In this document: positions 1 to 64,000 of the stretch, in pieces
Layout: every line of letters begins with the position of its first letter
Position numbering within the stretch: position 1 is the first letter of the stretch
Notes under the pieces: generated by a model
Databases searched by the model: none
What the model was told of the DNA's origin: nothing
What the model saw: the letters and a program-made list of their open reading frames with translations, nothing else
Translations under genes and position numbers: made by a program
Source: an uncultured Salinisphaerales bacterium
Lineage (GTDB): Bacteria > Pseudomonadota > Gammaproteobacteria > Nevskiales > CAJXLF01
Assembly (NCBI GenBank): GCA_913055805.1
Contig: CAJXLF010000002.1
Coordinates: 186,001 to 250,000 of the forward strand
Length of the DNA: 64,000 nucleotides
Reading direction: 5' to 3'

Positions 1-1584
1 CGCCCTGGAACCGCCGGCCTGCGCAAGAAAGTCAGTGTCTTTCAGCAGCCGCATTACCTGGAAAGTTTTGCCGAGGCGATTTTTCGTTGTTGCCCGCAAC
101 TGGACGGCGGCACTGTCGTCATCGGCGGTGACGGCCGTTACCACAACCGCCCGGCCATCCAGACGCTGGTGCGCATGGCGTCGGCGCATGGCGTGAAGAA
201 AGTCGTGATCGGGCAACAGGGTCATCTATCGACACCGGCAGCCTCGCATTTGATACGCGAAACCGGCGCAGCCGGCGGTTTCCTGCTCACCGCCAGCCAT
301 AATCCCGCCGGTCCGGACGGCGACTTCGGCATCAAATTCAATACGGAAACCGGTGGGCAGGCTTCGGAGCAACTCACCGAGGATATTTATCGTTGCACGC
401 AAAGCCTGGATGGTTACCACGTCGCCGAGCCCTTCGACGTCGACCTCGACACGCCGGGCGCTTCGGAACATGAGGGCATGCAGATCGAGATCGTCGATCC
501 GGTGCACAGCTATGCCGCGCTCATGCAGCAACTTTTTGACTTCGATGCCATCCGTAACCTGCTGGCCTCCGGATTTTCATTGTGCTTTGACGCCATGCAT
601 GCCGTCACCGGTCCCTACGCCAGATGCATCCTGGGCGAACTGCTGGGCGCAACTGAAACCTCGCTGCTGAACTGCCAGCCGCAGGAGGATTTCGGAGGTG
701 GTCACCCCGATCCCAACCTGGTCTATGCCCGGCAACTGGTCGACATCATGATGGGACAGGATGCGCCGGATTTCGGCGCCGCCTCGGACGGCGACGGTGA
801 CCGCAACATGATTCTGGGCAAGCGCATATTCGTCTCGCCAGGTGACAGTCTGGCCGTACTGGCGGCCAATGCGCATCGCTTCCCGGGCTATGCCGGCGGG
901 CTGCCGGGCGTGGCCCGTTCCATGCCTACTTCACGTGCCGTGGACGCCGTGGCGGAAGCCCTGGACATCCCCTGCTACGAGACACCGACCGGCTGGCGTT
1001 TCTTCTGCAACCTGCTGGAAGACGGCCGCATCGGTCTCTGCGGCGAAGAAAGTTTCGGCACCTCCTCGCATCACGCGCGTGAAAAGGACGGCCTGTGGGC
1101 CGCGCTGGCCTGGCTCAACCTGCTGGCGCTGGAAGGCAAATCCGTGGCCGGCGTCATGCAGGCGCACTGGCAGCGTTTCGGCCGGCATTATTATCAGCGC
1201 CAGGATTTCGAGAACCTGGACATGGCGCAAGCGGATCAGCTGATTACGGGCCTGCGGGACCGGCTGCCGTCACTGCAGGGCCAGACCCTGAACGGCCTGT
1301 ACATTTCTCAGGCCGACGAATTCGCCTATCACGACCCGGTCGACGGCTCGGTCAGCAAGCATCAGGGACTGCGCATTGTCATGGGCGAGGCGGCGCGTAT
1401 TGTCGTACGGCTGTCCGGCACCGGTACCGCCGGCGCCACATTGCGCCTGTACCTGGAACGCTACGAGCGCCAGGCAATCGATATGCAGCCCGAGGCTGCA
1501 CTCAGTGATCTGGCGGCCGCTGCACTGGAACTGCTCGACCTGCCGGCCCTCACCGGCCGCAACGCCCCCGACCTGGTGACCTGA
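1..1584 (+). CDS. pgm: Phosphoglucomutase (alpha-D-glucose-phosphate type), 5' truncated by window edge
   Basis: Interconverts glucose-1-phosphate and glucose-6-phosphate in the cytoplasm, linking glycolysis to glycogen and nucleotide-sugar synthesis. The reading frame is open from base 1, and the first visible residues (RPGTAGLRKKVSVFQQ) match the N-terminus of the eukaryote-like long PGM group, so only a few codons are missing. Visible motifs are the phosphoserine loop TASHNPAGPDGDFGIKFN (active Ser near visible residue 99), the metal loop DGDGDR (263-268) and the sugar-specificity loop GEESFG (348-353). About 527 residues are visible, close to the family length of roughly 545. It ends 6 bases before the convergent crotonase gene. 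Family call is firm; the true start lies outside the window. Confidence 0.93.
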   Translation, partial: RPGTAGLRKKVSVFQQPHYLESFAEAIFRCCPQLDGGTVVIGGDGRYHNRPAIQTLVRMASAHGVKKVVIGQQGHLSTPAASHLIRETGAAGGFLLTASHNPAGPDGDFGIKFNTETGGQASEQLTEDIYRCTQSLDGYHVAEPFDVDLDTPGASEHEGMQIEIVDPVHSYAALMQQLFDFDAIRNLLASGFSLCFDAMHAVTGPYARCILGELLGATETSLLNCQPQEDFGGGHPDPNLVYARQLVDIMMGQDAPDFGAASDGDGDRNMILGKRIFVSPGDSLAVLAANAHRFPGYAGGLPGVARSMPTSRAVDAVAEALDIPCYETPTGWRFFCNLLEDGRIGLCGEESFGTSSHHAREKDGLWAALAWLNLLALEGKSVAGVMQAHWQRFGRHYYQRQDFENLDMAQADQLITGLRDRLPSLQGQTLNGLYISQADEFAYHDPVDGSVSKHQGLRIVMGEAARIVVRLSGTGTAGATLRLYLERYERQAIDMQPEAALSDLAAAALELLDLPALTGRNAPDLVT

Positions 1585-1590
1585 TCGCCG

Positions 1591-2385
1591 TCAGTCCTTG
1601 TACACCGCCGGCTGCCTGGTCATGGACGCCTGTACCGCGGCCATCTGATTCGGCTGGCCAATAATCGATTTCTGCAGCGATTCTTCCAGCGCCAGACCGT
1701 CTGCGGGCGACGCCAGCCAGGCCTCGTTGAAGAGCTTCTTGGCACCGCGCGTGGCGTCCGGCGATTTGGCGGCAATGGTTGCGGCCAGTTCCAGCGCCAC
1801 GCTCCGGCTGTCCTGCTCAATACGCGTCACCAGGCCCAGTCGCAAGGCCTCCTCCGCCTCCACGATACGGCCGGTGTAAGTCAGTTCCTTGGCCACATCA
1901 AGGCGCGTCAGGCGCGTAATAGTCTGCGTAATGGCCATATCCGGAATCAGGCCATACTTGATTTCCATCACCGACATTTTCGTATCCGGCGCGGCAATAC
2001 GGATATCGGCACCCAGCGCCAGCTGGCACCCTCCCCCGTAACAGACGCCCTGCAAGGCAGCGATCACCGGCATACGCAGCTGTTGCCAGCCGTAGGCAAC
2101 CTGTTGGGCGTTGTTGGCAATATCCTCCGGGTTGCTGTGCTCGAAGGCCGCATCAATCGGCACATCGCCGGACATGAAGCTGGGAAAATCCAGGCCGGAG
2201 CAGAAGCTCGGCCCTTCGCCGGACAGCACGACCACTCTGACTGTTTCTTCGTCCTGCAGCCTGCGCACCGCATCCAGCAAACCCTGGAACATCTGCCAGT
2301 CCAGGGCATTGTGCCGGTCGGCCCGCAGCATGCGCACATCGGCGACATGATCCTTGATTTCAATCGCTACGCGTTGCTCACTCAT
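1591..2385 (-). CDS. Crotonase-family enoyl-CoA hydratase/isomerase
   Basis: A 264-residue protein of the enoyl-CoA hydratase/isomerase superfamily, which stabilises thioester enolates in an oxyanion hole. Oxyanion-hole segments are visible as GPSFCSGLDF near residue 64 and GVCYGGGCQLALGADIRIA near residue 115; the second is the most diagnostic. The exact acyl-CoA substrate cannot be told. The ATG at 2385 is preferred over the in-frame TTG 18 bases upstream because GAGAGAAAG sits just ahead of it. It overlaps no neighbour except that its alternative start would run into the HCCA isomerase-like gene. Context with that gene suggests aromatic or fatty-acid catabolism, which is inference only. 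Confidence 0.85.
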   Translation of the reverse strand: MSEQRVAIEIKDHVADVRMLRADRHNALDWQMFQGLLDAVRRLQDEETVRVVVLSGEGPSFCSGLDFPSFMSGDVPIDAAFEHSNPEDIANNAQQVAYGWQQLRMPVIAALQGVCYGGGCQLALGADIRIAAPDTKMSVMEIKYGLIPDMAITQTITRLTRLDVAKELTYTGRIVEAEEALRLGLVTRIEQDSRSVALELAATIAAKSPDATRGAKKLFNEAWLASPADGLALEESLQKSIIGQPNQMAAVQASMTRQPAVYKD

Positions 2386-2399
2386 TTCTTTCTCTCGGT

Positions 2400-3098
2400 T
2401 CAAGACTTGTCTGTTTCGCCGCCAAAGCTGTTCTGCGCCGCGATCGCCTTGCGATGGATGGCCGGCTTGACCTGCATCCAGGGCGAGATACGGGACGGGT
2501 CCAGCGGATCCCGTCCCTGCAAATACATTTCCATGAAATGCAGATCGTCGTAGCCCCAGAACAACTGATCATCGATACACATGGTTGGCACACCGAACAC
2601 ACCCTGCCCTATGGCTTCTTCCGCAGCCTGCCGCAACTGTTGCTTGACCGCGTCATCGCGAGCGCGTTCCAGCATGTCCTGTGCGTCAAAACCGGCATTG
2701 GTCAGCACCGCGCCCAGCACCTCGGGCTCGTAGATTTTCCTCGAATCCGCCCAGGTGGCGCGGTAAATCGCATCAATCAGCCGCTTCTTGTCCACCGCCG
2801 GCAGTTCCAGGCAAGAGACCCGCAGCGGTAGTAATGGGTTGAAAGGATGCGCGGCGGGCGGATTGATCGGAATGTTCAGCTGCGCCGCCTTGCGTACCAC
2901 GTCACGCAGCATCCAGCGAGACTTGGCCGGCATCTCTGCAGGCCCCTTCTGGCCGAAATGTTCCAGAAAGGCTGCGAACAGGACCGGCACCGGCTCCACC
3001 TCGCGCCCGTACTTGCCGGCCAGTTTATGAATCTGGGTCCAGGCCAGATAGGCATTATGCGAAATGTAATCGAAGTAAAAACGGATCGGCGTACTCAT
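2400..3098 (-). CDS. 2-hydroxychromene-2-carboxylate isomerase-like protein (DsbA/GST-kappa fold)
   Basis: A 232-residue thioredoxin-fold protein of the HCCA isomerase/kappa-GST family, glutathione-dependent enzymes known from naphthalene-type ring degradation. The N-terminal segment FYFDYISHNAYLAW carries the conserved active Ser (about residue 13) where disulfide oxidoreductases have CxxC, and the C-terminal half has the cis-Pro segment FGVPTMCIDDQLFWGYDDL. Its ATG overlaps the stop of the upstream endonuclease III-like gene, so it is probably translationally coupled to it. No other aromatic-degradation genes lie nearby, so the physiological substrate is unknown. Confidence 0.82.
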   Translation of the reverse strand: MSTPIRFYFDYISHNAYLAWTQIHKLAGKYGREVEPVPVLFAAFLEHFGQKGPAEMPAKSRWMLRDVVRKAAQLNIPINPPAAHPFNPLLPLRVSCLELPAVDKKRLIDAIYRATWADSRKIYEPEVLGAVLTNAGFDAQDMLERARDDAVKQQLRQAAEEAIGQGVFGVPTMCIDDQLFWGYDDLHFMEMYLQGRDPLDPSRISPWMQVKPAIHRKAIAAQNSFGGETDKS

Positions 3099-3775
3099 GC
3101 ATCAAGACCTGTTTGGCATCGGGTTCTCAGCATGCACTGATCACACAGCGGCCGTGCCCGGCAACGCTGTTTGGCATGCTCGACAATCAGCGCATGGTAC
3201 TGCGCAAACAGATTCACGTCTGTGGCCAGGGTAAGCTCAAATACCGAACGCAGGGACTCATAGGCCGGCTGCCTTTTGCCAACCCCGGCAAGCCAACCCA
3301 TACGGGCAAGCAAACGCCGCGTATAGGCATCAATAACAAACACCGGCCGATCGAAGGCGTAGAGCAAAATAGCGTCCGCGGTTTCCGGGCCAATACCCTT
3401 GAGCGCCAGTAACTGGTTCCTGAGTTCTGTCGTCGGACATCTGTCCAGGGCTGTAAAGCCGCCGGCCTGCTCAAACCAGCGGCACAGCGTTATCAGACGT
3501 TGCGCCTTGATACGGAATGTACCGGAGGGCCGCAGCGCTTCGGTAAACTGCCGTTCATCCGCCGCCAGGATGGCCGCTGCCTCCAGCCAACCCTTGTCCT
3601 GCAGGCGCGCGATGGCGCGTTCGACATTGGTCCAGGCGGTGTTTTGGGTAAGCACGGCGCCGATGAGGATTTCAAAACGACCCTCTGCAGGCCACCAGTT
3701 CTGGGGACCATATTCCGCACGCAGCGACTCATACAGCCCTTGCAGATCGGCGCCCGGCGCCAACCGCGGCGTCAT
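3095..3775 (-). CDS. Endonuclease III-related DNA glycosylase lacking the catalytic lysine
   Basis: A 226-residue HhH-GPD base-excision glycosylase with a C-terminal 4Fe-4S loop. The hairpin and active site read LKGIGPETADA (about 125-135) followed by the catalytic Asp in VIDAY (D149). Classical Nth has Lys in the GxGxKTA position; here it is Glu131, so beta-lyase activity is unlikely and a monofunctional glycosylase of the MagIII/HP0602-like group is the better guess. Four cysteines at 205, 211, 214 and 220 give C-x5-C-x2-C-x5-C, one residue shorter in the first gap than Nth. The ATG at 3775 shares one base with the rluB stop; upstream in-frame residues read like out-of-frame rluB sequence and were excluded. 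Confidence 0.82.
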   Translation of the reverse strand: MTPRLAPGADLQGLYESLRAEYGPQNWWPAEGRFEILIGAVLTQNTAWTNVERAIARLQDKGWLEAAAILAADERQFTEALRPSGTFRIKAQRLITLCRWFEQAGGFTALDRCPTTELRNQLLALKGIGPETADAILLYAFDRPVFVIDAYTRRLLARMGWLAGVGKRQPAYESLRSVFELTLATDVNLFAQYHALIVEHAKQRCRARPLCDQCMLRTRCQTGLDA

Positions 3776-4617
3776 CAGCGTTTGTGGGCCGCGGGCTTTC
3801 CGGCGTAGCGGGAACGTCCGGTGGCAGGCCGGCGCATCGGTTTTTGCAGCGCCTGCTGCCCGATTTTCCGGGGCCGGTAATCCACCGTCGCGCACAGTGC
3901 TGCCACTGCATCAGGCACCAGTTCCACTGCCGTTCCGGCCTTGATGCCGCCGGTCAGGGCTATGGGTCCGAAACGCACACGGATCAGCCGGCTGACCTCC
4001 AGCCCCTGACTTTCCCACAAGCGCCTAACTTCGCGGTTGCGCCCTTCGCGCAATATCACGTGATACCACTGATTACGGCCACTACCGTCCCCGCCGGGCG
4101 CCGCCTTGATAGCGTTGAAACGTGCCGGACCATCATCCAGGATCAGGCCTTTCTGCAACGTCTGCAGGATTTCATCAGTGACCTGGCCATGAACGCGCAC
4201 TGCGTATTCACGCTCAACTTCGTAACTGGGGTGCATAAGACGGCTGGCCAGTTCGCCATCGTTGGTCAACAACAACAACCCCGAGGTATTTATATCCAGA
4301 CGGCCTACAGCCACCCAACGCCCGCCCTGCAGACGTGGCAAGCGCCTGAAGATGGTTGGGCGACCCTCGGGATCATCGCGCGTTACGACTTCGCCGGCTT
4401 TTTTCTTGTACAGCAGAACACGGGTCGCGGGATTTTCCGATTTGGCCAGATTAATGGCGCGGCCATCGACGCTGATCTGGTCGGTTTCCTCCACGGCCTG
4501 ACCGACCGCCGCGGTTTTGCCATTGACTGTAACCCGCCCTTCGGCAATCCAACCCTCTATCTGCCGGCGTGAGCCAACGCCGGCCTGGGCCAGGCGCTTA
4601 TGCAGGCGTTCAGCCAT
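3775..4617 (-). CDS. rluB: 23S rRNA pseudouridine synthase RluB
   Basis: Forms pseudouridine in 23S rRNA helix 89 (position 2605 in E. coli). The N-terminal 60 residues are an S4 RNA-binding domain (RLHKRLAQAGVGSRRQIEGWI) and the catalytic motif GRLDINTSGLLLLTNDG holds the nucleophilic Asp108. The 280-residue length fits the RluB/RsuA/RluE/F family, and the position just after scpAB matches the common scpA-scpB-rluB order. The C-terminal tail is basic, rich in Arg, Lys and Pro. It follows scpB by 11 bases and overlaps the next gene by one base. Confidence 0.93.
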   Translation of the reverse strand: MAERLHKRLAQAGVGSRRQIEGWIAEGRVTVNGKTAAVGQAVEETDQISVDGRAINLAKSENPATRVLLYKKKAGEVVTRDDPEGRPTIFRRLPRLQGGRWVAVGRLDINTSGLLLLTNDGELASRLMHPSYEVEREYAVRVHGQVTDEILQTLQKGLILDDGPARFNAIKAAPGGDGSGRNQWYHVILREGRNREVRRLWESQGLEVSRLIRVRFGPIALTGGIKAGTAVELVPDAVAALCATVDYRPRKIGQQALQKPMRRPATGRSRYAGKPAAHKR

Positions 4618-4628
4618 GCGCGACGGAC

Positions 4629-5423
4629 TCAGGTGCTGGACGCGGGTTCAAGCTCCGCGTCTTCTGGCTGGCTGTCTTCGTCGGAGGTTTCGTCAACTTT
4701 CGCCGGCACCTGCGTTTCCTCAACGGCTTCGGCGACTTCTTCCGCGGAATTTTCGCCGCTATCCGCGTCCTCTTCATCGTTACCGGTTTCAGTCTGCAGA
4801 CGCTCCAGAGCTTCACCCAGACTATCCAGGTCGCGGATTTCAGGCAGGCTCGGCAACTGGTCCAGATGCTTCAGATTGAAATCATCCAGAAACTGCTTGG
4901 TAGTCCCCAACAACTCCGGTCGGCCGGGTGCCTCGCGCACACCCACCACCTTGACCCATTCGCGCTCCATCAGGGTCTTGATGATATTGGGGCTGAGAGA
5001 AACGCCGCGAATCTCTTCGATCTCACCCCGTGAAATGGGCTGGCGGTAAACAATGAGCGCCAGCGTTTCCAGCAACGCGCGGGTAAAACGCGGCGGTCGT
5101 TCTTCCCACAGGCGCGCCACATGGCCCGCAAAGTCCTGCCTCACCTGGATACGCCAGCCACTGGCGACTTCCAGCAGCTCCACTGCCCGGCCAGACAACT
5201 GTGTGTCCAGTGCTTTCAGGGCATCACGCACGGCCTTGCGGTCGGGTTGCTCATGATTGCCGAAGCTGGCCTGGATCTGTTCTATGCTCAACGGACCGCC
5301 CGCTGCCAGCAGCAACGCCTCGACTACTTGCACCAGGTCCAACGGGTCACCTGGCGCAAGCGTTTCCGTCTCTGCCGCTACTTCTTCGCGTTCATCCGCG
5401 GATTCGTTCACGATTTCACTCAT
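4629..5423 (-). CDS. scpB: Segregation and condensation protein B
   Basis: The winged-helix kleisin-associated subunit that binds ScpA and the SMC heads to form the bacterial condensin. The 264 residues contain the ScpB core (VVEALLLAAGGPLSIEQIQ through EREWVKVVGVREAPGRPELLGTT, shown here only as its ends) and a long acidic Glu/Asp-rich C-terminal tail from about residue 210, which is not needed for the fold. It overlaps the end of scpA by 8 bases. smc itself is about 9 kb away on the same strand. Confidence 0.93.
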   Translation of the reverse strand: MSEIVNESADEREEVAAETETLAPGDPLDLVQVVEALLLAAGGPLSIEQIQASFGNHEQPDRKAVRDALKALDTQLSGRAVELLEVASGWRIQVRQDFAGHVARLWEERPPRFTRALLETLALIVYRQPISRGEIEEIRGVSLSPNIIKTLMEREWVKVVGVREAPGRPELLGTTKQFLDDFNLKHLDQLPSLPEIRDLDSLGEALERLQTETGNDEEDADSGENSAEEVAEAVEETQVPAKVDETSDEDSQPEDAELEPASST

Positions 5424-6288
5424 CGACCGATGTCACCTCTAGATCATTATGGCCGCCAGCTCCCGCTACCCGCACAATCAGCGTGGTGTAAGGCGCATCC
5501 TGCTCTACTTGCAGTACCGAGCCCTTCACCAGTTCAAGAATGGCGATAAATGTCACCACCACGCCCATGCGGCCTTCATCCTTGGGAAACAGACTGATGA
5601 AGTCCGCCCGCCGCACAGACTGCAAGCGGTCCAGAATCTGACTCATGCGCTCACGCACTGAGAGGGGTTCCCGCTCCACCTGGTGGCTGGAAAACAGCTC
5701 CGCCCTGAGCATGGCGTCGCGGAAAGCCAGCACCAGCTCCTTGATATGCGGCTGCGGCAACTGCTCAACCACCGAAACCTTCTCCGGCTTCGAGGACGCC
5801 GGGAATATTTCCCGGCCCACGCGGGGCAGGATATCCAGGTTCTCGGCCGCTTCCTTGAAGCGTTCGAACTCCTGCAGACGCCGCACCAGTTCGGCACGCG
5901 GATCCTCGCCCTCTTCGTCCTCGGTTTCCGGACGCGGCAGCAGCAGACGGGATTTGATCTCGGCCAGCATGGCCGCCATCAGCAGATATTCCGCGGCCAG
6001 CTCGAATTTCATTTCACGCATGACCTCGATGTATTCCATGTACTGCTGGGCGATGCGTTGTACGGGAATATCGAGAATGTCGATATTCTGTTTGCGGATC
6101 AGGTAAAGCAGCAGGTCCAGCGGGCCCTCGAAAGCCTCAAGAAAGACGCGCAGGGCGTCTGGCGGAATATAGAGATCATCCGGAAATTCAACATAGGGTT
6201 CGCCGGCCACCCTGGCCATGATATCGGCGTTGGCGGCTTCGCTCGGTACCGCAGTGTTTTCCTGGACGACCCCGCTCTCCTCACTCAT
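5416..6288 (-). CDS. scpA: Segregation and condensation protein A (kleisin)
   Basis: The kleisin that bridges the two SMC heads. The diagnostic segment [19 protein letters not shown] lies near residue 53 and [20 protein letters not shown] marks the variable middle; the C-terminal winged helix ends in a segment for SMC head contact. At 290 residues it is slightly longer than typical because of a 40-residue N-terminal extension. Its ATG overlaps the trpS stop (ATGA), so translation is probably coupled with trpS upstream and scpB downstream. Confidence 0.93.
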
Positions 6289-7304
6289 GCAGGTAAGAAT
6301 CCTATAGCGTCATAGACCCGGTCAATCATTGGCTGGGCGCGCTCACGGGCGGCCGCGGCGCCATCGTGCAGAATTTTCGCCAAGCCTGCGCGATCCGCCT
6401 GCAATTCGGCATAGCGGGCCTGGATCGGCTCCAGGAAAGCCACCACCGCATCAGCGGTATCAGTTTTCAGATGGCCGTAGCCCTTGCCCTCGTATTCCGC
6501 TTCCAGCGCCCTGATATCGCGATCGGTCACCGCCGCCAGCATGCTCAGCAGGTTGCTGACGCCGGGTTTGTTCTCGGGGTCAAAAACAATCTCGCTGCCG
6601 GAATCGGTCACGGCGCGCTTGATCTTCTTGGCCACGCGCTTGGGCTCGTCCAGCAGGCGGATGACATTGCTCTCCACGTCGTCGGACTTGGACATCTTCG
6701 CCATGGGGTCCTGCAGACTCATGATGCGCGCGCCCACTTCCGGTATATAGGGCTCGGGCACCGTAAACACCGGCTTTTCTTCCGTGCCGTAGATGCTGTT
6801 GAAGCGCTGGGCCACGTCACGGGTGATTTCCAGATGCTGTTTCTGGTCGTTGCCGACCGGCACCAGGTCGCTGCCGTAGAGCAGGATATCGGCCGCCATC
6901 AGCACCGGGTAATTGTAGAGACCCGCATTGATGTTGTCGGCATGCTTCTGCGACTTGTCCTTGAACTGCGTCATGCGGTTCAACTCACCGGTATAGGTGT
7001 AGCAGTTCAGAATCCAGGCCAGCTGGGTGTGCTGCGGCACATGCGACTGCACGAAGACCGTATTCCTTTCCGGGTCAATGCCACAGGCCATGTACAGGCA
7101 CAGGAACTCATAGCAGCGCTCCCGCAGCTCAGCCGGATCCTGACGCACGGTGATGGCATGCAGATCCACCAGGGTGAACAGGCAGTCGTAGTCATCCTGC
7201 AGCTTGACCCAGTTGCGCAGGGCGCCAATGTAGTTGCCGATGGTGAGATGCCCGGAAGGCTGAATACCACTCAGAAGAACGGGTTTTTTATTACTGTCTG
7301 TCAC
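6285..7304 (-). CDS. trpS: Tryptophanyl-tRNA synthetase
   Basis: Charges tRNA-Trp. A class Ic synthetase of 339 residues with the HIGH-equivalent in [17 protein letters not shown] (residues 13-29) and the KMSKS loop AKMSKSD near residue 205. The start is a GTG; no ATG exists before the conserved N-terminus. The stop overlaps the scpA start by four bases. The pairing of trpS with scpAB is frequent in Gammaproteobacteria. No T-box or trp leader is visible upstream: the M50 protease gene ends only 15 bases away. Confidence 0.95.
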
Positions 7305-7319
7305 TACGAAAAATCCAAC

Positions 7320-7982
7320 TCAAAAAATCTGCAGGTTGATACCCAGCATACCCAGCAGCACGGCCGAGACACTGCGCATGATCGGCAGGAGAATCCCTCC
7401 CAGGACGCCCGTCACCAGCAGCACCACAACAATCATCAGGCCATAGGGTTCAAGACGATCTACCACCCGCGCCGCGGATTCCGGCAGCAGGCCATTAAGC
7501 ACCCGGCTGCCATCCAGGGGTGGCACAGGAAAAAGGTTAAGAATCATCAGGATCAGGTTGATGGCAATGCCGGCAACACTCATATAAATGAGCCCCTCCC
7601 ACAAGCCCTGCCCACCGAGAAACAGTCCCAGCTTCAGCAACATCCCCCAGAATACCGCCATCACCAGATTCGCCGCCGGACCGGCAATGGCCACCTTGGC
7701 CATATCCTGGCGCGGATGACGCAGATTGCGCATCACCACCGGTACCGGCTTGGCCCAGCCAAACATGAAACCGGCGGTCAGCATCATCAGCAGCGGCACC
7801 AGAATCGTGCCGACAGGATCAACGTGCCTGATGGGATTCAGGCTCAGGCGTCCCAGCACGGCGGCGGTCTGGTCGCCATACATGCGCGCCACCCAGCCAT
7901 GCGCCACCTCGTGGAGGGTAACGGCAAATAAAACCGGGAGTGCCCAAACGGCGATGAGCTGGATGGTGTTGAGTTCCTGCAT
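7320..7982 (-). CDS. Site-2-protease-like M50 membrane metalloprotease
   Basis: A compact 220-residue polytopic membrane protease of the Rip/SpoIVFB-like M50B group without PDZ or CBS domains. The zinc motif HEVAH is at residues 24-28 and the second motif LNLFPVPPLDGSRVL supplies the third ligand Asp. The intervening segments AIAGPAANLVMAVFWGMLL and the last 35 residues are hydrophobic helices. Start chosen at the ATG at 7982 because everything upstream overlaps yciO and lacks similarity. Substrate unknown; this small M50 gene is widespread next to trpS-scpAB. Confidence 0.88.
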   Translation of the reverse strand: MQELNTIQLIAVWALPVLFAVTLHEVAHGWVARMYGDQTAAVLGRLSLNPIRHVDPVGTILVPLLMMLTAGFMFGWAKPVPVVMRNLRHPRQDMAKVAIAGPAANLVMAVFWGMLLKLGLFLGGQGLWEGLIYMSVAGIAINLILMILNLFPVPPLDGSRVLNGLLPESAARVVDRLEPYGLMIVVVLLVTGVLGGILLPIMRSVSAVLLGMLGINLQIF

Positions 7983-8022
7983 AAGCGGGCAATTATACGG
8001 GGTTCGACGGACGATTTGCCGC

Positions 8023-8646
8023 CTAATCCAGCCCCAGGATGGCCAGATCACCCTTGCCGTGACGCAACACCTCCGGCATGGCGCCCGAAAGATCGACCAC
8101 CGAGGTCGGCTCAAGCCCGCAATGCCCGCCGTCAATGAGAATATCAATGTCATGCGGAAGCCGTTCCTCGATCTCCAACGGCTCGGTCAGCGGCAGGTCG
8201 TCACCCGGCAACTGCAGCGTACAGCTCATGATCGGCTCGCCCAGCGCCTCGAGAATCGATTGCACAATGACATGATCGGGAACACGGATACCTATAGTCA
8301 GACGCCGCGCATCCTGCAGTCTTCTCGGCACAATGCGCGTGGCTGGCAGTACAAAGGTATACGGCCCGGGGGTGGCATGTTTGAGCATGCGGTAGTCGCG
8401 GTTATCCACTTTCGCGTAAGTGGCGATTTCTGCCAGATCCCGACACACCAGGGTGAAATGATGGCGCTTGTCGAAACCGCGGATACGGCGGATACGGTCC
8501 ATGGCGGTCTTGTCGCCAATGTGGCAACCCAGTGCATAGCAGGAATCAGTGGGATAGGCGATCACCGCCCCGCCATGCAGCGCCTCCACCACCTGCTGCA
8601 CGGCACGTGGCTGGGGATTCACGGGATGCAGTTCGACTAATTTCAC
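8023..8646 (-). CDS. yciO: YciO/YrdC-like L-threonylcarbamoyladenylate synthase family protein
   Basis: Contains the Sua5/YciO/YrdC fold that binds ATP, threonine and bicarbonate; YrdC makes the t6A precursor, whereas YciO paralogues are less well characterised. Visible segments are GGAVIAYPTDSCYALGC, IRRIRGFDKRHHFTLVCRDL and the C-terminal STVVDL-like motif TSVVDLSGAMPEVLRHG. No C-terminal Sua5 domain is present. No ATG precedes the conserved N-terminus; the GTG at 8646 gives a product beginning MKLVELHPVNPQPR, matching the YciO pattern. It is divergent from yciB with about 94 bases between the starts, so their promoters must share that gap. Confidence 0.88.
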   Translation of the reverse strand: MKLVELHPVNPQPRAVQQVVEALHGGAVIAYPTDSCYALGCHIGDKTAMDRIRRIRGFDKRHHFTLVCRDLAEIATYAKVDNRDYRMLKHATPGPYTFVLPATRIVPRRLQDARRLTIGIRVPDHVIVQSILEALGEPIMSCTLQLPGDDLPLTEPLEIEERLPHDIDILIDGGHCGLEPTSVVDLSGAMPEVLRHGKGDLAILGLD

Positions 8647-8740
8647 GAAAACACCGGATTCAAGCGGCAAAGGCAGCCGGCAAGTATAATGGCCGCATAA
8701 CTTTTATGAACCTTTTTGCCTTTCCGGCATCTGCTTGCAT

Positions 8741-9295
8741 ATGAAAGCCCTGATCGATTTCATCCCGGCCGTGCTGTTCTTCGGCGCGTTGGTCAAATAC
8801 GACATCTACATCGCCACGGCGGTGCTGATTCCCTGTCTGTTTGTGGCCGCGATCGGTCACTGGATCATCGACCGCAAGCTGCCCAAGACCCAGCTCTGGG
8901 TGGCAGTCATGGCCCTGGTGCTGGGCGGCACCACCCTGCTGCTGCACGACCCGCTGTTCATCAAGATCAAGCCCAGCGTGGTCTACCTGCTGTTCGCCAT
9001 TGCGCTCTACGGCAGCCGCTTCATAGGTGAAAAACCCCTGCTGGCGCGCATTCCGCAGCAGATGCTGGTGATGCCCGAGGACGTGTGGAAAAAGCTGCAT
9101 ACCGCCTGGGCACTGTTCTTCCTGTTCAATGCTGTACTCAACGTCGTCGTGTTCATGAACTTCGACGACGTCACCTGGGGCGCCTACAAGGCCTTCGGCG
9201 TTACCGTCATGATGTTCGTTTTCATGCTGGCGCATATCCCCTTTCTGCACCCCTACCTGCAGGCCGAGGAGCAGGAAAAAAAGGAAACGCCCTGA
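8741..9295 (+). CDS. yciB: Inner-membrane septation protein A family (YciB)
   Basis: A 184-residue polytopic inner-membrane protein (IspZ/YciB) linked to cell-envelope synthesis and septation; its molecular role is unsettled. It begins [20 protein letters not shown] and has five or six hydrophobic helices plus the conserved [10 protein letters not shown] and [17 protein letters not shown] stretches. The ATG at 8741 is preferred over TTG at 8735. Its stop shares one base with the yciI start, so yciB, yciI and bolA form a translationally coupled set. Confidence 0.92.
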
Positions 9296-9594
9296 TGCTC
9301 TACGCCATCAACGGCACCGACGTACGCGACAGCCTGCCGCTGCGCAAGCAGGTGCGCGAACAACACCTGGCCCGTATCAGGGAACTGCAGGCACAGGGCC
9401 GCCTGATCATGGCCGGCCCCTACCCCGCCATCGACGCCAGCGACCCCGGCGAAGCGGGTTTCAGCGGTAGCCTGATCGTGGCTGAATTCGAATCCCTGGA
9501 AGATGCCCGGGCCTGGGCCGAGGCCGATCCTTATGTCGACGCCGGCGTCTATGCCGAAGTGTCGGTTAAACCGTTCAAAAAGGTGCTGCCATGA
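9295..9594 (+). CDS. yciI: YciI-family protein
   Basis: A 99-residue single-domain ferredoxin-like-fold protein of the YciI group. Features are MLYAINGTD at the start, the His-containing [23 protein letters not shown] helix-strand (only its ends are diagnostic), and [22 protein letters not shown] near the end. No biochemical function is established for most members. Overlaps both neighbours: its start shares a base with the yciB stop and its stop (ATGA) overlaps the bolA start. Confidence 0.9.
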
Positions 9595-9854
9595 CGGATC
9601 GTGTCGAACGCATCCGCCGGATCCTGGAAGACAGTTTTGCCCCCACCGAACTGGACATCATCGACGAAAGCCACCTGCATGCCGGCCACGCCGGCGCGCG
9701 CAGCGGCAAGGGTCATTTCCGGGTACACATCACCAGCGAGGCTTTCGCCAGCAAACCGCTACTGGAACAGCACCGCATGGTCTACGCGGCGCTGGATGAC
9801 ATGATGCAGACCGACATTCATGCCCTGAGCGTGAAATCCCGGAGTCCTGGCTAA
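9591..9854 (+). CDS. BolA-family protein
   Basis: An 87-residue BolA/IbaG-type class II KH-like protein. It has the signature [20 protein letters not shown] with the His that can ligand a 2Fe-2S cluster together with a monothiol glutaredoxin, then the conserved [14 protein letters not shown] helix. Probable role: Fe-S trafficking or stress and cell-shape response, inferred from family. Whether it is BolA or IbaG cannot be settled, though the yciB-yciI-bolA neighbourhood is common. Confidence 0.9.
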
Positions 9855-9886
9855 AACCTGAAAGACGACGACGCTTCAGTAACGAC

Positions 9887-11098
9887 TCACACCATGATCT
9901 GCTTGATCAGCCCCTCGCAGGTCGGCCGATCCATGTACTTCGGCACTGCATAGGTAAAGCGTGCTTCCTTCAGGGCCGCGTCGGCAATGGCCGGAATATC
10001 CGCCGCCTGCAAGGCATCCAGCTTGGTGGGAATGCCGAAGTCGGCATTCATCTCGCGAATGCGGTCGATGAATTTCTCGGCCAGTTCCTCCACGCTCTCC
10101 CCGCCCTGCTTCATACCGCAATGCTCAGCCAGTTTAGCCAGCCGCTGCGCGCAGACCGGCTTGGAATATTCCAGCACATAGGGCAATACGATGGCGTTCC
10201 CCAGGCCATGCGGCGTGTGATAACGGGCGCCGAAATTATGCGAAATGGCATGCACATAACCTACTCCGGCCTGGGTAAAGGCAATACCGGCATAGTAGGA
10301 GGCCAGCGCCATATTCTGGCGCGCTTCCAGATTCTGGCCGTTGTGCACGGCCTCGGGTAGCCATTGCATGATCAGCTTGGTCGCTTCCACGGCCTTTTCA
10401 TCGGTGCGTTTGAGCGCATTCTTCGAAATATAGGCTTCAACCGCATGGGTCAGCGCGTCCATGCCCGTTGCCGAAGTAATCTGCGGGGGAAGGCCCTTCA
10501 TCAGTTCCGCATCCAGGGCAGCCATCTGCGGCACCAGTTTCAGGTCGATAACCGCAAATTTGCGCTGTTCCTCGGGATCGGAAACCACAGCGGCGATGGT
10601 GACCTCGGAACCGGTACCTGCAGTAGTGGGTATGGCAAACAACGGCAAGGGACGCCGGAATACCAGAAACAGACCCGCCATTTTCTGAATCGGTTTGTTA
10701 TTGGTCGCGCGCGCCGCAATCATCTTGGCCGCATCCATGGAGGAACCGCCGCCCACGGCGAGGATGGCCTCGCAGCTGTTCTGCCGAAGAAACTCCAGAC
10801 CGTCCTCGATCAACGCAATGGTGGGATCAGGTTTGATACGGTCATATACGGCAACTTCCACATTGTTCTTTTCCAGCTCCGCCACAAGCGGCTCCAGCAA
10901 CCCGAGCTTGGCCAGCATTTCATCCGTCACAATCAGGATTTTCCGGGTGCCGCCGGCTGCAACGACGCGACAAAGTTCCAATGACGCGCCCGGACCGTTA
11001 AAGAGCTGTGGCTCTCTGAACGGCAGGACCCAGGTTACAAACTTGAAGATCACCATATAGGTGCGCAGGAACAATACACGCAGGCTGAATGGAATCAT
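9887..11098 (-). CDS. Iron-containing alcohol dehydrogenase
   Basis: A 403-residue group III NAD(P)-dependent dehydrogenase. The dinucleotide loop AVGGGSSMDAAKM is at about 114-126 and the motif AIPTTAGTGSEVT is near 157. Metal-ligand candidates are in the region DAELMKGLPPQITSATGMDALTHAVEAY (Asp/His) and the later AISHNFGARYHTPHGLGNA (His pair). The N-terminus (about 28 residues, hydrophobic with scattered Arg) precedes the usual FNGPGAS segment, an extension seen in a subset of these enzymes. Monocistronic, convergent with bolA. Substrate unknown. Confidence 0.88.
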   Translation of the reverse strand: MIPFSLRVLFLRTYMVIFKFVTWVLPFREPQLFNGPGASLELCRVVAAGGTRKILIVTDEMLAKLGLLEPLVAELEKNNVEVAVYDRIKPDPTIALIEDGLEFLRQNSCEAILAVGGGSSMDAAKMIAARATNNKPIQKMAGLFLVFRRPLPLFAIPTTAGTGSEVTIAAVVSDPEEQRKFAVIDLKLVPQMAALDAELMKGLPPQITSATGMDALTHAVEAYISKNALKRTDEKAVEATKLIMQWLPEAVHNGQNLEARQNMALASYYAGIAFTQAGVGYVHAISHNFGARYHTPHGLGNAIVLPYVLEYSKPVCAQRLAKLAEHCGMKQGGESVEELAEKFIDRIREMNADFGIPTKLDALQAADIPAIADAALKEARFTYAVPKYMDRPTCEGLIKQIMV

Positions 11099-11207
11099 GA
11101 CGTCTCTCTTCTCGAGCTGTGCAATTCAAGACCGGCGCCGAAAATCCCCTGACTGGAGACAGGCGCCACTCCCCCATGCAGAGTATTTTAGCGCAGTGTA
11201 ATCAGCT

Positions 11208-14094
<2,887 letters not shown>

Positions 14095-14141
14095 GCTTCT
14101 TTCCTATCCTCTTGCCTCGCCACAGTAATCCCGGATGACCT

Positions 14142-17100
14142 CTAACCCGCCATTTCCACAGCCTGATCGACATCCACACTGACCAGACGGGAGACGCCGG
14201 GTTCCTGCATGGTGACACCGTTGAGCTGATACATCAGTTCCATGGTGATCTTGTTATGGGTAATCACGATGAACTGCACGTTCTCGGACATATCCCGCAC
14301 CAGATTGCAGAAACGCGCCACGTTGGCGTCATCCAGCGGCGCATCCACCTCGTCCAGCATGCAGAAGGGTGCCGGATTCAGCTTGAACAGTGCAAACAGC
14401 AGTGCCACCGCGGTCATGGCCTTCTCACCACCCGACAGCATCTGGATACTGCTGTTGCGCTTGCCGGGCGGACGCGCCATCACCTTCACACCCGTATCCA
14501 GCAAATCTTCGCCGGTGAGTTCAAGAAACGCCTCACCACCGCCGAACAATTTGGGGAAGATTTCCTTGAAGGTACCGTTCACCGCATCAAAAGTCTCCCT
14601 GAAGCGGGTACGGGTTTCCTTGTCGATCTTGCGAATAGCCGTCTCAAGCGTCTCCAGCGCCTGTGTCAGATCCGCATGCTGCTCTATCAGATAGGTTTCA
14701 CGCTGCTGCTGTTCCTCGTACTCACCGATAGCCGCCAGATTGATCGGACCCAGGCGCTGTATACGGCGCTCCATGGCCTCCAGTTGTTCTTCCCAGGCGC
14801 CGATGCTGGCATCCTCGGCTATGTTCTCGCGCAGCGCCTCCAGTGCGTAACCGGACTCGCCAATCTGTTCTTCCAGGGTCTGGCGGCGTACATCGATGCC
14901 CTGAAAGGCCAGTCGGGCCTGTTCCAGGCGACCACGCACGGCCTGTACGGTCTGCTCCGCCGCCTGTACCTGTCGCATGGCTGCCTCGGCCTGGCCCTCG
15001 ATCTCGGCCAGATGTTTACGCGCAACCTCCAGGGCCTGTTTGGCCTGGTCGCGCCGACCACGCACCTCTGCCTGATGTGTTTCGTTTTCGGCTTGCGGCT
15101 GTTGCGCGTTCTGCAACGCCTGCTCACCTTGCTCCAGCTGCGCCTGCAGCGCCTGCCGGCGCGCTGCATAGTCCTTCAGATTCTGATCGCTGCCGCGCTG
15201 GGCGCTGCGCTGCGCGGCAAGATCGACTTCCAGACGCTGACGTTCCGAAACGGCATGCTCGCGCGACTCACGCAGCCGGTGCAGGGTTTCACGCAGACGC
15301 TTGAGTTCTTCCTGCAGAGCCTGGCGCTGACTACCCACCTGCTCCACTTTGGCCAGGCTGGCGCTGAGGCGATCCCGACCGCCCTGCATGTCGGCACCCT
15401 GTTGTTGATGCTGGTCTTCAAGCTCCTTGAGTTCAGCCTCCAGAGAAGCAGCACGCGCCAGCGTCTGCTCCAGACGCACTGAAGACGCGCGGCGGCTGGC
15501 CAGGCATTCCGCATGCTTGCGGCGCTCGGTTTCCACGCGCTCAGCCAGCTGGCCGCGTTCGCCCTGCAAATGATTGATCTGCTCACGCAGTCCTGCCAGA
15601 TCGGATTCCAGGGATGCCACACGCTTGCTCAGCGCCTGCCATTCCTGTTGCAGCTGCTTCATGCTCTGCTCGCGGGCAATAATGCCGCCGTCTTCCCGCT
15701 GAGCGGGTTGATGCCGCAACCAGCCGGGTCCAAGGCAATGCCCTTCGGGCGTCACCAGTATCTGTCCCGGCTGCAACTGCCCGACGCGGGCACGCGCATC
15801 AGCCAGTGATTCCGCACAATAGACCTGCGCCAGCAAACCCAGAATCGCATCCGGTGCACGCACGTGACTGCCCAGCGCCACGGCCCCGGCCAGCGTTGCT
15901 GTCTGCTGCGAACTACCGGAGGTGGCGTTATCCACCAGCACCAGCGCCGCATCCGGCCAGGCGTCGACGTTCTCCAGCGACTGATTCAATGCCGGCATGC
16001 TCAAAGCCTGCAACAGGTGGCCGAGCACGGCTTCCACAGCCGCCTCCCAGCCATCTGCCACTTCTATCTGTTGGGCCAGACGCGGCATATCCTGCCAGTT
16101 TCTGGCTTCCAGCCAGGACTGCAGTTCGGGATCGTCTTCCTTGAGCGCTGCCTGCTGCAAAGCTTCCAGTGAAGACAGACGTCCCTTGAGTGATTGCAGC
16201 CCCTGTCGCGCTTCGTGGAGCTGGCCTTCCAGTTCCGAACGCTGGTCGCGCAGCTTGGCAATTTCCGCCTCATGCCTTTCCAGCGTTTGCTGGGCCGCCT
16301 TGAGACTCTGGTTGAGTTGTTCGTATTCCTCGTCCGAGGCCTTGAGTTGGCGCTTCAGTTCCTCGGGGGCAAGGCCGGCGCGCTCCTCGGCCAGCTTTTC
16401 CCGACGTTTGCGAGTTTGCTCAATCTGGCGTTCCAGCTGCTCTACGCGGGCCTTCTCGGCCTCAGCCTGTTGCAGGGGCGCCTGGGATTCAGCGTTGAAA
16501 TGTTCCCAGCGATCCAGCGCCTGTTGCGCATCCCGCTCGGCCTGCAACACCTGCTCACGTAACTCAGCTTCATTGGCGGTCGCTGCGGCAACCTGCTTTT
16601 CCAGTGCTTCGATCCTCGCCAGGGCCTCGTCGTGGCGGGTTTTCTCGGCCGAAGAGCGCTGACCCAGTTCTTCAATCTGCTGGGTCAGACCGGACAGCTC
16701 GCGGCGCTGCACTTCGCGCATTTCGCGGGCATGCGCCAGCGCCTGCTCAAGCCTGCTGACTTCAGCCTCGGCCGCGTAGTAAGCGCCCTGGGCTTCCTGG
16801 CAGGCGTGATTGGCTTCATTCTGGCTGATACGCTGGCGTTCGCGTTCGGATTCCGCCGCCTGCAATGCCGACTGCTTACTCTGCAGTTCACCCTCGGCAG
16901 CCTCGATAGTCTGCCGGTGCTGACCACTCTCGGCGTCCAGATTGGACCATTTCAGAAATAAAAGCTCTGCTTTAAGTAAGCGCTCTTCTTTCTTGTATTT
17001 ATGGAACTTTTCTGCATTTTCAGACTGGCGCTTAAGCTGCGCCAGGCGCTGGGTGAGCTCGGAACGCAGGTCATTGATACGATCCAGATTTTCACGCGTG

Positions 17101-17660
17101 CTACGGATGCGGTTCTCGGTTTCGCGGCGCCGTTCCTTGTACTTGGAAATACCCGCCGCTTCTTCCAGGATCAGCCTCACCTCTTCGGGCTTGGACTCGA
17201 TCATGCGCGAGATCATGCCCTGCTCGATGATGGCGTAGTTGTTACGCCCACCCAGGCCAGTACCCAGGAACAGATCCACGATATCGCGGCGGCGGCTGCG
17301 CGAACCGTTGATGAAATAGCGGGATTCACCGTCACGCGAAGCTTCACGCCGCACCGAGATTTCACTGAAACCGGCATATTGCCCGCCCAGCTTGCCCTCG
17401 CTGTTATCGAAGATCAGTTCCACCGAAGCCCGACCTACCGGCTTGCGGCTGCGGGAGCCGTTGAAAATCACGTCCTGCAGGGCGGAGCCGCGCAGTTGCT
17501 TGGCGCTGGTTTCGCCGGTCACCCAGCGTACGGCATCAATCACATTGGACTTGCCACAGCCATTGGGGCCGACCACCCCGATCAGGTTGCCGGGCAGGCG
17601 CAATGCAGTAGGATCAACAAAAGACTTGAAGCCGGCGAGTTTGATCGCGGTTAAACGCAT
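14142..17660 (-). CDS. smc: Chromosome segregation protein SMC
   Basis: The ATPase of the SMC-ScpAB condensin. At 1172 residues it has a Walker A GPNGCGKSNVIDAVRWV starting at residue 31, two long coiled coils rich in Glu, Gln and Arg, a hinge at roughly 500-650 (DDPELQSWLEARNWQDMPRL onward), the ABC signature LSGGEKAMTAVALLFAL and Walker B CMLDEVDAPLDDANV near the C-terminus. Together with scpA and scpB this shows the organism uses SMC-ScpAB rather than MukBEF. Divergent from queF with 160 bases between. Confidence 0.96.
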   Translation of the reverse strand: MRLTAIKLAGFKSFVDPTALRLPGNLIGVVGPNGCGKSNVIDAVRWVTGETSAKQLRGSALQDVIFNGSRSRKPVGRASVELIFDNSEGKLGGQYAGFSEISVRREASRDGESRYFINGSRSRRRDIVDLFLGTGLGGRNNYAIIEQGMISRMIESKPEEVRLILEEAAGISKYKERRRETENRIRSTRENLDRINDLRSELTQRLAQLKRQSENAEKFHKYKKEERLLKAELLFLKWSNLDAESGQHRQTIEAAEGELQSKQSALQAAESERERQRISQNEANHACQEAQGAYYAAEAEVSRLEQALAHAREMREVQRRELSGLTQQIEELGQRSSAEKTRHDEALARIEALEKQVAAATANEAELREQVLQAERDAQQALDRWEHFNAESQAPLQQAEAEKARVEQLERQIEQTRKRREKLAEERAGLAPEELKRQLKASDEEYEQLNQSLKAAQQTLERHEAEIAKLRDQRSELEGQLHEARQGLQSLKGRLSSLEALQQAALKEDDPELQSWLEARNWQDMPRLAQQIEVADGWEAAVEAVLGHLLQALSMPALNQSLENVDAWPDAALVLVDNATSGSSQQTATLAGAVALGSHVRAPDAILGLLAQVYCAESLADARARVGQLQPGQILVTPEGHCLGPGWLRHQPAQREDGGIIAREQSMKQLQQEWQALSKRVASLESDLAGLREQINHLQGERGQLAERVETERRKHAECLASRRASSVRLEQTLARAASLEAELKELEDQHQQQGADMQGGRDRLSASLAKVEQVGSQRQALQEELKRLRETLHRLRESREHAVSERQRLEVDLAAQRSAQRGSDQNLKDYAARRQALQAQLEQGEQALQNAQQPQAENETHQAEVRGRRDQAKQALEVARKHLAEIEGQAEAAMRQVQAAEQTVQAVRGRLEQARLAFQGIDVRRQTLEEQIGESGYALEALRENIAEDASIGAWEEQLEAMERRIQRLGPINLAAIGEYEEQQQRETYLIEQHADLTQALETLETAIRKIDKETRTRFRETFDAVNGTFKEIFPKLFGGGEAFLELTGEDLLDTGVKVMARPPGKRNSSIQMLSGGEKAMTAVALLFALFKLNPAPFCMLDEVDAPLDDANVARFCNLVRDMSENVQFIVITHNKITMELMYQLNGVTMQEPGVSRLVSVDVDQAVEMAG

Positions 17661-17783
17661 GAGCGGTGTATTTCTTTGTCTCTAATGATTCGGGGCCACA
17701 GTGGGCGACTAAAGTAAGCTAGTGTAACCTAATCGCCCTATTGTGTAGCCAGTGCTTCCACCGGCTGCCATCCATTGCACCAT

Positions 17784-17808
17784 AAGCGGCTGAACCGCTT
17801 TCATTTTT
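17784..17808 (+). promoter_or_regulatory. Terminator-like hairpin just upstream of queF
   Basis: AAGCGG, loop CTGAA, CCGCTT, followed by TCATTTTTC, ending 12 bases before the queF ATG. The 6-bp stem plus T-rich tail resembles a weak intrinsic terminator and its tail abuts the queF ribosome-binding region (CGGAA). It may act as an attenuator or merely end upstream transcripts. It does not match the preQ1-I riboswitch consensus. Confidence 0.3.
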
Positions 17809-17820
17809 CAAAACGGAACC

Positions 17821-18210
17821 ATGAGCACAGAGCCCAGCAAGGACCTCGAGACCTTCCCCAACCCCCAGCCGGAGCGCGATTACACCATCCGCATGCGCAT
17901 TCCCGAGTTTACCTGCCTGTGCCCCAAAACCGGCCAGCCGGATTTTGCCACCCTGCATCTGGAATATGTGGCCGACGAACTCTGCGTGGAGCTGAAATCA
18001 CTCAAGCTCTACATCTGGAGTTTTCGCGACGAAGGCGCTTTTCACGAAGACGTCACCAATCGGATGCTGGGCGATCTGGTTGCCGCCACCCGGCCGCGCT
18101 TCATGCGCCTGACGGCCGAATTCAATGTGCGCGGCGGCATCTATACCACCGTGGTGGCTGAACACCGCGATCCGGCATGGCAGGCGCCGCTACCCGTTCA
18201 TTTGCCCTGA
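17821..18210 (+). CDS. queF: NADPH-dependent 7-cyano-7-deazaguanine reductase QueF (type I, short form)
   Basis: Reduces preQ0 to preQ1 in queuosine biosynthesis. The 129-residue single-domain (unimodular) form has the nucleophile Cys in [13 protein letters not shown] (Cys34 by comparison with B. subtilis Cys55) with the partner Asp41, and the QueF motif ELKSLKLY. Glu and His for substrate binding are in [13 protein letters not shown]. Plus strand, followed by cysZ after 13 bases. E. coli has the longer type II enzyme, so this lineage differs. Confidence 0.95.
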
Positions 18211-18223
18211 CCCATATGAAACC

Positions 18224-19006
18224 ATGACGAATAACCAGACCATGCCCGCCAAGGCCGGCCCTGTCGCCGGCATCAGCTATCTGTTTCGCGGCCTACCACT
18301 CCTCAGGCAAAAAGGCGTCTGGCCGTGGGCGATCGTCCCGCTGATTATCAATGTAGTACTGCTTGGCACCCTGGCCTGGGCCACCGTAAGCTGGGTCGGG
18401 AGTTTGATTGAAGGCTGGCTGGCCGTATTGCCCGACTGGCTGAGCTGGCTCACCAGCGTCATCAACTTCATTCTCATCGCCGCGGTCATTCTGGGCGTAT
18501 TCCAGATATTCACCCTCATGGCCAATCTGATTGCCGCACCGTTCAACGGCTTCCTTTCTGCCGCCATAGAACAGAAACTGACCGGCAAACGTCCGGATTC
18601 CGGTCTGAGCCTGCTGCAGGAAGGTCTCGTTACCCTGCGCGCTGAAATCGGCAAACTCTGGTTCCTGTTGAGCCGTGCCGCCCTGGTGGGCTTGCTCAGC
18701 ATTGTCCTGTTTGTCATTCCCGGCCTGAACGTTTTACTGCCAGCTGTCTGGTTTCTGTTCGGCGCCTATATGCTTTCCCTGGAATACCTCGACTATCCGA
18801 TGGGCAATCACGGACTCAGCTTCCGCGAGAAACGCGAGTTGCTGGCGCGCAACCGCCTGCTGGCACTGGGCTTTGGCGCTGTCACCACACTGCTCACGGC
18901 CTTACCTGTGATTAACCTGCTGATCATGCCCACGGCGGTCGCCGGTGGTACGCTCGCATGGGTAGAAAGCCTGCGCCAGACCCGCCCCGGCGCCGAACAA
19001 GCCTGA
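18224..19006 (+). CDS. cysZ: CysZ-family sulfate transporter / EI24-like membrane protein
   Basis: A 260-residue inner-membrane protein of the CysZ family, which in E. coli mediates sulfate uptake for cysteine synthesis. It begins after a short polar leader with GISYLFRGLPLLRQKGVWPW, then four to six hydrophobic segments and a conserved EYLDYPMGNHGLSFREKREL cytoplasmic loop. ATG at 18224 chosen over upstream in-frame starts, which lie inside queF. No other cys genes are present in the window. Confidence 0.87.
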   Translation: MTNNQTMPAKAGPVAGISYLFRGLPLLRQKGVWPWAIVPLIINVVLLGTLAWATVSWVGSLIEGWLAVLPDWLSWLTSVINFILIAAVILGVFQIFTLMANLIAAPFNGFLSAAIEQKLTGKRPDSGLSLLQEGLVTLRAEIGKLWFLLSRAALVGLLSIVLFVIPGLNVLLPAVWFLFGAYMLSLEYLDYPMGNHGLSFREKRELLARNRLLALGFGAVTTLLTALPVINLLIMPTAVAGGTLAWVESLRQTRPGAEQA

Positions 19007-19021
19007 CATCTGAAACAAGCA

Positions 19022-21064
19022 ATGAAATCTCTCAAACCCGTATTGATCCTTGTCGCACTGTTCGCGGCGCCGGTATCCGTCGTTCAGGCCAGCGCCGACC
19101 CGCTGCGTATTCCCCTGTTTGAAGCCGATGCCCTGACCCAGAGTTGTGACCGCGTTCTGGAAATCGCCAGGGGCGATTATGGCAGTCTGGGCACCCTGCC
19201 CCTGCCACAGGCGAATACACGTACGGTGTTGCAAAGCTGGGATATCTACGCGGCCCGTCTCGAAAATGTTCTGGGTCCGGTCTATATCCAGACCTACACC
19301 CACCCGGACAAGGCCGTGCGGGATGCCGGCGAAGCCTGCATCGTAAAAATCACCGCACTGCAGACCGAACTGTTTCAGAATCCCGAACTGTATCAGCGCG
19401 TACTCAGCATCAATGCCACGGATAAAATCGACGGCAAGCTGCGTCAGGATCTGCTCGATGCCTTTGAGGATACCGGCGTCAACCTGCCGGCCGATAAACG
19501 CAAACGCGCCAAGGCCATTCTTGACCGTATCCAGCAGCTCGACCAGGAATTCAACCGTAACCTGCGCGAAAACAAGACCCGGCTGACATTCTCGCCCGAC
19601 GAACAGCAAGGCCTGCCCGACAGTTATCTGCAGGGCCATAGCCGGATGGAAGACGGCAGCATTGAGGTCGGATTCGACTACCCCGACTACATTCCCTTCA
19701 TGCGTTATGCCTCTGATGCTGCTGCCCGTGAAAGGTATTACCGCGCCTTCAGCAACCGCGGCGGCGAACGCAATCTGGAAATCCTGGATGAAATCGTACA
19801 GTTACGCCTGGAATTCGCGGAACTGCAGGGTCTGGACAGTTATGCCGAGCTGGTTACCCGGCGCAAGATGGTGGGCGACCCGGATACCGTCCTGGACTTC
19901 CTGGACGAAGTCGAAGACGTGGTGACCGATGTCGAGGAACGCGAAATCGCCACCCTGGCCCGCCTCAAGGCCGATCATCTGCTGATGCCGTTTGATGAGG
20001 CGGAACTGAAACCCTGGGACAAGGAGTTTTACCTGGAACGGCTGCGCAAGCAGCAGTACAACATCGACCAGCAGTCCCTGCGCGCTTATTTCCCCACCAG
20101 CGCGACGCTCGACTGGATACTGGGCATGAGCAGCGAGCTTTATGGCATTCAATTCCAGAAGGCCAAAGCTCCGGTGTGGCACGAGGACGTGCTTTATTAC
20201 CAGGTCAAGGACAGTGATAGTGGTGAAACCATTGGCGCGCTTTATCTCGACCTGTATCCGCGCGAAGGTAAATACGGCCATGCCGCGGCCTTCCCGGTAT
20301 ATGGCAGCAGCACGCGATTGAACAGAAAGCCGGTAACGGCTCTGGTGATGAACTTCAACCGCAAAGGGCTGACCCAGAATGAAGTGGAAACCTTCCTGCA
20401 TGAGTTCGGCCATGCCCTGCATGGCATTCTTTCCAATACGCGCTATGTGAGTCATGCCGGCACACAGGTGGAACGTGACTTCGTTGAAGCACCTTCACAG
20501 ATGTATGAAGCCTGGGCCCGCAGCCCGGATACCCTGGCCTTAATGGCGCGACACTGTACTGACTGCCCCACCATCGATGAAGACCTGGCAAACAGACTGG
20601 ACGCAGCCCGCCTGCTGGGCCAGGGCCTGCTCTACGCCCGGCAGTGGCTCTATGCCAGCTTCGACATGGAACTGGCGGGCGATGACCCCGAAAGCGCACT
20701 GGAAACCTGGCAGGATATGGAAGGCGATACCGCCCTGGGTTACGTGGATGGCACGCAATTCCCCGGCAGCTTCGCTCATATCGTCGGCGGCTATGCGGCC
20801 GGCTATTACGGATACATGTGGTCCGAAGTCATTGCCCTGGACATGCTTTCCCCGTTTGGAGGCAAGCTCATGAATCGCGCCGCCGGACATGCCTTCCGTG
20901 ACAAAATACTGTCCCGTGGCGCCGAAGTACCGGCCAGTGAGATGGTCAGGGACTTTCTGGGCCGCGACCCCAGCCCGAAAGCCTTCTTCAACGAAATCCA
21001 GGGCGTGAGGGAACCCAAAATTCTTCAGGCGCAGGAGGTACCGCAGGGCCTCAGCAGCGATTAA
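19022..21064 (+). CDS. Exported M3-family zinc oligopeptidase (thimet type)
   Basis: A 680-residue M3A metallopeptidase degrading short peptides. The zinc motif HEFGHALH has ligands His460 and His464 with catalytic Glu461; the third ligand is probably Glu489 in FVEAPSQMYEAWA. Unlike cytosolic PrlC it opens with a signal peptide (KSLKPVLILVALFAAPVSV, cleavage after VQASA near residue 25), implying a periplasmic enzyme that recycles peptides. Its last 14 bases overlap the convergent aminotransferase gene. Confidence 0.9.
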   Translation: MKSLKPVLILVALFAAPVSVVQASADPLRIPLFEADALTQSCDRVLEIARGDYGSLGTLPLPQANTRTVLQSWDIYAARLENVLGPVYIQTYTHPDKAVRDAGEACIVKITALQTELFQNPELYQRVLSINATDKIDGKLRQDLLDAFEDTGVNLPADKRKRAKAILDRIQQLDQEFNRNLRENKTRLTFSPDEQQGLPDSYLQGHSRMEDGSIEVGFDYPDYIPFMRYASDAAARERYYRAFSNRGGERNLEILDEIVQLRLEFAELQGLDSYAELVTRRKMVGDPDTVLDFLDEVEDVVTDVEEREIATLARLKADHLLMPFDEAELKPWDKEFYLERLRKQQYNIDQQSLRAYFPTSATLDWILGMSSELYGIQFQKAKAPVWHEDVLYYQVKDSDSGETIGALYLDLYPREGKYGHAAAFPVYGSSTRLNRKPVTALVMNFNRKGLTQNEVETFLHEFGHALHGILSNTRYVSHAGTQVERDFVEAPSQMYEAWARSPDTLALMARHCTDCPTIDEDLANRLDAARLLGQGLLYARQWLYASFDMELAGDDPESALETWQDMEGDTALGYVDGTQFPGSFAHIVGGYAAGYYGYMWSEVIALDMLSPFGGKLMNRAAGHAFRDKILSRGAEVPASEMVRDFLGRDPSPKAFFNEIQGVREPKILQAQEVPQGLSSD

Positions 21065-22217
21065 GCGCCTGCAGATACTCGCCCAGCCGGGTCAGGCCTT
21101 CGTTCAGCCGGTCCAGCGATGAGGTGTAGGCGAATCTGAGGTGTTGACCCGCGCGATGAGTGCCAAAATCCACCCCCGGCGTTATGACCACCCCTGTACG
21201 TTCAAGAATATCCTTGCAGAAAGCCAGGCTGTCATCGGTAAAACGCCCCGCATCGGCATAGACATAGAACGCGCCAGTCGGGTCTACGGGAATCTCCAGA
21301 CCCAGCGCCCGCAGGGCCGGAAGCATGTGGTCTCGCCGCTCCTCGAAACGCAGGCGCCGATCTTCCAGCAAGGGCCGTGTCTCAGGCAGGAAGGCCGCCA
21401 ACGCCGCATGCTGGCCGGGTGTTGAGGGAGCAATAAAGAAATTCTGCGCCAGACGCTCCAGTGGCCCGACACGATCTTGCGGCGCTATCAACCAGCCTAC
21501 CCGCCAGCCTGTCATGCCGTAGTACTTGGAAAAGCTGTTGACCACAAAGGCCTGCGGCGCCACCGCCAACGCCGTCGAATGCGAACGCCCATAAACGAGC
21601 CCCTGGTAGATCTCGTCCACCACCAGCTCGATTCCGTGCCCGGACGCCCAGGCCGCGATTGCGGCCAGCTCTTGCGGGGTCAGCGTACTGCCGGCCGGAT
21701 TGCTTGGTGTGGCCAGAAGCACCGCCCGGGTCTGCGCCGTGCGGGCCGCTTCAAGTTGTGCAACCGTGGGCTGATAAGCGGTTGACGCATCCACCTTGAC
21801 CGGCACGGCCCGCCCGCCGAACAACCTTGCCATATGCCGGTTGCAGGGATAGCCGGGATCAGCCATGAGTATGTCGTCGCCCTGATCCAGCAACAGCGCC
21901 ATCACCAGTTGCAATGCACCAGAAGCCCCGGGCGTCACAATGACGCGCTGCGGATCAATCTCCACGCCGTAGAACTCGCTGTATTCCCGTGCGATCGCTG
22001 CGCGCAGAGGCGGCATCCCCAGGGCCGCCGTATATTGGGTCCTGCCCTCGTCCACAGCGGCGCGTGCGGCACGCATGATCGGAGCGGGGCAGCCGAAATC
22101 CGGTTCACCCACTTCCATATGCACCACATCACGCCCCGCAGCTTCGGCCGCATGAGCGAGATTCATCAGTTCCATGACGTAAAAGGGGTTGATGTCCTGC
22201 AGACGTGGGGAAGTCAC
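21051..22217 (-). CDS. PLP-dependent class I/II aminotransferase
   Basis: A 388-residue fold-type I aminotransferase. PLP contacts are visible: GASGALQLV phosphate loop, ATPSNPAGS (Asn), DEIYQGLVY (Asp and Tyr), the Schiff-base Lys in NSFSKYYGMTGWRVGW, and the carboxylate-binding Arg in HLRFAYTSS. The sequence group resembles broad-specificity alanine/aspartate-type transaminases; the substrate is not assignable. Starts with GTG at 22217 supported by AGGA six bases upstream. Followed by the HAD gene on the upstream side with a 13-base gap. Confidence 0.88.
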   Translation of the reverse strand: MTSPRLQDINPFYVMELMNLAHAAEAAGRDVVHMEVGEPDFGCPAPIMRAARAAVDEGRTQYTAALGMPPLRAAIAREYSEFYGVEIDPQRVIVTPGASGALQLVMALLLDQGDDILMADPGYPCNRHMARLFGGRAVPVKVDASTAYQPTVAQLEAARTAQTRAVLLATPSNPAGSTLTPQELAAIAAWASGHGIELVVDEIYQGLVYGRSHSTALAVAPQAFVVNSFSKYYGMTGWRVGWLIAPQDRVGPLERLAQNFFIAPSTPGQHAALAAFLPETRPLLEDRRLRFEERRDHMLPALRALGLEIPVDPTGAFYVYADAGRFTDDSLAFCKDILERTGVVITPGVDFGTHRAGQHLRFAYTSSLDRLNEGLTRLGEYLQALNRC

Positions 22218-22230
22218 GATGATCCTTTTC

Positions 22231-23049
22231 TCAGGCGCTGCGCTTGCTGCGGGTCTTTGCCGTTTTCTTTGTATGGTTGCCGGCCACCAGATTGCGCAAC
22301 AGCGGCAAGGTCACGCAGCGGGCATCTTGCGACCGGCCTTTGAGAAAATGGATGGGAACGTCGCATTCACCCAGCTGGTCCACAACCATACTGGCGGCAC
22401 TGAAATCGTGTTCGCGCGTATCGTCGTTGATCGTAATCAGGGTCGCAATACCGGCCTCATGCGCCGCGCGCAGACCCATTTCCGAATCTTCAATAGCGAT
22501 ACACTCAGGCGCGGACAGTTTCAGCCGCTTCAGCGCTTCCAGATAAAGATCCGGCGCCGGCTTCTTGCGCAGCACCTGCTCACCACTGACCACTTCGGTT
22601 ATACCACCCAGCAGTTCCTCGCCCAGCGTGTGCTGCAGGAAAGGCTCCAGACTGCGGGAGCTGGCATTGGTCACAATGGCCAACTGCAGGCCCTCGGCCC
22701 TGGCTTCCTGCATCAGGCGGCGAACCCCGGGCCGCAGTGTGACCTTGCCGCTGCTGACGCGTTTTTTGAAATGGCGGGACTTGATGGCATGTATCTCAGA
22801 TACCCAGTTGTCGGTATCTTCCCGGGCCTTGCTCCTGTGCACGCCCAATTTGGGCTTGTGGTGCAGGATGTAATGCCGCAGGCGCTCGCGCCCGCCTGGC
22901 TGCCACAACAGTTCACGATAAAGTTCGGGACTCCAGCGCCATTCGAGTCCGGCTTCCTCGAAAGCCGCATTGTAAGCCGGCAAATGCCCCTGCGACTCGG
23001 TGTCGGCCAGGGTGCCATCTACGTCGAATAACAGGGCCTTCAAGGCCAT
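22231..23049 (-). CDS. HAD-superfamily hydrolase, CbbY-like
   Basis: A 272-residue HAD phosphatase. Motif I is LLFDVDGTLADTE (residues 6-18), motif II Thr/Ser in AIVTNASS, Lys in RKKPAPDLYLEAL and motif IV in IAIEDSEMGLRAA. The cap domain is alpha-helical as in beta-phosphoglucomutase/CbbY phosphatases of sugar phosphates such as xylulose-1,5-bisphosphate. The C-terminal tail is strongly basic (TKKTAKTRSKRSA). ATG 23049 chosen since upstream in-frame codons lie in the dksA promoter region. Exact substrate unknown. Confidence 0.87.
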   Translation of the reverse strand: MALKALLFDVDGTLADTESQGHLPAYNAAFEEAGLEWRWSPELYRELLWQPGGRERLRHYILHHKPKLGVHRSKAREDTDNWVSEIHAIKSRHFKKRVSSGKVTLRPGVRRLMQEARAEGLQLAIVTNASSRSLEPFLQHTLGEELLGGITEVVSGEQVLRKKPAPDLYLEALKRLKLSAPECIAIEDSEMGLRAAHEAGIATLITINDDTREHDFSAASMVVDQLGECDVPIHFLKGRSQDARCVTLPLLRNLVAGNHTKKTAKTRSKRSA

Positions 23050-23144
23050 CAGGCGTTTCCTGCGCTGGTTTGTACATAGCCTACTGTCAACATAAATAAA
23101 TGCAACTCTTTTAAGGGCTTTTAGCATTTTTGGACCATGACAAC

Positions 23145-23173
23145 TTGTGCAAATTCCGTGTCTTTGGTATACG
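23145..23173 (+). promoter_or_regulatory. Candidate sigma70 promoter for dksA
   Basis: TTGTGC at 23145-23150, a 17-base spacer, and TATACG at 23168-23173. It lies in the 193-base divergent gap between the HAD phosphatase and dksA, about 60 bases before the predicted TSS-to-ATG stretch. The -35 is weak, so this is one plausible reading among a few. Confidence 0.4.
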
Positions 23174-23242
23174 TGCTGTTTGTTTTTTGAACTGTCGCGT
23201 GGCGGTTCACAGGTACACACAGACACGAAGGAATACCCGTAG

Positions 23243-23686
23243 ATGGCAGCTAAGGAATCGACCGTTACAGCACAGGCAGTTGCTGGATTCGAGCCCTACA
23301 AGCCCAAGCGTGGCGAAGAATATATGTCCGAAGGGCAACTGGCCCATTTCCGGGCCATCTTGCTGGCCTGGAAACGTGAATTAATGGAAGAGGTCGATCG
23401 CACTGTGCATCACATGCAGGACGAGGCCGCCAATTTTCCCGATCCCACGGACCGCGCCACCCAGGAATCCGAATTCAGCCTGGAACTGCGCGCACGCGAC
23501 CGCGAGCGCAAGCTGATCCGTAAAATTGAACAATCCATTTCACGGCTGGATCAGGACGACTACGGCTACTGCGAATCATGCGGCACTGAAATTGGCATTC
23601 GCCGCCTGGAGGCGCGCCCCACCGCAACGTTGTGCGTGGATTGCAAGAGCCTGGAAGAAATCCGCGAGCGCCAACTCGGCAAATAG
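23243..23686 (+). CDS. dksA: RNA polymerase-binding transcription factor DksA
   Basis: Binds the RNA polymerase secondary channel and, with ppGpp, controls rRNA and amino-acid promoters. The 147-residue protein has the coiled coil with tip motif DPTDRATQE (Asp67, Asp70, Ala72) and a zinc finger with Cys110, Cys113, Cys131 and Cys134. All catalytic tip residues of the E. coli type are present. ATG is preceded by AAGGAA. Monocistronic, with an intrinsic terminator 19 bases after the stop. Confidence 0.96.
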   Translation: MAAKESTVTAQAVAGFEPYKPKRGEEYMSEGQLAHFRAILLAWKRELMEEVDRTVHHMQDEAANFPDPTDRATQESEFSLELRARDRERKLIRKIEQSISRLDQDDYGYCESCGTEIGIRRLEARPTATLCVDCKSLEEIRERQLGK

Positions 23687-23704
23687 ATCCCCCCTGAAAT
23701 CCGG

Positions 23705-23732
23705 AGGCAGGCATTGCGCCTGCCTTTTTGTT
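23705..23732 (+). terminator. Intrinsic terminator of dksA
   Basis: AGGCAGGC, loop ATTGC, GCCTGCCT (perfect 8-bp stem) running into TTTTGTTT. It ends 29 bases before the thiolase ATG and cleanly separates the two transcripts. Confidence 0.85.
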
Positions 23733-23760
23733 TCCGGCATACCCGTCGAAGATACTCAAA

Positions 23761-24939
23761 ATGAATCAAGTTTGTATTGTCGCCGCCACCCGCACTGCCA
23801 TAGGCAGCTTTGGCGGCAGCCTCTCCAGCCTGCCCGCCCCTGAACTGGGCGCCCATCTGATCCGCAAGACCCTTCAGGAAACCGGCATCGATGCCAGTCG
23901 GATTGACGAAGTCATTCTCGGCCAGGTGCTGACCGCCGGCAGCGGACAGAATCCTGCGCGCCAGGCCGCCATCAAGGCTGGTCTGCCGGTTGAAACACCC
24001 GCCATGACGATTAACAAGGTCTGTGGCAGCGGCCTCAAGAGCGTGCACCTCGCCACCCAGGCGATACTTTGCGGAGATGCCAGCCTGGTTGTCGCCGGCG
24101 GTCAGGAAAACATGAGCCAGGCGCCTCACGTACTTCCCAGGTCCCGTGACGGACAGCGCATGGGCGACTGGAAGCTGGTGGACAGCATGATTGTCGATGG
24201 CCTCTGGGATGCCTTTAATGATTACCACATGGGCTGTACGGCAGAGAATCTGGTTGAGCGTTATGCGCTGAGCCGTGAGGCTCAAGATGCATTCGCCGCG
24301 GAATCACAGCGACGCGCCATCGCGGCGCAGCAAGCCAGACACTTTGACGCTGAAATCACCGCCATTGAGATTCCGCAGCGCAAGGGTGACCCCATAATAT
24401 TCGACCGCGATGAATACCCCAGGGCAGGTACCACAGCCGAAACGCTTGGCAAGCTGCGTCCGGCCTTCAACCGCGAAGGTTCGGTTACCGCCGGCAATGC
24501 CTCCGGATTGAATGACGGCGCCGCAATATTGCTGCTCGCCAGTGAAACCAGGGCGGCCGAGCTGGGCCTGTCAGTCCTGGCTCGCATCAAGGCCTATGCC
24601 AGTGCGGGCGTGGATCCTGCGGTGATGGGTATTGGACCGGTACCCGCCAGCCGCCGTTGCCTGGAGAAAGCCGGCTGGCGGGACGAGGAACTTGATCTCA
24701 TCGAAGCCAATGAAGCCTTCGCTGCTCAAAGCCTGGCTGTGCTTAAGGAAACCGGCTGGCCTGCAGACAAAGTAAACGTCAATGGCGGCGCTATTGCTCT
24801 GGGCCATCCGATCGGCGCGTCCGGGGCCCGTGTGCTGGTGACACTGCTGCATGAGATGCAACGGCGTGACGTTCACAAGGGACTGGCCACGCTTTGCATC
24901 GGCGGCGGCCAGGGGGTTGCCATTGCCATTGAGCGCTGA
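23761..24939 (+). CDS. phaA: Acetyl-CoA C-acetyltransferase (thiolase, PhaA/AtoB type)
   Basis: Condenses two acetyl-CoA to acetoacetyl-CoA or runs in reverse in ketolysis. The 392-residue protein has nucleophile Cys88 in [14 protein letters not shown], the [11 protein letters not shown] box, [16 protein letters not shown] with the catalytic His, and the second Cys in [14 protein letters not shown]. The biosynthetic class is supported by the sequence around Cys88 and by the phaR gene that follows. phaB and phaC are not in the window, so a role in PHB synthesis is inferred. Confidence 0.9.
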
Positions 24940-25029
24940 TGCCCATACAGTAGACCGGGTGTTGCCTCCCCTGACTGGCAGGATGGGTGAAGAACACGTA
25001 ACCAGGGCCATTATTCAAGTGAACATTAG

Positions 25030-25521
25030 ATGAGCGACAAACGCACACGCATCATCAAGAAATATCCCAATCGCCGTCTTTACGATACGGAAGTCAGCCG
25101 CTATATCACACTCAATGATGTACGCGACCTGGTACTTGAGCGTATGGACTTTCAGGTGATCGACAAACAGAGTGGCGAAGATATCACGCGTTCAATTCTG
25201 TTACAGGTCATCAGCGAGGAAGAAGAAGGGGGCAACCCCATGTTCACCACGGAAGTGCTGGTACAGTTCATCCGTTTCTATGGCGATTCCATGCAGAACA
25301 GTGTCAGTCGTTATCTTGAGCTGAGCATGCATTTCTTCGACGAGCAGCAGTCCCAGTTCAAGGAGAAGCTGCAAAGAATCGTCGGTCACAGCAACCCTCT
25401 GCAGGCCCTGCGCGAACTCTCGCAACAGCAAATGCCCTTATGGAAAACCGTGCGCAAAGAGTTCCTGAACAGCCTGAATCCGTCCACTGCGACGCGCAAG
25501 AAAACCAACAAAGAAAACTGA
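25030..25521 (+). CDS. phaR: Polyhydroxyalkanoate synthesis repressor PhaR
   Basis: A 163-residue PhaR/PhbR regulator that binds PHA granules and represses phasin and sometimes PHA-cycle genes. The DNA-binding N-terminal domain contains IIKKYPNRRLYDTEVSRYIT near residue 10, followed by the conserved LVLERMDFQVIDKQSGEDIT segment and a C-terminal helix rich in Gln. Lies 90 bases after the thiolase. Members of this family are used as markers of PHA-storing bacteria. Confidence 0.92.
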   Translation: MSDKRTRIIKKYPNRRLYDTEVSRYITLNDVRDLVLERMDFQVIDKQSGEDITRSILLQVISEEEEGGNPMFTTEVLVQFIRFYGDSMQNSVSRYLELSMHFFDEQQSQFKEKLQRIVGHSNPLQALRELSQQQMPLWKTVRKEFLNSLNPSTATRKKTNKEN

Positions 25522-25654
25522 CGTTCGTAACGCGAACAGCTGCCAATTTCCGCTAACAATCTCATTCACCGGGGTTTTTCTGACCCCAAAACATGACTGT
25601 TTGCCGCTGGCCTGAATCTTGCTAATTCCTGATTACAGGAACTGCAAAAAGGGG
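25522..25654. other. Intergenic spacer after phaR
   Basis: The gap between phaR and pnp is 428 bases. This first part holds weak inverted repeats (GTTCG/CGAAC near 25523 and GGGGT/ACCCC near 25571) and no ORF I can support. The rest of the gap contains a promoter, a candidate small RNA with its own terminator, and the pnp terminator, listed separately. Short minus-strand reading frames there are shadows. Confidence 0.6.
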
Positions 25655-25683
25655 TTGACAGATTCACTTCTCATTCTTATACT
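25655..25683 (+). promoter_or_regulatory. Strong sigma70 promoter of the candidate small RNA
   Basis: Perfect -35 TTGACA at 25655-25660, exactly 17 bases, and -10 TATACT at 25678-25683. Predicted transcription start is A25691 or near. It is the best sigma70 match seen in the window, points away from phaR and toward pnp's 3' end, and precedes no open reading frame of its own strand. Confidence 0.85.
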
Positions 25684-25689
25684 GCACCG

Positions 25690-25847
25690 CAACATACCGG
25701 TTGGTAGCTAAGGCAGACAAACAAAAGGCCTGCGAGCAGGCCCAAAGTCGGATTGGCTAAAACCGAACGGTATTAACCGAGTCTCCTCCGAAAGGTCGCA
25801 AAGACCTTTCTCGCACCTTGCCCCCTCCCCCAGGGGGCTTTTTTTTG
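25690..25847 (+). ncRNA. Candidate small regulatory RNA (about 155 nt)
   Basis: Defined by the consensus promoter at 25655-25683 and a textbook terminator at 25820-25846. Structure visible by eye: a weak UACC/GGUA hairpin at 25695-25706; GGCCUG/CAGGCC hairpin at 25727-25742; CGGU/ACCG hairpin at 25768-25779; unpaired CUCCUCC at 25783-25789; perfect 8-bp hairpin GAAAGGUC/GACCUUUC at 25790-25810; then the terminator stem with a CCCCC loop. No convincing ORF or SD-start pair was seen. CUCCUCC is complementary to Shine-Dalgarno sequences, as in C-rich trans-acting sRNAs such as sX13 of Xanthomonas. It does not resemble 6S, SRP, RNase P or tmRNA. Family unknown. Confidence 0.7.
25820..25846 (+). 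terminator. Intrinsic terminator of the small RNA
   Basis: GCCCCCT (25820-25826), loop of five C, AGGGGGC (25832-25838), then eight T residues 25839-25846. Strong on the plus strand. In the minus direction it lies beyond the pnp terminator and lacks a U-run, so it serves the plus-strand RNA. Confidence 0.88.
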
Positions 25848-25899
25848 CCCCGATAGAGAGGCTTTTCCCGGCTCCGGCACAGAAACCATGCCGCCGCCC

Positions 25900-25944
25900 G
25901 AAAATAATAACGCCGCAGCCTTCTGACTTGAAGACTGCGGCGTT
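25900..25944 (-). terminator. Intrinsic terminator at the end of the nusA-pnp operon
   Basis: Minus strand: AACGCCGCAG and CTGCGGCGTT form a perfect 10-bp outer stem around an inner CTTC/GAAG stem, followed by ATTATTTT. It starts six bases after the pnp stop and closes the superoperon. It is oriented convergently with the small RNA, whose own terminator lies 54 bases away. Confidence 0.85.
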
Positions 25945-25949
25945 CAAAC

Positions 25950-28070
25950 TCAGGAAGCTTCTTTTTCCTCGGCGTCGACCGCCTTCATGCTGAGCCGGAT
26001 ACGACCCTGCTTGTCCACTTCCAGTACCTTTACCCGCACTATATCGCCTTCGGCCAGGTGATCGGCCACGCTCTCAATGCGCTCATCAGCGATCTGCGAA
26101 ATGTGCACCAGTCCGTCACGACCTGGAGCCAGCGTAACAAACGCGCCGAAGTCCATCAGACGGGCCACCTTGCCCTCGTAGATGGCGCCCACCTCGATTT
26201 CCTTGGTGAGATCTTCAATGCGCTTGATAGCAGCTACAGCAGCCGCCTTGTCGACCGCGGCCACGCTGATCGTGCCATCGTCGTTGATATCGATGGTCGT
26301 GCCGGTTTCTTCCGTAATCGCACGAATCGTTGCACCACCCTTGCCGATTACGTCGCGAATCTTCTCAGGATTGATCTTGATGGTGGTGATGCGCGGCGCC
26401 CATTCGGACATATCAGCACGCGGCTTGTCGATCGCCTGCGCCATTTCGTCCAGGATATGCAAACGGCCTTCACGCGCCTGTGACAGCGCAGCTTCCATGA
26501 TCTCGCGGGTAATACCGGTGATCTTGATGTCCATCTGCAAGGCAGTTACGCCTTCCTTGGTGCCAGCGACTTTGAAGTCCATATCGCCGAGGTGATCTTC
26601 ATCACCCAGAATATCGGTCAGCACGGCAAAGCGGTTTTCTTCCTTGATCAGACCCATGGCCACGCCGGCCACCGGCGCCTTGATCGGCACGCCGGCATCC
26701 ATCAGGGCCAGCGAGGTGCCGCACACGGAAGCCATGGAACTGGAACCGTTGGACTCGGTGATTTCAGAGACCACACGCACCACGTACGGGAATTCAGTTT
26801 CCAGGCTCGGCATGACGCCCAGGATACCGCGCTTGGCGAGACGGCCATGGCCGATTTCACGGCGCTTGGGCGAACCCATGAAGCCGGTTTCGCCCACGCA
26901 GTACGGCGGGAAATTGTAATGCAGCATGAAGGGTTCCTTGTACTCCCCCTCCACAGCGTCAATGATCTGTGCATCGCGCCCGGTACCCAGCGTAGACACC
27001 ACCAGAGCCTGTGTTTCACCGCGGGTGAACAGGGCGGAACCATGCGTACGGGGCAGTACGCCCACCTTGACAGAAATCGGCCGCACCGTACGGGTATCGC
27101 GGCCGTCGATACGCGGCTCACCCGACAGAATGCGCTCGCGTACTGTGGTTTTTTCGATTTTGCTGACCATACCCAGAATGGCGTCGGCAGCATGGCCTTC
27201 CTCGCCCTCGGCGGCAGCCAGCTTTTCAACAGCGGCTTCGCGAATCTCGGCGAGACGATCCTGGCGGGCCTGTTTCTCGGCGATCTGGTAAGCAGCCGTG
27301 ATATCGGCGCCCACAGCGGCGGCGACCGCTTCCTGCAGAGCAGTATCCACGACCGGCGCTTCCCATTCCCAGGCAGAGCTGCCGACTTCGGCAACCATTT
27401 CCTTGATGGCGTTGATTACCACCTGCTGCTGTTCGTGACCGAACAGCACGGCGCCCAGCATGACGTCCTCGGGCAGCACCTTGGCTTCCGATTCCACCAT
27501 CAACACAGCATCGGCGGTACCGGCTACAACCAGGTCCAGCTGTGTTTCCTTGAGCTGGGAATTCGTGGGATTAAGAACGTATTCACCATTGATATAACCC
27601 ACACGGGCGCCGCCAATAGGACCCTGGAAAGGCATGCCGGACAGACTCAATGCGGCTGACGCGCCAATCATGGCGGGAATATCGGGATCGATTTCAGGAT
27701 TCAGCGAAACGACGGTTGCTACCACCTGCACTTCGTTGTTGAAACCCTTGGGGAACAACGGACGCACAGGACGGTCGATCAGGCGGCTGGTCAGGGTTTC
27801 CTTTTCCGAAGGGCGCCCTTCACGCTTGAAGAATCCACCGGGAATGCGGCCACCTGCATAGGTACGTTCCTGGTAATTAACGGTTAACGGGAAGAAATCC
27901 ACTGCCGGATTGGCCTGACGGCGTCCGGTGGCGTTTACCATGACTACTGTGTCGTCGACGGACACAATCACGGAGGCGGTTGCCTGGCGGGCTACCTCAC
28001 CGGTCTGAATGGTGACCGTGTGCTGGCCATACTGAAAAGACTTGGTACATGTCGGTTGCAAAGGCGTCAC
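25950..28070 (-). CDS. pnp: Polynucleotide phosphorylase
   Basis: Phosphorolytic 3'-5' exoribonuclease of the RNA degradosome. Two RNase PH domains, an alpha-helical linker, a KH domain ([20 protein letters not shown] near the C-terminus) and an S1 domain ([20 protein letters not shown]) are all present. The N-terminal signature [19 protein letters not shown] sits about 10 residues from the chosen start. No ATG is available; GTG at 28070 gives 706 residues in line with the family, while an upstream GTG at 28115 would add 15 residues. Last gene of the operon, 94 bases after rpsO with this start. Confidence 0.95.
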
Positions 28071-28163
28071 GTTAGAGCTCTCTATAAACGGAGGAAGCTG
28101 GCCCCGCGTCGTCACGAATAGCAGACAACACGATAACCAGCTTCAAATGATTCAAAAGGTGCC

Positions 28164-28433
28164 TTATCGGCGCAGGCCCAGTTCGGCAATGAGGTTCTGA
28201 TAGCGCTCAACGTCACGGCGCTTCAGGTAATCCAGCAGCTTGCGGCGCTGATTCACCATTTTCAACAGACCACGGCGGGAGTGGTGGTCGGCCTTGTGAC
28301 TGGCGAAATGATCGGTCAACTGGGTAATACGCGCTGACAACAGCGCTACCTGTACTTCTGGCGAGCCGGTATCACCCTGGCCACGGCCAAATTTGGTGAT
28401 AACCTCTTGCTTACTGACGGTATCCAACGACAT
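28164..28433 (-). CDS. rpsO: 30S ribosomal protein S15
   Basis: Primary binder of 16S rRNA helix 22 region; 89 residues, the family length. Typical segments include [19 protein letters not shown] and [20 protein letters not shown]. The start is preceded by GGAG. Adjacent rpsO-pnp is the classical arrangement, with autoregulation by S15 known in E. coli; the 5' leader here is about 50 bases and no pseudoknot was worked out. Confidence 0.97.
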
Positions 28434-28487
28434 GTTTGGGATTCTCCAAAATCTCTTTCAATCTTCAGCTTTTTCAGCGAACGCGCG

Positions 28488-28516
28488 ATTTTACCGGCAC
28501 CCGGCCCCAGCTACAA
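28488..28516 (-). promoter_or_regulatory. Candidate internal promoter for rpsO-pnp
   Basis: On the minus strand TTGTAG (28516-28511), 17-base spacer, TAAAAT (28493-28488), predicted start near 28481 and a leader of about 48 bases. E. coli rpsO also has its own promoter between truB and rpsO, which supports the reading. It overlaps the last bases downstream of truB only. Confidence 0.5.
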
Positions 28517-28523
28517 GAAAAAT

Positions 28524-29507
28524 CTACTTTTTTTCCTGATTTTCCGCGCTTTTCGCTTCCCTGCCGCTCTCCTGCATCATACGACGCGGTCCGATACGGC
28601 CATCCTCCTGCACCTCGCCCACGCCCAGAAAATTTTCCCGGGCATCATAGATGCGTACAAAACCACTGGTAGGCGCCTGTGGCACCTGCACGGCCTGACC
28701 ACGCTGCAGGTAATAGGCGCTATCAGCGTCCAGCGAAACCGCAGGCCAATGACTAAGCGCATGATCCAGCGGCAGCAACCTGGTATCAATCAAGGCTTGA
28801 CGCTGCTGGATATCCATTTCCGCGTCCTTCCAGAAGGCGTCTTCCAGTTCGGCAAAGGTCACCATGCCTGCCTCTTCGAATGAACCCACCTGCAGTCGCC
28901 GCAAATCCAGAACAAAAGCCAGTGTATTCATGGCCTTGGCGATATCCTCGACCAGGGTTCTGACATAGGTTCCCTTGGAACAGCACAGCTCCAGCTCAAA
29001 TTCATCCGCTTCCAGACGCAACAGACGCAACTCATGCAATACGATACGGCGTGGCTTGCGCTCGACTTCGACGCCCTCCCGGGCCAGTTCGTACAGGCGC
29101 TTGCCCTGATGCTTGACCGCTGAATACATCGGCGGAATCTGTTCCTGCTCACCGAGAAAATCAGCCAGTACAGCCTCCATACGGGCGACGTCGACATGAT
29201 CATAGGGACGACGCTCGATGATTTCGCCCTCGGCATCGCCGGTATTGCTCAACTCACCCAGCCTGGCCCGCACCCAGTAGGTCTTGTCGGCATCAAGCAA
29301 AAATCCCGACAGCTTGGTCGCCTCACCAAAGCAGATAGGTAACATGCCGCTGGCCAGCGGGTCGAGACTGCCTGTATGCCCCGCCTTACGCGCCCGATAC
29401 AGACGTTTCACTGCTTGCAGCGCTGCATTGGAAGATTCACCCGGAGATTTGTCCAGCAGCAGGATGCCATCCAGCCTGCGTCCCTGCGCGCGGCGCCGCC
29501 GTCCCAT
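28524..29507 (-). CDS. truB: tRNA pseudouridine(55) synthase TruB
   Basis: Makes pseudouridine 55 in the T-loop of most tRNAs. The catalytic Asp is in GHTGSLDPLASGMLPICFGEAT (ends quoted; Asp near residue 45), with LLLDKSPGESSNAALQ before it and the KGTYVRTLVEDI RNA-binding segment later. C-terminal PUA-like domain follows. At 327 residues from ATG 29507 it fits the family; that ATG has GGGG and AGG upstream, whereas the in-frame start at 29555 would overlap rbfA by 32 bases. Confidence 0.95.
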   Translation of the reverse strand: MGRRRRAQGRRLDGILLLDKSPGESSNAALQAVKRLYRARKAGHTGSLDPLASGMLPICFGEATKLSGFLLDADKTYWVRARLGELSNTGDAEGEIIERRPYDHVDVARMEAVLADFLGEQEQIPPMYSAVKHQGKRLYELAREGVEVERKPRRIVLHELRLLRLEADEFELELCCSKGTYVRTLVEDIAKAMNTLAFVLDLRRLQVGSFEEAGMVTFAELEDAFWKDAEMDIQQRQALIDTRLLPLDHALSHWPAVSLDADSAYYLQRGQAVQVPQAPTSGFVRIYDARENFLGVGEVQEDGRIGPRRMMQESGREAKSAENQEKK

Positions 29508-29523
29508 ACCTATATCCCCGGAA

Positions 29524-29925
29524 TCAGAGTGATTTACCGCCAGAGCCATCCTCATCGGAGTCGTCGCTCTTGCGGTCTTTAGCTACAGCCTGATCAATCA
29601 GGACATCCATACGCATGGCGTCTTCCTGAAGGTGATCAGCGAGAAAATGTAGCTGTGGAATACTTCGCAGGCGCAGCCGCTTGCCCAGGCGCTGACGCAG
29701 CATACCTGCATAATCCTGCAGCGCCTCTGCGCAGCGGTCACTGCCGCCATCCAGATCCAGACTGCTGATATAGATCTTGGCGTGGCCAAAATCGCGGGTA
29801 ACCTGCACTTCTGTTACGGAAGGCATCTTCAGACGCGGGTCTTCCAGTTCTTCACGAATCAGGGTGCTGAGTTCGCGTCTGATCTGTTCAGCCACACGTC
29901 GCGTGCGCGGGAAATCCTTCGGCAT
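29524..29925 (-). CDS. rbfA: 30S ribosome-binding factor RbfA
   Basis: Late 16S maturation factor needed for cold adaptation. The 133-residue single KH-fold protein begins MPKDFPRTRRVAEQIRRELS and has DPRLKMPSVTEVQVTRDFGHA with the kinked KH helix. A poorly conserved acidic/Ser tail (DSDEDGSGGKSL) extends beyond the domain. Lies between infB and truB as in E. coli. Confidence 0.95.
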   Translation of the reverse strand: MPKDFPRTRRVAEQIRRELSTLIREELEDPRLKMPSVTEVQVTRDFGHAKIYISSLDLDGGSDRCAEALQDYAGMLRQRLGKRLRLRSIPQLHFLADHLQEDAMRMDVLIDQAVAKDRKSDDSDEDGSGGKSL

Positions 29926-29952
29926 GTCTGAAACCGGAGCGTTCGAACGTTA

Positions 29953-32631
29953 TCAGGCGCTGACTTCGTCTACGCTGCGTTGAACTTCAACGCGCTCGTA
30001 AACTTCGATCTGATCACCAACCTTGACGTCGTTATAGTCTTTCACACCGATGCCGCACTCGGTACCGGCCTCGACACGCTTGACGTCATCCTTGTGACGG
30101 CGCAGCGATTCCAGCTCACCTTCGTAGATAACCACGTTGTCGCGCAGCACACGAATGGGGAGTTCGCGCCCCACGTAACCGTCGACCACCAGGCAGCCGG
30201 CGATATTACCCAGGCTGGATGAGCGGAAAACATCCTTGACCTCGGCCAGACCAACAATCTTTTCCCGGGTTTCCGTACCCAGCAAACCGCTGACGGCGTC
30301 CCGGATCTCGTTCAGGATGTCGTAAATGACGCTGTAATAGCGAACATCGACGCCGGTTTCGGCGATGGTGCGACGGGCAACGCTGTCTGCGCGCACATTG
30401 AAGCCGATGACAATGGCTTGCGAGGCAAGCGCCAGTTCAATATCCGACTCACTGATACCACCGACACCCGAGGCGACGATGCGCACACGGACTTCCTCGC
30501 CCGGAATCTTGGCCAGCGCATCGGCCAGTGCCTCGACACTGCCCTGCACATCAGCCTTGATCAGGAGGTTGAGATCCTTGTGTTCTACGCCTTCCTCACC
30601 CATGCGGGAGAACATTTCTTCCAGGCGGGCGGCTTGCTGCTGCGCCAGCTTCTTCTCGCGTGATTGGTCTTCACGCGTTTCGGCAATTTCACGCGCCTTG
30701 CGCTCATCATCAAGCACGTAAAGCTCTTCGCCGGCTTCCGGCGTACCGGAAAGCCCCAGCACCTCGACCGGAATTGAGGGCGTAGCTTCCTGGGCCGGCT
30801 TACCCATCTCATCAAACATGGCGCGAACACGGCCGAAGTGGCGGCCGGCTAGAATCACATCGCCTTTCTTCAGGGTACCGCTTTGCACCAGTACTGTGGC
30901 TACCGGTCCGCGCCCCTTCTCGAGCGAAGACTCAACCACAATACCCTTGGCATTGGTATCAACCGGTGCCGACAGTTCCAGCAACTCGGCCTGCAACAGC
31001 ACGGCTTCAAGCAGGTTATCGACACCTTCTCCAGTATGTGAAGAAACATTCACAAACTGGATATCACCGCCCCATTCCTCCGGAATCACGTCTTCCTTGG
31101 AAAGTTCGCTACGCACGCGTTCGGGGTCGGCGTCTTCCTTGTCGCACTTGGTAACAGCCACCACCATAGGCACACCGGCTGCCTTGGCGTGCTGCACGGC
31201 TTCCTTGGTTTGCGGCATGACGCCATCGTCCGCCGCCACAACCAGAATGACCACGTCGGTCAGTTCGGCGCCGCGCGCACGCATACGCGTAAAGGCTGCA
31301 TGGCCCGGCGTATCCAGGAAGGTAACGGTGCCGCGCTCGGTCGTTACATGATAAGCACCGATATGCTGGGTAATGCCCCCGGCTTCGCCCTCAGCCACAC
31401 GCGAGCGACGAATAAAGTCCAGCAGCGAGGTTTTGCCATGATCCACATGCCCCATGATGGTCACAACCGGAGGACGGGCGATACTTTCCGCACCCTCGAT
31501 CTTCGACCCCAGATCCTCAAGAACTGCGGATTCGACACTAACAGGCTTGGCCTGCCTCGGCTTGTGGCCGAGCTCTTCCACAACCAGTGTGGCCGTGTCC
31601 TGATCAATACTCTGGTTGATCGTAGCCATCACGCCCATGCCCATCATGGTCTTGATGACTTCCGAAGACTTCACCGCCATGCGACTGGCAAGCTCACCAA
31701 CTGTAATGAAATCCGGGATTTCCACTTCGCGCACGACCGGTGCAGTCGGCTTCTCGAACCCATGCTGGGTATCGACGCGTATGTCCTTATCACGTTCGCG
31801 TACGGCGCCCTTGCCTTTTTTACGCTGCTTTGCCGCCTTGTTCCGCTCGCGGGATTCACGTGCTTCACGGGCTTCGCGAGCCAGCTCCCGATCTTCCTTG
31901 GCAGTCTTGGCCTTGGCTTTCTCCCCCGCTGCCGGTGTTGGCGCGGGCTCCGCTTTGGGAGCAGCAGCCAGACGACGGGCATTCTCAAGGGCACGACGAC
32001 GAGCCGAGTCCATGGGCAGGCTGCTGCCCGGTTTTTTCGAGGTCTCGGGCTCCTGCGCCTCAGTAGCCTGTTCATCTTCCGCTTCAGGCTCGGTGCTGGC
32101 GTCAGGCTCTTCCGCTACTACTTCTTCTGGCGCTTCCGCATCTTCACTGGAAGCGGCTTCCTTGGCTGCCGCCGCCTCACGTGCAGCTTCTTCGGCTGCA
32201 CGCCGACTCATGTTCTCCTCGGCCTGGCGACGTGCTTCCTGAGCTTCCTGCTCAGCCTGCAAACGTGCCTCTTCTGCCGCTTCAGCTGCCTGCGCCTTGA
32301 CCTCTTCCTCAGAAGCGCCGGTGCGTTTCACATAGGTCCGGCGTTTACGCACCTCAACATTAACAGTCTTGCTGCTGGCGCCACGATTGCCACCCAGCTT
32401 GATCTGGCTGGTGCTCTTGCGCTTGAGGGTGACCCGTTTCGGTTCCGCTTCGGAGCCTGCGCCCTTACCGCGGCCACTACGCAGAAACGTCAACAGCTTG
32501 AGCTTGTCCTCATCGCTGATAACGGCGTCCTCACCCGACACTTTAACCCCGGCCTCTGTTAGCTGGCCCAGGAGTCTATCGACGGGCGTGCCGACTTCTT
32601 CCGCGAGTTGCTTAACCGTAACTTCCGACAT
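29953..32631 (-). CDS. infB: Translation initiation factor IF-2
   Basis: GTPase that delivers initiator tRNA to the 30S subunit. At 892 residues it has the IF2_N subdomains, a long Ala/Glu/Lys-rich low-complexity linker (roughly 100-280), the G domain with [23 protein letters not shown] and TKCD, and the C-terminal C1-C2 domains ([18 protein letters not shown] near the end). Encoded in the same operon as its ligand tRNA-fMet. The linker is unusually Ala/Glu-repetitive but this is usual for IF-2. Confidence 0.97.
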
Positions 32632-32639
32632 AATCCGCC

Positions 32640-34145
32640 TTATTCAGCCGCTGCCGACTCGTCGTCAGCAAACCAGTGAGCCCTGGCCGCCATAATGAGT
32701 TCACCAGCGCGTTCTTCGTCTATTCCCAATTCCACTACATCGTCTACTGCCTGATCAGCCAGATCATCGCGATTGGCGATGCCTCCCGCCATGAGCGTTG
32801 CTGCCGTTTCGGCATCCATCCCCTCAACCGACATCAGGCCTTCTGCACTGTCTTCATCTTCATGTTCGGCGCTGGCAATAGCCCGGGTCAGCAAGGCGTC
32901 ACGGGCACGATTACGCAGCTCCTCGACGATTTCCTCATCGAAACCCTCGATTTCCAGCATTTCCTGCTCGGGCACATAGGCCACTTCCTCGAGCGTGGTG
33001 AAACCCTCTTCCACCAGCACCACGGCCACATCTTCTTCTATGTCCAACTGCTCCTGGAACAGCTGCACGGCAGCTGTGCCCTCCTCGGCATGACGCTCTT
33101 CGGCCTCTTCCTCGGTCATGACATTAAGTGTCCAACCCGTGAGCTCCGAAGCCAGGCGTACATTCTGGCCACCCCGGCCGATGGCCTGGGCCAGCTTTTC
33201 CTCATTGACTGCGATGATCATGCTATGCGCATCTTCATCAACAACAATGGATTCCACTTCCGCAGGCGCCATGGCATTAATCACGAACTGCGCGGGATTT
33301 TCGTCCCAGAGCACAATATCAATGCGCTCGCCGGCCAATTCGTTGGATACGTTTTGCACACGCGAACCACGCATACCTACGCAGGCGCCTACCGGATCAA
33401 TTCGCTTGTCCTTGGCCTGCACCGCGACCTTGGCGCGCAAACCCGGATCGCGCGCGGCGCCCTTGATTTCGATCAGGCCCTGACCCACCTCGGGCACTTC
33501 CAGCTTGAATAACTCAACCAGAAATTCAGGCGCTGTACGGCTGACAATGAGCTGCGGCCCGCGTGTCTCTTCACTTATCTTGAGCAACAGACCACGGACG
33601 CGGTCGTTAATACGCAGGGGTTCGCGCGGAATCATGTGTTCGCGGCCGACCAGCGCCTCGGCATTGCCGCCGAGATCCAGAATCGCGTTACCACCGCGCT
33701 CCATACGCTTGACCTGCGCGGAAATCAGCTCGCCAATCTTGGGTTTATAGGCTTCTACAACCTGGGCACGCTCAGCTTCACGCACCTTCTGCACGATAAC
33801 CTGCTTGGCAGTCTGCGCAGCAATACGGCCGAATTCGACCGATTCCATCGGTTCTTCGATGAAATCGCCGATTTCGATATCGGCATGCTCTTTCTTTGCT
33901 TCGCTGAACGGAATCTGGGCCGCCGGATTCTCGATCTCGACCTCATCGTCCACCACTTCCCACTGACGAAAGGTATCGTAGCTACCGTCTTCACGATCGA
34001 TTGCCACACGCACACCGATATCCTCACCGGCGCGCTTGCGCGTCGCAGACGCCAGTGCCGCTTCGATGGCTTCGAAAATCGTTTCTTTATCGACACCCTT
34101 CTCGTTTGAGACGGCATCGACCACCAATAACACGTTTTTGCTCAT
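32640..34145 (-). CDS. nusA: Transcription termination/antitermination protein NusA
   Basis: Binds RNA polymerase and nascent RNA. The 501 residues show the N-terminal RNAP-binding domain, S1 domain, KH1 and KH2 ([18 protein letters not shown] and [17 protein letters not shown]), and two C-terminal acidic repeats of about 50 residues, as in enteric NusA. ATG 34145 is used rather than the start 12 bases upstream. Follows rimP by 54 bases. Confidence 0.96.
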
Positions 34146-34199
34146 GGCCGCTCGCAACCCACCGTGTCGGTCACACTGTTCACTACCCGCCGAATCCAG

Positions 34200-34652
34200 T
34201 CAGCCCAGATCCGGCACCAGACGTGCACGCTCAATAGCGTCCATCGCCAATTCCACCTCGTTTCCGTCAACTTCGATGCGCAGCCTGCCATCCTCTACAC
34301 CGAGTATGCGGCCTTTAAAACGACGACGGCCCTCGACCGGCATCTGCATCTGTACCCGCGCTTCCTGGCCGGTGAACTGCCGGAAGTGGGACTCCTTGGT
34401 TAACGGCCGATCCAGGCCCGGCGATGAAACTTCAAGCCGGTAATTGCCCGAAATCGGGTCATCCACATCCAATGCTGCACTGACCTCATGACTGACGGTT
34501 TCGCAGTCCTCCAGGCCAATGCCCTCGGGCTGGTCGATATAGATCCGTAAACAACGATTACGGCCCTCACCTGCCAGCTCGAGGCACAATAACTCATAGC
34601 CCAAATCGGCCACGATCGGTTCAAGCAGTTCGTTCAGCCTGTCTGTCAGCAT
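34200..34652 (-). CDS. rimP: Ribosome maturation factor RimP
   Basis: Assists 30S assembly. The 150-residue protein starts with MLTDRLNELLEPIVADLGYE and has the signature LRIYIDQPEGIGLEDCETVSHEVS plus ISGNYRLEVSSPGLDRPL. First protein gene after tRNA-fMet in the superoperon, with the tRNA terminator between, so translation-factor genes probably depend on read-through or processing. Confidence 0.95.
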   Translation of the reverse strand: MLTDRLNELLEPIVADLGYELLCLELAGEGRNRCLRIYIDQPEGIGLEDCETVSHEVSAALDVDDPISGNYRLEVSSPGLDRPLTKESHFRQFTGQEARVQMQMPVEGRRRFKGRILGVEDGRLRIEVDGNEVELAMDAIERARLVPDLG

Positions 34653-34698
34653 CCGTCCTCTGCCTGCCCGTTCGGCCCGTTCGGGCTAACTCGGGGCG

Positions 34699-34723
34699 AA
34701 AAAAAACCCCTGTTCGGGGTTTT
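34699..34723 (-). terminator. Intrinsic terminator after tRNA-fMet, before rimP
   Basis: On the minus strand AAAACCCC, loop GAACA, GGGGTTTT, extended into eight U residues. It sits 16 bases after the tRNA 3' end and 47 bases before the rimP start. E. coli metY is likewise followed by a leaky terminator, so partial read-through into rimP-nusA is expected. Confidence 0.85.
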
Positions 34724-34739
34724 ACCACCTTAATTATGT

Positions 34740-34816
34740 TGGTAGCGGGGGCAGGATTCGAACCTGCGACCTTCGGGTTATGAGCCCGACGAGCTGCCAG
34801 ACTGCTCCACCCCGCA
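34740..34816 (-). tRNA. metY: Initiator tRNA-fMet (CAT)
   Basis: 77 nt with anticodon CAT and encoded CCA. Initiator features are visible: no Watson-Crick pair at 1-72 (T1 against T72), three G-C pairs at the end of the anticodon stem (GGG/CCC), and a body beginning GCGGGGTGGAGCAG. T loop is TTCGAAT. It leads the rimP-nusA-infB operon exactly as metY does in E. coli. Confidence 0.97.
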
Positions 34817-34831
34817 CCCGACAGGCTGCGA

Positions 34832-34860
34832 ATAATAGAGATTCATCCCCTGTTTTGCAA
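34832..34860 (-). promoter_or_regulatory. Sigma70 promoter of tRNA-fMet and the nusA operon
   Basis: Minus strand TTGCAA (34860-34855), 17 bases, TATTAT (34837-34832), followed by a GC-rich discriminator typical of stringently controlled stable-RNA promoters. Predicted start is about 8-9 bases ahead of the tRNA 5' end. Confidence 0.75.
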
Positions 34861-34887
34861 GGGCAAAAGGGAAAGCTTCAGAAAAAA

Positions 34888-35289
34888 CTAGCGTTCGCGT
34901 ATGGCTTCAAAGGCTTTGAGGACATCACGACGACTGATCTGACCTACCAGACGGTTGTCATCGACCACCGGATAGCGCTTGTAGGGTGCATTGAGAAACA
35001 TTTTGGCGACCTCGACAATACTGGCATCGGCGTCGACGGTAATGACATGAGGCGTCATGTAATCAGCGACCCTGCCGCCATACTGGCCATGGTAGCTGGC
35101 TTCCAGCGCCACCTTGAGGCAGTCCTTTTCGGACAGCAGGCCCACTATATTGCCGAGATTATCAATAACCGGTGCTCCGGAAATACCTTTCTCGATCAGC
35201 AGATGGATGGCATGCAAAACATCAGTATCGGCAGTAAAAGTGACCAGACTGGCCGCCATGTAATCCTTGACCGAAACCGAACTGAGCAT
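34888..35289 (-). CDS. Tandem CBS-domain protein
   Basis: A 133-residue protein made of two CBS domains (Bateman module) and nothing else: VKDYMAASLVTFTADTDVLHAI and DNLGNIVGLLSEKDCLKVAL in the first, VADYMTPHVITVDADASIVE and VVDDNRLVGQISRRDVLKAF in the second. Such modules bind adenine nucleotides or related ligands and regulate a partner. It closes the nqr module, 45 bases after nqrM, so it may report energy state to Na+-NQR, but that is speculation. Confidence 0.88.
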   Translation of the reverse strand: MLSSVSVKDYMAASLVTFTADTDVLHAIHLLIEKGISGAPVIDNLGNIVGLLSEKDCLKVALEASYHGQYGGRVADYMTPHVITVDADASIVEVAKMFLNAPYKRYPVVDDNRLVGQISRRDVLKAFEAIRER

Positions 35290-35334
35290 TGAAACCTCCT
35301 ATTGCCCTTATTATTCCCCCGGGATGAGCGCCGG

Positions 35335-35523
35335 TCAGGCCTGCCCTACAGGCTTTTCCCGATTCTCACAGTTCTGTGGTCCGCCACAGGGACACTCCGC
35401 CCCCTGGACGTTACCGATACCGCCACAACTGCCTTTCAGCTCTCGGCGGCCCATCATGACACCCACAGCCATGGCCAATACGGCCAGGACCATAACAACG
35501 AATGTGATAAGAAAAACGCTCAT
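35335..35523 (-). CDS. nqrM: Na+-NQR maturation protein NqrM
   Basis: A 62-residue protein (formerly DUF539) required for assembly of Na+-NQR, proposed to deliver the iron of the NqrD/E centre. It has one N-terminal membrane helix (MSVFLITFVVMVLAVLAMAV) and a Cys cluster GSCGGIG...CPCGG. In Vibrio cholerae one or more of these Cys are needed. It follows apbE with a 4-base gap, as in the canonical nqr cluster. Confidence 0.92.
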   Translation of the reverse strand: MSVFLITFVVMVLAVLAMAVGVMMGRRELKGSCGGIGNVQGAECPCGGPQNCENREKPVGQA

Positions 35524-35527
35524 ACCT

Positions 35528-36574
35528 TCAGTGTAACCGATAACTTTGCATTTTGGGTGTCAGCCGGTCGACCAGTTCGCCTTCATGGTATTCGACAAAC
35601 CAGGCTGCAATCTGTTCATCCTCTGCCAGTTTATAAGCAGCTTCCGTGCCCATCACCATAAAGGCTGTCGCCAGCGCATCCGCCGTCATGCAGCGCTCTG
35701 CCAATACCGTCACGGAAACCAGTGAATGGGAAACCGGATAGCCGGTACGCGGATCAATCGTATGCGAGTAACGCCGCCCGTCCTTTTCATAGAAATTGCG
35801 GTAATCGCCGGACGTGGCCATACCCAGGCCACTGGCCTTGAGCACCGCATGCACAGCGCGTCGGGCAGGATCAGGTTTTTCTATAGCGATATGCCAGGGT
35901 TGGTGCTGGGCGTTGACACCGGAAGCCCGTAATTCTCCACCGATCTCCACCAGAAAATTCGCCAGCCCGCTTTCCTGCAACAGGTCGGCAAGACGGTCCA
36001 CCGCATAGCCCTTGGCGATAGCCGAGAAATCCAGATACATCGCGTGCGGTTTTTTCAGGGCCTGCTTCTCCAGGTCCTGCTCCAGTTCGTCAAAGCCCAT
36101 CTGCGCCATTGCCGCCTGTACCGCTGCTTTATCCGGAATGTCCAGTTGCATATCCGGGCCAAACCCCCACAGATTCACCAACGGACCAATACTGGGATCG
36201 AAAGCCCCGTCACTGAGTTCATGCACATGCCGCGCCTCGGCAAGCACGGTTAGCAACGATGGAGCGACCTTGATCCAGGCGCCGCTAGCCGCCTGATTGA
36301 AACGTGAAAGATCGGAATCATCGATATAAGTCGACATGGCCTGATTGATGGCCTGCAATTCCGTGTCCAGAACTGACTGCAGGCGCACACTGTCCAGCGC
36401 GGCCGGGGCGTCGACCAGCTTTACGCTGTAGGTCGTACCCATGGTCTGCCCCTGCAATAACTGTTGAGGCAAGGGTTTGGCTGCTTGCTGGCCATCGCAG
36501 GCGGCAGCCAGCCCCAGAAGCAAAAGAGCCGCCAACCGGAACAGCTGGCGGCTGCCATACAGATTCGATATCAC
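35528..36574 (-). CDS. apbE: FAD:protein FMN transferase ApbE
   Basis: Transfers FMN from FAD to Thr residues of NqrB and NqrC. The 348-residue exported protein begins with a lipoprotein signal (LLLLGLAAACDG, lipidated Cys near residue 26). Conserved motifs are TMGTTYSVKLV, DPSIGPLVNLWGFG, LDFSAIAKGYAVDRLADLL and HTIDPRTGYPVSHSLVSVTV, the last containing the Mg/FAD-binding Asp. Start is GTG at 36574. Position directly after nqrF supports its role in NQR maturation. Confidence 0.93.
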   Translation of the reverse strand: MISNLYGSRQLFRLAALLLLGLAAACDGQQAAKPLPQQLLQGQTMGTTYSVKLVDAPAALDSVRLQSVLDTELQAINQAMSTYIDDSDLSRFNQAASGAWIKVAPSLLTVLAEARHVHELSDGAFDPSIGPLVNLWGFGPDMQLDIPDKAAVQAAMAQMGFDELEQDLEKQALKKPHAMYLDFSAIAKGYAVDRLADLLQESGLANFLVEIGGELRASGVNAQHQPWHIAIEKPDPARRAVHAVLKASGLGMATSGDYRNFYEKDGRRYSHTIDPRTGYPVSHSLVSVTVLAERCMTADALATAFMVMGTEAAYKLAEDEQIAAWFVEYHEGELVDRLTPKMQSYRLH

Positions 36575-36608
36575 CCGAATCAGGATCCTGCGTCGTGTTC
36601 CGCGGGCC

Positions 36609-37829
36609 TTAGCCGCCGAAATCGTCCAGCATGATGTTCTCGGGCTCTACGCCCAGATTCTCCAGCATATTGATCACCGCCGCGTTCATCATGGGCGGTC
36701 CGCACATGTAGAACTCACAGTCTTCAGGCGCCGGATGATCCTTGAGATAGTTCTCGTACAGAACCTCATGGATAAAACCGGTATAGCCTTCCCAGTTATC
36801 TTCAGGCTGAGGGTCGGACAGGGCAACATGCCACTGGAAGTTTTCATTTTCCGCAGCCAGCTCATCGAAATGGTCGACATAGAACATTTCGCGTTTGGAA
36901 CGGGCGCCGTACCAGAAGCTGATCTTGCGATCGGTCTTGATCCGGCGAAGCTGGTCAAAGATGTGGGAACGCATCGGCGCCATACCGGCACCGCCACCCA
37001 CGAAGACCATTTCAGCAGCGGTTTCCTTGGCGAAAAACTCACCAAAGGGTCCGGAAATCGTGACCTTGTCGCCCTCTTTCAGGTTAAAGATGTAGGACGA
37101 CATGGCGCCGGGAGGCAGATGCATCTGACCAGGGGGTGGCGTGGCGATACGCACGTTCAGCATGATGATGCCACGCTCTTCCGGATAATTGGCCATGGAG
37201 TAGGCACGCATGACCGGCTCACGGAAATCAGCCTTCAGGTCCCAGAGCTTGAACTTGTCCCAGTCATCCCGGAAACGCTCTTCCACCTTGAAATCGCTGA
37301 AATTAGCCTTGAAAGGCGGGCATTCAATCTGGATATAGCCACCCGCACGGAAATCCACATTTTCGCCGGCAGGCAACTCCAGCACGAGCTCCTTGATGAA
37401 GGTAGCCACGTTGTGGTTCGAGCGCACGGTGCACTCCCACTTCTTCACACCGAAGACCTCTTCCGGCACTTCGATCTGCATGTTCTGCTTGACGGCCACC
37501 TGACAGGACAGGCGATCACCCTCACGTGCTTCACGTTTGGTGATATGCGATTCCTCGGTTGGCAGAATGGAGCCGCCGCCTTCGAAAATCTTCACCCTGC
37601 ACTGCGCGCAGGTTCCGCCACCGCCACAGGCCGAGGGCACGAACAGACCGGCATCTGCCAGGGTCCCCAACAGTTTTCCGCCGGGCTTGGTGTGGATAGT
37701 CTTTTCGCCGTTCACCACGATTTCGACATCGCCGGACGGCACCAGCCAACCACGAGCCACCAGGATGATGAAGACCAGGGTCAGGACGATGGCGATAAAA
37801 ACGGAAACGCCGAGGGTAATTTCAAACAT
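36609..37829 (-). CDS. nqrF: Na+-NQR subunit F (NADH dehydrogenase, FAD and 2Fe-2S)
   Basis: Entry point for electrons from NADH. The 406 residues comprise an N-terminal membrane anchor, a ferredoxin-like domain with 2Fe-2S ligands Cys68, Cys74, Cys77 and Cys109 ([10 protein letters not shown] plus LSCQ), and a flavodoxin-reductase-type module with RAYSMAN for FAD and [17 protein letters not shown] for NADH. Numbering matches V. cholerae NqrF closely. Follows nqrE by 10 bases. Confidence 0.96.
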
Positions 37830-37838
37830 CGCTATTCC

Positions 37839-38447
37839 CTACAACTGGATACCGGAGAAGGCCATGAAGCCCAGTGACATCAGGCCGGCCGTGATGAAGG
37901 TAATACCCAGCCCCTGCAGGCCGTCCGGCACATCGCTGTATTTCAGCTTTTCACGCACGCCTGCCAGCGCGGTAATGGCCAGCGCCCATCCCAGGCCACT
38001 GCCTACACCATAGGTCACGCTTTCGGCGAAATTGTAGTCGCGCTCCACCATGAACAGGGTTCCGCCCAGGATCGCGCAATTCACGGTAATCAGTGGCAGG
38101 AAGATGCCCAGCGCGTTGTAAAGCGCGGGCACGTACTTATCCAGAAACATTTCCAGAATCTGCACCATGGCCGCGATGATACCGATGTAACTGATCAGGC
38201 CCAGAAAGCTGAGATCCGTTTCAGGCAGCCCGGCCCAGGCCAGCGCTCCTTCCTTAAGTACGTGCTGATAAACAAGATTATTGGCCGGTACCGTAATCAC
38301 CTGCACAACAACAACGGCGACACCCAGTCCAATCGCCGTGGATATCTTCTTGGATACCGCCAGGAACGTACACATGCCCAGAAAGAACGCCAGCGCCATG
38401 TTCTCGACGAAGACGGCCTTCAACAACAATGAGAGATGATGTTCCAT
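37839..38447 (-). CDS. nqrE: Na+-NQR subunit E (membrane)
   Basis: One of two homologous six-helix subunits that form the intramembrane iron centre and part of the Na+ path. The 202-residue protein has Cys26 in [12 protein letters not shown] and Cys near residue 120 in [10 protein letters not shown], the ligands known from V. cholerae. Highly hydrophobic with [19 protein letters not shown] in the last loop. Confidence 0.96.
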
Positions 38448-38490
38448 TAACTCTCTCCCCCCGCCGTGGAAGTCTGCTTATAAGTCATGC

Positions 38491-39153
38491 TTATACAACC
38501 TCCGTACGGTGAACCTGGTGAATCTGGTATTCCGGTTTCTCCACCTGCTCCGGTTTCCAGGAACGCAGGGCCCAGATAAACAGGCCAATAATGAAGAAGG
38601 CGCTGGGCGGCAACAGCAGCATGCCATTGGGCTGATACCAGCCGCCATCCTGAATCAAGGGCAAAATCTCGTAGCCCAGCAACTTGCCGCTGCCGAACAG
38701 TTCGCGAATAACACCCACCACGATCAGGATCAGGCTGTAGCCCAGGCCATTACCCAGGCCATCCAGGAAGCTCATACCCGCCGGATTCTTCATGGCATAG
38801 GCTTCGGCACGGCCCATAACGATACAGTTGGTAATGATCAGCCCCACGAACACCGACAGCTGTTTGCTGATGCTGTAGGCATAGGCCTTGAGAATCTGGT
38901 CGACCACGATCACCAGCGAGGCAATGATGGTCATCTGCACGATGATGCGCACGCTCGATGGAATCTGCTTGCGAATCATGCTGATAGACAGATTGGAAAA
39001 TGCGGTGACCGATGTCAGCGCCAGACACATGATCAAAGCCGTCACCAGATTACTGGTCACCGCCAGCGCCGAGCAGATACCCAGCACCTGCAAGGCAATA
39101 GGGTTGTTATTGGTTAACGGGTCTAAAAGGACCTTACGTGGTGTTTCAGCCAT
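38491..39153 (-). CDS. nqrD: Na+-NQR subunit D (membrane)
   Basis: Homologue and partner of NqrE; inverted topology. The 220-residue protein has Cys27 in [16 protein letters not shown] and Cys near residue 112 in [15 protein letters not shown], which with the NqrE pair bind the iron centre. Small gap of 43 bases to nqrE. The C-terminal tail is short and polar. Confidence 0.96.
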
Positions 39154-39172
39154 AACTAACTCCTAATCCCGT

Positions 39173-39949
39173 TCAGTAGCTCGAGGGCCGGCTGCGTTGC
39201 TTGGTCAGGAAAGCGGCATAGCCCTGCTCACCCATCCAGTAGTGCACCAGATTGCTGACACCCCGGCTGGTCAGCGTAGCGCCTGCCAGGCCATCGACCT
39301 TATGCTCGGCATTGGGTGTGGCGGCATCGACCGTGCCCTTCACAACTTCCAGCGCAGGCTCGCCGTTCTCGTCGAAAACCTTCTTGCCCTGCCACAGGGA
39401 TTTCCATTTAGGATTATCCACTTCGCCGCCCAGGCCCGGCGTCTCGGCATGCTCGTAGAAACTGATGCCGTAGACCGTCTGGCCGTCGGGCTCCAGTGCA
39501 ATGAACCCGTAGAGCGTGGACCACAGGCCGTAACCGTTCACCGGCAGGATCATCATGCCGGCCTTATCACCCTCGGTCACGAAGTAGACCGTGACGTTAT
39601 CGGGCCGGCGGCGAATGCTTGCAATATCCTCGTCAGCCGGGATTTTGCTGCTCATTTCAGGGTCACCGGCCGCCTTGCGCATGTCGTAGCTGGCCGGGTC
39701 CATGTCTTCTACAAACTCACCAGTCTCCAGATTGACGATCTTCGCCTCGACCTTTTCAAACAGCTCCTTGATATCGCGCCCTTCTTCAAACAGGCCGGCA
39801 ACCTTGAGGATATTCTGCTGCTTATCGAGACGCTTGTTGATTACCTGCTGGGGTTTGAGCATCACGGCTGCGATCGACACGAATATCGAGCAAACCAGGC
39901 AAACTGCCAGCGCCACAAATACGGTTTTAAGCGTGCTGTCGTTACTCAT
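39173..39949 (-). CDS. nqrC: Na+-NQR subunit C (covalent FMN)
   Basis: Carries FMN on the periplasmic side, attached by ApbE. The flavinylation motif DGLAGATLTSRGV has Thr225, the same position as in V. cholerae. One N-terminal membrane helix (TVFVALAVCLVCSIFVSIAA) anchors a soluble domain. 258 residues, 7 bases after nqrB. Confidence 0.96.
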   Translation of the reverse strand: MSNDSTLKTVFVALAVCLVCSIFVSIAAVMLKPQQVINKRLDKQQNILKVAGLFEEGRDIKELFEKVEAKIVNLETGEFVEDMDPASYDMRKAAGDPEMSSKIPADEDIASIRRRPDNVTVYFVTEGDKAGMMILPVNGYGLWSTLYGFIALEPDGQTVYGISFYEHAETPGLGGEVDNPKWKSLWQGKKVFDENGEPALEVVKGTVDAATPNAEHKVDGLAGATLTSRGVSNLVHYWMGEQGYAAFLTKQRSRPSSY

Positions 39950-39956
39950 GATTACC

Positions 39957-41192
39957 CTACTCCGCCGCTTCTGCCACAGGCGTCATGGTCCGCTTCATGC
40001 GCCGTCGAATATTGGCCTGCATGACGAAATAATCGATCAGCGGCGCGAAGATATTGGCGAACAGAATCGCCAGCATCATGCCCTCGGGGAAGGCCGGATT
40101 GATAACGCGGATCATGATGGTCATGAAACCGATCAGGGCACCGAATATCCAGCGTCCCGTATTGGTCATGGAAGCGCTTACCGGGTCGGTTGCCATGAAG
40201 ATGGTACCGAACATGAAACCGCCCAGCACAAGGTGCCAGTACCAGGGCATGGCAAACATCGGATTGCTGTCGCTGCCCAGCACATTCAACAGGGTACTGG
40301 TCAACACCGCGCCCAGGATAACGCCGGAAATAATCCGCCAGGAGGCAACACGGGTATACAGCAGGAAAGCAGCGCCCATCAGACAGGCAATGGTCGAAGT
40401 CTCGCCCATCGATCCCTGGATATTGCCCATGAAGCTCTGCATCCAGGTGATTCCACCCGCCTGAATGGCTTCGACACCGCCAGCTGCACCGATACCCAGG
40501 GCAGTCGCACCCGAAAAGCCATCCACAGCTGTCCACACGGCATCACCGGACATCTGGGCCGGATAGGCAAAAAACAGGAAGGCGCGGCCGGTCAGCGCCG
40601 GATTCAGAAAGTTCTTGCCGGTACCGCCGAACACTTCCTTGCCGATCACCACGCCGAAGGAGATACCCAACGCCACCTGCCACAACGGAATGGTAGGCGG
40701 CAGGGTCAGAGCGAACAGGATTGAGGTGACAAAGAAGCCTTCATTGACTTCATGGTTACGTACCGCGGCAAACAGGGCTTCCCAGATACCCCCGACAAGG
40801 AAAGTCACAAAATAAACCGGCAGGAAGTACCAGAAACCGTGCCAGAAATTGGACCAGATGCTTTCGGGGTTATTACCCGTGCGGAAAAGCTCCAGCAAAT
40901 GCCCACGCCAGCCAGGCGCCGTATCCAGCCCCATGTTCGCCAGCGCCAGATTGGCCTGGTAACCGGTGTTGTAACAGGCCATGAAGATACAGGGGAAGGT
41001 CGCCAGCCATACGAAAATCATGACCCGCTTCAGATCGATGGCGTCACGCACATGCGGCGCGCCCCGGGTCACATCGGGCGGACTGTACAGGAAGGTATCG
41101 ACCATCTCGTACAGGGCGTAGTACTTCTCCAGCTTGCCCCCCTTGGCGAACAGGGGATGCATGCGGTCCAGCAAATCGCGCATACCAGCCAT
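39957..41192 (-). CDS. nqrB: Na+-NQR subunit B (covalent FMN, riboflavin)
   Basis: Main membrane subunit; holds covalent FMN and riboflavin and shapes the ubiquinone and Na+ sites. The 411-residue protein has the flavinylation motif [10 protein letters not shown] with Thr230. N-terminus [20 protein letters not shown] aligns with V. cholerae NqrB near its start, so ATG 41192 is chosen. Its only SD candidate, AGG five bases upstream, is supplied by the terminal repeat of the adjoining palindromic element, which separates it from nqrA by 267 bases. Confidence 0.95.
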
Positions 41193-41193
41193 T

Positions 41194-41459
41194 AGGACCT
41201 GCCTATACTAATTCGGTGGATGACGTTGCTCACCCAAGTCTGCCAGATAAGGCGCACGCCGCCGCCCTTAGTAGACCTAAGGGCAAGGCGAGCAACACCG
41301 TATGGCAGGCTTGGGTGAGCAACCCTGCGGGACGGGGCCGCAAAGCCCCATCGCTGTGTCACTCGTCGTTCATTTGGAATCACCAAACTTCTCTCCTCGT
41401 TTCGTGCGCTGGAGCTTTGCGGCCTCCGGCGACACCACCGAATTAGTATAGGCAGGTCC

Positions 41460-41460
<1 letters not shown>
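41194..41460. mobile_element. 267-bp nested palindromic element with 26-bp terminal inverted repeats (MITE-like)
   Basis: Outer arms 41194-41219 and 41435-41460 are perfect inverted repeats of 26 bp, starting AGGACCTGCC and ending with CGGTGG. Inside lie two long hairpins: arms 41225-41245 and 41303-41323 (21 bp, one mismatch) which enclose an 8-bp stem at 41264-41284; and arms 41336-41349 and 41411-41424 (14 bp, one mismatch) enclosing TTTGG/CCAAA at 41373-41387. As RNA or single strand it would make a three-way junction. No clear target-site duplication or transposase. Exact removal would leave TAAATG joining the nqrA stop and nqrB start. Family unknown; not a known IS. Confidence 0.78.
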
Positions 41461-42806
<1,346 letters not shown>

Positions 42807-42933
42807 CTATAGAGACTCGAAGTTCCCCGAAACTATCCCAAGGCCGTAGCGGCGTATCCCCGATGAGCGCTGTTCTTATTGAGTGCACTGCCCCGGTTCA
42901 CTGCCCGACCGGCAAACGGCCGGACCGTGGGCC

Positions 42934-42998
42934 GTGAAAATCCTGTTAATCATACCCATGCGCACAGGCATCCCTCAAGCAATGACCGGGATTTTCAC
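42934..42998. promoter_or_regulatory. Inverted repeat flanking the nqr promoter (operator-like)
   Basis: GTGAAAATCC at 42934-42943 and its exact complement GGATTTTCAC at 42989-42998. On the minus strand the first half lies upstream of the predicted -35 and the second overlaps the predicted start, with centres 55 bp apart, about five helical turns. The spacing is compatible with a dimeric or looping regulator. No known regulator consensus is claimed. Confidence 0.35.
42949..42978 (-). promoter_or_regulatory. Candidate promoter of the nqr operon
   Basis: Minus strand TTGAGG (42978-42973), 18 bases, TATGAT (42954-42949), start near 42942 and a leader of about 136 bases to nqrA. It lies in the 259-base gap between tRNA-Leu and nqrA. 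The leader contains a CCGGC/GCCGG hairpin near 42908-42922 and no ORF. Confidence 0.45.
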
Positions 42999-43065
42999 AT
43001 CCTGACGTTACAGACCTGTGGAACCAGAGGGCTTCATGCGCAATACGCAGGGGTATAACAATGAT

Positions 43066-43150
43066 TGGTGCCGATGGCGAGACTCGAACTCGCACGGGTC
43101 TCCCCACTACCCCCTCAAGATAGCGTGTCTACCAATTCCACCACATCGGC
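43066..43150 (-). tRNA. leuU: tRNA-Leu (GAG)
   Basis: 85-nt class II tRNA with encoded CCA, acceptor GCCGATG/CATCGGC, anticodon loop TTGAGGG giving GAG, a long variable arm and T loop TTCGAGT. It lies 26 bases downstream of secG, as leuU does in E. coli, and was probably cotranscribed with secG. Confidence 0.96.
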
Positions 43151-43176
43151 AATGGCCGGAGAACCCCGGCCAGGTA

Positions 43177-43533
43177 TTACTCAGGCAACTGTGCAGGCGC
43201 AGGCGCGCTGTCTTCCACAGGTTCCTCTTCAGGCAGAACCGTCTCTTCGACCACGGTGGGCTGTTCCGCCATTTTGTCTGCGACGCTATCTCCCTGAGTA
43301 GTCTGGGAATTTGCCAGATAGGCCAGGACGAGGCTGGTAAGGAAAAACGCAGCTGCCAGCCCGGCCGTAGTGCGGCTCAGAAAGTTGGCCGACCCACGGG
43401 ACCCAAACACGGTACCGGAAGCACCAGCGCCAAAGGCCGCACCCATATCAGCGCCCTTGCCCTGCTGCAGCAGCACGAGACTGATCAAAGCTATCGCGAT
43501 GATCACCTGTAAAATCACCAAGACGGAAAACAT
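43177..43533 (-). CDS. secG: Preprotein translocase subunit SecG
   Basis: Small SecYEG partner that helps SecA cycling. The 118 residues have two membrane helices (VILQVIIAIALISLVLLQQ and FLSRTTAGLAAAFFLTSLVL) and the cytoplasmic loop GADMGAAFGAGASGTVFGSRG. A Pro/Glu-rich C-terminal tail follows. Between tpiA and tRNA-Leu, conserved synteny. Confidence 0.94.
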   Translation of the reverse strand: MFSVLVILQVIIAIALISLVLLQQGKGADMGAAFGAGASGTVFGSRGSANFLSRTTAGLAAAFFLTSLVLAYLANSQTTQGDSVADKMAEQPTVVEETVLPEEEPVEDSAPAPAQLPE

Positions 43534-43569
43534 ATTGCCGGTTCCAACTCGTAGAAATTGCCCGTATAA

Positions 43570-44328
43570 CTATGCGCCAGCGCCTGCCTGACAGATTGCC
43601 AGGAAATCCTCCGATTTGAGGGAAGCTCCGCCGATCAAACCGCCATCCACATCGGGACAGCCAAAAAGTTCGCTGGCGTTGCCGGGCTTGACGCTTCCGC
43701 CATACAGAATGCGCAAACGGGCGGCGATTGTAGCATCTTTGTCTGCCAGACGACCACGAATAAACGCATGCACTTCCTGCGCCTGCTCCGGGCTGGCGGT
43801 CTTTCCTGTGCCAATGGCCCAGACCGGTTCGTAGGCAACTACGGCATCGGCAAAAGCCTCAATACCCGCCGCCTGCACCACGGCATCCAGCTGGGCGGCA
43901 AGCACGTTTTCGGTGTTACCCGATTCACGCTCTTCCAGCATTTCTCCAATACACAGCACCGGCACCAACCCTGCAGCCTGGGTAGCGATGAATTTGGCCG
44001 CGACCAGTTCATTGCTATCCCCGTAAAACTGACGGCGTTCTGAATGGCCGATAATGGCATGCGTACAGCCAATATCCTTGAGCATTGCACCATTGACTTC
44101 GCCGGTATAAGCCCCTTGCCCGGCCTGATCGCAGACATCCTGCGCGCCTACCGACACGCTGCCGGCAAGCGAGACCGCCTGTGCGAGATAGGGATACGGC
44201 GGACACACCAGGACTTCTACACCAGCCAGGTTTGCAGCCCCGGCGGCGATTTCAGCGACCAGGCCGGCCGTCATTTCAGTAGAGCCGTGCATTTTCCAGT
44301 TGCCGGCCACAAGCGGAGTTCTCGACAT
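43570..44328 (-). CDS. tpiA: Triosephosphate isomerase
   Basis: Interconverts dihydroxyacetone phosphate and glyceraldehyde-3-phosphate. The 252 residues contain GNWKMHG (Lys12), IIGHSERR with the electrophilic His, catalytic Glu in AYEPVWAIGTG and phosphate-binding GGSVKPGN. The start has AAGGAGAAG ahead of the ATG. Adjacent to secG and glmM, a common arrangement outside enterics. Confidence 0.96.
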   Translation of the reverse strand: MSRTPLVAGNWKMHGSTEMTAGLVAEIAAGAANLAGVEVLVCPPYPYLAQAVSLAGSVSVGAQDVCDQAGQGAYTGEVNGAMLKDIGCTHAIIGHSERRQFYGDSNELVAAKFIATQAAGLVPVLCIGEMLEERESGNTENVLAAQLDAVVQAAGIEAFADAVVAYEPVWAIGTGKTASPEQAQEVHAFIRGRLADKDATIAARLRILYGGSVKPGNASELFGCPDVDGGLIGGASLKSEDFLAICQAGAGA

Positions 44329-44352
44329 TTCTTCTCCTTGGAAGTCAGATAA

Positions 44353-45696
44353 TTAATGGGTAACGCTGCGTATTACATCAGCGATGGCTTCAGCCTGATG
44401 CTGCACTTCCGCGGCGTCCTGACCTTCCACCATCACACGGATAAGTGGCTCGGTGCCCGAAGGACGCAGAAGCACACGGCCTGCCTGCCCCATTGCAGCC
44501 TGCGAATTCTGCACAGCCTGCTTCACATTGTCCAAATCCATCACTGCCGGGGCTGCCTGACCATTGAGCGGTACGTTGATGAGCAACTGCGGGCACTTGG
44601 TCATTCCGCCCAGCAACTCGCGCAGAGAACGGCCGCTGGTCACCATGGCTGCAACTACCTGAAGTGCGGAAACAATACCGTCACCGGTCGTCGTCCGATC
44701 CAGACACAGGATATGTCCCGAAGATTCACCCCCGAGCACACCCCCGCTTGCCTGCAGGCGCTCAAGCACATAACGGTCACCGACGTTGGCCCGCTCAAAC
44801 TCGATACCCTTTGCACGCAGGGCCAGTTCCAGCCCCAGGTTACTCATCAGGGTGCCTACCACAGGCCCCTTGAGACTGCCTTCTTCCAGGCGGGAACAGG
44901 TCAGGATATAGAGGATGTCATCGCCATCCAGCACACTGCCGTCAGCATCGACCAGGATGCAACGATCACCATCACCGTCCAGCGCCACACCAAGATCGGC
45001 ACCGTTCTCAACCACGGCGCGGCTCAGAAACTCGATATGTGTCGAGCCACAACCGTCATTGATATTCAGGCCATCAGGTTCAGCACCAATAGTGGTTACG
45101 CGGGCGCCCAATTCACTGAAAACATGCGGCGCCACGTTGTAAGTCGCTCCATGGGCGCAATCAACGACCACATGCAGACCCTTGAGCGAGCGCTCACTCC
45201 GGAAACTGCCTTTACAAAACTCGACATAGCGCCCCTGGGCACTGTCTATACGGCGTGCACGACCTATCTGCTCGGGCTCGGCATACTCGATGGACTCATC
45301 CAGCAGCATTTCAATCTGTTCTTCCTGCTCGTCAGGCAGCTTGCGCCCCTCATCGGAGAAAAACTTGACCCCGTTGTCATGGAAAGGATTATGAGAAGCG
45401 CTGATCACAACCCCGGCGCGCGCCCTGAAGGTGCGGGTGAGATAGGCAATCGCCGGAGTTGGCAACACGCCGACCAGCAGCACATCCACTCCAGCGGCGG
45501 CAAAACCTGCCTCCAGGGCCGATTCGAACATGTATCCGGATATACGCGTGTCTTTACCGATCAGTACCTTGCCACCTCCCTCGGGTGACAACACCCGCCC
45601 GGCGGCCCAACCCAGCTTGAGTGCGAACTCGGGGGTCATGGGCGCACTGCCTACACGCCCGCGTATACCATCGGTACCGAAATACTTTCTAGCCAT
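44353..45696 (-). CDS. glmM: Phosphoglucosamine mutase
   Basis: Converts glucosamine-6-phosphate to glucosamine-1-phosphate for UDP-GlcNAc synthesis. The 447-residue protein has active Ser101 in [12 protein letters not shown], metal loop DGDGDRC, sugar loop GEQSGH-like GGESSGHI, and phosphate-binding [15 protein letters not shown]. Separated from folP by 12 bases. Distinct from the pgm at the window start. Confidence 0.96.
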
Positions 45697-45708
45697 TTTC
45701 GCCTCGTT

Positions 45709-46608
45709 CTAGTCTTTATATCTGCGCACGGACTGCATGACCTGCAAGGCCTGCCAGGCTGCCCTGACGTCATGCGTGCGCACGATTTTTGCCCCCTGCC
45801 AACATGCCAGCACTGCAGCCGCCGTCCCGCCATGCACCCGCTCGGCAGGCGGCACATCCAGCAAGGCCCCCAGCATGGACTTGCGCGACACACCAACCAG
45901 CACCGGCCACGGCATTGAAGTAAAACGTTCCAGTTCAGCCATGAGACGCAGATTATGCTCCAGCGTCTTGCCAAAGCCGAATCCAGGGTCAATCAGAATA
46001 CGATTGCGGGCGATACCCGCTGCCTCGCAAAGCTTGGCGCGCTGTTGCAGGAAATCCGCCACCTCGGACAGTACGTCATTGTAATGCGGCGCTTTCTGCA
46101 TGCTGCGGGGCTCACCCTGCATGTGCATAAGGCACAGTCCTGCAGCCGACTCTGCCGCCACTTTCAGCGCGCCTTCCGCCTGCAAGGCATTAACATCATT
46201 AATCAGCCCGGCGCCGGCCTTGACGGCCTCCCGCATCACGGAAGGCTTCATGGTATCAATGGAAATGACAGCATCAACCATATGGGCGAGACGTTCGATA
46301 ATCGGCAAGACCCGCTCCATTTCCTGCTGCTCGCTGACAGGCGCCGCCCCGGGTCGTGTGGATTCACCACCGATGTCAATAATGGCCGCGCCTTCATCAA
46401 CCATGCGCAAGGCATGTGCAACTGCCGTTTCCGCATCAACGAACTTGCCGCCATCTGAAAAAGAATCAGGCGTGACATTCAACACGCCCATCACCACTGG
46501 CGCGGCAAGGTCGAGCGTCTTTCCGTTGCAGTCGAGTTTCACAGAAGAAAGTGACCTGGGAGCGACGGGTGCATGACTGGCGTCAAACGCCAACCATGCC
46601 CCGCTCAT
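45709..46608 (-). CDS. folP: Dihydropteroate synthase
   Basis: Joins p-aminobenzoate with hydroxymethyl-dihydropterin pyrophosphate in folate synthesis. The 299-residue TIM barrel has VMGVLNVTPDSFSDGG, GAAIIDIGGESTRPGA and NRILIDPGFGFGKTLEHN. The ATG at 46608 gives a 22-residue N-terminal extension; a GTG at 46542 would start at KLDCNGKTL, nearer the usual length. No SD favours either strongly. The ftsH-folP-glmM order is conserved. Confidence 0.94.
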   Translation of the reverse strand: MSGAWLAFDASHAPVAPRSLSSVKLDCNGKTLDLAAPVVMGVLNVTPDSFSDGGKFVDAETAVAHALRMVDEGAAIIDIGGESTRPGAAPVSEQQEMERVLPIIERLAHMVDAVISIDTMKPSVMREAVKAGAGLINDVNALQAEGALKVAAESAAGLCLMHMQGEPRSMQKAPHYNDVLSEVADFLQQRAKLCEAAGIARNRILIDPGFGFGKTLEHNLRLMAELERFTSMPWPVLVGVSRKSMLGALLDVPPAERVHGGTAAAVLACWQGAKIVRTHDVRAAWQALQVMQSVRRYKD

Positions 46609-46665
46609 GAGTCATGAAACAAGGCGCTTATCGCCAGGCAAGGCCAGGCGCAGACGCAGGCAGTG

Positions 46666-48588
<1,923 letters not shown>

Positions 48589-48666
48589 GCTCTTAACCTC
48601 TTACGCGGCGCCTGGCGCCAGCTTGCATACTGCCGCCCGTTCAGGCGGCTGATTTGTACTTAGACC

Positions 48667-49293
48667 TTACACCAAGCGGCGTTTGCGGGCCAGCAAATAC
48701 AACTCCTTGCTGCGGGCCCTTGATGCAGACGGTTTGCGGGTTGCAACCGACTCGAAATGCGCCCGCATCTCCTTCAGATAAGCGTCGAATCCCTCGCCCT
48801 GAAACACCTTGACCAGAAAATCGCCCCCCGGCCTGAGGTGCTCGCAGGCAAAAGCCAACGCCAGTTCTGCAAGATACATGGCGCCCGCCTGATCTGCAGG
48901 CCCTACACCACTCATATTGGGGGCCATATCCGATAAAACAAGGTCTACACTCTGACCTTCCAGAGAACTTTGCAGCTTTTCCAGTACTGCCTGTTCGCGG
49001 AAGTCGCCTTCTATGACCTCGACATGGGCCATGGGTTCTATCGGCAGGATATCCAGGGCGATAATACGTCCCCTGGCCTGCATCACCTCGGCCGCATACT
49101 GGGACCAGCCGCCGGGTGCCGCCCCGAGATCCACTACAGTGATGCCGGGTTTGAGCAGGCGATCCTTTTTCTGGATTTCCGCCAGCTTGAAAACCGCCCG
49201 TGAGCGATAACCGGCATCACGCGCCTGTTTCACATAGGCATCGCTGTGATGCTCATCCAGCCAACGCCGGCTGCTGCTTTTCTTTCTGCCCAT
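48667..49293 (-). CDS. rlmE: 23S rRNA 2'-O-methyltransferase RlmE
   Basis: Methylates U2552 in the ribosomal A-loop; heat-shock-linked in E. coli. The 208-residue Rossmann methyltransferase has [15 protein letters not shown] for SAM and [14 protein letters not shown] with the catalytic Asp; K-D-K-E residues include the Lys in [14 protein letters not shown]. Divergent from yhbY with 60 bases between starts. Confidence 0.96.
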
Positions 49294-49353
49294 TTAGCGC
49301 TTCACCATGAACCTGTACAATGCGCGCCCTGCCCGTTTCCACCGGATTATCGC

Positions 49354-49635
49354 ATGCCACTCAGCCCGCAACAGAAGAAGAAACTCAAGCAACAGGCTCA
49401 CCATCTAAAACCTGTGGTCTGGTTGGGCGCGGCCGGCCTGAGTGAAGCCGTACTGGCCGAATTGGATCAGGCTCTGGAGCACCACGAATTGATAAAAATC
49501 AAGATCGGCGCGGGTGAACGGGACGAACGTCAGGCCATGGCCTTGTCGGCCTGCGAATCATTACAGGCCGAACTCATCCAGCTGATCGGCAACAACGCCG
49601 TCATCTACCGGAAGAATCCTGATAAAACCAAATAA
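49354..49635 (+). CDS. yhbY: YhbY-family RNA-binding protein (CRM domain)
   Basis: A 93-residue single CRM domain found on pre-50S ribosomes. Starts MPLSPQQKKKLKQQAHHLKP and contains VWLGAAGLSEAVLAELDQAL and a GxxG-like GAGERDERQAMA. ATG 49354 is chosen since the in-frame upstream codons lie in the divergent spacer and rlmE antisense. Only short plus-strand gene between rlmE and greA. Confidence 0.93.
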   Translation: MPLSPQQKKKLKQQAHHLKPVVWLGAAGLSEAVLAELDQALEHHELIKIKIGAGERDERQAMALSACESLQAELIQLIGNNAVIYRKNPDKTK

Positions 49636-49731
49636 GCTGTCATTTCGAGCGAAGTCGTCAGGCTGAGCCGGAAAATCTCAGAGAACGAGATTCATCCAGG
49701 CCTCGCCCGGTCGGAATAACGGCCCGACGCC
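49636..49731. other. Convergent spacer yhbY/greA with a REP-like sequence
   Basis: Contains TGTCATTTCGAGCGAAG, a short phrase of a known kind of dispersed palindromic repeat, then AATCTC/GAGATT (stem of six) and GTCGG/CCGAC pairs. No ORF, and no clear intrinsic terminator with a U-run. The resemblance to dispersed REP elements is by memory of motif shape and is not quantified. Confidence 0.4.
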
Positions 49732-50208
49732 TCAGATATATTTGACCTCGACGATCTCGAGACTGCGGTTACCGCCCGGCACCACCACATCCACCTCATC
49801 ACCCTCTTCCTTGCCGATCAGAGCCCGGGCAATCGGCGAATTGATGGAAATACGGCCCTGCTTGATGTCGGCCTCGTCCTCGCCGACGATCTGATAAGTC
49901 AGCGTGTCACCGGAATCGACATCCTCAAGGTCCACAGTGACGCCGAACACCACCTTGCCGTTGGCCGGCAGCTTGGTCACATCAATCACCTGCGCGCCCG
50001 CCAGCTTGCTTTCGATTTCGGCGATACGCCCCTCGATGAAGCCCTGCTGCTCGCGCGCTGCGTGATATTCTGCGTTTTCCTTGAGGTCACCGTGCGCACG
50101 CGCTTCGGCTATAGCTTCCACAACCCTGGGCCGCTGCACGTTTTTCAGATCCTTCAACTCGCTACGCAACGCCTCGGCGCCGCGCACTGTCAGAGGCGTG
50201 CGGTTCAT
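49732..50208 (-). CDS. greA: Transcription elongation factor GreA
   Basis: Stimulates cleavage of backtracked RNA through the RNA polymerase secondary channel. The 158-residue protein starts [19 protein letters not shown], has the coiled-coil tip acidic residues (Asp, Glu in [18 protein letters not shown]) and the C-terminal FKBP-like domain with [17 protein letters not shown]. Start overlaps the carB stop by four bases; carAB-greA is a common operon. Confidence 0.96.
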
Positions 50209-53200
50209 GTATGCAACTCCTCGTGTAATTCCCGCAGACGGTGCACCCGGATTTCATCCATCTTGCCCATGGCCAGGCAGCTTGCCCGGGCACCGGCGAT
50301 GGTCGTGAAATAGGCCACCTTCTGGCTAATAGCGGCAGCACGGATCGAACGTGATTCCTCGATCGCGCGTTTGCCTTCGGTGGTATTGAAGATCAACTGT
50401 ATCTCACCATTCTTGATGGCGTCTACAGAATGCGGCCGACCTTCTTTCACCTTGAGGATGGAATCACATTCGATACCCGCTTCACGCAGCGCCCTTGCTG
50501 TACCTTCAGTCGCCACAATCGAGAACCCGCGGGCAACCAGATCACGCGCCAGGCTGACGGCATGCGGCTTGTCGCCATCACGCACGCTGACAAAGGCTCG
50601 TCCGCCCGTAGGCAGATTCATGCCGCCGGCCGCCACCGCCTTGGCAAAAGCCTCGGCAAAATCGGTGCCGATACCCATGACCTCGCCGGTAGACTTCATT
50701 TCCGGCCCCAGGATGGGGTCCACGCCCGGGAACTTGCTGAACGGAAATACCGATTCCTTTACGGAGTAATACGTCGGAATGACCTCGCCCTTCATCCCCT
50801 GCGACGCAAGGGTCTGGCCGGCCATGCAGCGCGCGGCAATCTTGGCCAGAGGCTGGCCCACAGCCTTGGATACAAAGGGTATGGTGCGCGAAGCACGCGG
50901 ATTGACCTCAATCAGATAGACCTTGTTGTCCTGCACCGCAAACTGGGTGTTCATCAGCCCCACCACGTTCAGGGCCTTGGCCAGCTTCATGACCTGCTCG
51001 CGCATCACGTCCTGAATTTCCTGTCCCAGGCTGTAAGGCGGCAGCGAACAGGCCGAGTCGCCGGAATGAATGCCAGCCTCTTCGATATGCTCCATGATGC
51101 CGCCGATCATGACATTGCCCTGGGCATCGCCGATGGCGTCCACATCCAGTTCCACGGCATTCTCAAGGAAGCGGTCCAGCAGCACCGGCGCTTCGTTGGA
51201 GACCTTCACGGCCTCGTCCATATAGCGCCTGAGGTCATCGATGTCATAGACGATTTCCATGGCCCGGCCGCCCAGCACATAGGAAGGTCGCACCACCATG
51301 GGGAAGCCGACAGTTTCAGCCAGACCCAGCGCTTCCTCTTCGCTGCGTGCCGTGGCATTGGGCGGCTGCAGCAAACCGAGTTCACGCACCAGCTTCTGGA
51401 AGCGTTCGCGGTCTTCGGCCAGGTCAATCGAGTCCGGCGTGGTGCCGATAATCGGTGCACCCGCGGCTTCCAGATCGCGCGCCAGTTTCAGCGGCGTCTG
51501 GCCACCAAACTGCACAATGACGCCCTTGGGTTTTTCAAGGTCGATGATTTCCATCACGTCCTCGAAAGTCAGCGGCTCGAAATACAGGCGATCGGAGGTG
51601 TCGTAATCGGTGGATACGGTCTCCGGATTGCAGTTGACCATGATGGTTTCGTAACCATCTTCGCGCAGCGCCAACGCGGCATGCACGCAGCAGTAATCGA
51701 ACTCGATACCCTGGCCGATACGGTTGGGCCCGCCGCCCAGCACAATGATCTTGTCCCGGTCCGAGGGCGCTGCTTCGCATTCCTCGTCATAGGTGGAATA
51801 CATGTAGGCGGTGCTGGTAGGGAATTCCGCGGCGCAGGTGTCCACCCGCTTGTAGACCGGCCGCACACCGAGCTCCAGGCGCCGCGCCCGCACCGCGGGC
51901 TTTTTAACGCCCAGGATGTCAGCCAGGCGCTTGTCGGAGAAACCCTTGCGTTTGTAGCGACGCATCAGGGTCGCATCGAAATCGGCCAGCTGCTTGCCGT
52001 CCAGTTCCCCTTCCATGGCCACCAGCTCGGCGATCTGCTCCAGGAACCAGGGGTCGATTTTGGACAGCGTAAAAACTTCCTGAACACTCATGCCGGCGCG
52101 GAAGGCGTCGGCCACGTACCACAGGCGGCTGGCGCGCGGCGTGGTCAGTTCTTCCTGGATTTTGGCGCGGCCAACCTCGGACTGCAGGTCACGCAGCTTG
52201 GGCTCAAGACCGTGCTTGCCGATTTCCAGACTGCGCAGTGCCTTGTGCAGTGACTCCTGGAAGTTGCGACCGATGGCCATGGCCTCACCCACCGATTTCA
52301 TCTGCGTGGTCAGACGGCTGTCGGCCTGCGGGAATTTTTCGAAGGTAAAGCGCGGGATCTTGGTGACCACATAATCAATCGTCGGCTCGAAGGAGGCCGG
52401 GGTTGCGCCACCGGTGATGTCGTTCTTGAGTTCGTCCAGCGTGTATCCCACTGCCAGCTTGGCCGCCACCTTGGCAATGGGGAAGCCGGTCGCCTTGGAA
52501 GCCAGCGCCGAGGAACGCGAAACACGCGGATTCATCTCGATGATGACCATGCGCCCATCCTCGGGATTGATCGAGAACTGCACGTTGGAACCGCCGGTAT
52601 CCACACCGATCTTGCGCAGTACCGCCAGCGAGGCGTCGCGCATGATCTGGTATTCCTTGTCGGTCAGGGTCTGCGCCGGCGCCACCGTGATGGAGTCGCC
52701 GGTGTGCACACCCATCGGATCCAGATTCTCAATCGAGCAGATGATGATGCAGTTATCCGCCCTGTCGCGGACAACCTCCATCTCGTACTCCTTCCAACCG
52801 AGCAGGGATTCTTCCAGCAGCACTTCGTTGGTGGGTGAAAGATCCAGGCCGCGCGTGACGATCTCCTCGAACTCTTCCTTGTTATAGGCCACACCGCCGC
52901 CGGTGCCGCCCATCGTGAAGGACGGACGAATAATCATCGGGAAGCCAATCTCGGCCTGCACCTTCCAGGCATCGTCCATGGAATGCGCCAGACCCGAGCG
53001 TGCCGAAGCCAGACCAATTTCGTTCATGGCCTCACGGAAACGTTCGCGATCCTCGGCCATGTCGATGGCATCCGCCGAAGCGCCAATCATCTCCACACCG
53101 TACTTTTCCAGCACCCCTTCGCGATCCAGGTCCAGTGCGCAATTCAGCGCTGTCTGGCCACCCATGGTCGGCAGCACGGCGTCGGGCCTTTCTTTCTCAA

Positions 53201-53432
53201 TGATCTTGGCCACGCAATCCCAGCGGATCGGCTCAATGTAGACGACATCAGCGGTTTCCGGGTCGGTCATGATGGTGGCCGGGTTGGAGTTCACCAGAAT
53301 CACCCGGTAGCCCTCCTCGCGCAGAGCCTTGCAGGCCTGGGTACCGGAATAATCGAACTCGCAGGCCTGGCCGATAATGATCGGGCCGGCGCCAATGATC
53401 AGGATACTTTCGATGTCGGTTCTTTTCGGCAT
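50205..53432 (-). CDS. carB: Carbamoyl-phosphate synthase large subunit
   Basis: Makes carbamoyl phosphate for arginine and pyrimidines. The 1075-residue protein has two ATP-grasp halves, each with the GGQT and [10 protein letters not shown] / [10 protein letters not shown] motifs, an oligomerisation domain, and the C-terminal allosteric MGS-like domain. The ATG at 53432 is preferred to the TTG at 53438. Separated from carA by 105 bases, unlike the tighter E. coli spacing. Confidence 0.97.
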
Positions 53433-53537
53433 ATTCAACTATCCACAGATTGCGAAGATTTCACAGATTTTTAATAAAAACATTGAATTGGAAAAATCAT
53501 ATAACCTTATTTCTAATCCATGAAATCCGTGGATTCA
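53433..53537 (-). other. AT-rich spacer between carA and carB
   Basis: About 105 AT-rich bases unlike the GC-rich surroundings. It includes GAAGATTTCACAGATTTTTA and a CCATGAAATCCGTGG palindrome near 53518. No reading frame or clear terminator. It may contain an independent carB promoter or be a neutral insertion. Confidence 0.35.
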
Positions 53538-54659
53538 CTATTTGGACTCCATCATTTCAATGAAGCGCTTGAACATGGGGCTGACGTCATGCGGGCCGGG
53601 ACTGGCTTCCGGATGCCCCTGGAAACTGAAGGCCGGTACATCCTTGCGGGCAACGCCCTGCAAACTGCCGTCGAACAGCGAGCGGTGCGTGGCCTCGACA
53701 TTATCCGGCAGGCTATCCTCGTCTACCGCGAAGCCATGATTCTGGCTGCTGATCCATACCTGGCCGGTTTTCAGGTCCTGCACCGGGTGATTCGCACCGT
53801 GATGGCCGAATTTCATTTTCAGCGTGCTGGCGCCACAGGCCAGGCCGAGAATCTGGTGGCCCAGGCAAATACCCATCAGCGGCATGCTGGCATCCATCAG
53901 TTCGCGCGCAGCTGTAATGGCGTAATCACAGGGCTCGGGATCGCCGGGACCGTTAGACAGCAGTACGCCGTCAGGCTTCATGGCCAGCACATCGGCCGCC
54001 GGCGTCTGCGCCGGCACCACCGTCAGATGGCAGCCGGCTTCGACCAGGCAGCGCAGGATGTTGTGCTTGACGCCAAAGTCATAAACCACGACATGGTGCT
54101 TGAGCTCGGGACTGATATAGGTTTCATCCGGTCCCACCCAACGCCCTTCGCGCCATTCATAAGGCTTGTCGGACGTCACCACCCGGGCCAGATCGGCGCC
54201 TTTGAGGCCGGGGAATTCGCGTGCCGCGGCCAGAGCCGCCTCTTCGCTGACACCCTCGCCAGCCATGATGCAGCCGCTCTGCGCACCTTTCTCGCGCAGT
54301 ATGCGGGTCAGGCGGCGGGTGTCGATGTCGGCAATGGCCACGATATTGTTGGCCTGCAGATAATCCGTCAGGGATTGTTGATTGCGCCAGTTGCTGGGCG
54401 GGCGCGGTACTTCGCGGATAATCAGGCCCGCGGCATGCACCGCCGTCGACTCGGCATCCTCGGCATTGGTGCCGACATTGCCGATATGCGGGTACGTGAG
54501 GGTGACAATCTGCTGTTTGTAGGAGGGGTCGGTGAGGATCTCCTGGTAACCGGTAAGGGCAGTGTTGAAAACAACCTCCCCTACCGTGCTGCCCTCGGCA
54601 CCAATACCAACACCATGAAAAATACTTCCATCTGCAAGGGCTAGAACGGCGGGCTGCAT
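53538..54659 (-). CDS. carA: Carbamoyl-phosphate synthase small subunit (glutaminase)
   Basis: Supplies ammonia to CarB by glutamine hydrolysis. The 373-residue protein has the class I amidotransferase triad: nucleophile Cys in [16 protein letters not shown] and His/Glu in [10 protein letters not shown]. Start [16 protein letters not shown] at 54659; the upstream in-frame stretch to 54725 is not conserved. Upstream lies a perfect 14-bp hairpin that might attenuate carA. Confidence 0.95.
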
Positions 54660-54726
54660 CAACACCCTACTCCCATCAAGTATCCCAATGAAATCACCAG
54701 TACGGTCGTGCGGAGGCTTACACACA

Positions 54727-54757
54727 AAGCGGGGGGCTGCGCTGCAGCCCCCCGCTT
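54727..54757 (-). terminator. Perfect 14-bp hairpin between dapB and carA
   Basis: AAGCGGGGGGCTGC and its exact complement around a 3-base loop. It lies 48 bases after the dapB stop (minus strand) and ends 68 bases before the carA ATG. Only a short U-rich stretch (TTTGTGTG) follows. Either a dapB terminator or an attenuator for carAB. Confidence 0.6.
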
Positions 54758-54804
54758 CTCCGAATTTACGGAATTATAGCCGCAGGGTGCCGCCAGCGTC
54801 TACG

Positions 54805-55641
<837 letters not shown>

Positions 55642-55771
55642 TCAGATGGTCATGTTGGCGTGCAAGGATACCCTGCATTCCCGCCGCCCGCAGCCTGGAA
55701 CTCGCGGGCGAGCGGCGAATAGGCCAATATAATCAGACAAAAAACACAGGCCACAATGAGCAGGAGACCTC

Positions 55772-57538
55772 ATGTCCGGACCGAAAGCACGCAAATGGCG
55801 CCTGCTGCGCCCCTCTGCCCTCAGCCGCCGCGACTTTTTACGGCTGACTGCCGGTGGCGGCGCCGCTTCATTGACCGGCCTGCTCACGGCCTGTGGCGAC
55901 AGTGACAGCGGAGACACCGTTGGCGGGCCCGTTTCACAGGCCAGCTTCCGGCACGGCGTGGCCAGTGGCGATCCTCTGCAGGACCGGGTGATCATCTGGA
56001 CACGTCTGAGCCAGACAAACGGGAATAGCGCCACAGTGGAATGGCGCATGGCCCGCGATGCGGCGTTTTCGGATATCGTCGCCCGGGGCTCTGCCACGAC
56101 AGGCATGGAGCGTGATTTCACTGTCAAGGTGGATGTCGACGGTCTGCAGCCGGATACCACCTACTATTACCAGTTCATGGCGGCTGGCGACGCCAGCCCG
56201 GTTGGGCGCACCAAAACACTTCCGATCGGCACAGTCGCGCGGGCGCGATTCGCCATGGTGTCCTGCGCCAGCCTGCCGCATGGCTTCTTCAATGCCTATC
56301 GCCGCATCGCGGAAAGGCCCGACCTGGATTTCGTCCTGCACCTGGGCGACTACATTTACGAATACCCCGGTGTGAACCCTGAGGGTGAACATGATTATGC
56401 AGATGCCGCCGCCATAGCCGCCGGCCGCCAGTATTCCGCTGACAACCAGCTCGAAATCGTCCAGCTGGGTGATTACCGCAAGCGCTTCGCCAACTATCGT
56501 CTGGATGCGGATTTGCAGGAACTGCATCGTCAATACGCCTTTATCAACATCTGGGACGACCACGAACTGAGTAACGACGCCTGGACAGATGGCGCTGAAA
56601 ACCACCAGCCGGAGACCGAAGGCGACTGGCTCACGCGTAACACTGCCGCCCGTCAGGCCTATTTCGAATGGCTGCCAATCCGCCCCGCCGGCCCCGGCGA
56701 CACACTGGATATCGAACGCAGTTTCCGCCTGGGTGATCTGGCGGAACTCATGATGCTCGATACGCGCCTGGTGGGTCGTGACCAGCAGCCTGAAGGCACC
56801 GAAATTCCAGGCGTCACCTCCATCTACATGGATGAAGGCGATATCGCCGCAGAGGAGCGACAGATGCTGGGCGCCGCCCAGGAAGCCCGCTTGATCAGCC
56901 AGCTACAAAGCTCCACCGCGCAATGGAAACTGATTGGTCAACAGGTTGTATTCGCACAGTGGAAACTGGTGGGCCTGCCCAATGCAGCCAATCTGCTGAA
57001 TCCGGGTGGGCAAGGCGGCGAATTCATCAATGTTGATCAGTGGGACGCCTATCCGCGCGCACGTGAACGCATATGGAACGCGATCCGCGGCGGTCAACCG
57101 GCGCCAAACGTGGCCATTGATAATGTGGTGATTCTGACCGGCGATGTGCACGCTTCCTGGGCGCATGACATCACCGAAGACCCCAACAACCTGCTGGCTT
57201 ACAACCCGCTGAGCGGAGAGGGTTCAATGGGCGTGGAATTCGTCTGCCCTTCCATCACCTCACCGGCAGAATTTCCGGATACTCCGGTGACGGTGCCGGC
57301 CTTTCTGACCCAGAACCCGCATATCAAGTTTGGAGACATCCAGAACAAGGGGTATGTGCTGATCGACATTACGGCAGAACGTTGCCAGAGCGAGTGGTAT
57401 TACGTGGACGACCACCTGACACCCGGCGATGGAGAAACACTGGCCGAGGTCTATGCCACGATCAATGGCGGCAATCATGCCGTAGTGAGCAACCCCTCGA
57501 CCCCGCGTGACAATCCCCCGGCGCTGGCACCGGCGTAG
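55772..57538 (+). CDS. PhoD-like alkaline phosphatase, Tat-exported lipoprotein
   Basis: Calcium/iron phosphatase or phosphodiesterase family (PhoD). The 588-residue protein has a twin-arginine signal SRRDFLRLTAGGG (Arg19, Arg20) and then a lipobox LLTAC (Cys41), so it is predicted to be exported folded and lipidated. Metal motifs include VLHLGDYIYEYPG, NIWDDHELSND and LTGDVHASWAHDI. It is on the opposite strand from its neighbours, between dapB and dnaJ. Likely scavenges phosphate, but substrates vary in the family. Confidence 0.87.
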   Translation: MSGPKARKWRLLRPSALSRRDFLRLTAGGGAASLTGLLTACGDSDSGDTVGGPVSQASFRHGVASGDPLQDRVIIWTRLSQTNGNSATVEWRMARDAAFSDIVARGSATTGMERDFTVKVDVDGLQPDTTYYYQFMAAGDASPVGRTKTLPIGTVARARFAMVSCASLPHGFFNAYRRIAERPDLDFVLHLGDYIYEYPGVNPEGEHDYADAAAIAAGRQYSADNQLEIVQLGDYRKRFANYRLDADLQELHRQYAFINIWDDHELSNDAWTDGAENHQPETEGDWLTRNTAARQAYFEWLPIRPAGPGDTLDIERSFRLGDLAELMMLDTRLVGRDQQPEGTEIPGVTSIYMDEGDIAAEERQMLGAAQEARLISQLQSSTAQWKLIGQQVVFAQWKLVGLPNAANLLNPGGQGGEFINVDQWDAYPRARERIWNAIRGGQPAPNVAIDNVVILTGDVHASWAHDITEDPNNLLAYNPLSGEGSMGVEFVCPSITSPAEFPDTPVTVPAFLTQNPHIKFGDIQNKGYVLIDITAERCQSEWYYVDDHLTPGDGETLAEVYATINGGNHAVVSNPSTPRDNPPALAPA

Positions 57539-57542
57539 TCAA

Positions 57543-58694
57543 TCAGCCCAGATGTTCCTCGAAGAACTTCTTCGCCTTGTCCAGCCATGAGCTGGACTGG
57601 GGGCTGTGCTTGCTGCCGCCGTCGCGCAGTGTTTCGCCCAGCTCTTCCATCAGCTCTTTCTGACGCTTGGTCAGCTTGACCGGTGTTTCCACCTCGACCG
57701 TGCACAACAGATCACCCTGAGCGCCCCCACGGACTGATTTCACGCCCTTGCCACGCAGGCGAAAGGTCTTGCCCGTCTGGGTCTCGGAAGGAATCTTCAG
57801 GGCCACCTTGCCTTCCAGCGTCGGCACCTCGAGTTCACCTCCCAGAGATGCTGTCACCATGTCGATGGGCACGTTGCAGCGCAGATCATCACCATCACGC
57901 ATGAAGATTTCATGCGGCTTGACCTGAATCTGCACATAGAGATCGCCCGCCGGCCCACCCTGCTCACCAGCCTCACCTTCGCCGGCCAGACGAATACGGT
58001 CACCGGTATCGACACCCGGCGGCACCTTCACTGACAGGGTCTTCTGCTTCTGTACCCGGCCCTGGCCACGGCACTCAGTGCAGGGATTGGAAATAATCTC
58101 CCCCCGGCCCGAGCAATGCGGGCAGGTCTGCTGCACAGTAAAAAAGCCCTGCTGCATACGCACCTGACCGGCGCCATGACAGGTCGGGCAGGACTGCGGC
58201 TTGCTGCCGGGCTCGGCGCCACTGCCGTCGCAGCGTTCACAACTGCTCCAGCTGGGAATACGAATCTTCACCGTGTCACCGAACACGGCCTGCTCCAGAT
58301 CCAGTTTGAGGTTGTAGCGCAGATCAGCGCCGCGGAATACACGCTGGCGACCACCACCGGCACCACCTGCCGCAGCCCCGAAGATATCGGAGAAGACATC
58401 ACCGAAAATATCGCTGAAGCCGGCGCCACCGAAGCCTCCACCGCCAAAGCCACCACCGCCGGCTGCCCCGCTTACACCCGCATGACCGAACTGGTCATAG
58501 GCAGCACGTTTCTGGGCATCGGCGAGCACTTCATAGGCCTCGCTGGCTTCCTTGAATTTGTTCTCGGCATCCTTGTCCTCCGGATTGCGGTCCGGATGAT
58601 GCTTCATCGCCAGTCGCCGATAAGCCTTTTTCAGCTCATCGTCAGAGGCATTCTTGGAGACGCCAAGAACTTCGTAATAATCGCGCTTACTCAT
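57543..58694 (-). CDS. dnaJ: Chaperone protein DnaJ
   Basis: Hsp40 co-chaperone of DnaK. The 383-residue type A protein has the J domain with HPD in [10 protein letters not shown], a Gly/Phe-rich stretch ([15 protein letters not shown]), four CxxCxGxG zinc motifs ([33 protein letters not shown]), and a C-terminal substrate-binding domain. It converges with the phosphatase by 4 bases. Separate from dnaK by 126 bases with a terminator-like hairpin. Confidence 0.97.
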
Positions 58695-58701
58695 GGGGAT
58701 C

Positions 58702-58729
58702 GTGAGATGTGAGATGTGAGGAGTGAGAC
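58702..58729. repeat. Four tandem heptamers upstream of dnaJ
   Basis: GTGAGAT, GTGAGAT, GTGAGGA, GTGAGAC in direct series just upstream of the dnaJ ATG (58694). Related heptad phrases (CGTTTCGTTTCACGTTTTCC) occur at 58791-58820 on the far side of the dnaK hairpin. On the minus strand they give CTCAC-type repeats in the dnaJ leader. Function unknown. Confidence 0.7.
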
Positions 58730-58764
58730 GTCGCGGGTAGCGTTATGGCGAAAAACGCACGCGA

Positions 58765-58791
58765 GAACGGGGCAACACTGTTGCCCCGTTC
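58765..58791 (-). terminator. Hairpin between dnaK and dnaJ
   Basis: GAACGGGGCAA/TTGCCCCGTTC, an 11-bp stem with loop CACTG. The minus-strand U-run (five U) starts only ten bases later, so termination after dnaK is probably partial and dnaJ could still be co-expressed. Confidence 0.55.
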
Positions 58792-58820
58792 GTTTCGTTT
58801 CACGTTTTCCGTTTCAGGTC

Positions 58821-60755
<1,935 letters not shown>

Positions 60756-60821
60756 GATTCGGTACTCCAAAAATTCCTAAATGCACTGTTAATGTGGATA
60801 TGGGGGACGGCTGCCGTCTTT

Positions 60822-61442
60822 TCAAGAGGCGCCGCCCTGGCTGTTTTCGTCGGCGTCTGCCGGTGCTTGCGGCGCCCTGGCCACGATCACCATGGCCGGC
60901 CGCAGCACCCGGTCATTCAGGCGATAACCCTTCTGCACCACCTGCAATACGGTATTGGGCGCCTGCTCCGCGGTTTCCTGCATGGACATGGCCTGATGCG
61001 CTTCCGGATCGAAAGGCTCGCCAGTCGGATCAATTTCCACAATGGCGTGCTGCTCGAACACCTTGGTCATCATCTGGGTAATCAAACGCATGCCTTCCCG
61101 GGCGGTGTCCAGGCCGGCTTCGGATTTGTCCAGCTCGGCCAACCCCAGATTGAGGCTGTCGTAAATCGGTAAAAGCTCGCGGGCAATGTTTTCCAGACCG
61201 TATTTACGAGCCTGGGAAACTTCGCGCTCGGCCCGCTTGCGGATGTTGTCCATTTCAGCGCGCGCACGCAGTAACTGATCCCAGTTTTCCGCCGCCCTGG
61301 CCTCGGCTTCGGCCAGCTGCGCCTGTGGTGAAGCAGCCTCAGCGGTTGGCGCTTCACTGGCAGACTCTTCCTGAAGATGATCGGTCAGCGGGATATCCTC
61401 TGCCTCATTCGGATTACGGGTGTCGTCGTTATGGCCCGACAT
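60822..61442 (-). CDS. grpE: Nucleotide exchange factor GrpE
   Basis: Releases ADP from DnaK. The 206-residue protein has an acidic N-terminal tail, the long coiled coil (QLAEAEARAAENWDQLLRAR onward) and beta-wing end containing GFDPEAHQAM-type sequence (PFDPEAHQAMSM). Start ATG 61442 is preferred over upstream codons that run into the promoter region. First gene of the grpE-dnaK unit. Confidence 0.94.
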   Translation of the reverse strand: MSGHNDDTRNPNEAEDIPLTDHLQEESASEAPTAEAASPQAQLAEAEARAAENWDQLLRARAEMDNIRKRAEREVSQARKYGLENIARELLPIYDSLNLGLAELDKSEAGLDTAREGMRLITQMMTKVFEQHAIVEIDPTGEPFDPEAHQAMSMQETAEQAPNTVLQVVQKGYRLNDRVLRPAMVIVARAPQAPADADENSQGGAS

Positions 61443-61517
61443 CAAGTGGCCTCCATCAGCTGAAATAATGCTATGCGCACCCGGCGTACACCCCGGTTGC
61501 ACCCTTGTTTCAGCTAG

Positions 61518-61544
61518 ATGGGGGCATGAGCCCCAGATTCAAGG
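61518..61544 (-). promoter_or_regulatory. Sigma32-type heat-shock promoter ahead of grpE-dnaK
   Basis: Minus strand CCTTGAA (61544-61538), 14 bases, CCCCATCTA (61523 down to 61515). This matches the RpoH consensus CTTGAA-N13-15-CCCCAT with preferred spacing. Start near 61508, leader about 66 bases. An inverted pair AGCTGAAA/TTTCAGCT (61458-61465 and 61508-61515) brackets the leader. No CIRCE element is visible. Confidence 0.78.
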
Positions 61545-61554
61545 CCTGACCGCC

Positions 61555-62607
61555 TCAGAGTTTACGCAAGACCGAGCCCAACAGATCCGCCGTCGACTCC
61601 ACCAGGGGAATGATGCGGTCATACTCCATGCGCGTCGGCCCGATCACGCCAAGCGAGCCTACAACCTGGCCCTCAACGGTGTAAGGTGCGGTCACCACGC
61701 TGCATTCATCCAGCACCGTGTAACCCGATTCCTCGCCAATGAATATCTGCATGCGCTCACCGGCCAGACACTCGTCGAGCAGGCGCAGGATGTCATGCTG
61801 CTCGTTGAACACCTCGAACAGTTCCCGCAAGCGGCCGATATTCGAGAATTCGGCCATCCCCATGAGATTCGTCTGACCCGCCATGACATAACCCGTTTCC
61901 GGCGCAGTGTCGTCGAAGGTCTGCTCAGCCAGGGAAATGGCTTCAGCCATCGCCTTGTCCATATTGCGCCGGGTCTGCTTGAGTGTTGCCAGTACCTGCC
62001 TGCGCACGGTATGCAGATCACGTCCGGCAAATTTGTGATTGAGGAAATTGGCGGCTCTCTCAAGCTCATCGCGACCATAGTCACGGTGCACGTGCAGTAC
62101 CCGGTTCTCTACCTGCCGGTCATTAACCACCAGAATGGCCAGCACGCGCTTTTCCGACAATGGCAGGAACTCGATCTGCCGCAACAGCGCGATGCCGTAT
62201 TTGGGCAACATGACCACGCCGGCCATGTTGCTCAGCCCGGACAGCAAGCGCGAAGCCGACTGCACCAGATCCTGACCCTGCTGCCTCATGGCCAGAAGCT
62301 GACGTTCTATATTCTCGAACTCGAAATCCGTCAGCGGCTGCGGGCTCAGCATGCTGTCCACAAACAGGCGATAACCCCTTGCCGTAGGCACCCGGCCGGC
62401 GGAGGTATGCGGGGCATGCACATAACCCAGGTCTTCGAGGTCGGCCAGTACATTCCTAACCGTTGCCGAACTCAGCCCCATGCCACTGGCACGCGCCAGC
62501 GTGCCCGACCCTACCGGCTCGCCAGCGTCAATGTATTGCTCGACCAGTGTCTTGAGCAGTCCCCGTGCCCGCTCATTCAGATCCGGACGCTGAGTCTCCT
62601 TCGTCAT
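61555..62607 (-). CDS. hrcA: Heat-inducible transcription repressor HrcA
   Basis: Winged-helix repressor of class I heat-shock genes through CIRCE operators. The 350-residue protein begins with ERARGLLKTLVEQYIDAGEP and has the DNA-recognition helix VGSGTLARASGMGLSSATVR. ATG 62607 is chosen over upstream in-frame codons. Its coexistence with a sigma32-type promoter suggests dual control. Precedes grpE, common in this order. Confidence 0.94.
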   Translation of the reverse strand: MTKETQRPDLNERARGLLKTLVEQYIDAGEPVGSGTLARASGMGLSSATVRNVLADLEDLGYVHAPHTSAGRVPTARGYRLFVDSMLSPQPLTDFEFENIERQLLAMRQQGQDLVQSASRLLSGLSNMAGVVMLPKYGIALLRQIEFLPLSEKRVLAILVVNDRQVENRVLHVHRDYGRDELERAANFLNHKFAGRDLHTVRRQVLATLKQTRRNMDKAMAEAISLAEQTFDDTAPETGYVMAGQTNLMGMAEFSNIGRLRELFEVFNEQHDILRLLDECLAGERMQIFIGEESGYTVLDECSVVTAPYTVEGQVVGSLGVIGPTRMEYDRIIPLVESTADLLGSVLRKL

Positions 62608-62645
62608 CTGTTTTCCATCGCTGCCTTTTGCGCACGCCTGAGAGC

Positions 62646-62675
62646 AAACTAGCCATGCTGCCAAAAGACTGTCAA
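62646..62675 (-). promoter_or_regulatory. Candidate sigma70 promoter of hrcA
   Basis: Minus strand TTGACA (62675-62670), 18 bases, TAGTTT (62651-62646), start near 62638, about 30 bases ahead of hrcA. Perfect -35 with weaker -10. Lies in the divergent gap with nadK. Confidence 0.5.
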
Positions 62676-62753
62676 GAAGCGGGCCGCGTTTCTCACCCAA
62701 GGCAGCGCCGTGTTAACGTTGCGCACTGATTATCACCCCCGGAATCCCGTTTA

Positions 62754-63647
62754 ATGAGCACCCGGACTGCGTTCAACACCATCGGCATCGTGGGCAAGCG
62801 CGCCCAGCCGGAAATTGAACCGACCCTGCGCCAGCTGGTTGAGTATTTCACCGCGCGCGGGATAAACGTGTTGCTCGACAAGGCAGCCAGCCGCCATCTC
62901 AAGGACAGCGGGCTGCCCGCTCACAGCCGGCAGGAACTGCCCCAGCATTGCGATCTGATCGTGGTGCTGGGCGGAGACGGTACCCTGCTGGCGGCCGGCC
63001 GCGCCGCCGCTCCGCAGGATGTACCCCTGCTGGGCATCAATCTGGGGCGCCTGGGTTTTATGGTCGATGTCTCGCCGGAAGACATGGCCAATACCCTGGA
63101 CAAGGTGCTGAACGGCGATTACGTGCGGGAAGAACGCCTGATGCTGACCGCCACCCTGGTCATTGACGGACAGACTTCAGTAGCGCTTAACGAAGCCGTG
63201 GTGCGTAACAAGGATTTCGCCCGCGTACTGGAGTTCGATACCTTTCTGGACGGCGTCTTTATTTCGCACCATCGTGCGGACGGCATCATTATCAGCACGC
63301 CCACGGGCTCAACGGCCTACGCCCTGTCCGGCGGTGGCCCTGTACTGCACCCGGCCCTCAATGCCCTGGCGCTGGTGCCGATCTGCCCGCATACACTGAG
63401 CGACCGGCCGCTGGTGATCGAAGCCTCACAGACCGTGGAAGTCGTCGTAGCCGAGGGCAAGTCGAACCAGGCGCTGGTCACCTGTGACGGACAATGGAAC
63501 CAGACCCTGGAACCCGGCGAACGGGTTCAGATCGCCCGGGCCAGCCACAGCCTGCAGCTGATTCATCCGCCGGGCTATGACTATTTCGGCATTCTTCGTA
63601 ATAAACTGCGCTGGGGCCGCGACCAGCAACTGCAAAGCCGCGGCTAG
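62754..63647 (+). CDS. nadK: NAD kinase
   Basis: Phosphorylates NAD+ to NADP+. The 297-residue protein starts MSTRTAFNTIGIVGKRAQP, has the GGDGTLL motif in VVLGGDGTLLAAGR, and STPTGSTAYALSGGGP. Divergent from hrcA and 30 bases before recN, a common trio. Confidence 0.96.
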   Translation: MSTRTAFNTIGIVGKRAQPEIEPTLRQLVEYFTARGINVLLDKAASRHLKDSGLPAHSRQELPQHCDLIVVLGGDGTLLAAGRAAAPQDVPLLGINLGRLGFMVDVSPEDMANTLDKVLNGDYVREERLMLTATLVIDGQTSVALNEAVVRNKDFARVLEFDTFLDGVFISHHRADGIIISTPTGSTAYALSGGGPVLHPALNALALVPICPHTLSDRPLVIEASQTVEVVVAEGKSNQALVTCDGQWNQTLEPGERVQIARASHSLQLIHPPGYDYFGILRNKLRWGRDQQLQSRG

Positions 63648-63677
63648 TCCTGTCATTCACCTATCGCTGAAACTTTC

Positions 63678-64000
63678 ATGCTGCGTTATCTGCATATCCG
63701 CAATTTCGCCATCATCGACAACCTGGAAATCGACTTCGAACCCGGCATGACCGTGCTTTCCGGAGAAACCGGCGCCGGCAAGTCCATCCTGATCGATGCG
63801 CTGGGCCTGCTGCTGGGCGACCGGGCAGACAGTGAAGCCGTGCGCCATGGCAGTGAGCGCGCGGAAGTGAGTGCCGAATTCCTGCTCGACGATACGTCAC
63901 AGGCCAGAGAATGGCTGCAGCAACGCGACATGCTCGATGCGGATCACGCAGAAAGTTGCCTGATCCGCCGCACTGTTTCCGCCGACGGACGTGGCCGCGC
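63678..64000 (+). CDS. recN: DNA repair protein RecN, 3' truncated by window edge
   Basis: SMC-like ATPase for double-strand-break repair. The first 107 residues are present: MLRYLHIRNFAIIDNLEIDF followed by Walker A in SGETGAGKSILIDALGLLLG (Gly29-Ser36). The start lies 30 bases after the nadK stop. The coiled coil, signature and Walker B lie beyond the window. Confidence 0.95.
   Translation, partial: MLRYLHIRNFAIIDNLEIDFEPGMTVLSGETGAGKSILIDALGLLLGDRADSEAVRHGSERAEVSAEFLLDDTSQAREWLQQRDMLDADHAESCLIRRTVSADGRGR

What the first reader, a model, noticed from the sequence alone, without database searches (positions are those of the whole stretch)
25655..25847. Orphan small RNA candidate with a perfect promoter and an exposed anti-Shine-Dalgarno motif
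TTGACA-N17-TATACT leads into about 155 nt of non-coding sequence with several hairpins and ends in a 7-bp GC stem plus eight U. A single-stranded CUCCUCC (25783-25789) sits between two hairpins and the terminator loop is all C. Known C-rich sRNAs (sX13 in Xanthomonas, alphaproteobacterial 'cuckoo'-type RNAs) use such loops to block ribosome-binding sites. I do not recognise a family for this one. It lies between phaR and the pnp 3' end.
Basis: partly seen in the sequence, partly recalled or inferred. Interest (0 to 1): 0.68.

Follow-up and report, generated by a model that had tools for sequence, protein, structure and literature searches.

The report
PHB-regulator-linked anti-Shine-Dalgarno small RNA
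This is an undescribed small RNA gene, found in nearly every sequenced genome of the bacterial order Nevskiales, whose promoter carries the binding site of PhaR, the sensor of stored bioplastic (PHB), and whose most conserved single-stranded piece is built to block ribosome-binding sites, so it probably tells the protein-making machinery that the cell's carbon stores are filling up.

Summary
In detail: TTGACA-N17-TATACT, a short non-coding transcript, an exposed CUCCUCC and a strong terminator lie at 25655-25847. It is not an orphan. Its 3' 67 nt (25780-25846: UCUCCUCC, hairpin, UCGCACCUU linker, terminator) occur in 80 of 85 genomes of the order (Nevskiales, named by relatives), up to five copies each, typically between phaR and pnp. 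Both hairpins covary strongly (74 double-sided changes against 11 in shuffles). No Rfam family reaches its cut-off; nearest are RF02278 ('toxic'/double-hairpin sRNA, B. pertussis S17) and RF00519 (MmgR). New finding: 58 of 76 distinct promoters carry a PhaR operator fused to the -10 box (TATACTGCACYGCAACA). The own phasin-like gene has the same operator in the same register; copies far from phaR have it too; the three PhaR-less genomes that keep the sRNA lack it. Best reading: an anti-Shine-Dalgarno sRNA repressed by PhaR, released when PHB granules titrate PhaR, that then blocks translation of a set of mRNAs. The RNA family is well supported; PhaR control is strongly inferred from motifs; targets are unknown (glpK is a weak lead). 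It works like MmgR and S17 but passes neither membership test. No expression data were available.

The parts
25655..25660 (+). -35 box TTGACA
   Evidence: TTGACA is also the consensus of 58 relatives' promoters
25678..25683 (+). -10 box TATACT
   Evidence: TATA and the final T invariant in the 58 box-bearing promoters (partly by construction of the search pattern, which fixed TA...T)
25683..25694 (+). PhaR operator TGCACCGCAACA, overlapping the last base of the -10 box and the start region
   Evidence: matches published PhaR consensus cores; present in 59 of 76 distinct upstream regions of relatives, 58 abutting -10, against 1 of 76 for the reversed pattern; same 13-mer TGCACCGCAACAT at the own phasin-like promoter
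25690..25779 (+). transcribed 5' leader (start predicted at about 25690), structured but not conserved in sequence; includes hairpin GGCCUGC/GCAGGCC
   Evidence: folding; absent from the BLASTN matches of relatives; start inferred from the -10 position
25780..25846 (+). conserved sRNA core, about 67 nt; possibly a processed short form (inferred from S17)
   Evidence: model R1: 62.6 bits in the window, 80 of 85 genomes of the order
25782..25789 (+). single-stranded anti-Shine-Dalgarno motif UCUCCUCC
   Evidence: UCUCC nearly invariant in 76 distinct rows; about 99% unpaired in the core fold
25790..25810 (+). hairpin 1, GAAAGGUC-GCAAA-GACCUUUC
   Evidence: 99.2% of cells paired, 6 of 8 pairs with changes on both sides
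25811..25819 (+). conserved single-stranded linker UCGCACCUU, possible second mRNA-binding site
   Evidence: alignments; second role inferred
25820..25846 (+). intrinsic terminator: 7-bp stem, CCCCC loop, U8
   Evidence: 5 of 6 modelled pairs covary
25030..25521 (+). phaR, PHB-responsive transcriptional repressor
   Evidence: TIGR01848 153.4 bits, cut-off 109.45; PF07879 and PF05233
23728..24939 (+). acetyl-CoA acetyltransferase (thiolase, phaA-like); ORF as listed, true start probably further in
   Evidence: PF00108, PF02803
25950..28115 (-). pnp, convergent neighbour; its terminator at 25944-25909 ends before the sRNA, so the mature transcripts do not overlap

Best explanation
A trans-acting small RNA gene with its own sigma-70 promoter, repressed by PhaR. 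When little PHB is stored, PhaR sits on TGCACCGCAACA across the -10/start region and shuts the promoter. When PHB granules form, PhaR is drawn onto them (as shown for PhaR in other bacteria) and the sRNA is made together with phasin. The roughly 157-nt transcript, or a roughly 67-nt processed 3' form, exposes UCUCCUCC 5' of a stable hairpin and a CGCACCUU linker before the terminator; these pair with purine-rich Shine-Dalgarno regions and block translation of a set of mRNAs. Shown here: the conserved, covarying RNA; the conserved promoter and operator; linkage to phaR. Inferred: transcription, PhaR binding, processing, base pairing, Hfq dependence, targets.
For: 80 of 85 genomes of the order carry the RNA (68 of 72 near-complete ones), often in 2-5 copies. 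Covariation: 98.6% of cells paired, 11 of 14 pairs with double-sided changes, 74 such cells against 10.8 +/- 2.7 in shuffles and at most 7 in slid controls. UCUCCUCC and the linker stay unpaired in 73 distinct cores (mean 0.92 and 0.80). phaR-sRNA-pnp order in most relatives. PhaR box in 59 of 76 distinct upstream regions, 58 fused to -10; controls 1 of 76 (reversed pattern) and 1 of 76 (downstream). Nine of ten copies with neither phaR nor pnp on the stretch of up to 8 kb also have it. The own phasin-like gene has TTGACA-N17-TATGATGCACCGCAACAT, same register. All three PhaR-less genomes that keep the sRNA (G009, G013, G039) lack the box. The two near-complete genomes of genus g15 lack both the sRNA and PhaC. 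Precedent: PhaR binds the mmgR sRNA promoter in S. meliloti (PMC12542648); CU-rich single strands of S17/RF02278 act on ribosome-binding sites (PMC11722255, PMC5688073).
Against: No expression, binding or target data. 17 of 76 upstream regions lack the box, including some in genomes with PhaR (for example L015, L016). Relatives outside the order (L103, L106, L109-L111, L115) lack it, and PhaR-less Salinisphaera keep the sRNA, so PHB control cannot be its only purpose. The PhaR-less cases may be a single loss. A duplex with the phasin leader is no better than shuffles. The single operator in the window is not significant as a degenerate pattern (2 found, 2.9 expected).
Confidence: 0.7

Rival explanations
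1. A distant member of RF02278 (double-hairpin/'toxic' sRNA, S17): same anti-Shine-Dalgarno 5' end, hairpin and terminator, with PhaR control as a lineage-specific addition. (Compatible with the best explanation; it concerns ancestry.)
For: RF02278 aligns over its full length to the window (19.9 bits), L018 (23.9), L109 (28.0) and L106 (26.9); model R1 hits the RF02278 locus L032 at 22.5 bits, E 5e-4; core length close to S17S (67 nt).
Against: All far below the 50-bit cut-off; hairpin 1 differs (GAAAGG/CCUUUC, no CCUCC loop) and the CGCACYUUG linker is absent there; PhaR box near only about 3 of 30 RF02278-type loci (L041 by eye); the shared part is short and low in complexity.
Confidence: 0.35
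2. The element is only the 3' end and terminator of phaR mRNA.
For: It lies downstream of phaR in the same direction, with no strong phaR terminator found before it; read-through is possible.
Against: Own conserved promoter; ten copies without phaR or pnp nearby; kept where phaR is lost; conserved unpaired elements that a terminator does not need.
Confidence: 0.05
3. A global translation damper or decoy rather than a regulator of specific mRNAs: UCUCCUCC binds Shine-Dalgarno sequences at large when carbon is in surplus.
For: The motif mimics the 16S tail; the RF02278 RNA ncS27 slows growth when overexpressed (PMC5688073).
Against: S17S hardly impaired E. coli growth (PMC11722255); the conserved second element suggests specificity.
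Confidence: 0.15
4. Coding, antisense or artefact.
For: A 79-aa ORF overlaps on the minus strand.
Against: That ORF has no Pfam match; structural covariation; the transcript does not overlap mature pnp.
Confidence: 0.01

Closest known systems
RF02278 Betaproteobacteria toxic sRNA / double-hairpin RNAs (ncS03, ncS05, ncS27, ncS62) and B. pertussis S17
   Same: Anti-Shine-Dalgarno 5' end of the core, one hairpin, terminator, 60-70 nt core, multicopy, carbon-related expression (ncS27 family)
   Different: Sequence of hairpin 1, no CCUCC loop, CGCACYUUG linker, PhaR operator, phaR-pnp location; CM score far below cut-off
MmgR / alpha-r8 family (RF00519), with Caulobacter SisA-D
   Same: Small anti-Shine-Dalgarno sRNA of PHB-making bacteria whose promoter is repressed by PhaR (MmgR); multicopy siblings in some genera
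   Different: In alpha-r8 the motif UUUCCUCCCU lies after a weak hairpin, here before a strong one; best relatives score 25-27 bits against a cut-off of 41, window 14.1 over the terminator only
sX13 and cuckoo-type C-rich sRNAs
   Same: CU/C-rich unpaired stretch complementary to ribosome-binding sites
   Different: The C-rich loop is not conserved here; neither was listed among the sub-threshold matches
PhaR regulon promoters (phasin, SMa1961, mmgR)
   Same: TGCRNYGCA palindrome placed on the -10/start region
   Different: The regulated product is a member of a new RNA family in Gammaproteobacteria

Membership tests
RF02278 toxic/double-hairpin sRNA | Covariance-model score at or above 50 bits | tested here: not met
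   19.9 bits in the window, best relative 28.0
RF02278 toxic/double-hairpin sRNA | CU-rich anti-Shine-Dalgarno 5' end of the core, one hairpin, intrinsic terminator, 60-70 nt | tested here: met
RF02278 toxic/double-hairpin sRNA | Second CU-rich site in the loop of hairpin 1 | tested here: not met
   loops GCAAA, CUAGC, UAAC and others
RF02278 toxic/double-hairpin sRNA | Growth inhibition on overexpression, Hfq dependence, RNase E processing (S17) | not testable with these tools
   needs an experiment
RF00519 / alpha-r8 MmgR | Covariance-model score at or above 41 bits | tested here: not met
   14.1 bits in the window, 25.4-26.9 in relatives
RF00519 / alpha-r8 MmgR | Single-stranded UUUCCUCCCU between hairpin and terminator | tested here: not met
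   linker is UCGCACCUU; definition from PMC12559287
RF00519 / alpha-r8 MmgR | PhaR site in the sRNA promoter (MmgR of S. meliloti) | tested here: met
   site present by sequence; binding not tested
PhaR regulon | TGCRNYGCA operator on the promoter in a genome that encodes PhaR | tested here: met
PhaR regulon | PhaR binds the site and represses; PHB relieves | not testable with these tools
   needs EMSA and reporters
sX13 / cuckoo-type RNA | Conserved C-rich hairpin loops | tested here: not met
   terminator loop varies freely; neither family listed up to E 10

The most novel reading that the evidence does not exclude
PhaR control of an anti-Shine-Dalgarno sRNA arose independently in Gammaproteobacteria (this family) and Alphaproteobacteria (MmgR), or is ancestral to both, so that coupling PHB storage to translation through a small RNA is a general design; the sRNA, not PhaR alone, carries the storage signal to carbon and nitrogen uptake genes.
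Probability: 0.3. Interest if true: 0.7.

Novelty: new variant of a known kind. Interest (0 to 1): 0.57.

Why it matters
An order-wide sRNA family that appears undescribed (no Rfam family at cut-off; no paper found in the library searched) comes with a testable input (PhaR/PHB), a defined operator and a defined seed. The only PhaR-controlled sRNA met in the papers read here is MmgR of S. meliloti, and a review read here says that riboregulation in the main PHB producer Cupriavidus necator remains undeciphered (PMC8401924). A second, unrelated-looking case next to phaR itself would show that PHB status is passed on after transcription in distant bacteria. It also shows that RF02278-like anti-Shine-Dalgarno RNAs may reach well beyond Betaproteobacteria.

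Tried and rejected
Chromatiales as the order (my first guess): named relatives are Nevskiales/Salinisphaerales. RF02278 and MmgR membership: below cut-off. PhaR box as a general feature of RF02278-type loci: about 3 of 30. Phasin as target: duplex no better than shuffles. Degenerate PhaR pattern in the window alone: not significant; the case rests on comparative data and the exact 12-mer (0.02 expected per window). Candidate targets by GGAGGAGA-N2-9-ATG in the own genome: 25 places against 1 in the reversed control; not all start plausible genes; among those that do are glpK, amtB, hflC, ccoS/fixS and an MFS transporter. Across relatives glpK keeps stronger complementarity (median -10.3 kcal/mol) than five other genes (-3.3 to -6.8); amtB does not (-4.9). 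The glpK query was chosen for its perfect match and some starts are uncertain, so this is only a lead.

Full report
Observation. No Rfam family reaches its cut-off in the window apart from two tRNAs elsewhere. The own genome has one copy.

A conserved RNA family. BLASTN of 25640-25850 against 61 genomes, the own one included, found matches in 49, nearly all confined to about 25765-25850. A covariance model of the 65-nt core (R1) finds the RNA in 80 of 85 genomes of the order (68 of 72 near-complete ones), with up to five copies and tandem arrays, and in 13 of 370 sampled genomes of the class, three of these only marginally (E above 1e-5); clear matches outside the order fall in families f101, f126 and f164. 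A DNA pattern scan of named genomes gave 58 stretches, almost all from Salinisphaera, Nevskia, Solimonas, Sinimarinibacterium, Hydrocarboniphaga, Fontimonas, Panacagrimonas, Algiphilus, Abyssibacter, Oceanococcus and similar genera, so the order is taken to be Nevskiales.

Structure. On 76 distinct sequences 98.6% of paired cells form standard pairs, 11 of 14 pairs show double-sided changes, and 74 cells do so against 10.8 +/- 2.7 in shuffles and at most 7 in slid controls. L111 and L115 keep hairpin 1 with largely different stem sequences. Unpaired but conserved are UCUCCUCC before hairpin 1 and (A/U)CGCACYUUG after it; the terminator loop is free to vary. UCUCCUCC is 0.92 unpaired on average in 73 distinct cores. 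The alignment was fitted to the model structure, which favours pairing, but the slid controls and the changed stems argue against this as the source.

Place. phaR runs into the sRNA and pnp faces it in most relatives. Of 59 copies on named stretches 44 have phaR and 43 pnp on the stretch; ten have neither.

Promoter and PhaR. In 58 of 76 distinct upstream regions the -10 box runs into TGCRNYGCANMA: consensus TTGACA-N17-TATACTGCACYGCAACA. The reversed pattern scores 1 of 76 and the 160 nt downstream 1 of 76. Published PhaR consensus sequences are CTGCN3GCAG, TGNTGCN3GCAA, YTKNTGCRNYGCANMAR and WNWD2NYGCRNYGCRNH2WNW (PMC3206438, PMC12849132, PMC12542648). In the own genome a phasin-like gene (Phasin_2 E 1e-4, 22.9 bits, just under the 24.9-bit cut-off) has TTGACA-N17-TATGATGCACCGCAACAT: the same 13-mer in the same register. 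Among the first 100 of 116 degenerate sites listed genome-wide, the exact 12-mer occurs only at these two promoters. Nine of the ten copies without phaR or pnp have the box. PhaR is missing from four Salinisphaera-group genomes; the three that keep the sRNA lack the box, though they keep PhaC. The two near-complete g15 genomes lack both sRNA and PhaC while keeping PhaR. These losses may each be a single event.

Mechanism. PhaR represses at promoters and is titrated by PHB granules in several species. An operator over -10/+1 predicts repression, so the sRNA should be made when PHB accumulates. RF02278 RNAs and S17 act through CU-rich single strands on ribosome-binding sites; S17S is a 67-nt RNase E product. 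The core here is of the same length and begins at the same kind of motif, so processing is plausible but unproven. In the own genome GGAGGAGA with an ATG 2-9 nt on occurs 25 times against 1 in the reversed control; this mostly reflects that Shine-Dalgarno sequences exist, and glpK is the only candidate with some support across relatives.

Family comparison. RF02278: 19.9 bits in the window, up to 28.0 in relatives, cut-off 50. RF00519 (MmgR): 14.1 bits in the window, up to 26.9 in relatives, cut-off 41. Both resemble the RNA in layout and neither claims it. The tie with MmgR is regulatory: both promoters carry a PhaR site near the start (PMC12542648). Verdict: a new sRNA family, a new variant of the known PhaR-controlled, anti-Shine-Dalgarno kind.

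Noticed in passing
L032-L061: RF02278 matches 77 of 276 sampled genomes of the class at E <= 0.001, only two over the cut-off; many share a promoter-proximal ATATTAGAA...ATACTGATT. The Betaproteobacteria label and the 50-bit cut-off look too narrow.
   Followed up: partly
L168, L124, L135 and others, promoter spacers: Many copies carry an inverted repeat TTKAC-N6-GTMAG over the -35 box (for example TTGACCGATCGGTCAA), and Salinisphaera copies TACGAAAGTCGTA in the spacer: a second regulator site is likely.
   Followed up: no
L173, NZ_JAGHQU010000006.1: Record named Endozoicomonas sp. G2_2 has the Salinisphaera-type dksA-phaR-sRNA-pnp locus on a contig of the same length as one of G017 (genus g6); the name looks wrong.
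   Followed up: partly
G025, G035 (genus g15): Two small genomes keep PhaR but lack both PHA synthase and the sRNA.
   Followed up: partly
L111: In family f164 the sRNA lies between a thiolase gene and pnp with no phaR found between them.
   Followed up: no
L094, own genome C7:155535-155549: A palindromic PhaR-like site lies between ftsZ-like and lpxC-like genes.
   Followed up: no
L215 (G045): Three copies of the sRNA within 2.2 kb, each with its own PhaR box.
   Followed up: yes
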